Positions 1 to 37,278 of a DNA stretch of 37,278 nt are shown piece by piece. This DNA comes from Helicobacter sp. GTDB taxonomy: Bacteria; Campylobacterota; Campylobacteria; Campylobacterales; Helicobacteraceae. The position numbers and the translations under genes were made by a program. The stretch lies in assembly GCA_029264775.1 (NCBI GenBank), contig JARHYT010000097.1:1-37278 (forward strand), in the 5' to 3' direction. The notes under the pieces are model-generated. The model was not told where the DNA came from, made no database searches, and worked only from the letters and a program-made list of their open reading frames with translations. Every line of letters begins with the position of its first letter. Within the stretch, counting starts at the first letter, position 1.

Positions 1-1216
1 CACTTGCTAGAATCTCAATAGTATCTTTATCAAGAAAATCATTTTTAAGCATTTTAACACCAAGCAAAAAGAGTTTGCCCAACACATTACCTAATTCTAA
101 ATTTGCTTTTTCTGCAAATTCATATACGCGTATTTCCTCAGGTAGAATAAGAGATTGCACTACCTCATCATTCTTTCTCGATCTTTGTTCTTTAATTTTT
201 TTCTTGCCTTTTGAAGGTCTTGCAATTGAACCTTCTTTCATCCAAGGACTATATCTATTAACCTTTATTTTGTCATCAATTTGATTTTTCTTGTTTTTAT
301 CATCGTCTAATATCTCTTTTGATGGGTTATTCTCATGCAAATCAATTAACACAATTTCATCTTGCTCGTCATCATATCCACTAGCCCCCATATCTCTTTC
401 CATACTAATAACATGAGAATTATGCTTATGTTGTTTTGCAGGTTGAGATTTATCCTTTTTCTTCTTTACTTTTTCGCTCTTTTCTGTGTGTTTTAGATTG
501 TCTAATATCTTTGTTGAGTTTTTAAGATTTGTTTGGGAATCTACATTAATTTCTTTATCTATTTTTGTATTATCATTTTTACTAATTACTCGTATAGAAC
601 TAATACGAGGTTTTTTTAACTGGCTTGGATCTATGCCTTGTGGTAATTCTTGAGGTTTTAAAATTTGTTTTAGCTCATCTTTTTGCTTGCTATTTTCTTT
701 CAATCTTGAGACTTCATCTTGTAAATCATGGGCTTTATCTATTTTTGTTATATTTTGTTCTATTTCTAATTTTTGTGCTTCTGTCTCTTTAGTATCTTGT
801 TTTTCCGTTTTAGTAGTTTGTTTGACACTTTCTTCTTTGCCTCTACTTATAATTCTAATTGATTTTTTTTCAGTTACATGTCCTGTTAATGTTGCATCTT
901 GAGTATCCATGCCACTAGAAACATTATCAGTATCTTTTGGTTTTGTGTTCTTTGTTATTTGCAATTCAGAATCTTTTTTTGATTTTTTATCCTCATTATT
1001 AGAATCTTTTTTAGTCCTACTCTTTGATTCTTTCTTAACAAAACCATCTGGTAATTTGCCACTTGTAATATAATTATATAAAATCTCTGCCTCATCATTA
1101 GTTATAGTGCTTGAAACATTGCGTACCTTAAAACCTAGCTCTTTTGCTTTATCAAAAACATCTTTTGGAATCTTTGCGGCTTCTTCTGCTATTTCTTTAA
1201 TACTCACTTTTGACAT
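1..1216 (-). CDS. infB: Translation initiation factor IF-2, N-terminal part (cut by window start)
   Basis: IF-2 is the GTPase that brings initiator tRNA to the ribosome. The frame opens with ATG at 1214-1216 (MSKVSIKEIAEEAAKIPKD) and stays open to base 1, about 405 codons, so the G domain and C-terminus lie outside. Residues 1-55 form a first IF2_N module. A long charged Lys/Glu/Asp/Gln/Ser-rich linker follows, with no predicted fold, as is usual for IF-2. A second IF2_N-like module (PEEIRVYEFAEKANLELG) lies at the window edge. The start overlaps the ylxR stop (ATG at 1214-1216, ylxR TGA ending at 1204), a typical translationally coupled pair. The identification rests on the N-terminal modules, linker composition and the ylxR neighbour; the GTPase motifs cannot be checked here. 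Confidence 0.93.
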   Translation of the reverse strand, partial: MSKVSIKEIAEEAAKIPKDVFDKAKELGFKVRNVSSTITNDEAEILYNYITSGKLPDGFVKKESKSRTKKDSNNEDKKSKKDSELQITKNTKPKDTDNVSSGMDTQDATLTGHVTEKKSIRIISRGKEESVKQTTKTEKQDTKETEAQKLEIEQNITKIDKAHDLQDEVSRLKENSKQKDELKQILKPQELPQGIDPSQLKKPRISSIRVISKNDNTKIDKEINVDSQTNLKNSTKILDNLKHTEKSEKVKKKKDKSQPAKQHKHNSHVISMERDMGASGYDDEQDEIVLIDLHENNPSKEILDDDKNKKNQIDDKIKVNRYSPWMKEGSIARPSKGKKKIKEQRSRKNDEVVQSLILPEEIRVYEFAEKANLELGNVLGKLFLLGVKMLKNDFLDKDTIEILAS

Positions 1217-1470
1217 TTTCTAATTATCTCCTCAATTTGTTCTCTTAAATTATCAGCTTTGCTAACAAACCTTTTCATGCTTTTTTGAATCCCATCTTTT
1301 TGCAAACACTCATAACAAACATAAAAACTTCTTCCGCTACCTTCGTATAATTGCAATGTAGATTCTAAACTTTTAAAACGCAAAAGGTCTTTTTGAAAAT
1401 CCCTTTTTTTACAAACAACACACATCCTTATACTCTTTTTAGAGTAAAACATTGTATTCTTTAAATTCAC
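1204..1470 (-). CDS. ylxR: YlxR-family (DUF448) RNA-binding protein
   Basis: This is a small basic protein of the YlxR/DUF448 family, which sits next to infB in very many bacteria; family structures suggest nucleic-acid binding. The family signature is visible: RMCVVCKKR near the N-terminus and GSGRSFYVCYECLQK later, giving two Cys pairs. I place the start at GTG 1468-1470 because AAGGA (complement of 1481-1485) lies 10 nt upstream. A longer frame from 1518 would overlap thrB by 41 bp and has no visible ribosome-binding site. ATG 1450-1452 is the other possibility. The gene follows the thrB stop by 7 nt and overlaps the infB start by 13 bp, so thrB-ylxR-infB look cotranscribed. Confidence 0.85.
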   Translation of the reverse strand: MNLKNTMFYSKKSIRMCVVCKKRDFQKDLLRFKSLESTLQLYEGSGRSFYVCYECLQKDGIQKSMKRFVSKADNLREQIEEIIRKCQK

Positions 1471-1477
1471 GCCATTT

Positions 1478-2374
1478 CTATCCTTTTTCAATTTTAACAC
1501 CATCATTATCAAAATCAAGAATTAAAACTTTAAATTTTGGAAATTTTGCAAACATTTTTTTTGCAAGATATTTTGCATCATCTTCATAGCACAAGTTGAA
1601 TATCGATGAGCCACTACCAGATAAAGTACTCATCAAAGCTCCATTATGCAATGCAATTTTTTTAACTTGAAATAGTATAGGAAAAATAGACATCCTTGAA
1701 TGCTCATGAAGTCTATCAAGTGAAAACTCTCTAAGTAAATCCCATCTTTGCATACCAAAAGCAAGGCTTAATGCAGAAGAATGAGAGATGTTGAAAACGC
1801 AATCTTTTATATCATAGTTACTTGGTAGAACATTTCTAGATTTCTTTGTAGACATTGGTTGCTCTGGTATTACCATTACGCTTTTCACATTGTTTGGTAT
1901 GCTACATCTAAGACTTGCAACAATTGACTTTCCTGCTTTATTTTTTTTAACCACACTTGCATTAAACCCTCCCATAGTAGCTGGAGTAATATTATCTGGA
2001 TGGTTTTCATAATTTAATGCTATATTAAGAACCTCTTTTTTACTTGGCACATGCCCTGCCATCTTGAAAGCACTAAAAATAGCACCTATAATAACGGCAC
2101 TAGAAGAACCCATGCCTCTTGAAATAGGTATATTGTTTCTAAAACTAAAACTAAATTTTGAGTTTTCACCAAACCTCTTATATGTTTGCATAAAAATCTT
2201 TACAAAGGTGTTATCTTGCATAAAATGAGGATTTGATTGTCCCTCTCCTTGGATACTTATTGTCTGTTCTTTTGCTTCCCTTATACTAAAATAATTTCTA
2301 AAGTTTAAAGACAATCCCAAACAATCAAAACCGGGACCCAAATTAGCACTTGTAGCAGGTACTGAAAAATTCAA
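1478..2374 (-). CDS. thrB: Homoserine kinase
   Basis: Homoserine kinase phosphorylates L-homoserine with ATP to O-phosphohomoserine, the penultimate step of threonine synthesis, in the cytoplasm. The 298-residue length is normal. It opens with the GHMP-kinase N-terminal motif VPATSANLGPGFDCLGLSL. The ATP-binding glycine-rich motif is PISRGMGSSSAVIIGA near residue 90, and the C-terminal GHMP motif is STLSGSGSSIFNL near residue 255. The start appears to be TTG at 2372-2374, with GGGAG about 9 nt upstream. An extended -10 (TGCTATAAT, minus strand, 2429-2434) lies about 55 nt upstream, so thrB probably has its own promoter. Confidence 0.93.
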   Translation of the reverse strand: MNFSVPATSANLGPGFDCLGLSLNFRNYFSIREAKEQTISIQGEGQSNPHFMQDNTFVKIFMQTYKRFGENSKFSFSFRNNIPISRGMGSSSAVIIGAIFSAFKMAGHVPSKKEVLNIALNYENHPDNITPATMGGFNASVVKKNKAGKSIVASLRCSIPNNVKSVMVIPEQPMSTKKSRNVLPSNYDIKDCVFNISHSSALSLAFGMQRWDLLREFSLDRLHEHSRMSIFPILFQVKKIALHNGALMSTLSGSGSSIFNLCYEDDAKYLAKKMFAKFPKFKVLILDFDNDGVKIEKG

Positions 2375-2428
2375 ACTATAATTCTCCCATATTTAGTTAA
2401 TAATTCGGATTTGTAAAAACATCGTGCT

Positions 2429-2434
2429 ATTATA
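2429..2434 (-). promoter_or_regulatory. Candidate extended -10 promoter for thrB-ylxR-infB
   Basis: On the minus strand the sequence reads TGC then TATAAT, a perfect consensus -10 with an upstream TGN. It lies in the gap between the membrane-protein gene and thrB, about 55 nt before the TTG start. No -35 box is seen, as expected for Campylobacterota promoters. Inferred from sequence only. Confidence 0.5.
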
Positions 2435-2456
2435 GCAAAGTATTCAATATTTTTTA

Positions 2457-2927
2457 CTACAAATAAAATAAAGCTGATGATACAAACAAACTAATATTAA
2501 AAACACAACAAAAGGCAAGTAAAACAACAAAACTTATAATCCTTATCCACCATGTGTTTCGTCCAAAATTTTTCCTTGGTTTATTTGGCTTTGTGCCTAT
2601 TAAACCTAATAAATAAAAAATTAACATTATGGTAAAACTGGCAAATGAAAGTATAATTTGTGAATTTATTGCATCGCTTAATTTGTCTTGCTCCATGTTT
2701 CCATTAGCTAAATATATAAGCGTAATAACACAAGACATAAGCCATGCAAATAACAATCTAATACCCACAATTTTAAATTTTGAAAATACACTCATTAACA
2801 ACAGAACGCAACAAAATAAGGCAATTGCAATTATATATGCAAATGTTGATTTGTTTAAAAGCAATGTTATTTGATTTAGGCTAGTAACTTCTATTATAGA
2901 ATAAAAAATTTTATAAAAAATGGACAT
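2457..2927 (-). CDS. Small integral membrane protein of unknown function
   Basis: I do not recognise a family. The 156-residue product shows four hydrophobic stretches: about residues 28-48 (FAYIIAIALFCCVLLLMSVF), 54-74, 90-110 and 128-152. The loop before the last helix is basic and Lys/Arg/Asn-rich (GTKPNKPRKNFGRNTWW), which suggests that loop faces the cytoplasm. There is no signal peptide and no catalytic motif. The ATG at 2925-2927 has GGGA 4 nt upstream. The gene sits between maf and thrB with a candidate -10 of its own at 2953-2958. A conserved lineage-specific membrane protein is the most that can be said. Confidence 0.75.
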   Translation of the reverse strand: MSIFYKIFYSIIEVTSLNQITLLLNKSTFAYIIAIALFCCVLLLMSVFSKFKIVGIRLLFAWLMSCVITLIYLANGNMEQDKLSDAINSQIILSFASFTIMLIFYLLGLIGTKPNKPRKNFGRNTWWIRIISFVVLLAFCCVFNISLFVSSALFYL

Positions 2928-2952
2928 ACATTCCCTTCTAAACTTGTATGAT

Positions 2953-2958
2953 ATTATA
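2953..2958 (-). promoter_or_regulatory. Candidate -10 box for the 156-residue membrane protein gene
   Basis: The minus strand has TATAAT, placed about 25 nt upstream of the ATG at 2927 and just after the maf stop codon. The region is very AT-rich, so a chance match is possible. Confidence 0.35.
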
Positions 2959-5031
2959 TCAACTTTTATTGATTGTGTGTAAATTTTGGATAGTTTTCTT
3001 GCAATGATTAATTATAGATTCTATACCATTACTTAGATTAGACTTAAATAATGTGTAATATGTGCTATCTTTGGCAAACAAACATGAAATTAAAAAGGTA
3101 AAACATAAATGCAGTATGCTCCCTTCAAGCAAAATAATACTTTTTCTATATTCAACATTCATAATATATTTTTGCAATAATATCACTATAGAATCTACAC
3201 ATACAAAAATATCTTTTAATTCACATGGTTCTTTTAACAAGATCTTTTGTATTTGCTTATAAAAATTATCTAAAACATCTATTATTGAATCTATATCTAA
3301 CAAAAGACTATAATCTCTAAAAAGTAATTTAAAATTTCTTACTTGCTCTTTTTTATCAATTTGCTTTAATGTAAAATCATCTTCATTCAAACTAATAGTA
3401 TTATTAAATTTCATACCATAGCCCATATTAATAACACTATTTGGCTTGTAAAGCTTGATTGCCTCTTCAATATTCTTTGCACTCATATAAAACAAATCAT
3501 TACTATATACATTCAAATCTTTATTCCCATCAACCTTGAAACAATCATTTGGTATTTTTGTGTCCTCAGTACCATAAAAACTATGTTTAGCATGTTTGCT
3601 ATATCCCTCAATATACCCGCAATCAATTCCACAAAGTATGCAATCGCTTCCCAAAAACGATGCAAGAGCAACACCTGCATTGCCAACAAATGGGGCACTA
3701 AACTCAATAACAATTGCACTAGAATCTAAATAGGCACTAGAACTACCACCTCTAAAAAAACCATAAGATTCTTGGCTATTTTCTATAGATTTAAAATCCG
3801 TTGTTTGTGCAAATATAAGCGGTATATCTCCCAAATCAGCCTCTTTTAACACTTCCCAAAGATAAGGAACTCTTTCTATTTCTAATTGAAAATCAGGTTT
3901 TATATCATGGTGCCTTAATACCTTCAAGGCAGTACCACAACTAATAATTATCATATTATCTTGATTGTTTTTAATAAAATCTATACATAAATCAAGACTC
4001 GCACCATTACCAACAACGCATATTGGAGCATTAACTCTTTGTATATTTGAATGCAAAAGTTTGCATTGCTTAAGATTCTTGCACGCGTTATTGAATCCCA
4101 AAATCTCATCCTCAAAGCTACCCCAACCACGCATAATAGCCTTTTTTTCTTTAAATATAAAATCCTGTAATAACTCTACATTCCTAGTGTTATAATGTTT
4201 TAATTCAAGGCTTAAAATGTTGTTAGTTATTTTTTTTGTATGCAAAAATGCCCTCACTAATGGCAATGAAATATCCTTGATTACGATAAAACAAGCATTA
4301 GAATCTACTTGTTTAAAAAGCTTATTGTAATCAACAAAATAAAGTGAGATTCTAAACAGATCTATATTGTCTTCATATATTAAAAGTGAATGAAAAAAAT
4401 ATTCTTCATCTAATAATTGTTGCAAAAACAAGCCACCCATTAATCCATAAATAATTGTTTGAGGCATGAACTTTGAATCCTCAAAAGATTCTAAAAGATT
4501 ATTAAACAATGCCATATTACTATGCTTTGATAACTCAAAATGATTGGTATGTATTTCATTGTTTCTATTATCTTGCATTGCTAAACCTCTTTTTAGGACA
4601 TCTCTTAACATGTCATTACAATACTTACCTGTTATATGTAATTTATTCTCATCTATGAATTGTGAATTTATGTTTAAATTAAAATTTGCAAAAAGATTCC
4701 ATTTATTGTTTTTCATAGGATTTATTGCTACATCTTTATGCGATTCTTGCATGCTTGTTGTATGTGTTTGTGGCGAAATATTTGCAACATTGCCTATGGC
4801 GTTTAATTTTGGGATAATGGGATAGTGTATTTTTTGTGTTGGTAAATGAATTATGTTTATGCCATATGAATCTACATGCAAATTATATTCTTTTGGATTG
4901 TTTGTAAGGGTGCTAAATAACTTAGGATTAAGGCTTTTAAAAAATTCCATATTATTATAATATGTGATTTGTAAATTATGCGTATCAATATATTGCATAG
5001 AATCTTTATTAAATTCATTTACATTTTGCAT
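2959..5031 (-). CDS. Motility accessory factor (Maf / DUF115) family protein, probable flagellin glycosylation
   Basis: This looks like a Maf-family protein, the DUF115 (MptE-like) group implicated in moving nonulosonic acids such as pseudaminic acid onto flagellin in Campylobacter and Helicobacter. The 690-residue size fits. The conserved core begins near residue 337 with CVVGNGASLDLCIDFI, followed by IISCGTALKVLRHHDIKPDF. Further on come FVGNAGVALASFLGSDCILCG and CGYIEGYSKHAKHSFYG, all typical of the family. The N-terminal third is poorly conserved and Asn-rich. The ATG has AAGGA 6 nt upstream. It follows the glycosyltransferase gene by 8 nt, so the two are probably one operon. The substrate is inference from the family. 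It could be pseE/maf, but I leave the symbol blank because the family is multicopy. Confidence 0.8.
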   Translation of the reverse strand: MQNVNEFNKDSMQYIDTHNLQITYYNNMEFFKSLNPKLFSTLTNNPKEYNLHVDSYGINIIHLPTQKIHYPIIPKLNAIGNVANISPQTHTTSMQESHKDVAINPMKNNKWNLFANFNLNINSQFIDENKLHITGKYCNDMLRDVLKRGLAMQDNRNNEIHTNHFELSKHSNMALFNNLLESFEDSKFMPQTIIYGLMGGLFLQQLLDEEYFFHSLLIYEDNIDLFRISLYFVDYNKLFKQVDSNACFIVIKDISLPLVRAFLHTKKITNNILSLELKHYNTRNVELLQDFIFKEKKAIMRGWGSFEDEILGFNNACKNLKQCKLLHSNIQRVNAPICVVGNGASLDLCIDFIKNNQDNMIIISCGTALKVLRHHDIKPDFQLEIERVPYLWEVLKEADLGDIPLIFAQTTDFKSIENSQESYGFFRGGSSSAYLDSSAIVIEFSAPFVGNAGVALASFLGSDCILCGIDCGYIEGYSKHAKHSFYGTEDTKIPNDCFKVDGNKDLNVYSNDLFYMSAKNIEEAIKLYKPNSVINMGYGMKFNNTISLNEDDFTLKQIDKKEQVRNFKLLFRDYSLLLDIDSIIDVLDNFYKQIQKILLKEPCELKDIFVCVDSIVILLQKYIMNVEYRKSIILLEGSILHLCFTFLISCLFAKDSTYYTLFKSNLSNGIESIINHCKKTIQNLHTINKS

Positions 5032-5039
5032 AAATTTCC

Positions 5040-6284
5040 TTATTTAGATTTTAAAACCTTTTTTACATAATAAAACATCTTGTATAAAATTGGATACGAA
5101 AATGCTATCTTTGTTCTAAATTTAAAATGATTTTTAGGTACATTTTGGATTAACGATGTAAAGAGATTCTTAGCGTTTTTTGGATCTTTAGATTCAATTG
5201 CAATCGCATAAAGAGCCTTTACACTTCTTGGTGTAAGGTATATAATCCCCTTTTGCAAACTCTGTTTTGTATTGTCGTCAAAAGTGCATGTAGTAGTAAA
5301 ATCATATAGGGCATTAGCCATGCTAAGCCATGAATAGCTTTTATCATACATGGACGCTAATTCTTTATTATTAAACGCATTAAAAATATCAGATTTAAAA
5401 GGTGGAAATTTATGTAAATTTGGATTAAAGGTCATGATTGAATTACTTCTGATTCTGTATGCATACAATTTATGCGGTATGGATATTGTTTCTCTAGCAC
5501 AAGAAAAAATCATAAAAGCAAATAGTTGATCTTCTGCAAACATAGCATTCATAAATCTTATATTGTATTTTCTTAATAATTCTATCGTTACAAGTCCATG
5601 CCATGAAAAGCCATCTGTTGTTTGCAATTTTTTATCCAATGCTTGAATATTTGACAACCTTTCATATTGTAAATCATGCGTATTGCTAGTATATTCTTCA
5701 CACTTAATAACAGAATGGGCATCTAAAGGAAACACATCGTTTTCTTGAATATTGAAGAATTTATGCAACACAATATCGATTTGTTGGTGCTTGGTTGCAA
5801 ATTGCATACATGTATCAATACAATTAAAACATAATAAGTCATCAGAATCTAAAAAATGAATATAATCGCATTGCATAATATCTTTTGTATGAGATAAAAT
5901 CTCTAAAGCAATAGGTAAATTCAGTAAAACACCTTCATATTCCTGCTTTGAATGCTTAAAACAGCCTCTATAAGTATATTCACCCTGAAATATATAATAT
6001 CCATCTTTATCTTCAAATTTTATTATATCCAACGAATTAGTCAAATAGTCAATACCCACATTTCTAGCACTAGATAAACCACCATTTATTTTATCTATAA
6101 CAACAATTCTTTTATCTTTATGAAAATACTTCATCAGTATGTCAAAACTATTATCTGTACTGCCGTCATTTACACATATGATACTAATATCCGCATATGT
6201 TTGATTTAAAACAGATTCTAAGCATGAATCTAGAAATTGTGAAACATTATATATTGGAATAATTATCCCAACTCTTTTTGTCAT
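5040..6284 (-). CDS. Family 2 glycosyltransferase
   Basis: This is a cytoplasmic GT-A-fold, inverting GT2 enzyme. The N-terminus carries the nucleotide-sugar fold RVGIIIPIYNVSQFLDSCLE. It continues with VNDGSTDNSFDIL (the first Asp of the GT2 site), GGLSSARNVGIDYL, and a DxD-type metal site HFLDSDDLL. The remaining ~200 residues resemble GT2 enzymes of cell-surface glycan synthesis, with a likely catalytic acidic pair in MFAEDQLF. I chose ATG 6282-6284 because AAGG lies 6 nt upstream. An in-frame ATG at 6336-6338 would add 18 residues but has no ribosome-binding site. It is followed by the maf-like gene after 8 nt, so a role in protein or flagellin glycosylation is plausible. The donor and acceptor cannot be read from the sequence. 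Confidence 0.85.
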   Translation of the reverse strand: MTKRVGIIIPIYNVSQFLDSCLESVLNQTYADISIICVNDGSTDNSFDILMKYFHKDKRIVVIDKINGGLSSARNVGIDYLTNSLDIIKFEDKDGYYIFQGEYTYRGCFKHSKQEYEGVLLNLPIALEILSHTKDIMQCDYIHFLDSDDLLCFNCIDTCMQFATKHQQIDIVLHKFFNIQENDVFPLDAHSVIKCEEYTSNTHDLQYERLSNIQALDKKLQTTDGFSWHGLVTIELLRKYNIRFMNAMFAEDQLFAFMIFSCARETISIPHKLYAYRIRSNSIMTFNPNLHKFPPFKSDIFNAFNNKELASMYDKSYSWLSMANALYDFTTTCTFDDNTKQSLQKGIIYLTPRSVKALYAIAIESKDPKNAKNLFTSLIQNVPKNHFKFRTKIAFSYPILYKMFYYVKKVLKSK

Positions 6285-6414
6285 AAAAAACCTTAATCTA
6301 TTACATAATGCGTATTTTATCATATTTATTAATTTCATTTTACAAAAACAAGATTCTTTAATGTTTATTTAGAGCATGTAGAATACTACCTTTCATTTCA
6401 CATTAAGGATTACC

Positions 6415-6894
6415 ATGAATAAAATTAAATGTTTAATTGCTGCGTGTTTTTTACAATTTGTATTTGCTAGTGATATTACTGGTATATATGAAGTTGAATC
6501 TAACAATGAAATATCATATGTTGAAATTTTTCAAAAAAATGGTAAATTCTACGCAGTTGGATTTGCAAATAAAAGTGGAAAAGATTCGGGCAAGGATATA
6601 AAAAATCCAAATCCATCTCTTAGAGATAGAAACATAGGCGGTAGTGTATTTTTATGGAATCTACAAAAAGCAGACGATGGAAAATATGTAGATGGACGCA
6701 TTTATAGTTTTGATAATGGAGCAACATACTATATAAACGCAAGGCAAGAAGGAGAACTTTTAAAACTTAAGGCAAGTAAGGATAAAAAAGGTGTAATCGG
6801 TAAAAATCTTGTATGGAGAAAATTAAATGAAAAAGAAATTGAACCATACAATACCTACAGATACGACACTAATAAGCTAGAATTACCAAAATAA
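6415..6894 (+). CDS. Exported DUF2147 protein
   Basis: This is a 159-residue secreted protein matching the DUF2147 pattern: ITGIYEVE near the mature N-terminus, a middle section with FLWNLQKADDGKYVDGRI, then DNGATYYINA, and a C-terminal KNLVWRKL. Residues 1-18 (MNKIKCLIAACFLQFVFA) form a signal peptide, with cleavage likely after FA-S. Known DUF2147 proteins are periplasmic beta-rich proteins of unknown function. The start ATG has AAGGA 6 nt upstream (TAAGGATTACC). It is transcribed divergently from the glycosyltransferase, and a strong hairpin begins directly after the stop codon, so it is probably a single-gene unit. Confidence 0.85.
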   Translation: MNKIKCLIAACFLQFVFASDITGIYEVESNNEISYVEIFQKNGKFYAVGFANKSGKDSGKDIKNPNPSLRDRNIGGSVFLWNLQKADDGKYVDGRIYSFDNGATYYINARQEGELLKLKASKDKKGVIGKNLVWRKLNEKEIEPYNTYRYDTNKLELPK

Positions 6895-6928
6895 GTGCAA
6901 TGTTGCTACAAAAAAGTAGCAATTGCAC
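6895..6928 (+). terminator. Strong stem-loop directly after the DUF2147 gene
   Basis: The arms GTGCAA(TG)TTGCTAC and GTAGCAATTGCAC can form a 13-bp stem with one 2-nt bulge around an AAAAAA loop, starting on the base after the stop codon. No long T-run follows on the plus strand, so it may be an imperfect intrinsic terminator or an mRNA-stabilising 3' hairpin. Confidence 0.6.
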
Positions 6929-6992
6929 ACAAATTTAGTTATGATGCAAAAATTACGATATTATTATATAAATATTCTTGCAAGGAGATGTT

Positions 6993-7316
6993 ATGAAAAC
7001 TAGAAAGATGACTTTGCTTGCATCATTTATAATGAGTACGCAGTTTTTGTTTGGTGTTCCGCAACTTATTGAGCAGCAATATAATCAAATATGTTGGCAG
7101 TGTTATAGTCCAGAAATATCCGTGCAAAATTTCTTAAACAGGCACAGAGAAACTCTTCGTAATTTATGTTTTAAAAAAGATGCTAAAGCTTGCCATATGA
7201 TGGCAACCCTATATGCCGCGTTACTTAATGATTTTGACGCACAAGCATATTGGCAGAGATCTTGCAAATTAGGCAATAAAGATGATTGTGCTAAAGTTAC
7301 AGAGGATGAGGAGTAA
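6993..7316 (+). CDS. Small secreted cysteine-rich protein with one Sel1/Hcp-like repeat
   Basis: The 107-residue product has a signal peptide (MKTRKMTLLASFIMSTQFLFG) and six cysteines in the mature part. Four of them form two C-x7-C pairs (CFKKDAKAC and CKLGNKDDC) flanking a helix pair, ACHMMATLYAALLNDFDAQA then YWQRSCKLG. This is the spacing of Helicobacter cysteine-rich Hcp/Sel1-like repeats, where each pair makes a disulfide across an alpha/alpha hairpin. Hcp proteins normally have four or more repeats; this has about one. The start is ATG 6993 with AAGGAG 5 nt upstream; the earlier in-frame TTG at 6978 is rejected. Export to the periplasm or beyond is inferred, and the function is unknown. 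Confidence 0.75.
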   Translation: MKTRKMTLLASFIMSTQFLFGVPQLIEQQYNQICWQCYSPEISVQNFLNRHRETLRNLCFKKDAKACHMMATLYAALLNDFDAQAYWQRSCKLGNKDDCAKVTEDEE

Positions 7317-7386
7317 CCTAGCCTGTTATATTAACTTAAATGTATTTTACATGGTAGCGTATCACGAATTAAGGCGTTATAAAGCA

Positions 7387-7428
7387 ATCACATATAGCAA
7401 AGCATAAAAGTATTGCTAACCTTGTGAT
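7387..7428. terminator. Two-part inverted repeat between convergent genes
   Basis: The arms ATCACA...TGTGAT and the inner TAGCAA...TTGCTA form two 6-bp stem segments separated by a small internal loop, with a 12-nt apical loop. It lies between the 3' ends of the plus-strand Sel1-like gene and the minus-strand NYN gene, a suitable place for a bidirectional terminator. No clear T-run follows on either strand. Confidence 0.4.
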
Positions 7429-7458
7429 GAAAAATTTATCTTTTGCTTACAAATCATA

Positions 7459-8088
7459 TCAATACTCCGTCTGAAGAGCATTTCTCACATAGTCTAATAT
7501 CTGCTCACAGCTCCTAGAACGAATTAAATCTGAATGTTTAATTAAACTATGATTTATCTCAAAACCATCTTTAAGGTTTGCAATAATTGTTGTAATACCA
7601 TTTGTACGAGCACACTTTAAAGCTGGAATCAAATCAATATCCTTAGAAAACACCAAGATTCTATCGGCTAGTTTATTATAAACAATATGTGCAATATCAA
7701 GCCCTATTAACATATCTACTTGTTTTTGTATTATTATAGGTCTATTATTAGAATCATATCCACGAAATTTTGATATACCTAGCCTCGTAGCTATATATGG
7801 CATCATTTCTATATCATCTAAAAACTTTAAAATCTGTGCTGATTTTGTTTGATAGTCGTCATCTCTATATGAATTGATTTTGTCAGATTCTAAAGGCTTA
7901 GCAGTATAGAAAAATATCTTTTTTAATCTTTCCTCCTTAAGCAAAAAAGAATGTATTAGGGCTAGCATATGATATGCGTTATTGCAATTTATATTACTCT
8001 CATTAAAATCTGGAAATTGCGAATCTTTTTGTATATTATTAATTTCATGTCTTAAGTTCTCCCAATCAACAAAAACTATCGTATTCAT
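7459..8088 (-). CDS. NYN (PIN-like, LabA/DUF88) domain protein
   Basis: This is a 209-residue single-domain protein of the NYN superfamily, PIN-like folds that often act as metal-dependent ribonucleases. The hallmarks are the N-terminal FVDWENLRHEINN (first acidic site), a central KQVDMLIGLDIAHIVYNK with conserved Asp residues, then RILVFSKDIDLIPALKCART (the S-x-D-x-D/L-x-P motif). The C-terminal end has HSDLIRSRS. All expected acidic positions appear present, so it is probably catalytically competent. The ATG has GGAG upstream and a consensus -10 lies about 50 nt before it. It is a single-gene unit with no antitoxin-like partner beside it. The RNA target is unknown. Confidence 0.85.
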   Translation of the reverse strand: MNTIVFVDWENLRHEINNIQKDSQFPDFNESNINCNNAYHMLALIHSFLLKEERLKKIFFYTAKPLESDKINSYRDDDYQTKSAQILKFLDDIEMMPYIATRLGISKFRGYDSNNRPIIIQKQVDMLIGLDIAHIVYNKLADRILVFSKDIDLIPALKCARTNGITTIIANLKDGFEINHSLIKHSDLIRSRSCEQILDYVRNALQTEY

Positions 8089-8136
8089 TTATATCTCCAA
8101 ATAAGTTTTAATTTTTGCATATTCCACATGCATTAA

Positions 8137-8142
8137 ATTATA
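8137..8142 (-). promoter_or_regulatory. Candidate extended -10 promoter for the NYN gene
   Basis: The minus strand reads TGA then TATAAT, about 50 nt upstream of the ATG at 8088, in the gap between the yigZ-like gene and the NYN gene. No -35 box is visible. Confidence 0.45.
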
Positions 8143-8200
8143 TCATAAATAAGAGATAATGCAATTATTCATTGATTTTTATTATTCTAGTTGCGTGAAT

Positions 8201-8887
8201 CTAGATATTTTTATAAAATCTCAAAAATATATCGATATTTTCTTCCTCACCCTGTAATGTTAGAATCATATCTGATTGATAAAATTCTTTTGCTACAATG
8301 CTTAGTTGATATTTTTGAATTAGATAAACAATTTTGTTATATTGTGAGCTTTTGTCTTTTAGCTCAATATTTTTTAGTTTCTTATAAATTTTTATTGCGT
8401 GTGTATTTTTTAATACAGAAATAGCGTTTAAACTAGATTGAGTATAGGCTCTAACAAGCCCACCAACACCAAGTTTTGTTCCACCAAAATACCTAACACA
8501 AACACATAAAGTATTAATTATTTTTTCACCCCTCATAACTTCAAGCATGGGAACACCAGAGCTACCCTTTGGTTCTCCATCATCGCTACTACCCTCAACT
8601 ATTTGCTCATATTCGTTTAATAGTCTAAAAGCCCATACAAAATGAACGGCTTTTTTATGATTATCACGCAATTGCTGCAATATAAAGTTTTTGTTAGTAT
8701 TAAGTAGCAAATCATTGTGATCTTTAGAATCTAAACCTGTGGTTATACTAGATTCAAAAATATTATTTGGGAGTGGCAAGGGGAACAAGTAGGATAAAAA
8801 TTTAGAACCCTTAATATCAAGTAGATCTAACGAATTTTGAAAACTTATATCTAACCTACAAATATCTAAACAATAAAAAGTATTCAT
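8201..8887 (-). CDS. YigZ/IMPACT (UPF0029) family protein
   Basis: This is a 228-residue member of the IMPACT/YigZ family, whose bacterial members are cytoplasmic and poorly characterised; eukaryotic IMPACT regulates GCN2. The family signature is strong: KAVHFVWAFRL, then SSDDGEPKGSSGVPMLEVM, then VCVRYFGGTKLGVGGLVRAY. The last ~60 residues match the position of the DUF1949 C-terminal domain (ferredoxin-like fold). The start ATG lies 5 nt after the stop of the flavin-reductase-like gene, so the two are an operon. Length is slightly above the ~205 residues usual for YigZ, from an N-terminal extension. Confidence 0.88.
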   Translation of the reverse strand: MNTFYCLDICRLDISFQNSLDLLDIKGSKFLSYLFPLPLPNNIFESSITTGLDSKDHNDLLLNTNKNFILQQLRDNHKKAVHFVWAFRLLNEYEQIVEGSSDDGEPKGSSGVPMLEVMRGEKIINTLCVCVRYFGGTKLGVGGLVRAYTQSSLNAISVLKNTHAIKIYKKLKNIELKDKSSQYNKIVYLIQKYQLSIVAKEFYQSDMILTLQGEEENIDIFLRFYKNI

Positions 8888-8892
8888 AAAAC

Positions 8893-9444
8893 CTATATAA
8901 AGCCTCTACCAACACGCCCTACATTATCAACACTAAAATTCAAGCTCTCTGTATGTATGCTATCATCAATAAAAACCTTACTAGCCTCTAATATCAAGGT
9001 AGAACAAACTTCACTAAAATTTAATATATCTTTAAAATTACAAAAAAATGCAACTAAAGAGCCATTTACCATTGGAGGATAACCATCTAAAATATTTTTT
9101 GTATCAATTTTGTATGTATCAGCCTCACTTACATTATATGGCAACTCTTTGCCTGTTTTCTCCATAGACTCTAAAAAATCCCGTTGCACACTACATATTG
9201 TAGCTACTTTTGTAGTTTTAACATTTAATAGTGTATCTTTCAAATCCCCATTACTTTTATTCATAATACTTACACCAAATATCATAGGTGTTGGACAAAG
9301 AGGTGCAAAAAAGCTAAATGGGGCTAAATTTATAATACCTGCATTGCTAATAGTGCTTATCCATGCAATGGGGCGAGGAGTAATTGAATTACTTAGTATC
9401 TTATAATTTGCAAGTGGTGTAGAATTTGATATATCAAGCAACAT
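8893..9444 (-). CDS. Flavin-reductase-like (FMN-binding split barrel) protein
   Basis: This is a 183-residue protein of the flavin reductase like domain family (DIM6/NTAB). The conserved N-terminal pattern is NSITPRPIAWISTI, then AGIINLAPFSFFAPLCPTPM, then FGVSI, which forms the FMN-binding site in the family. Such proteins bind FMN and may reduce it with NAD(P)H; the actual substrate is unknown. I chose ATG 9442-9444, which has AAGGA 6 nt upstream; an in-frame TTG at 9450 is too close to that site. It leads a two-gene unit with the yigZ-like gene. A consensus -10 at 9476-9481 overlaps the end of nuoN, so this unit may be transcribed separately from the nuo operon or by readthrough. Confidence 0.82.
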   Translation of the reverse strand: MLLDISNSTPLANYKILSNSITPRPIAWISTISNAGIINLAPFSFFAPLCPTPMIFGVSIMNKSNGDLKDTLLNVKTTKVATICSVQRDFLESMEKTGKELPYNVSEADTYKIDTKNILDGYPPMVNGSLVAFFCNFKDILNFSEVCSTLILEASKVFIDDSIHTESLNFSVDNVGRVGRGFI

Positions 9445-9461
9445 ATGCAATCCTTGTTATG

Positions 9462-9481
9462 ATAATGCTATTTGCATTATA
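9462..9481 (-). promoter_or_regulatory. Hairpin and overlapping TATAAT at the end of nuoN
   Basis: Bases 9462-9480 form a perfect 7-bp inverted repeat (ATAATGC, 5-nt loop, GCATTAT) that includes the nuoN stop codon. On the minus strand TGC-TATAAT (9476-9481) overlaps it and lies about 32 nt before the flavin-reductase start. It could be an operon-end hairpin, a promoter for the next unit, or both; no T-run supports a terminator. Confidence 0.35.
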
Positions 9482-10940
9482 GCAAAACATTAAACAAAGA
9501 TATGTGATAATCAAGTAGATAGGAAACTAAGAAAATAGAAGCAATGCAAAGCAATGCACAAATTAATATAATACATTTAATAGGAGAGGTGATATTGTCT
9601 TCATAGTATTCCTCATCACCTGCTATTGGTTGCTTAAAATACATAGCAACAATAAGCTTTAAGTAATAGCAAACCGCAATAGCACTGCTTAACACCATTA
9701 CAATAGCAAGTGCTATTTCATCTTTTTGCAATGCCTGTGTAATGATAAATATCTTACCCCAAAAGATGGAAAATGGTGGAATACCCGCAAGTGACAACAT
9801 AAATAAAGCGGCGGTTAAAGATTTTATGGGGTATTTTTTTGAAAAGCCATAAAATTTTTCAAAAGAATAATCATATCTTGATGAAAAATTCTTTGGCTTA
9901 CTAGCCCAAAGTAGAGCAAAAGCACCCAAATTTGTAACAAGAAACAATATCCAATATATAGATAAAATACCAAAATTACCTAGATAAATACAAGCAAGTG
10001 CAAACCCAGAATGAGATATAGAACTAAATGCAAGCATCCTTTTTACATCCTTTTGTAATAAGGCTACTATATTAGGTAACAAAATAGTTATAAACAAAAG
10101 GATTTTTAATAGCTTTTCAATATAATTATTTGGAGCAAAACCACTAGAAACAAACAAAAATATAGTAGTAAATACCGCAAAACCAGCAATTTTTGGGACT
10201 ATAGAAATATAGCCGGCTAACACAGGATTGCAAGCTTCATAAACATCGGGCATCCAACTATGCCATGGAACTAATGATATTTTAAAACCAATACCAGCAA
10301 CAATAAATATAAAACCAAATACCATAAGCATCATATAGACATTTTGTTGTGGTGCTAATATATCATGATACAAAGCGGTATTGTTTAAATCAAAACCACC
10401 AGTGCGTAAATAAATAAGCAATATCCCAAGTATAAAAAATATACTAGCTAATGCACTTGCAGTAAAATACTTAATGCTCGCCTCAAGACCATAGATTCTA
10501 CGATTAAAAGACATAAGAGCAGCTAAAGGCAAACTTCCTATTTCCAAACCCAACAAAATTAAAATAAGATTATTAGAATTAACCATTAACATAAAACCAG
10601 ATACAGAAAATAAATACAATGGATAAAATTCAGGCGTTTGAAATTCTACAAATTTATGCTTTGAAAAAGTAAGAAACACAAAGAAAAATGAGGCGGTTAA
10701 TATAATATATTCTGATATTAAAGTGATATTTGATACATTAGAGGAATGCCCTAAACTCAAACAAAACAAAAATGCTGAAGCAATAAAAATCATGCTCAAA
10801 GATAGACTAGTATTGCGTGAAAAACGACTTGCAAAAGCATTGCTAAAAAGCACAACAATTGCCCCTAACACTAGAATGAAAGAGGGCATATAAAGATACA
10901 TATATAAATATAAATCAACACTAAATTCCATATTATTCAT
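9477..10940 (-). CDS. nuoN: NADH-quinone oxidoreductase subunit N
   Basis: This is one of the three antiporter-like membrane subunits of complex I, part of the proton-pumping arm. The 487-residue product is hydrophobic throughout and would make about 14 helices. Family motifs are visible: GLEIGSLPLAALMSF (the helix-5 glutamate region) and IGFKISLVPWHSWMPDVYEA (conserved Lys and HxWxPDxYE). Further on are KDVKRMLAFSSISHSGFAL and the late AGIPPFSIFWGKIFI. The ATG at 10938-10940 has AGGAG 6 nt upstream. It is the last gene of the operon, 27 nt after nuoM. Confidence 0.96.
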   Translation of the reverse strand: MNNMEFSVDLYLYMYLYMPSFILVLGAIVVLFSNAFASRFSRNTSLSLSMIFIASAFLFCLSLGHSSNVSNITLISEYIILTASFFFVFLTFSKHKFVEFQTPEFYPLYLFSVSGFMLMVNSNNLILILLGLEIGSLPLAALMSFNRRIYGLEASIKYFTASALASIFFILGILLIYLRTGGFDLNNTALYHDILAPQQNVYMMLMVFGFIFIVAGIGFKISLVPWHSWMPDVYEACNPVLAGYISIVPKIAGFAVFTTIFLFVSSGFAPNNYIEKLLKILLFITILLPNIVALLQKDVKRMLAFSSISHSGFALACIYLGNFGILSIYWILFLVTNLGAFALLWASKPKNFSSRYDYSFEKFYGFSKKYPIKSLTAALFMLSLAGIPPFSIFWGKIFIITQALQKDEIALAIVMVLSSAIAVCYYLKLIVAMYFKQPIAGDEEYYEDNITSPIKCIILICALLCIASIFLVSYLLDYHISLFNVLL

Positions 10941-10967
10941 TCTATACTCCTATTTTATCCATTATAT

Positions 10968-12548
10968 CTAATCTTCTAAATCTATTATTGTTTCTTCCAT
11001 ATAAAATGGAAGTCTTGAAATCAAATTTCCATTGACATTTAGCAAATGTTTTTTTGTATCTTGCTCTTGTGAATTTGCATACATCTTGCCTACTAGCTGC
11101 TGAACTGAAACTTGCATTGATTTTAAAATAGTATTTGGAAATACCCCAAGCCAAACAATAACTACTGCAATTGGCAAAATAACACAATATTCCTTAAAAT
11201 ATAAATCCTTCAAATTTTTGTATAAAGCCATATTTCTTATTGAATCCCCATAAAAAATATTCTTAAACAAATATAACATGTAACTAGCAGAAATGATTAA
11301 AGTTGTTCCAGCTAATGCAGTTATAATGGGCGAAGTTTGAAAATAACCATAAAGCGATAAAAACTCACCAACAAAACCTATAGTTAAAGGTAACCCTACA
11401 TTTGACAGCATAACAAGAGCAAAGAAAAAAGAATAATGTGGCATAACTTCAGCAATACCACCAAAATCATTAATATGCCTTGTAGATGTGCGATAATAAA
11501 GCATACCAGCCAAAAGGAATAATGCCCCGCTTGTAACACCATGTGCAACCATCATAAAAATTGCACCGCCAATACCTTCTCCATTAAAGCTAAAAACCCC
11601 TAGCACAACTATACCCATATGTGAGATTGAACTATATGCAATAACTTTTTTAATATCTTTTTGCTTAAATGCAATAATGCCTGCATATATAACCATAATA
11701 GTTGCTAGAACGCTTATTATAGGCATAAAATGGACACTAGCATCAGGAAATAAAGGTAAAGCGAAACGCAATAAAGCATAGGTACCCATTTTAGAAAGCA
11801 ATGCGGATAACATAACACTTCCTAATGCAGGTGCTTCACTATAAATATGTGGCAACCAAGTATGTAACGGAATAATAGGTATTTTCACAGCTATAGAGAT
11901 AAAAAAGCCCAAGAAAAGCCATATTTGCAATTCAATTGGAATCTGTAAAGCACCGCTAGACCAGATACTTAAATCAAAATTAAAATTACCTAATTGTTGG
12001 TAACATAAATACCCAACATAAAGTATAGATACAAGCATCAAAAGGCTAGAAGCAAATGTATAAACAAAAAATTTCAAACCAATATATATTTTCTGACCAC
12101 TTCCCCAAACGCCAACCATATATAACACAGGTAGAAGAGCTAACTCCCAACAAACATAAAATAAAAGAACATTTTGAGATGCAAATAACGCCATTAATAT
12201 GCCTTCCAATGAAAGCAAACAAACTACAAATGGTTTTGCATCATCTCTTCTTTGCAAATAAATATTAGCAATAACCATAATGAAAGCGGTTAGAACAATA
12301 AGAAACAATGAAATGCCATCAACTGATACAAAATAATCGATACCTAGCTGAGGTATTAAGAAAACCTTTGTAGAAAATTGCACATCAGAAGTATCAATAC
12401 GATAACTTATCCACAATACAACAACTAAAATAAGCTCAATAAATGAGATAATGCGACCAAATCTCTTAGCACCACCATCATCAAACATAAATATAAATAG
12501 ACATGCAACAAGGGGGCAAACAATAATTAAACTCAATAGATATTCCAC
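10968..12548 (-). CDS. nuoM: NADH-quinone oxidoreductase subunit M
   Basis: This is the second antiporter-like subunit of the complex I membrane arm, 526 residues, within the family range. The motifs are WELALLPVLYMVGVWG (the conserved glutamate on helix 5), KIPIIPLHTWLPHIYSEAP (functional Lys and His) and KDIKKVIAYSSISHMGIVV. Further on is NVGLPLTIGFVGEFL. The start is GTG (12546-12548) with AAGGAG 5-6 nt upstream. The C-terminal ~60 residues are a hydrophilic tail. The gap to nuoL is 16 nt. Confidence 0.96.
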   Translation of the reverse strand: MEYLLSLIIVCPLVACLFIFMFDDGGAKRFGRIISFIELILVVVLWISYRIDTSDVQFSTKVFLIPQLGIDYFVSVDGISLFLIVLTAFIMVIANIYLQRRDDAKPFVVCLLSLEGILMALFASQNVLLFYVCWELALLPVLYMVGVWGSGQKIYIGLKFFVYTFASSLLMLVSILYVGYLCYQQLGNFNFDLSIWSSGALQIPIELQIWLFLGFFISIAVKIPIIPLHTWLPHIYSEAPALGSVMLSALLSKMGTYALLRFALPLFPDASVHFMPIISVLATIMVIYAGIIAFKQKDIKKVIAYSSISHMGIVVLGVFSFNGEGIGGAIFMMVAHGVTSGALFLLAGMLYYRTSTRHINDFGGIAEVMPHYSFFFALVMLSNVGLPLTIGFVGEFLSLYGYFQTSPIITALAGTTLIISASYMLYLFKNIFYGDSIRNMALYKNLKDLYFKEYCVILPIAVVIVWLGVFPNTILKSMQVSVQQLVGKMYANSQEQDTKKHLLNVNGNLISRLPFYMEETIIDLED

Positions 12549-12564
12549 TTTTTCTCCTTGTTTA

Positions 12565-14439
12565 TCAATAAATTATAAAATATGCCAAGGTTACAAATAA
12601 AATGATAGCAACGCCAGCACTCATAAGTCTTAACATACTACTTAAATTACCATTTTGTATTGGCTTTAATATATAGCTTAAAAACACGAAAAATTTAGCC
12701 ACACCATCTACAATTTTATCTAATATCCCCATATCAATTATATGATAGAGAAACTCTGACAAAAACGAGAAAGGTTTAACAAAGAAGATTCTATATAAAT
12801 GTGGTATATAGTACTCATTCGCTAAAATCTTATATAAGATATTTTGCCTTTTTTCTTTATATCCATTTTTATACATGAAATATGCAAGTATTATGGACAA
12901 TATCACAACACTTAGAGTTATCACAATGAGTAGCATAGCATTGTCTAAGTGAATATTGGCAGGAATTAATACAGATGATAAGAAAATATCAAAATTTACA
13001 TAAAATAACCCGGCAACAACAGCTAAAAATGCTAATGGACTCATTGCATAAATCATAACCTTACTTGCTTCATGCGGATGCTCACTATGATTTTTTGGTG
13101 CTATAAATACAAGCATAAATAATCTAAAGCTATAAAATGCAGTACAAACTGCACCAATTAGTAAAACAGCCCATATACTATAAGAGCCATTAGCATAAGC
13201 AACTTCTAAAATCTTATCTTTGGAGAAAAACCCAGACAATGGAGGAATACCACACAATGCAACAGAGCCAATTAACATAAATATCATACTAACTCTTAAT
13301 GGTTTAGATAGTCCCCCCATCTTTGTTATATCTAGTTTATCATTCATGGCATGCATTACATTTCCAGCACCCAAAAATAAAAGTGATTTAAAAAATGCGT
13401 GTGTAAATAAATGAAATAATGCAATAATATAAGCCCCAAGCCCAGCAGCAACAAACATATAACCTAGCTGAGATAATGTAGAATAAGCAATAATCCGCTT
13501 TAAATCCTTATTAACGATTGCCATTAATGATGCAAAAATTGCCACAAATGCACCCAAACAAGCAATAAAGCCTGAAACTAAAGGCACACTGCTATACAAA
13601 GGTGAAAGACGAATAACAAGATATACTCCAGCAGTTACCATTGTGGCTGCGTGTATCAAAGCCGAAACCGGAGTTGGTCCCTCCATTGCATTTGCAAGCC
13701 ATGTATGCAATGGAAATTGTGCAGACTTACCCATAGCACCTATGAATAGCAAAGCTGCTATCCATGTAAGTATAGAATCTTGAGGTGGAGTTGATGCTAA
13801 TTGTAGGAAAATATCGCTATAAGACAAAGAACCCAAACTAATATATACCAAGAAGATTCCAAGCAACATACCCAAATCAGCAATTCTATTCATAACAAAG
13901 GCTTCAATTGATGCAGAATTAGCACTCTTTTTCTTATACCAAAAACCAATAAGCAAGTAAGAACAAGTTCCAACGCCTTCCCAGCCAATAAATAAAATTA
14001 AAAGATTATCGCCTCCAACTAGCAAAAGCATAGAAAACACAAACGCACCAAGATATGCAAAGAATCTATTAAATCCCATATCATGTTTCATATATCCAAT
14101 AGAATAAAAATGCACCATACTAGATACTAGCGTAACAACAAAAATCATAATCGCATTGATATGATCAAACATAATCGAGAATGTAACATTAAATTGTGCA
14201 ATGCTTATAAAATCCCACAAAACAATATGAAAACTAGAACCACCGCTAATAAGGTAGTAAAACAATAGCAAGGAGGATAAAAAACTTATACTAATACATA
14301 TAGAGCAAAAATATCCAAGCATAATAGAAGGCTTTAGAGTCGCACTAAAACCAGCAATAATACTTGATAGAACAGGTAAAAACACAGTGATAATAAGCAA
14401 GGTAGTCTTATAGTCTGCTATTAAATCAAAATAACTCAT
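12565..14439 (-). CDS. nuoL: NADH-quinone oxidoreductase subunit L
   Basis: This is the distal antiporter-like subunit of complex I, 624 residues, the usual length. It carries GWEGVGTCSYLLIGFWY, then the family signature AQFPLHTWLANAMEGPTPVS and ALIHAATMVTAGVYLVIR. It continues with KDLKRIIAYSTLSQLGYMF and ALCGIPPLSGFFSKDKIL. The C-terminal part matches the long lateral helix followed by a last transmembrane segment. The start ATG lies 1 nt after the nuoK stop, with GAGGGG as ribosome-binding site. Confidence 0.97.
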   Translation of the reverse strand: MSYFDLIADYKTTLLIITVFLPVLSSIIAGFSATLKPSIMLGYFCSICISISFLSSLLLFYYLISGGSSFHIVLWDFISIAQFNVTFSIMFDHINAIMIFVVTLVSSMVHFYSIGYMKHDMGFNRFFAYLGAFVFSMLLLVGGDNLLILFIGWEGVGTCSYLLIGFWYKKKSANSASIEAFVMNRIADLGMLLGIFLVYISLGSLSYSDIFLQLASTPPQDSILTWIAALLFIGAMGKSAQFPLHTWLANAMEGPTPVSALIHAATMVTAGVYLVIRLSPLYSSVPLVSGFIACLGAFVAIFASLMAIVNKDLKRIIAYSTLSQLGYMFVAAGLGAYIIALFHLFTHAFFKSLLFLGAGNVMHAMNDKLDITKMGGLSKPLRVSMIFMLIGSVALCGIPPLSGFFSKDKILEVAYANGSYSIWAVLLIGAVCTAFYSFRLFMLVFIAPKNHSEHPHEASKVMIYAMSPLAFLAVVAGLFYVNFDIFLSSVLIPANIHLDNAMLLIVITLSVVILSIILAYFMYKNGYKEKRQNILYKILANEYYIPHLYRIFFVKPFSFLSEFLYHIIDMGILDKIVDGVAKFFVFLSYILKPIQNGNLSSMLRLMSAGVAIILFVTLAYFIIY

Positions 14440-14440
14440 A

Positions 14441-14743
14441 CTAACCCCTCATATTACTAAGTTTATCTATATCAAGTATTTTATATTTTTTATACAACAT
14501 TAAAACTAATCCCAAACCTATGGCAACTTCAGCAGCAGCTAATGCAATAATAAATAAAGCCATAATTTGCCCCTCTAGATCTCCTTTATAATAACCTATA
14601 GCAATAAAGGCAACATTCATGGCATTTAACATGATTTCTGTTGAAAACAATAAAAGTAATATATTTTTTCGTCTTAAGATTCCATACAAGCCTATACAAA
14701 ACATAATAGCACTAAATATGAGATAATGATTAAGCGTAATCAT
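14441..14743 (-). CDS. nuoK: NADH-quinone oxidoreductase subunit K
   Basis: This is a 100-residue, three-helix membrane subunit of complex I. Helix 2 carries the conserved glutamate (LLLLFSTEIMLNAMNVAF) and helix 3 the second one (ALAAAEVAIGLGLVLML); both take part in the proton path in studied enzymes. It overlaps the nuoJ stop by 4 nt (ATGA). Confidence 0.97.
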   Translation of the reverse strand: MITLNHYLIFSAIMFCIGLYGILRRKNILLLLFSTEIMLNAMNVAFIAIGYYKGDLEGQIMALFIIALAAAEVAIGLGLVLMLYKKYKILDIDKLSNMRG

Positions 14744-15315
14744 TGTATTTCCTTTCTTGGTAAATCATTAGTTTTTGATACTTCACAATTAGAATCTTCA
14801 TTTGAAAACTCCGGTTTGTGTGCACCAGAGCCAATACCTGCTATCATTGCCATAAGCAACATAATAGCCGCTGCTTCAAAACATATCAAATATTCATTAA
14901 ATAAAATATGTGCTAATTTATTTGTACTTAAATCTGATTGTGCTATGTCCAACGCATCATAAATGCCCACAAATCCAGATGGCTTTACAACGCCCACAAC
15001 AATAAGCAATGACAAGGCAAATACGCTAACAATTAACCAAACGATAAATTGATTCTGAAACTTTTCCTTAACTTCCTTGCTTAAGTCAAAAAACATCATA
15101 CCAAAGGCATACATAACAACAACTGCACCAGTATAAACAATAATTTGCACAACACCCAAGAAATCTGCATGTAATAAGAAGAAAAATCCAGAAACTAGAA
15201 TCATGCCAAAAGCTAATGCACTGAGGGCATACAAAATATTGTTTGTCATAACAACAATCAAAAATGCACAAAGTGTCAAAGCAGCAAAAGTATAAAACGC
15301 TATTAACTCAAACAT
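14740..15315 (-). CDS. nuoJ: NADH-quinone oxidoreductase subunit J
   Basis: This is a membrane subunit of complex I, 191 residues. It has five hydrophobic segments, including FGMILVSGFFFLLHADFLGV and VQIIVYTGAVVVMYAFGMMF; the latter holds the pi-bulge helix known in the family. A Lys/Glu-rich stretch (DLSKEVKEKFQNQF) follows. The C-terminal ~35 residues are polar (GAHKPEFSNEDSNCEVSK), a modest tail. The ribosome-binding site AGGAGG precedes the ATG, and the gene overlaps nuoK by 4 nt. Confidence 0.95.
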   Translation of the reverse strand: MFELIAFYTFAALTLCAFLIVVMTNNILYALSALAFGMILVSGFFFLLHADFLGVVQIIVYTGAVVVMYAFGMMFFDLSKEVKEKFQNQFIVWLIVSVFALSLLIVVGVVKPSGFVGIYDALDIAQSDLSTNKLAHILFNEYLICFEAAAIMLLMAMIAGIGSGAHKPEFSNEDSNCEVSKTNDLPRKEIQ

Positions 15316-15338
15316 CTATCCTCCTAATTATCCCATTA

Positions 15339-15956
15339 TCAATAATCTAGCGGAGTTTGCTTAACTTCTTTATCCGCACTAGGACGCACAGAACCAAATC
15401 CTTCAAACTCAAGTTGATTATGTATTTTTGCTTCTTCTAAATCTTTCAAGAAATCTTCTTTTAATCCGAAATGTGCTCTTTGCTCACTCGCATTTTCAAA
15501 CCTATTTCCCATTACAATGGCAAGCTCAGGACATACTTCGGCACACAAACCACAATATATACACCTGCCTAAATTAATTGTATAAGAATCTATTTTTTTT
15601 CTACCATCTTCACCTTCATGAGTTAAGATTCTAATGCAATTGCTAGTGCATATCTTTTCACACAGACCACAACCAATGCACCTTTCATTTCCAGATTCAA
15701 GCATTCTTTGTAGATTATGAACAGCTCTATATCTAGGGCTTAAGGGCTGTGCCTCAAAAGGATAATTAATAGTAACAGGTTTGCTAAAAAATTCCTTAAT
15801 AGTCAAACCCAAACCCTTAACAATATCACTTCCTAAACTTAAACTAACACTTCTTTTAAAACTATCAAAAGTAGTTTGCGGAAGTTTCTTTGTAGAAATA
15901 AAATAGTAATCTTGCTCTTCTTTAGAGTGTTCTTGTTTTTTTTCTATTTCTTCCAT
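15339..15956 (-). CDS. nuoI: NADH-quinone oxidoreductase subunit I
   Basis: This subunit carries the two [4Fe-4S] clusters N6a and N6b that pass electrons toward NuoB. Two full motifs are present: [16 protein letters not shown] and [16 protein letters not shown]. They are followed by the family stretch [21 protein letters not shown] chose ATG 15954-15956, with AAGGAG 5 nt upstream; a start at 15983 would overlap nuoH and lacks a site. The N-terminal ~45 residues and the C-terminal ~40 residues are extensions typical of relatives. The protein is 205 residues. Confidence 0.96.
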
Positions 15957-15966
15957 GCTATCTCCT

Positions 15967-16956
15967 TTATGGTAATAATACAATACCAGTAATTAAAATA
16001 TTAATCAATCCAAGCGGTACAAGCACTTTCCAACACATATTCATGAGTTGATCGGGGCGAATATGGGGTAAAGTAGCCCTAACCCACATAAATAAAAATA
16101 TAAAGAAACATACTTTTAAAATAATAGCAATACCTCCGGGTATAAATCCTATAGGATTGAATCCCCCCAAGAATATAAGGCTTACAACAAATCCAAATGC
16201 AAACATATGTGCATATTCAGCAATAAAAAACATGCCCCATTTTAATCCGCTATACTCTGTGCAGTAACCAGCAACAAGCTCTGCTTCATGCTCCAATAAA
16301 TCAAATGGTGTCCTATTAAGTTCAGCATAACTTGCAATAAGAAATAAAATAAATGCCAAAGGTTGCTTAAAAATTAGCCAGTTCAATACACTTCCACCTT
16401 GATAGTCATTCATAGTAACCAAAGATAAAGATCCAACAATCATAATAGGTGCAAGTATAGAAAGCCCACTAACAATCTCAAAGCTTAAAACTTGAATGCA
16501 AGCCCTAGCCCCACCTATTAAACTCCATTTGTTGCCACTACTAAGCCCGGCTAAAAGAGGTGCGTAAATACCAACAGCACCAACAGAGATAAAGAATAAT
16601 AAACCTACATTAATATCAGAAATAATTGGCGTTACTTTATATCCAAAAATCTCAAAATCAGGAAAAAATGGTATTGCAACCATAGAGGTCATGGCACTAA
16701 CTAAGGCAACTACAGGAGCTAAAGTAAAAATTAGTTTATTTGCACCTTTTGGGATAACATCCTCTTTTGTAAAAAGTTTAATTGCGTCTGCACCAAATTG
16801 TAATAATCCAAAAGGTCCTACATAAATTGGTCCAAGCCTTCGTTGAAAAAACCCTAAAACTTTTCTCTCAATATAGGTAGCAAAACCACCTAAAAATGAA
16901 AAAACAAGCAAAACAACTATCACTTTAATCAAAGTTTCAATTATAAAAGCACTCAT
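15967..16956 (-). CDS. nuoH: NADH-quinone oxidoreductase subunit H
   Basis: NuoH is the eight-helix membrane subunit that forms the quinone chamber with NuoB and NuoD. The 329-residue length is normal. Visible landmarks are [20 protein letters not shown] at the N-terminus, [20 protein letters not shown], and [20 protein letters not shown] followed by GYCTEYSG. Near the C-terminus is [20 protein letters not shown]. All conserved acidic residues of the first quinone-site loops appear present. The start overlaps the stop of the second nuoG by 4 nt. Confidence 0.97.
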
Positions 16957-19637
16957 GCCATATTCCTTTCTACCTCATCATTCATATTACATTTTGAAAT
17001 CTGCAAATATGAAGTAAAACCATTTTCAAATAAATTATAAACACCATCGATTAGAGGTGATACCAACAATATGGAATCTTTTAAATCAACATCACAATAT
17101 ATGTGTGAATAAATACTTGAACTATCATTGCTAAGACATACCAAATCGCCGTCTTTCAAACTATTTTTATCTAAAAATTCTGAGCTAGTATATATGCCAC
17201 TTTTTGATTGCATATTATTACTAGAAAGCGTTGTATGATTAAAATGATTCTGCGTTTCTAAAAGTATTGCATTAAAATTTATATCATCTTTAAAACGCAA
17301 AGAAAATTTAAAGTTTAAAATATCGTCTTTAGTGGATTGCAAAAACTTAAGAAAATATCCACGAACATCTCTACCATCTTTAGTATAAGATGCTATTAAA
17401 TCCCTATGCTCTATCTTTTTGTAAAATGGACTATATTCACACAAAATACCAGTTAAATCACCTATATATTCAACATATTGCATATTATCATCAAATACGC
17501 TCAATTCTTTAGCAATATCATTCAAATCAAGGGCAGATTCTAAGCTAGAATCCAAATATGGTATATTAGGATTAAGAGGCAATAAACGCATCTCCATATT
17601 TGTAATGCTTCCTTCACTTTGTGCCAATGTTGGCAATGGAAAATTTGGTTTGATTGTATCTAAGTTAGAATCAAGAACAAAATCACCATTAGAGCGAATA
17701 CCTATAGTGTAATTTTGAACTTTTTCTTTATTATCCCATGTTAGATTACATATGCTAGAAACACCCATTACATTAGCACCTTTTGGTACAAAAAGAAGTT
17801 TTAATTGTAATTTCTGACATATAAAGGATAAGAGATGTGCAAGAATTTGTAGTTTGTTTTCATTATCCATAAATTCTTGTTGCATTGTTTCTGTTATATT
17901 CTCCATAATTGTAGTTGCTACTGCTTCTGTAATATTTGGAGGATTTGATTCTGTGTGATAGGATTGTAAGCCATATCCATCATAATTTGTAAAATCATGA
18001 GATAAAAATTCATCAAACACAAATTGCGAAATAATTAATACTCCATTCTTATTTACCTTTAATGAATCTAAATTATCAATATTAAGATTTCTTGTAATTA
18101 TATCTATGTTATATGGACTTAGATTATCAACCTTTTCCTCTTGATTTTCTTGAACATCTACTTTTTCTTGTGTATCTTGTGCATTATCTAATTGTTCCTT
18201 ATTGCTAGTGCCTTTTAAAAACATTTTTAGACTATTAGGGAAACATTCTTCAAAATCATCTATTAAATCATTCGCAAATACTAAAGCAAGTATTCCAGAG
18301 AGTGCCACACTACTAGATTTGCAATTTATTTGCATAACATTTTTACTAAGAGATTCTAATAAAGAATCATGAAATAACCCTATGCTTAATACTTGTGAGC
18401 TTTTTTGTATCTTTAGGTTATTATTAATTTTGTATCTTACGCTAGGAGAATCATACTTAAAATAAGTATTCAATGCAACAAACGAATTACTAGCTTTAAA
18501 ATCTGCAAATGTGGCAAAAAAATGAGAAAATGATAATTTCCTATCTTGTTGTGCTACTTCATCATAAAACCTACTTTTATAATATATAGACGCATTTAAA
18601 AAACTTTCACGAAAGCTAGAAAAACATTTTGCCTCATGATTAAATAATGGTATATTAAACTTTTTAGAGATTAAATTTGCAAGCAATGCCTCCTCATTGC
18701 TCACATCACTACCTACATTAATAGAATCTGCCTTTTTAAACGCATTTAAAGCAGATTCTATATTTCTTGTGCCAATGGATACCATATCAAATGCAAACCT
18801 ACCAGCACCACAAATAGGATTATAAAGGTAATCATTTTGAACGCGATAAACTTTTTGCAAATCTCCCTTAACATCTAAATGTTTTACATTATATATTAAC
18901 TCGCAACCACCGGCACAATAACCACAAGTAGAATGAATTTTTTCTAATTCCCAAGCATTACTTGTATATGTAAAATCCTTGTAAGTCATAGCCCCAACGG
19001 GACAAACAGATATACATTCTCCGCAGTCCTTACATTCATTTTTACCAACAAACTCAATCAATCCTTTTTGTCTTTTTGACCACACTGAATAAGGATCTTT
19101 TCCCATAGAATCTTTATAATTATCAGGAGTAAAAAGCTTTGCCTTACCGGCTTTTAGATTTGCTTCACCTATATTATCCTTGCATGTAGTAACACATCTT
19201 TCACACATAATGCAAAGTGCTGGATCATAAAAGCTCTGCGCAAAACTAAATGATTTTTTATCTGCTTCTTGCAAACCAAATAGCTGTAAATCTACCTTTG
19301 TATGAAGTGTAAAATCTTGCAATTCACATTCGCCACTTTTATCACATACACCACATTCTAGGGGATGATTTACACAATATGTAGTCATTATTTCTTTTCT
19401 ATCATTTAATATTTCTTCAGTAGCAATCAATACTTCCATGCCATCTTTTACTTTAGCATTGCAACTATAAACGCGTTTGCCAGATACCTCAACCATACAC
19501 ATCTTACATGCCACAGTGGGGCTACAACCACTCAAAAAACAAATCGTTGGAATCTGTATATTATTCCTCCTTGCTACCTCAAGGATTGTTTCGCCCTCAA
19601 ATGCCTCAAATTCCATTCCTTCAATTTTTATTTTCAT
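16953..19637 (-). CDS. nuoG: NADH-quinone oxidoreductase subunit G, second copy
   Basis: This is the iron-sulfur subunit of the complex I peripheral arm, 894 residues, and the second of two tandem nuoG genes. The N-terminal 2Fe-2S ferredoxin domain has C33, C44, C47 and C59. The His-Cys cluster motif is HPLECGVCDKSGECELQD. Then come CIMCERCVTTC and CKDCGECISVCPVGAM (two 4Fe-4S ferredoxin-type sets), and an N7-type set CGYCAGGC with a distal NPICGAGR. The remaining ~600 residues correspond to the molybdopterin-oxidoreductase-like domain but are strongly diverged. They include a Gln/Glu/Asp-rich insert near residue 480. It starts 3 nt after the first nuoG and overlaps nuoH by 4 nt. Keeping every cluster ligand argues it is functional. 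Confidence 0.92.
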   Translation of the reverse strand: MKIKIEGMEFEAFEGETILEVARRNNIQIPTICFLSGCSPTVACKMCMVEVSGKRVYSCNAKVKDGMEVLIATEEILNDRKEIMTTYCVNHPLECGVCDKSGECELQDFTLHTKVDLQLFGLQEADKKSFSFAQSFYDPALCIMCERCVTTCKDNIGEANLKAGKAKLFTPDNYKDSMGKDPYSVWSKRQKGLIEFVGKNECKDCGECISVCPVGAMTYKDFTYTSNAWELEKIHSTCGYCAGGCELIYNVKHLDVKGDLQKVYRVQNDYLYNPICGAGRFAFDMVSIGTRNIESALNAFKKADSINVGSDVSNEEALLANLISKKFNIPLFNHEAKCFSSFRESFLNASIYYKSRFYDEVAQQDRKLSFSHFFATFADFKASNSFVALNTYFKYDSPSVRYKINNNLKIQKSSQVLSIGLFHDSLLESLSKNVMQINCKSSSVALSGILALVFANDLIDDFEECFPNSLKMFLKGTSNKEQLDNAQDTQEKVDVQENQEEKVDNLSPYNIDIITRNLNIDNLDSLKVNKNGVLIISQFVFDEFLSHDFTNYDGYGLQSYHTESNPPNITEAVATTIMENITETMQQEFMDNENKLQILAHLLSFICQKLQLKLLFVPKGANVMGVSSICNLTWDNKEKVQNYTIGIRSNGDFVLDSNLDTIKPNFPLPTLAQSEGSITNMEMRLLPLNPNIPYLDSSLESALDLNDIAKELSVFDDNMQYVEYIGDLTGILCEYSPFYKKIEHRDLIASYTKDGRDVRGYFLKFLQSTKDDILNFKFSLRFKDDINFNAILLETQNHFNHTTLSSNNMQSKSGIYTSSEFLDKNSLKDGDLVCLSNDSSSIYSHIYCDVDLKDSILLVSPLIDGVYNLFENGFTSYLQISKCNMNDEVERNMA
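19314..19372 (-). repeat. 59-bp tract shared with the first nuoG copy (58/59 identical)
   Basis: This segment, encoding the His-Cys cluster region, matches 21744-21802 with a single mismatch (19332 versus 21762). Flanking sequence of the two genes is much more diverged. It is read here as a gene-conversion or strongly constrained tract. Confidence 0.85.
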
Positions 19638-19640
19638 GAA

Positions 19641-22082
19641 CTAAGCCTTTAATCTTTTATAATCAAAGTATTTTTGTGTATCTATAACTGAATCGCTAAC
19701 AAGAACTGCAACCATACCCTTCAGAAATGAAGTCAAAACAACCTTTAATCTAAGAGCATACCTCCCAACTTGCAATGTAACTATGTCATTATCTTGCAAT
19801 CTAGTAGCTATGCAAAATTGATTTGATACTTTAATTATCCCATGCGACACATCATCTTTATAGTACTCGTTACTATAAAAACTCAAATTTCCGCTAATAG
19901 ATGCTTTATAGATAAAAATACCACTGCCTTCTATAAATTCTATTTCAGGGTAAGGTATATAATCCCTAGTTTCAACAAAACCAAAATCCCTATTGCAACA
20001 TACCTTTGAATCTAAGTCATCAAATGCAGTATCAATAAGATTTACCATAGTATAACAATTTTTGTCGTTTGATTCTAATACAAATGGTAATTTCCTTGTA
20101 AGATCAACAATATATTCCTCTGTAAGACCTAAATATTCACCGCAAATATCAAGCAAATCAATATTTGGACTATTATAGCTTAAGCCTTGAGTTAAATTAC
20201 TATTAATACCGCCAAAACCATCATCCACATAACTTGGATGAAGTTTCGTCAATCTATAATTTATATCTATTACGCTACCCTCCATAAATTGCAATGGCAA
20301 TATATAGCAATGTTTTTGTGAGTTACAATCTTTGCTACTAGAATCATCAGAATCTGTTGGCATAGCAAAAGGGGCATATGGAGCAACGCTTATACTATAT
20401 TCAGCATTACATCTAATGCCAAGAACAGATTTAAACTCCATATTATCATAATCTAAATTACATATTGCTTGAATGCCATTTATATTATGGTATGCAAGTG
20501 GCACAATAGAAACATTACAAAGATTTGTTAAACAACCAAATATCTGTGCAATTATATGATAATGTGGAGACAAATAAAAATCCTGCCCTATTAAAATGCA
20601 AACATTGCTTTTGTTGTCTTGAGTACTATGATCTGGCTTAACTATTGAATATGTTTGCAAACATAGTGTTTTTAAATATTGTAATTCATGCCCACTAACA
20701 TTGCTTTCTGCTATCACATTTCCTAAGTCAAGAGATTGTAGCCAAGCTATTACATCAGAAATATGTTTCTTTGATTCTGCATTAACAACACTAAGAGATT
20801 TTACTAAATCATCTGAGAATATATTCAGCAATAGTGCTGATATACCCAATTCTGTGCCAACTTCATATTTTAATGACAAATCACTTTTAAATCTTTCTTC
20901 TGCAATGGTGCTTATCCATATGTTTTTACTTCCTTTTTTTAAGGAATTTTTTGATAAATTACTCCTTAATATAGGCATTTCATCATATAGATAGCTCCCA
21001 AGCACAATTACAATATTATTTTGCATATCTATTACGCGATCAATGTCTGGTGCTTGCTTTATATTAGCAATATTGCAAAATTCCCTATATAAAAATGCCT
21101 CATTACAATACAATTTCTTATTAGACTTCTCTGCAAGCATATTTGCAATATATGCTTCCTCATTTGTAACATTTGGGCTAATTCTTATAGCATCTATTTT
21201 GTCTAAAATACTAGATATATTAAATACTTTTTTATTAGAATATTCATTGCACATATTAAGAAATGTTGGGCTAAATGGATTCTGCCTCATAAAATTATGT
21301 CTTCCAGCGTGGCAAAGTTGATTTATATGTGCCTTATTCTTAATCCTATACACTTCCTTTTTGGAATCTATATTATGTTTTACCTCATATTCTAATTCAC
21401 ATCGCAAAGAACAATGCAAGCAATAAGATTCACTTTTTTCTAACTCCCACGCATTACTAGTATATGTAAAACGAGATGAAAACATCGCCCCTGTTGGACA
21501 TACGCTTACACATTCATCACAATCTTCACAATAAGCATCAAAATTAACACCTATTTTTGAATGAAAGCCACCAGAAAGAACCTTCAAAACATTATTACCA
21601 ACAAATTCATTGCATGTTCTAGCGCATCTTTCGCACATTATACACAAACTCTCGTTATATACCTTATTGTGAAAACTTACATAATCATTTTGTTTTTGAA
21701 TAGCAAAAAATGGTTGAATATCGACTTTAGATTCTAATACTTTATCTTGCAATTCACATTCACCACTTTTATCACATACACCACATTCTAGGGGATGATT
21801 TATGCAAAGAAAACTCATAATCTGATTTCTATATCGTTGCAATCTAGGCGTGTTGGTATAGAATCTAGCACTATTATTAACTATGCTTTTACAGCTTGCA
21901 ATAACATTGCCATCCTCTTCTTCTACCACACACATACGACATGCACCAGTTGGAATAAGTTTTTTTAAATCGCAAAGAGTTGGTATATTAATACCATTGT
22001 CTCTTGCAACATTAAGAAGTGTTTCACCTTTTTTTGCTTTGCATTCCTTATCATTTATAAATATCTTTATATCAGAACTCAT
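19641..22082 (-). CDS. nuoG: NADH-quinone oxidoreductase subunit G, first copy
   Basis: This is the first of two tandem NuoG paralogues, 813 residues. The 2Fe-2S domain has C37, C48, C51 and C64 (LCDLKKLIPTGACRMC ... ASC). The His-Cys motif HPLECGVCDKSGECELQD is the same as in the second copy. The 4Fe-4S sets CIMCERCARTC and CEDCDECVSVCPTGAM follow, and an N7-type set YCLHCSLRC with distal LCHAGRH. Beyond about residue 280 the molybdopterin-like domain has no recognisable cofactor site and is low in similarity to the second copy. Both copies share FTYTSNAWELEK. The start overlaps the upstream fusion gene by 4 nt. Two complete nuoG genes in one operon may mean two subunits in one complex or alternative complexes; the sequence cannot tell. 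Confidence 0.92.
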   Translation of the reverse strand: MSSDIKIFINDKECKAKKGETLLNVARDNGINIPTLCDLKKLIPTGACRMCVVEEEDGNVIASCKSIVNNSARFYTNTPRLQRYRNQIMSFLCINHPLECGVCDKSGECELQDKVLESKVDIQPFFAIQKQNDYVSFHNKVYNESLCIMCERCARTCNEFVGNNVLKVLSGGFHSKIGVNFDAYCEDCDECVSVCPTGAMFSSRFTYTSNAWELEKSESYCLHCSLRCELEYEVKHNIDSKKEVYRIKNKAHINQLCHAGRHNFMRQNPFSPTFLNMCNEYSNKKVFNISSILDKIDAIRISPNVTNEEAYIANMLAEKSNKKLYCNEAFLYREFCNIANIKQAPDIDRVIDMQNNIVIVLGSYLYDEMPILRSNLSKNSLKKGSKNIWISTIAEERFKSDLSLKYEVGTELGISALLLNIFSDDLVKSLSVVNAESKKHISDVIAWLQSLDLGNVIAESNVSGHELQYLKTLCLQTYSIVKPDHSTQDNKSNVCILIGQDFYLSPHYHIIAQIFGCLTNLCNVSIVPLAYHNINGIQAICNLDYDNMEFKSVLGIRCNAEYSISVAPYAPFAMPTDSDDSSSKDCNSQKHCYILPLQFMEGSVIDINYRLTKLHPSYVDDGFGGINSNLTQGLSYNSPNIDLLDICGEYLGLTEEYIVDLTRKLPFVLESNDKNCYTMVNLIDTAFDDLDSKVCCNRDFGFVETRDYIPYPEIEFIEGSGIFIYKASISGNLSFYSNEYYKDDVSHGIIKVSNQFCIATRLQDNDIVTLQVGRYALRLKVVLTSFLKGMVAVLVSDSVIDTQKYFDYKRLKA
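21744..21802 (-). repeat. 59-bp tract shared with the second nuoG copy
   Basis: This is the partner of 19314-19372; only base 21762 differs. It encodes the cluster-binding HPLECGVCDKSGECELQD region. Confidence 0.85.
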
Positions 22083-24508
22083 AGCCTACCTCTAACGCTT
22101 TGGTTATCTTTTTTTGCTCCGACAACGCACATACTGATATAATAGCAACGCATGCACCTTTGTGCCTCGCTAATTGCATCACCTCTGCTTAGACCTAGAT
22201 TGACCTCTTCAAAGTTTTTCGCTCGATATTGAGGTTGCAATTTATCGCTAATCTCCCTTTTATTACCCGATATAAACCCCTTGACCTCACGATTTTTATC
22301 AAAAACACCAATTTGTTTTAATAAATCTTCCATTCTCTCATCATCATTAATCTCTACCTCATTTGTTTGTAAGTAGTTTGCTATCACATTCGCAACTCTC
22401 CTTCCATGTCCTACCGCATTTACGATAGTTAAAGGACCACTAACACAATCGCCTGCTGCAAAGATTCCTTTTTTTGTTGTAGAAAAACTTGCATTATCTA
22501 CTTCAATCGTTTTCCACTTACTTATACCAACTCCAAATTCAGGATCTAAATCAAAATCCATCTCTTGACTAACTGCTGGGATAAGTATATCGCATGGCAA
22601 AATTACACCACCATCATCTATTAGCTTTAACTCTCCTTTAGGATTTGTTTCACTTTTTATCAATTCGTAGCGATTTATTCTCAATGATTTTATTTTAGAA
22701 TCTTCTTGCAAAATTTCATCTACTGCACTCAAGAACTGAAATTCAACACCTTCTTCACATGCTTCATGATATTCTTCGCTTGAAGTATTCTTAATAATAG
22801 TAGCTTCATCTCTACGATACAGCATAATAACACTTTTTGCACCTAAACGCACACAACAACGAACAACATCCATAGAGGTAAAACCACCACCAACACATAC
22901 AATGTTCTTGCCCTCTAAATTTGGTAACTCACCTATATTAAATTTTTGTGCAAGATTTACGCAATCCATAAATTTTATAGCGGGTAGATAACCTTGCAAT
23001 TCCACATTTTCATTTTTGCAACCAAGCCTCTTGCTAGCCCTAGTGCCGACAGCTATAACAAGGGCTGAATGCTTTTTCTCTAAATCTAATATATTTTTAG
23101 AATCTACCATAAAATTAGTATGAAAAATAACACCCAATTCCTTCAAAGATTCTATATCATGATTATATTCTATAATAGGCATACGATAATTTGGAACGCC
23201 TACTGCAACTTCACCGCCAAGCACAGGCAAAGCCTCATAAACCTCAACCTTAATCCCTCTTAATGCCATATAATAAGCACTACTAAGACCAGCTGGACCA
23301 GCACCTATAACACCAACGGAAGGAAAACTTTCAAATTCTTTTTGTGCTTTTATATTGTTGGGGTTTGCATAACCATGCCACCTGCCTGTTTGTTTTTCTA
23401 TAAATTCTGCATTAGCCCCTATTCTTTTTAACTCCATAATGCTTATAGGTTCATCTAATATTGCCCTACGACAAGCATTCTCACAAGGATGAGGGCACAC
23501 TCTACCGCATACTTGTGCTAATGGCATGCTACTTCTAGTGCTACTCAAAGAATCTAAATATCTCATATCCTTAACACCTTCAATATACGCAGGAATATCA
23601 ACTCTTGAAGGACATTCATCTGTGCAGGGTGCGGTAATCTTTGATATGTACTCTACATTATCTATAATTGTTGTAATAGCACTTTTGTATCTTTCTAATG
23701 GCTCAAAAACATTATTTTGATTAGGATTACTAAGTGTTAAATTATGCCTATTAATACCATAATCAATGCTCATAAGTGTAGTGTGCATTTCTCCATCTTT
23801 ACTATTACTTATATGCCCTACATTATTTACAAGATTCTTTTTAGCATCTAAAATACTATCTTTTAAATCTTGCTTTGCTTTATCTTCTTGTATTTCTTTT
23901 ATCTTTTGTCTAACTTCTTGCATTAATTCTTTAGAATTGATACCATGTGATATACTATCACGAACTCTACCCGCAAATTCTTTCGCTTCTTGTAATTTTC
24001 TCGCACTATCTCTTAACGCATTAGATAGATTATCAATATCATTTGAATCATTTACCGAAAGTTTTGGCAAGACTCTAGCAAATACTTCTGGGTTTGATTG
24101 CAAAACCTGCAAGATCGGTTTTGGTGTTGTTTTGCCTACTTCACATTTTGAAGTAGAAATCATTAAATCACACACCTCTTTAAGTTTTTCTATATCCTCT
24201 AACACATCATCATTGTTTAAATAATTATAGTTTTGAATCTTTTCTAAAAGCTCATACAAAACCTTTCCCCCATACTTACCCGGTGTGCATCTACCACAGG
24301 ATTGCGAATAATTTTGATATTGTTTAGCATATATTTTAAGTGTTTGCAAAATATCTACATCTTTATCAAATATAACAATACCATCCCAACCGACGAATGC
24401 TTTAATTTCATGTATAACAGGCTCTTTCGTAAAAAATGTAACTTGAGGTAAAACATTTGGAAAATTATCTATACTATAAGGTATTTTTGGATTTGTTTTT
24501 CTTACCAT
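22079..24508 (-). CDS. NuoF C-terminal remnant fused to a GltD-like FAD/NAD(P)H oxidoreductase
   Basis: This is an 809-residue fusion in the nuoF position. Residues 1-150 resemble only the C-terminal cluster domain of NuoF: SCGRCTPGKYGG with C71 and C74, and a later C122. The third cysteine of the usual C-x2-C-x2-C set is Gly77, and the NADH/FMN domain is missing. Residues 160-230 are a charged helical linker. From about 290 on it is GltD-like, with CTDECP (295, 299) and CGRVCPHPCENAC (334, 338, 342, 346) for 4Fe-4S clusters. The FAD fold is GVIGAGPAGLSSAYY (402-407) and the NAD(P)H fold CVGGGFTSMD (540-547) followed by YRR. GIFAAGDCVSGPLTIVNAVG closes the FAD domain, and a C-terminal RCMRCYYISMC may bind another cluster. 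I chose ATG 24506-24508, with AAGGGG 6 nt upstream, over the TTG at 24526. By family, GltD oxidises NADPH, so this could feed electrons into complex I; that is inference. Confidence 0.9.
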   Translation of the reverse strand: MVRKTNPKIPYSIDNFPNVLPQVTFFTKEPVIHEIKAFVGWDGIVIFDKDVDILQTLKIYAKQYQNYSQSCGRCTPGKYGGKVLYELLEKIQNYNYLNNDDVLEDIEKLKEVCDLMISTSKCEVGKTTPKPILQVLQSNPEVFARVLPKLSVNDSNDIDNLSNALRDSARKLQEAKEFAGRVRDSISHGINSKELMQEVRQKIKEIQEDKAKQDLKDSILDAKKNLVNNVGHISNSKDGEMHTTLMSIDYGINRHNLTLSNPNQNNVFEPLERYKSAITTIIDNVEYISKITAPCTDECPSRVDIPAYIEGVKDMRYLDSLSSTRSSMPLAQVCGRVCPHPCENACRRAILDEPISIMELKRIGANAEFIEKQTGRWHGYANPNNIKAQKEFESFPSVGVIGAGPAGLSSAYYMALRGIKVEVYEALPVLGGEVAVGVPNYRMPIIEYNHDIESLKELGVIFHTNFMVDSKNILDLEKKHSALVIAVGTRASKRLGCKNENVELQGYLPAIKFMDCVNLAQKFNIGELPNLEGKNIVCVGGGFTSMDVVRCCVRLGAKSVIMLYRRDEATIIKNTSSEEYHEACEEGVEFQFLSAVDEILQEDSKIKSLRINRYELIKSETNPKGELKLIDDGGVILPCDILIPAVSQEMDFDLDPEFGVGISKWKTIEVDNASFSTTKKGIFAAGDCVSGPLTIVNAVGHGRRVANVIANYLQTNEVEINDDERMEDLLKQIGVFDKNREVKGFISGNKREISDKLQPQYRAKNFEEVNLGLSRGDAISEAQRCMRCYYISMCVVGAKKDNQSVRGRL

Positions 24509-24514
24509 AGAATG

Positions 24515-24520
24515 CCCCTT
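24515..24520 (-). promoter_or_regulatory. Ribosome-binding site that fixes the start of the fusion gene
   Basis: AAGGGG on the minus strand lies 6 nt before ATG 24508. The upstream in-frame TTG at 24526 would place this site inside the coding region, so the ATG is preferred. Confidence 0.7.
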
Positions 24521-24533
24521 ATCCAATAAAACA

Positions 24534-24761
24534 TTATTTCTTTTTCACAACAATAGTCCAATCTACATGATTAAACTGCAAAGAATTCATAAGTGTATGT
24601 CCTCTTTCTTTAATATAGTTAGCACTCTTTGCTACATTCTCATGCTCACCTTTCTCAAACAAAAATATAGCAATTTCACCGCTTGAAAGATGGGTGTCAA
24701 GTAATTCTCCCATCTTATCGTAAAAATCACTTTTTAAATGCCTCAAGTCAAACCTTTTCAT
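24534..24761 (-). CDS. Small NuoE-position complex I protein (HP1264 type)
   Basis: This is a 75-residue soluble protein in the place where nuoE normally lies. It resembles, from memory, the short proteins H. pylori HP1264 and C. jejuni Cj1575c: MKRFDLRHLKSDFYDKM at the start, FLFEKGEHENVAKSANYI in the middle and FNHVDWTIVVKKK at the end. It contains no cysteine at all, so it cannot carry the N1a 2Fe-2S cluster of real NuoE. In C. jejuni the corresponding pair is reported to let complex I use flavodoxin rather than NADH. It lies 50 nt after nuoD and 25 nt before the fusion gene. A docking role is inference. Confidence 0.85.
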   Translation of the reverse strand: MKRFDLRHLKSDFYDKMGELLDTHLSSGEIAIFLFEKGEHENVAKSANYIKERGHTLMNSLQFNHVDWTIVVKKK

Positions 24762-24811
24762 TACCTTACCTTATAAAAAATTATAAAACCAGACTCTATA
24801 AATTGAATCTA

Positions 24812-26041
24812 TTATCTATCTATCTCTCCCAAAATAATATTACTATTACCAATCATGGTAATAATATCTGCCAAATAATGCCCGGGCATCATAGCAGTCA
24901 TGCCTTGCAAATGATAAAAACTAGGGGCTTTAACCTTAACTCTATGTGGATATGGATTTCCCAAAGAACTAATAAAAAAGCCTAATTCACCTTTTGGTGA
25001 TTCAGTAGGAGCATATACTTCACCTTTTGGTGGTCTCATACCTTGAGTTACAAGCACAAAATGTTGCATCAAGGCATAATTTTGCGTCATAACATCCTCT
25101 TTCGGGGCAGAAATATAAGATGGTGCATGAGCCATCAATTGCGTAGAAGTCCCTTTATATATTTCCATTGCTTGTCTAATAATGTTGCATGACTGGAATA
25201 CTTCTTCTGTGTAAAGCACATATCGCCCGTAACAATCGCCACTATCTGTATAAGGAACGCTAAAGTCTAACTCATCATAAATTTCATATGGCTCTTCTTT
25301 ACGAATATCATACTGCACGCCAGAACCACGCAACATAATGCCACTCAATCCATAATCTTGTGCAACCTCTTTACTAATAACGCCAACACCCTCAAGTCTC
25401 ATACGCCAAATTCTATTTTTATCCAAAAGCCCCTTGATAAGATTTGTTGTTTCAATCACTTCTTTTAAGCAATTATCCATATTATCAAACCAATTATTAG
25501 GAATATCAAGAGGCACACCACCTATACGAATAGAATTATGAGTGAGTCTTGCCCCACAATAATCCTCAATCATATCTAATATATACTCCCTACCTTTAAA
25601 AGCATATAAAAACACACTCATAGCACCAACATCAAGAGCATGGGTTGCCATGAAAAGTAGGTGCGAAGCCAAACGATTTAATTCTAAAAGTATTGTTCTT
25701 ATAACCTTGGCTCTCCTTGGGACTTCAACACCAAGCAATGTTTCAACACCATAAGCAAAAGCATGATTATTGCTACTTGCAGCAGTATAATCCATACGAT
25801 CAGTAGTTGGCATAAACTCATTGTAAATCATATTTTCAGCAAGCTTTTCTACGCCTCTATGTAAATATCCTATATCAGAAACGGCACGAGTAACTTTTTC
25901 TCCATCTAATTCCAAAATAAGTCTCAATTGTCCGTGTGCACTTGGATGCTGCGGTCCTAGATTAACAATCATTTTATTGTCATCTTGTTCAAAAATAACA
26001 TTTTCAAATTGAGTTTGAAGTTTATTGAAATATTGTGCCAC
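24812..26041 (-). CDS. nuoD: NADH-quinone oxidoreductase subunit D
   Basis: NuoD is the 49-kDa-type subunit that lines the quinone-binding pocket with NuoB. Motifs include [20 protein letters not shown] near the N-terminus, with the HGxLR loop at the quinone head-group. They continue with [26 protein letters not shown], and [19 protein letters not shown]. The C-terminal end is [14 protein letters not shown], matching the family end. It has 409 residues. The start is GTG at 26039-26041 with GAGG 6 nt upstream, just after the nuoC stop. NuoC and NuoD are separate genes here, unlike the E. coli fusion. Confidence 0.97.
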
Positions 26042-26049
26042 TTAACACC

Positions 26050-26856
26050 TCACAATCTTTTATCAAGCACTTTTGGTGCTGAATTAGGAAATCTTTGTAA
26101 AATAGGTGGCTTATTTGCCTCTTGATAAGTAATTTCATGTACTTCTTCACTAGGTTTTTCTCCCCTTGAAACTTCTTTACCAATCCTTGCAAAATTTATA
26201 CTATCGCTCCTATCCACTCTAGCGCTATCCCTTTGTTCTGGACCTATAATATCCCTGTATTCCCTGCCAAAAATTTTATCGACTTCATACCACGAAGCAA
26301 ACTCATCACCCTTTAATGGATAAGATTTCAAAAGTGGAAAACCAACCCAATCAATTGGCATTAAAATTCTCTTTAAAAATGGATGATTCTCAAATTTAAT
26401 ACCAAACATATCATAACATTCCCTCTCACTCCAGTTAGCACACGCAAAGATATTGCTAACAGATGGCATAGAATCATGCTCATTAATCTTACACTTCACT
26501 CGCAATCTACGACGATTCTTATATGACTTATTATGTGAAGTAAGCTGATAAAACAATTCAAAAGTACCATCAATAGCTAGATTGTCAATGGCACTCATCT
26601 CTGACATAATATTATAACCTAAAGACTTAAGTGTCTCTAATGCTAAAGGAACAGAATTTTTCCTAACAACAAATACCGCCTGTCCTATCTCAACATAACT
26701 TGAAATTATTTCTAACTTCTGTTTTAACGCATCCTCAACAATACGAAATTCACTATCTGATACAGAAATTCTAGGCGTAAGAATTGGTTGATAGAATCTA
26801 TCCGTATGATAAACCTTCTTTTGAACATCTTTTTTTTGTTGTTTCTTCCTTATCAT
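26050..26856 (-). CDS. nuoC: NADH-quinone oxidoreductase subunit C
   Basis: This is the 30-kDa-type subunit of the peripheral arm, 268 residues. The diagnostic stretches are NIFACANWSERECYDMFGIK and HPFLKRILMPIDWVGFPLLK, followed by YPLKGDE. The N-terminal ~20 residues are a Lys/Gln-rich extension. The C-terminal ~70 residues are a polar tail found in related ε-group proteins. The ATG has AAGGA 6 nt upstream. The gap to nuoB is 48 nt. Confidence 0.95.
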   Translation of the reverse strand: MIRKKQQKKDVQKKVYHTDRFYQPILTPRISVSDSEFRIVEDALKQKLEIISSYVEIGQAVFVVRKNSVPLALETLKSLGYNIMSEMSAIDNLAIDGTFELFYQLTSHNKSYKNRRRLRVKCKINEHDSMPSVSNIFACANWSERECYDMFGIKFENHPFLKRILMPIDWVGFPLLKSYPLKGDEFASWYEVDKIFGREYRDIIGPEQRDSARVDRSDSINFARIGKEVSRGEKPSEEVHEITYQEANKPPILQRFPNSAPKVLDKRL

Positions 26857-26904
26857 AAAACTTCCTTAATTACAATCTACATACACACATGTAAAAAGAA
26901 AAAT

Positions 26905-27408
26905 TTAAACTAGTCGCTTTATATTGCGTTCTGGCAGTGCTTTTTGCGAACGAATCTTTTGCTGTAAAACCATCATAGCATATTGTAATGTCTCTGGACG
27001 GGGAGCACAACCGGGCAAATAAATATCAACAGGTATAATCCTATCTACACCTTGAACTGTTGCATATGTATTAAACATGCCCCCAGTATTAGCACAACTG
27101 CCCATAGAAACAACCCATTTTGGTTCTGGCATTTGATCATAAAGCCTACGAGTAAATTCTGCGTGCTTTTTTGTCAAAGTACCAGCAATAATCATTACAT
27201 CACTCTGTCTTGGGCTAGCACGAAATATAATACCAAATCTATCAAAATCAAACCTAGAACCACCAGTAGCCATCATCTCAATGGCACAACATGCAAGACC
27301 ATAGGTAAGAGGCCAAAGAGAGTTACTTCTACCCCAATTCAAAATTTTATCAATAGTTCCTAATGCAACAGGCATTCCACTAGCACTCAAATCTACTTGT
27401 CCTGCCAT
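26905..27408 (-). CDS. nuoB: NADH-quinone oxidoreductase subunit B
   Basis: NuoB holds cluster N2, the last electron carrier before quinone. The tandem cysteines are in [20 protein letters not shown]; the other ligands are in [12 protein letters not shown] and LPGCAPRPE. Length is 167 residues. I chose ATG 27406-27408; the longer TTG-started frame (27429) reads further back into nuoA. Even so it overlaps the nuoA end by 16 nt, so the two are translationally coupled. Confidence 0.97.
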
Positions 27409-27788
27409 GATAATGCACCTCTCTTCCAAGCAAATAAAAAGCCAATAACAAGTAAGCCTATGAAAGCAAACATTTCAAAAAAACCCAATAAACCTAAATT
27501 GCGATATTCCAAAGCCCATGGTATCATGAATATAACTTCCACATCAAAAAGAACAAACAAAACAGCTATAATGTAAAATTGATGGGAAATTCTATTTGGT
27601 TGTTTAATGGGTATAGGACCACACTCATAAGGGGCAGTCTTCAACTTGTCTCCCCTTTTGTTCGCCAACTTTCTTGATACAAACCTTTGCAACCAGAAAG
27701 TAGCCCAGAATGCAATCAAAGTCAAAGCAAACATAACAAATGCACCAAAATATGGATGTTGCACCATTGGTTCTAAAACATCAATCAT
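27393..27788 (-). CDS. nuoA: NADH-quinone oxidoreductase subunit A
   Basis: This is the first gene of the nuo operon: a 131-residue, three-helix membrane subunit. It shows [20 protein letters not shown], the family signature with the conserved loop cysteine near the quinone cavity, and [20 protein letters not shown] with the conserved acidic helix. The ATG at 27786-27788 has AGGA upstream. Several TATAAT boxes lie in the 415-nt upstream gap. Confidence 0.97.
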
Positions 27789-27823
27789 TCATCTTCCTCG
27801 CACAATTATAAACAGCGTAAGGA

Positions 27824-27829
27824 ATTATA
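27824..27829 (-). promoter_or_regulatory. nuoA: Candidate -10 box of the nuo operon
   Basis: TATAAT on the minus strand lies about 35 nt before the nuoA ATG, preceded by phased T-tracts as in other promoters of this group. Alternative TATAAT boxes are at 27805-27810, 27885-27890 and 27972-27977, so the true start site is uncertain. Confidence 0.4.
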
Positions 27830-27983
27830 TTTGTATTTTGATTAAAGAAATATTAAAACACAAAATGAACATTTTAATTATCGCATTATATAGTTACATT
27901 TTGTTACTATTAGCACAATAAAGGTAAATATAAACTTGCATTTTTATTAATAAAACACAATACGCAGATAGATTATAAATAAA

Positions 27984-28004
27984 AATTATTAGAAACTAAT
28001 AATT
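27984..28004. promoter_or_regulatory. Perfect 9-bp inverted repeat upstream of nuoA
   Basis: AATTATTAG, spacer AAA, CTAATAATT. On the minus strand it is followed by a T-rich stretch and a TATAAT at 27972-27977. It may be an operator beside a distal nuo promoter, or a weak AT-rich terminator for rnhB. The choice is open. Confidence 0.4.
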
Positions 28005-28203
28005 ATGATAAAATTATATTATCGCATGAAAATTGGTCGGAAATATTGCATTTTGACAAAAAGTGAGATTCCAAATAGTTATTTTATATTACGATGCTTA
28101 AAAAATAAGAAAAATATAACTCATGTGTAAAATTAGTAAAATACTAAATTTAACAAAAAATTCATGTTTCTTATAGATACTAGACAATGAAAATTATAAA
28201 AAA

Positions 28204-28797
28204 TTAAAATAATCCATGTTGTAGGGATTTTATATTATAACTTTTTCTGTGTGTCTCTGTATAACCATACTTCATGATACATTCCTTATGTTTTTTTGTT
28301 AAATATCCCTTATTATGTTTAAAATCATATAGCGGATACATGTTGTGTAATGCTATCATTTCTAAATCTTTATTATTTTTTGCAAGTATTGAGGCAGCAG
28401 AAATTAATAAATCTTTATCATCTCCTTTAACAATTGTTGTCATACCATCTACACCAAAACTTGTATTGCCATCAAATGAAATATTGTAACAATCATGCTT
28501 ATATGCAAAGGATTTGATTTCTAGCAATCCTCTTTGCATGCACGATTTTAATCCTATAGAATCAATTATATCTGAACCAAAACATACCACATTTGAAAAA
28601 CCACTAACACTTAACAGAAAGTCGATTATATCATTTGCGAGTTTATCCCTTTTTGATTGTGTTAATTTTTTGCTATCTTTTATTCCAAGTTTAGAGAACT
28701 CACTTTCATATTTTTCATCAAGTATCACACATGCTATAAAAAGACTTCCTGCTATGCACCCTCTACCAGCCTCATCTATACCACACCTTAAAGCCAT
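28204..28797 (-). CDS. rnhB: Ribonuclease HII
   Basis: RNase HII cleaves the RNA part of RNA-DNA hybrids, including single ribonucleotides in DNA. The N-terminal catalytic motif is LRCGIDEAGRGCIAGSLFIA, with Asp and Glu of DEAGRG. Next are GIKDSKKLTQSKRD and ISFDGNTSFG. KGDDKDLLISAASILAKNNKD holds the conserved DxxxxxxSAAS(I)xAK stretch, and HNKGYLTKKH is near the end. At 197 residues it is a normal length. The ATG is 2 nt after the feoB stop, so it is probably transcribed with feoB. Confidence 0.95.
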   Translation of the reverse strand: MALRCGIDEAGRGCIAGSLFIACVILDEKYESEFSKLGIKDSKKLTQSKRDKLANDIIDFLLSVSGFSNVVCFGSDIIDSIGLKSCMQRGLLEIKSFAYKHDCYNISFDGNTSFGVDGMTTIVKGDDKDLLISAASILAKNNKDLEMIALHNMYPLYDFKHNKGYLTKKHKECIMKYGYTETHRKSYNIKSLQHGLF

Positions 28798-28799
28798 GG

Positions 28800-30776
28800 C
28801 TATCCAAATAATTTAGTAATTTCATGTGCAATATAAGCAAAAACATATGCTACAAATGTAGTGAATACAAATAAGTAGATTCCATATATCTTTTTACCGC
28901 TTTCACTAACAAAGGCTATAGTGGCAGCAAAGCATGGTATATATAACATAATAAAAAATATAAATGCTACCGCACCAGCTGTATCTATATTCTGCCGTAA
29001 AATCTCTTGCAAACTTTTGTTTTCCTCTTCATCATCTGCAGCATTATCGCCAAGAGCATACAAAACACCTAATGTTGTAACCACCATTTCTTTTGCAGAA
29101 AACCCAGTAACAAGGGCTACAGATAATCGCCAATCAAAGCCCAATGGTGCAAAAAATGGCTGCATTACATGACCTAATTTTCCAGCAAAACTATACTCTA
29201 ATTGCTCTTCCAACATATTATTTTTGTAGGTATTCTTAATCTCTTCTAATTCCTCATCACTCATATTCTGTTGTTGTAAGTTCTGTATTTTTTCATTATA
29301 TGCTTTGTTTATCTCTTCACTCTTAGGAAAATTAGCCAAGAACCAAACAAACAAAGCACCAACTAAAATAACAGTACCAGCCTTCTTTAAAAATAAGTAA
29401 CTTTTACTCCACACGCTAAACCAAATTACTTTTAATGTTGGTATTCTATAGCGTGGCATCTCCATAACAAATGGCTCACTTTCTCCACGAAAAACAAAAA
29501 TTCTTAGAATCTTAGCAAGTATTAAAGCTATTACAAAACCAAATAAATAAATCAAAAATAAAATAAAACCTGCATATTCTATGGAAAAAAATGCACCAAC
29601 AAACAACAAATATATAGGCAACCTTGCACTACAACTCATAAAGCCTATAATAAAAAGTGTTAATAGTTTTTCTTTCTCATTTTGAAGAGTTCTTGTAGCC
29701 ATGTAAGCAGGCACAGAACAACCAAAACCCATGACAAGAGGAATAAAACTTTTACCATGCAATCCAAATTTAAAGAACAATCCATCAAGAATAAATGCTA
29801 CTCTAGCCATGTAACCACTACTCTCTAGTAATGTTAGCCCTAAAAATAAAGTAGCAATCAATGGCAAAAAGCTAACAACAGTGCCAACTCCCTTTATAAT
29901 ACCATCACCAATCAAGGATGCAAGTAATTCATTTGGTATCGAATCTATCGCAAATTCTGCTAATATATCAACACCATCTTCTATCAAATCTTGAAAGTAC
30001 TTGCCAAGCACAAAACTAACCTCAAAAACTACAAGCATCGAAAGTAAAAATATGGGAATACTCCAAAATTTATGTAACAAAATAGAATCTATTTTTGCAC
30101 TTCCTTCGGCACGCTTCTTTGATATTTTTTGAATTCTATCGGCAATATCCTTTGCTTGTCTTGACAATGTGCTAGTAACAGCTGCATGCTCAATGTAATC
30201 CTTAGTTGCTTTTTGCCACTCAAACGCATTATTACTTTGATTTGTTTCTAATTTAGAATCTTTTATACACTCTTCTTTACTGCGTTCATATAATCCCACT
30301 ATACCATCTAACAAGACATTTATATTTGTCCTCTTTGCTGAAGAAATTGAACACGCACCAACTCCTAGTATATCAATCAATCGTTGTATATCAATTTCTA
30401 CGCCATCTTTTTGTGCTTCATCTATCATGTTCAAGGCTACAAATATAGGCTTTGATAGTTCTTTAACCTGCAAAGTTAATGTTAAATTGTTTTCAAGATT
30501 TGTAGAATCTAATACATTCAAGATAATATCATAATCCTCATTGATCAAAAAATTCTTACAAACTTTCTCTTCTGAAGTGTATCCATTTAATGAATATGTG
30601 CCGGGTAAATCAACCATAGTAATACAATAATCTTTATATTGTAGCGTCGCTTCTGCTTTCTCTAGTGTTACACCGCTAAAATTCCCAACACGCATTTTTG
30701 CGTTACTAATAGCATTTATCAAAGAACTTTTACCGACATTTGGTTGTCCAACCAATGCAATTTTTATGTTTTTCAT
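28800..30776 (-). CDS. feoB: Ferrous iron transporter FeoB
   Basis: FeoB is the inner-membrane Fe2+ transporter with a cytoplasmic N-terminal G domain. The G1 motif is ALVGQPNVGKSSLINAI, followed by VTLEKAEA (switch I), G3 VDLPGTYSL and G4 LNMIDEAQ. A helical spacer to about residue 230 precedes the membrane part with two Gate domains. The first Gate has LESSGYMARVAFILD and GFGCSVPAYMATRTLQNEKE. The second has LSVALVTGFSAKEMVVTTLG. The 658-residue length is typical. I chose ATG 30774-30776 (AGGA 6 nt upstream) over 30806. No feoA lies beside it. rnhB follows directly. Confidence 0.95.
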   Translation of the reverse strand: MKNIKIALVGQPNVGKSSLINAISNAKMRVGNFSGVTLEKAEATLQYKDYCITMVDLPGTYSLNGYTSEEKVCKNFLINEDYDIILNVLDSTNLENNLTLTLQVKELSKPIFVALNMIDEAQKDGVEIDIQRLIDILGVGACSISSAKRTNINVLLDGIVGLYERSKEECIKDSKLETNQSNNAFEWQKATKDYIEHAAVTSTLSRQAKDIADRIQKISKKRAEGSAKIDSILLHKFWSIPIFLLSMLVVFEVSFVLGKYFQDLIEDGVDILAEFAIDSIPNELLASLIGDGIIKGVGTVVSFLPLIATLFLGLTLLESSGYMARVAFILDGLFFKFGLHGKSFIPLVMGFGCSVPAYMATRTLQNEKEKLLTLFIIGFMSCSARLPIYLLFVGAFFSIEYAGFILFLIYLFGFVIALILAKILRIFVFRGESEPFVMEMPRYRIPTLKVIWFSVWSKSYLFLKKAGTVILVGALFVWFLANFPKSEEINKAYNEKIQNLQQQNMSDEELEEIKNTYKNNMLEEQLEYSFAGKLGHVMQPFFAPLGFDWRLSVALVTGFSAKEMVVTTLGVLYALGDNAADDEEENKSLQEILRQNIDTAGAVAFIFFIMLYIPCFAATIAFVSESGKKIYGIYLFVFTTFVAYVFAYIAHEITKLFG

Positions 30777-30907
30777 TATTATCCTATAGGTAAATTGTAT
30801 GATCATTTTTAAAATTCTAACCTATAAATATTAATTTGCAAAGAAAATACAGTAACACATAACTTTTAATGTTGCAATTATTGGCAAATCAAGCTATGAA
30901 AAACATA

Positions 30908-30930
30908 ATAATATCAGATCTTAATATTAT
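30908..30930. promoter_or_regulatory. AT-rich inverted repeat upstream of feoB, possible Fur-type operator
   Basis: ATAATAT, 9-nt spacer, ATATTAT. Fur sites in Helicobacter are AT-rich dyads and feoB is commonly iron-regulated, so a regulatory role is possible. The spacer is longer than in the best-known Fur dyads, and it lies about 130 nt from the feoB start. Confidence 0.25.
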
Positions 30931-31032
30931 CGAAACTTTTATGCTATATAATTGGATATTTCGACTATTACACACAAATGCAACCATATAATTAAAGAAA
31001 AGATCGCTATTGATGATAAAGAAAAAATATCG

Positions 31033-31066
31033 TTTTAAGTTTCTTTTAAGTTTTTTTACTTATAAT
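31033..31066 (+). promoter_or_regulatory. Phased-repeat promoter of the outer-membrane protein gene
   Basis: Two successive 11-mers, TTTTAAGTTTC and TTTTAAGTTTT (31033-31054), lead to a consensus TATAAT at 31061-31066, about 60 nt before the ATG. One-helical-turn spacing of T-rich blocks replaces the -35 box in Campylobacterota sigma-70 promoters, which this fits closely. The leader then has a short AGCCA/TGGCT dyad. Confidence 0.7.
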
Positions 31067-31125
31067 TAACATGAAAAGCCAAATATATTATGTTGTGGCT
31101 GTTTATTTAAATCTAAGGAGATTGT

Positions 31126-31659
31126 ATGAAGAAATTAGCCATGGTGGCGTGTCTTTTGATGGTGGGTGTTGGTGGAAATGCGTTAGCAAATAGCACCAAT
31201 CTTTATAACACTGGTAAAGGCTTTGTAGGTGCTGAAGTCGGTTTAGGCGGCATAGGAAATGTTAGTTTAGGTGTAGTAGGAGGGTATCAGTTTTACTTCA
31301 AAGAAGCTTGGCAATTTGGCGGTTTTAGACATGGAGTAAGGGGAATTGGTACTCTAAATTGGACACAATATAATGGCAATTCATTCTTTTCTGGTAGTAG
31401 CTATAACGGCATATTTGTTCAAGCTGGTGCTGATTGGACTATAGATTTCAACATAAAAGATAGATTTGTGTGGGGTGCATATGCTGGCTTATCCTTAGGC
31501 TATTTGGGACTATTTAGTAATGGTGTTGCCGGTGTTACACCGTTCGTAGTATCTGGAAATCTTGGTGCTTCTGTAACGATAGATAAAACACACAGAGCGG
31601 AATTAGCACTTGGTAGCGGGTTTTCTATAATCGCACTGCGTTACCTTTATATGTTTTAA
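31126..31659 (+). CDS. Small outer-membrane beta-barrel protein
   Basis: This is a 177-residue exported protein. Residues 1-22 (MKKLAMVACLLMVGVGGNALA) form a signal peptide. The mature part is made of alternating polar/apolar strands with Gly-rich turns, such as GFVGAEVGLGGIGNVSLG, VSLGVVGGYQFYF and FVWGAYAGLSLGYLGLF. It ends in an aromatic C-terminus (RYLYMF) as expected for BAM-dependent barrels. This looks like a small Helicobacter-type outer-membrane protein with about eight strands; the exact family and ligand are not recognised. AAGGAG lies 5 nt before the ATG. It is 31 nt upstream of the ABC cluster and could share its transcript. Confidence 0.8.
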   Translation: MKKLAMVACLLMVGVGGNALANSTNLYNTGKGFVGAEVGLGGIGNVSLGVVGGYQFYFKEAWQFGGFRHGVRGIGTLNWTQYNGNSFFSGSSYNGIFVQAGADWTIDFNIKDRFVWGAYAGLSLGYLGLFSNGVAGVTPFVVSGNLGASVTIDKTHRAELALGSGFSIIALRYLYMF

Positions 31660-31690
31660 AATGCGTTAAAATTATTTTGGTAGGTTTAAA

Positions 31691-32419
31691 TTGATTGAGT
31701 TAAGTGGTGTAAATAAGTTTTATGGTAGCCATCATGTATTGAAAGATATAAATCTAACTATAAAGGATGGTGAAAAACTTGTAATTATTGGTCCTAGTGG
31801 AAGTGGAAAAAGCACAACTATTCGTTGTATAAATGGACTTGAAGAGGTTAGCTCTGGTAAAGTTGTTGTAAGTGGTGTTGAATTGACTCACAAAACTAAA
31901 ACAGAAATATGTAGAAAGTATTGTGCTATGGTATTTCAACATTTTAACCTTTATCCACATTTGACGGTTTTGCAAAATTTAACATTAGCTCCTATGAAAT
32001 TACAGGGTAAGAGCAAACAAGAAGCTGAAGAGACTGCTTTTAAATATCTAGAGGTTGTTGGGCTTGTAGATAAAGCAAAAATGTATCCCGCTACCCTTAG
32101 TGGTGGGCAACAACAAAGGGTTGCTATTGCAAGAAGTTTATGCACTAAAAAACCATATATACTTTTTGATGAACCAACTTCAGCATTAGATCCCGAAACA
32201 ATACAAGAAGTTTTAGATGTAATGCGAGAAATATCTCATCAAAGTAACACTACTATGATTGTAGTTACGCATGAAATGGGGTTTGCACGGGAAGTAGCTG
32301 ATAGAATTATCTTTATGGAAGATGGTGCTATAGTTGAAGAAAGTATCCCAAAAGATTTTTTTGTGTCGCCTAAAACAGAGAGAGCTAAAGAATTTTTGGG
32401 TAAAATTTTGAGCCATTAG
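31691..32419 (+). CDS. Polar amino-acid ABC transporter, ATP-binding protein (PebC/GlnQ type)
   Basis: This is the ATPase of an amino-acid importer, 242 residues, cytoplasmic. It has Walker A IIGPSGSGKSTTIRCINGLE, the Q-loop VFQHFNLYPHLT, the signature ATLSGGQQQRVAIARSL, Walker B YILFDEPTSALDPE and the H-loop VVTHEMGFAREVADR. All catalytic residues are intact. The start is TTG 31691-31693 with AGG 6 nt upstream. It heads the order ATPase, binding protein, permease, permease, which is the Campylobacter jejuni PEB1 order as I remember it. Confidence 0.93.
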   Translation: MIELSGVNKFYGSHHVLKDINLTIKDGEKLVIIGPSGSGKSTTIRCINGLEEVSSGKVVVSGVELTHKTKTEICRKYCAMVFQHFNLYPHLTVLQNLTLAPMKLQGKSKQEAEETAFKYLEVVGLVDKAKMYPATLSGGQQQRVAIARSLCTKKPYILFDEPTSALDPETIQEVLDVMREISHQSNTTMIVVTHEMGFAREVADRIIFMEDGAIVEESIPKDFFVSPKTERAKEFLGKILSH

Positions 32420-32439
32420 GGCTTTAACTTTAATTTTAA

Positions 32440-33219
<780 letters not shown>

Positions 33220-33223
33220 GATT

Positions 33224-33973
33224 GTGGATAGTGTAGGTTTTATCGATAACATTAGAATCTATTTAGAAAAAATAGGTTTGTATGATGAAAAGAGCTTAAA
33301 CCCTTTTGCGATTTGGAAATTCGTTGATGCACTTTCGCATGGGGATGAATTTTTATCTGGGTTTGGCTATACACTATCAATTAGTATTTTAGCCTTGATG
33401 ATTGCACTTATTTTTGGTACTATCGGTGGTGTAATGGCAACAAGTAAGATTAAAATTCTTAGAGCCTACACTAGACTATATGTAGAAATCTTTCAAAATA
33501 CGCCGCTTGTGATACAGATATTTTTTCTTTATTTCGCTCTACCGCCACTTGGTATATATCTTGATGTGTTCAGCGTTGGAGTATTGGGAGTTGGAGCATA
33601 TCATGGAGCATATGTAAGCGAAGTAGTTAGAAGTGGTATTTTATCTGTGCCAAAAGGACAATTTGAGGCATCATATTCACAGGGTTTTACATACACACAG
33701 CAAATGAGATATATAATATTGCCACAAACAATAAAAATAATTCTTCCGCCACTTACTAATCAAATGGTGAATCTCATAAAGAACACTTCTGTTTTGTTGA
33801 TAGTTGCTGGTGGAGAATTAATGTATGTAGCTGATGGATATGCTGGAGAAGGGGGCAACTATGCTCCTGCATACCTCTTCACTGCATTTTTATATTTTAT
33901 TGTATGTTTTCCTCTGGCATATTTTGCAAGATTTTATGAAAATAAACTAAAGAATGCTCACCTAAAAAGATAA
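33224..33973 (+). CDS. Amino-acid ABC transporter permease 1
   Basis: This is an inner-membrane permease of the HisMQ/GlnP family, 249 residues. It has an N-terminal soluble stretch, then about five helices. Family landmarks are FLSGFGYTLSISILALMIAL, RLYVEIFQNTPLVIQIFFLY, and the EAA-loop region PKGQFEASYSQGFTYTQQMR followed by YIILPQTIKIILPPLTNQ. The start GTG (33224) is only 4 nt after the binding-protein stop and has a poor ribosome-binding site, so coupling is likely. Confidence 0.92.
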   Translation: MDSVGFIDNIRIYLEKIGLYDEKSLNPFAIWKFVDALSHGDEFLSGFGYTLSISILALMIALIFGTIGGVMATSKIKILRAYTRLYVEIFQNTPLVIQIFFLYFALPPLGIYLDVFSVGVLGVGAYHGAYVSEVVRSGILSVPKGQFEASYSQGFTYTQQMRYIILPQTIKIILPPLTNQMVNLIKNTSVLLIVAGGELMYVADGYAGEGGNYAPAYLFTAFLYFIVCFPLAYFARFYENKLKNAHLKR

Positions 33974-33981
33974 GGATAATT

Positions 33982-34644
33982 ATGGAAAATGTTTTTAACA
34001 TGGATACTATGAATTTCTTGCTAGATGGTTTATACTTGACAATATCCGTGGCAATATCTACTTGCATAATATCAATTATTTTTGGTACATTTTTAGCTAT
34101 AACTAGGAATTATGGTGGAGTTGTGGCAAGAAGTCTAGCTACTTTGTATATAGAAATATTTAGAAATACACCTTTGTTGCTATGGATGCTAACAGCAGTA
34201 TTTGTATTGCCTACATTTTTTGGTAGGGCATCTTCGGAAGTATGGGGAACTATTGGTTTTTCATTATACACTAGCTCTGTTATGGCAGAAATTATTAGAG
34301 GAGGGTTGAATTCCATTCCAAAAGGACAATTTGAGGCAGCCTACTCACAAGGATTTAGTCAATTTTTTACTCTGTTTTATATAATTTTGCCACAGACATT
34401 TAGAAAGATTGTTCCCTCAATGTTATCTCAAGTTATAACTACTTTTAAAGATACATCATTCTTAGCAGGATTACAAATAGCAGAGCTAACCTATCAATCA
34501 AAGATCATACTAGCAAGGCTTACAAGCTTTACAGAGATCTTAACAATGATTGGCTTAGTTGCTACAATTTATTTTGCAATATGCTTTAGTTTATCCGTAC
34601 TTGTTCGTTATCTGGATAAAAAAACTTCATACGCAACAAATTAA
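33982..34644 (+). CDS. Amino-acid ABC transporter permease 2
   Basis: This is the second HisMQ-type permease, 220 residues, pairing with permease 1 to form the channel. It has FLLDGLYLTISVAISTCIIS, TLYIEIFRNTPLLLWMLTAV, and the EAA loop SIPKGQFEAAYSQGFSQFF followed by FYIILPQTFRKIVPSML. AAGGA lies upstream of the ATG, 8 nt after permease 1. It ends the transporter operon. No clear terminator follows before the rplM promoter. Confidence 0.92.
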   Translation: MENVFNMDTMNFLLDGLYLTISVAISTCIISIIFGTFLAITRNYGGVVARSLATLYIEIFRNTPLLLWMLTAVFVLPTFFGRASSEVWGTIGFSLYTSSVMAEIIRGGLNSIPKGQFEAAYSQGFSQFFTLFYIILPQTFRKIVPSMLSQVITTFKDTSFLAGLQIAELTYQSKIILARLTSFTEILTMIGLVATIYFAICFSLSVLVRYLDKKTSYATN

Positions 34645-34672
34645 CCAAGCAATAATTATTAAATATAGCTTA

Positions 34673-34707
34673 ATTTAAGTTATATTTAAGTTATATTATA
34701 CTATGAT
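34673..34707 (+). promoter_or_regulatory. Phased-repeat promoter of rplM-rpsI
   Basis: ATTTAAGTTAT occurs twice in perfect tandem (34673-34683, 34684-34694), followed by TATACT (34697-34702) and TATGAT (34702-34707), either of which may serve as the -10. This is the same 11-bp phasing as at the outer-membrane protein and chemoreceptor genes. TATGAT gives the more usual spacing from the repeats. Confidence 0.6.
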
Positions 34708-34741
34708 TTCGGCTTTAATGTTTAACTTATAAGGGTTGATT

Positions 34742-35188
34742 ATGGAATTAACAAAAACTCCGAAGCAAGGAGAAATCCAAAGAGATTGGATTGTTCTTGA
34801 TGCAAAGGGAAAGGTGTTTGGTAGATTAGTAGCAGAAATCGCTACAATACTAAGAGGGAAACATAAGCCTACTTATACTCCTAATTTAGATTGTGGTGAT
34901 TTTGTGATTATTACTAATGCAAAAGAGGTGCATTTTAATGGCACAAATAAACTTGATGATAAGAAGTATTTTACTCATTCTGGATATTTTGGTAGCACGA
35001 AATCAAAGACATTATCAGAGATGCTCGAAAAACATCCAGAAAAGCTATACAGGTTAGCAGTAAGAGGAATGTTACCAAAGACTAAATTAGGTCGTGCCAT
35101 GCTAAAAAAGCTTAAAGTTTATGTAAGCGATACACACCCTCATACGGCACAAGTAAATGATTCTAAAAAGCATAATAAAGGACAATAA
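34742..35188 (+). CDS. rplM: Ribosomal protein L13
   Basis: This is large-subunit ribosomal protein L13, 148 residues. Characteristic stretches are [57 protein letters not shown], and [20 protein letters not shown], ending with a basic tail. The start is ATG 34742 with AAGGG 6 nt upstream; an in-frame TTG at 34736 is rejected. It overlaps rpsI by one base, as in many bacteria. Confidence 0.97.
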
Positions 35189-35580
35189 TGAGTAAGATCT
35201 ATGCAACAGGAAAAAGAAAAACCGCAATAGCTAAAGTGTGGTTAAGTGCTGGAAGCGGAAAACTTACAATAAATGGTATAGGTTTAAATGAATGGTTAGG
35301 CGGTCATGATTCCATTAAAATGAAAGTTATGCAACCATTAGTTATTACAAAGCAAGATTCTTCGGTTGATATAAACGCCATTACTCTTGGTGGTGGCTAC
35401 TCTGCACAAGCGGAAGCGTTGAGGAGCGGTATCGCAAAGGCATTAAATAATTTTGATAAAGAAGCTTTTCGTAAGGATTTGAAAGATGCCGGTTTACTAA
35501 CTAGAGATTCTAGGGTAGTAGAAAGAAAAAAATATGGTAAGCGAAAAGCAAGGAGAAGTCCTCAATTTTCAAAAAGGTAA
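35188..35580 (+). CDS. rpsI: Ribosomal protein S9
   Basis: This is small-subunit protein S9, 130 residues. Landmarks are [20 protein letters not shown] at the start and [19 protein letters not shown] in the middle. The C-terminus [20 protein letters not shown] ends in FSKR, the conserved tail that reaches the P-site tRNA. AAAGGA within the end of rplM serves as the ribosome-binding site, and TAATG joins the two genes. Confidence 0.97.
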
Positions 35581-35617
35581 TAATTGCACAAACAATAATA
35601 GTTTATGTGTATTATTC

Positions 35618-35635
35618 TATAGGTATTATAGGTAT
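35618..35635 (+). repeat. Tandem 9-bp repeat downstream of rpsI
   Basis: TATAGGTAT occurs twice back to back between rpsI and tRNA-Arg. It is short and AT-rich, and no function is evident. Confidence 0.5.
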
Positions 35636-35682
35636 ATGGTGATTTATTATAGCCATTTTACCTGTAGCCTTGTATTAATTTT

Positions 35683-35759
35683 GTGCTCGTAGCTCAGCTG
35701 AATAGAGCAACAGGTTGCGGTCCTGTAGGTCGGGGGTTTGAATCCCTCCGAGCACGCCA
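35683..35759 (+). tRNA. tRNA-Arg, anticodon GCG
   Basis: This is a complete 77-nt cloverleaf with encoded CCA. The acceptor stem GTGCTCG pairs fully with CGAGCAC, then the discriminator G and CCA. The D stem is GCTC/GAGC. The anticodon stem ACAGG/CCTGT holds the loop TTGCGGT, so bases 35717-35719 give anticodon GCG, reading CGC and by wobble CGU. The T arm is GGGGG/CCCTC with loop TTTGAAT. The D loop contains the A expected of arginine tRNAs. Most bacteria use ACG (inosine) for this box, so GCG is notable. Confidence 0.93.
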
Positions 35760-35907
35760 TAGTAATTTTTGTATCGTTTCCATAGTATCAAAATGATCCA
35801 AAGAAAACATGAAATATAATTTCCTACACAACTTAATACTACACCAAATGATTAGTCGATGTATGATAAGTAATGATTGCAATTTATTATTTTATTTCAA
35901 ACTTTTT

Positions 35908-35944
35908 ACATTTAAGCCACATTTAAAGAAAATACTTGTAAAAT
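35908..35944 (+). promoter_or_regulatory. Phased-repeat promoter of the chemoreceptor gene
   Basis: ACATTTAAGCC and ACATTTAAAGA are adjacent 11-mers (35908-35929). TAAAAT follows at 35939-35944, preceded by TTG like an extended -10, about 40 nt before the GTG start. It matches the phasing of the two other promoters described here. Confidence 0.5.
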
Positions 35945-35984
35945 AGCAGGTTTTGTTATAGTTCCGTCCTATGGAGGTTTAATC

Positions 35985-37278
35985 GTGTTTCGTTCGCTGA
36001 GTGGCAAATTAACTTTAAGCACAATAGGTATTTTTATATTCATTATAGTCATCATTAGTGTTTTTAATTTTAGAAAGACTTCAGAGGATGTCGAAAATCT
36101 CTATATGGGCATACAAAAACAGGCACTAACCTCTTCTGCACGCAGCATATCTATCACGATGAGTGAAGCTGACAACCATTTAAAAGTGTTGGCAAGGGAT
36201 ATAGCAAGAATTGATACGAATAACATAGCTACTCAAAGAACAATTCTAAACAACACTAGCTCATTGCTTAAATACCCCTTAATGTTTATAGTTTATGAAA
36301 ATAGTGGTAAAGTCTTAATGCAAGATTACAACCCAAATGGTGATGCGAAGCTATCAGATGAATGGGACGATGTAGGTTCAGTTGATCTAAGAAAACGCCC
36401 TTGGTATGTTGATACAAAAACAAAAGGAGCAGGCATTATCACCCCGGTGTATGTAAGCGAGGTTGGTAAATATAAGGGAGAATCTTTTGCAACAGCTACA
36501 GAAACAATAATTAAGAATGGCAATCTTGTAGGAGTTCTTGGTTTTGATATTAGAGTTGATGAGTTTCAACGAAGATTTGAATCTTTTAAAAATAAAGAAT
36601 TACCATCTTTAAGTATATTTATAACAGATTCTAGTGGTAAGATATTCTCTCACGAAGATATGGAATTAATAAGGAGTGGTGCAGCATCTCCAGTAGAAAA
36701 GGCACTATCAGAGAAACTCTTAAGCAATAAAGAAGGAAAAATTGAATATAGTATGCCAAACAATAAAGGTGGTGCGGTAGAAAAAATTGGTTTTTATAAA
36801 CAATTACCATTTGGTTGGACAATAGTAGCAACAGCAAATAAAGGAGATTATACACGCACTATAAATTCAAACCTAACTCAAACCATTATACTAGCATGCA
36901 TAATGATAGTGATAGCGGCTGTGGTAGTATATTTTTCAATAAGATATTTTACAAACCCAATTGAAAATATAAAATCATTGCTACTCAACTTCTTCAAATT
37001 CCTTAACCATGAAACAAAACAAGCTCCAAAGCCAATAGCTATTAAATCAAAAGATGAATTTGGCATAATGGCAAAAGCTATTAATGATAATATAGAAAAA
37101 ACAAGAATAGGACTAGAGCAAGATTCTAAAGCAGTAGAACAATCAGTGCAAACTGCAAAAACAATAGAATCAGGTGATTTCACGGCAAGGATTACAGAAA
37201 TACCACATAACCCACAATTAAATGAATTAAAAGAAGTATTAAATCATATGTTAGATGATTTACAAAAAAAGATAGGTA
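35985..37278 (+). CDS. Methyl-accepting chemotaxis protein with dCache sensor (cut by window end)
   Basis: This is the N-terminal ~431 residues of a transmembrane chemoreceptor. The start is GTG 35985-35987 with GGAGG 7 nt upstream. The first membrane helix is at about residues 12-28 (STIGIFIFIIVIISVF). A periplasmic ligand domain of ~270 residues of dCache type includes the RxPWY motif (R138, P139, W140, Y141) and VLGFDIRVDEF. The second membrane helix is at about 300-322 (ILACIMIVIAAVVVYFS), followed by a HAMP-like linker and a second HAMP-like segment (GDFTARITEI). The methyl-accepting and CheA-contact regions lie outside. By position beside rpsI it may match H. pylori TlpC, a dCache receptor; this is synteny from memory. 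Confidence 0.9.
   Translation, partial: MFRSLSGKLTLSTIGIFIFIIVIISVFNFRKTSEDVENLYMGIQKQALTSSARSISITMSEADNHLKVLARDIARIDTNNIATQRTILNNTSSLLKYPLMFIVYENSGKVLMQDYNPNGDAKLSDEWDDVGSVDLRKRPWYVDTKTKGAGIITPVYVSEVGKYKGESFATATETIIKNGNLVGVLGFDIRVDEFQRRFESFKNKELPSLSIFITDSSGKIFSHEDMELIRSGAASPVEKALSEKLLSNKEGKIEYSMPNNKGGAVEKIGFYKQLPFGWTIVATANKGDYTRTINSNLTQTIILACIMIVIAAVVVYFSIRYFTNPIENIKSLLLNFFKFLNHETKQAPKPIAIKSKDEFGIMAKAINDNIEKTRIGLEQDSKAVEQSVQTAKTIESGDFTARITEIPHNPQLNELKEVLNHMLDDLQKKIG

Follow-up and report, generated by a model that had tools for sequence, protein, structure and literature searches.

What stands in the place of nuoF in the complex I operon of a Helicobacter species, and with which electron carrier would such an enzyme exchange electrons? 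The window, by which we mean the whole 37,278-nucleotide stretch of DNA that was analysed, carries genes in the order nuoABCD-X-fusion-G1-G2-HIJKLMN, and an earlier note, made from the sequence alone, had read the gene in the nuoF position as a NuoF remnant joined to a complete GltD-like module (Table 1). The minus-strand interval 22079-24508 is indeed a single open reading frame without an internal stop, which gives 809 amino acids when translated from its ATG and 815 from an alternative upstream TTG start. A Pfam search of the protein returned PF10589 (NADH_4Fe-4S) at residues 68-142 with an E value of 4e-14, above the cut-off, followed by Fer4_20 at 292-367 and Pyr_redox_2 at 398-702. With NCBIfam models, the match of the N-terminus is confined to positions 302-400 of the 410 in the NuoF model, and the remainder matches GltD-like NADPH proteins, the best being PRK12771 (1e-103). 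Both halves of the earlier reading are therefore borne out by profile search, as is the loss of the NADH/FMN domain, since Complex1_51K was not found in the fusion by Pfam. Neither that domain nor the NuoE thioredoxin-like [2Fe-2S] domain was detected in the fusion or its 75-residue neighbour, which sets the operon apart from a canonical NADH-dependent complex I.

Table 1. Coordinates of the nuo genes in the window and of the parts of the fusion protein
Feature	Position	Strand	Remarks
nuoA	27393..27788	(-)	
nuoB	26905..27429	(-)	
nuoC	26050..26856	(-)	
nuoD	24812..26041	(-)	
nuoX	24534..24761	(-)	75 aa, PF16514; relative of FMN-binding HP1264 (2lxr)
Fusion gene	22079..24508	(-)	nuoF position, 809 aa; NuoF cluster-domain remnant, linker and StnC-type GltD module
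NuoF remnant, residues 1-145	24074..24508	(-)	C71, C74, Gly77, C122; PF10589 at 68-142
Linker, residues 146-285	23654..24073	(-)	Variable; low pLDDT in model
GltD-type module, residues 286-716	22361..23653	(-)	Fer4_20 and two Rossmann folds
Permuted RCxxC segment, residues 755-793	22130..22246	(-)	C785, C788 invariant
GltD-module Fe-S cysteines			C295, C299, C334, C338, C342, C346; also K361
GltD-module nucleotide sites			FAD GAGPAG 402, R442, NADP(H) GGGFTS 540, YRR 564-566
nuoG1	19641..22082	(-)	813 aa; all Fe-S cysteines kept; present only with the fusion
nuoG2	16953..19637	(-)	894 aa; counterpart of single NuoG in fusion-less relatives
nuoH	15967..16956	(-)	
nuoI	15339..15983	(-)	
nuoJ	14740-15315	(-)	Recognisable sequence and order
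nuoK	14441-14743	(-)	Recognisable sequence and order
nuoL	12565-14439	(-)	Recognisable sequence and order
nuoM	10968-12548	(-)	Recognisable sequence and order
nuoN	9477-10940	(-)	Recognisable sequence and order

An AlphaFold2 model of the fusion has a mean pLDDT of 79 and a pTM of 0.78, and its Fe-S region is modestly confident, with block-mean pLDDT values of 58-77 over residues 301-370. The long form of the linker is found solely in the genus of the window and near relatives; in the H. bilis group it brings the proteins to as many as 962 amino acids. Elsewhere the fusions are about 640-690 amino acids long, and in most other families the linker is almost absent.

The surroundings of the fusion are those of an epsilon-type complex I, in that the nuoABCD-nuoX-...-nuoG-nuoHIJKLMN order is present and the 75-residue partner singled out by the earlier note matches PF16514 (NuoX/HP1264). 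The known examples of this type, from C. jejuni (Cj1575/Cj1574) and H. pylori (HP1264/HP1265), share with the window the nuoABCD-X-...-G-HI order, NuoX and the absence of an NADH/FMN NuoF. They differ in possessing NuoY, which has been described from both species as the replacement of NuoF, and in lacking the fusion and the Fe-S half of NuoG1; in the window, the fusion and a full NuoG1 stand where NuoY would be expected.

The fusion is not a local oddity but is spread over most Campylobacterota families, so that the scope of the earlier note proved too narrow. A match over the GltD module at 49% identity or more was found in about 126 of the 397 genomes of the class, mostly in frames of about 640-970 residues. 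All of the best 80 named GTDB loci are from Campylobacterota and 76 of them have a full usable fusion, with hosts that include Helicobacter bilis, muridarum, trogontum and aurati as well as Sulfurimonas, Sulfurovum, Nitratiruptor, Hydrogenimonas and Thiovulum. With search patterns that are specific to the family, no fusion from outside Campylobacterota was seen among these 80 loci or in plasmid records, where the GltD part alone was matched. An alignment of 70 homologues shows invariance in 70/70 at C71, C74, G77, C122, C295, C299, C334, C338, C342 and C346, and likewise at K361, R442, F543, the YRR at 564-566, C785 and C788.

This alignment bears directly on the altered cluster site in the NuoF remnant. 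The fusion shares with canonical NuoF (51 kDa) the C-terminal helical domain of the N3 cluster, which is still recognised as PF10589, and differs from it in lacking the FMN/NADH part and in one ligand, because the canonical CxxCxxC plus distal Cys has Gly in place of the third Cys in 70/70 homologues. The earlier note had pointed to this replacement at Gly77, with C71, C74 and C122 retained, and it was right to do so. Since Gly77 is invariant it is a family signature, and decay of the site was rejected as an explanation. With one ligand fewer, the potential of an N3-type cluster at this site, or its presence altogether, is uncertain.

The nearest solved structures to the GltD module, by sequence and by the fold of the model, are StnC and the A subunits of NfnABC, ahead of NfnB, DPD and GltD. 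Like NfnB/NfnL (4ylf, 5jca) and GltD, the fusion has the common fold, Fer4_20, two Rossmann folds with FAD and NADP(H) sites, and two sets of [4Fe-4S] ligands. It parts from NfnB and GltD at two points, at both of which alignment to 8oh5_C, 9bov_A and 9n5u_A places it with StnC. At the first, K361 aligns with K170 of StnC, an essential residue and a ligand of the FAD-proximal cluster, in contrast to the Glu of NfnB; R442 in turn aligns with R239 of StnC and matches R201 of NfnB. At the second, the first CxxC pair that is N-terminal in NfnB and GltD is missing ahead of C295, and a segment at 755-790 with the motif RCMRC aligns both to the N-termini of NfnB (4ylf_B, 5jca_L) and to the end of the GltD domain of StnC. 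Most likely, therefore, C785 and C788, although C-terminal, stand in for the missing pair, an arrangement shared with the StnC class. The C-terminal Cys motif of the earlier note is thus real; an extra C-terminal cluster, which it might have signified, was judged unlikely because the alignment fits a permuted ligand pair of the distal GltD cluster. StnC, like the fusion, is reported to keep only five of the eight Fe-S ligands common to SfrB, SudA and GltD.

As for the nucleotide, the YRR that the earlier note had placed after the second Rossmann motif is present, and NADPH appears likelier than NADH, as that note had proposed, because the YRR is invariant and the closest solved relatives (StnC, NfnB and DPD) bind NADPH. 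Two residues in the NADP(H) motif depart from the usual and might influence function: F543, which follows the GGG, is an invariant Phe where relatives have Asn or Asp, and residue 545 is Ser where relatives carry Ala.

In order to place the fusion among the complex I operons of its relatives, nuo regions were taken from 67 genomes, their genes were typed with profiles, and the window was added. The arrangement X-fusion-G1 is found in 38 clusters including the window, with G2 next in line on every contig that extends so far, and the place and order of the fusion within the operon are constant in 38/38. A second arrangement, X-NuoY-G2, accounts for 28 clusters, and among the 66 clusters there were no mixed cases; two further genomes of the survey have NuoX alone. 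NuoX is thus kept in both architectures. In all 28 fusion-less clusters, what is left of NuoG1 is a cluster-free C-terminal remnant, which lies beside NuoG2. The fusion thus behaves as one unit with the Fe-S part of NuoG1, the two being gained or lost together.

Two genomes from the genus of the window (G245 and G274) lack both the fusion and NuoG1 and keep NuoD, NuoX and NuoG2. Their nuo operon is scattered (L171 3425-3652, L172 6576-6821, L244, L245), such that NuoX stands alone, NuoD or NuoA-D lies elsewhere and NuoG2 is on another contig. Other departures from the usual gene structure were a NuoG2 split into frames of 309 and 537 amino acids beside an intact fusion (L202, genome G167), reflecting either a frameshift or a true split, and NuoX and NuoY joined in one open frame of 351 amino acids (L190 4211-5266). 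Besides an epsilon-type complex I, genomes G007, G117, G134, G203, G210, G292 and G394 encode an extra protein of about 535-558 amino acids with a NuoF cluster domain.

The remnant in the fusion-less clusters is NuoY itself. Compared with profiles by hhalign, NuoY matches NuoG1 at an E value of 8e-57 over NuoG1 profile positions 348-777 and NuoG2 at 2e-19, as against 0.067 for the NuoF remnant. Judged by these profiles, NuoY (HP1265/Cj1574 type) is the C-terminal half of NuoG1, the part without clusters, and the same comparison rules out that it is an unfused NuoF remnant or substitute. When NuoY and the C-terminal halves of NuoG1 are placed in one tree, the majority of NuoY proteins lie beside the NuoG1 of their own family. 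A single origin of NuoY was rejected (AU p 0.0024), with at least five changes on a tree that has some long branches, and a tree of NuoB, C, D and H requires six changes and likewise rejects a single clade of fusion-less genomes. Because NuoY is not one clade, joint loss of the fusion and of the Fe-S half of NuoG1 has apparently happened repeatedly. The direction is taken to be loss because NuoY is a truncated remnant; the change counts themselves give no direction, the phylum-wide search covered the order of the window, and the root is not fixed.

In NuoG1 and NuoG2 alike, the cysteines for one [2Fe-2S] and four [4Fe-4S] sites are retained almost without exception, and of the NuoG sequences from fusion-less genomes just 36% have the full set of four at the N7-type site. 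By count, as many as about 16 clusters could lie in series between NADP(H) and quinone. In the alignment of NuoG1, NuoG2 and fusion-less NuoG, Cys38 is conserved in NuoG2 and never found in NuoG1.

Operon position and its joint loss with NuoG1 mark the fusion, indirectly, as a putative part of complex I, and the reading that we favour, and hold to be probable though by no means secure, is that the fusion and NuoG1 form one linear and reversible NADP(H) input/output arm of a menaquinone-linked enzyme. In this arm, NADPH would bind the second Rossmann fold and reduce FAD, from which electrons would leave singly by way of the FAD-proximal [4Fe-4S] cluster, held by C299, C338, C342 and probably K361. 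They would then pass to the distal [4Fe-4S] cluster (C295, C346 and probably the permuted C785/C788), to the N3-type site in the NuoF remnant, altered in that it has C71, C74 and C122 and no third Cys, and onward through NuoG1, NuoG2, NuoI and NuoB to menaquinone, along a linear path with no bifurcation. Run in one direction it would let heterotrophs oxidise NADPH; run in the other, chemolithoautotrophs would make NADPH at the expense of proton motive force. Of 80 genomes, all but one lack the proton-translocating transhydrogenase PntB (79 of 80), and an energy-linked NADP+ reductase would therefore fill a real gap.

The closest precedent is StnC of the Sporomusa-type StnABC (8oh5), together with NfnABC (9bov, 9n5u), in which a GltD module is likewise joined to Nuo-type Fe-S domains, the FAD-proximal cluster has a Lys, the RCxxC follows the Rossmann folds and the path is linear from NADPH through FAD to the clusters. 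StnC differs in that it includes NuoG and FdhF-like parts of its own and passes its electrons to a NuoF-like FMN bifurcating module; in the fusion, the GltD module is joined to a NuoF remnant, NuoG1 is separate, the FMN module is gone and the gene lies in the operon of a proton-pumping complex I.

Could electrons instead enter elsewhere? Reduced ferredoxin or flavodoxin might come in at NuoX or at one of the NuoG subunits, with the GltD module as an NADPH-making side exit, which would make the enzyme a three-way switch between ferredoxin, NADP and menaquinone. The C. jejuni complex uses flavodoxin, according to the account in PMC6682613 of Weerakoon and Olson (2008), NuoX, a relative of the FMN-binding HP1264, is retained in both architectures, and the genome of the window encodes a long-chain flavodoxin. 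We nonetheless regard this switch as unlikely. Long-chain flavodoxin is present in 22 of the fusion-bearing genomes and missing from 16 of the 38, and hence is not the general donor; as an obligate partner of the fusion complex, the form in which we considered the flavodoxin exchange raised by the earlier note, it is improbable. The raw count of absences (16/38 fusion-bearing against 2/28 fusion-less genomes, Fisher p 0.002) would suggest that flavodoxin absence goes with the fusion, and this correlate was dropped because phylogeny-aware pairing is not significant; the flavodoxin association thus fails phylogenetic control. We also rejected the idea that the fusion replaces the flavodoxin:NADP reductase FqrB, as FqrB-like genes, the presumed FqrB having been identified by its place near flavodoxin in genome G045, are nearly universal in both groups.

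A further reading, which we think has little chance of being correct, is that the fusion and NuoG1 make up a separate soluble NADPH dehydrogenase that is merely co-transcribed with complex I. A free NADPH oxidoreductase that pairs GltD-type and NuoG-like proteins exists in SfrAB of Geobacter, compared here by description and not described within a nuo operon, and genomes that have lost the fusion and NuoG1 may still have NuoA-D, NuoX and NuoG2. Against this, operon place and order are identical in 38/38 clusters, and retention of the NuoG1 C-terminal half beside NuoG2 in 28/28 fusion-less clusters fits a structural role within the complex. Bifurcation or confurcation at the GltD FAD between NADP(H), ferredoxin and the quinone path, which the earlier note had raised and for which the NfnB-like fold, the shared Arg and the two clusters near FAD could be cited, is very improbable, given that the proximal ligand position is Lys in 70/70 as in StnC, whose FAD is reported to be non-bifurcating and which oxidises NADPH, and not the Glu of bifurcating NfnB, that no NfnA-like subunit was found in the operon, that an NfnA-like or StnB-like FMN partner is missing, and that the FMN domain of NuoF is gone.

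Returning to the linear NADP(H) arm, a broader scheme can be put forward tentatively, and we would not stake much on its every part: the enzyme may be a proton-pumping NADPH (NADP+):menaquinone oxidoreductase with an StnC-type arm and two NuoG in series, ancestral to most Campylobacterota, which by reverse electron flow in chemolithoautotrophs replaces the missing proton-linked transhydrogenase, and which has been taken apart on at least five occasions, so that the flavodoxin-driven enzymes of the Campylobacter and H. pylori groups would be its reduced derivatives.

Epsilon-type complex I without NuoEF was already known, and GltD modules were known to occur fused to Nuo parts or in partnership with them (StnC, SfrAB). 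In the literature open to reading, largely without subscription papers such as those on the Sulfurimonas denitrificans and Wolinella genomes, we found no account of the fusion in complex I, its wide distribution, its tie to a second NuoG or the origin of NuoY. The donor of Campylobacterota complex I has so far been deduced mainly from C. jejuni, which uses flavodoxin. According to the results reported here, the C. jejuni and H. pylori groups possess a stripped-down enzyme, and members from vents and sediments, along with many from the gut, carry a different and larger input arm pointing to NADP(H). The view of NuoY as a substitute for NuoF is corrected as well. A NuoF substitute built from an Fe-S remnant and an NADPH module suggests that in many Campylobacterota the respiratory chain exchanges electrons with NADPH and not with NADH. 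If the arm works in this way, it would explain how NADPH is connected with the quinone pool and with proton motive force where PntAB is lacking, and would offer a testable case of the same electron-input module being lost repeatedly.
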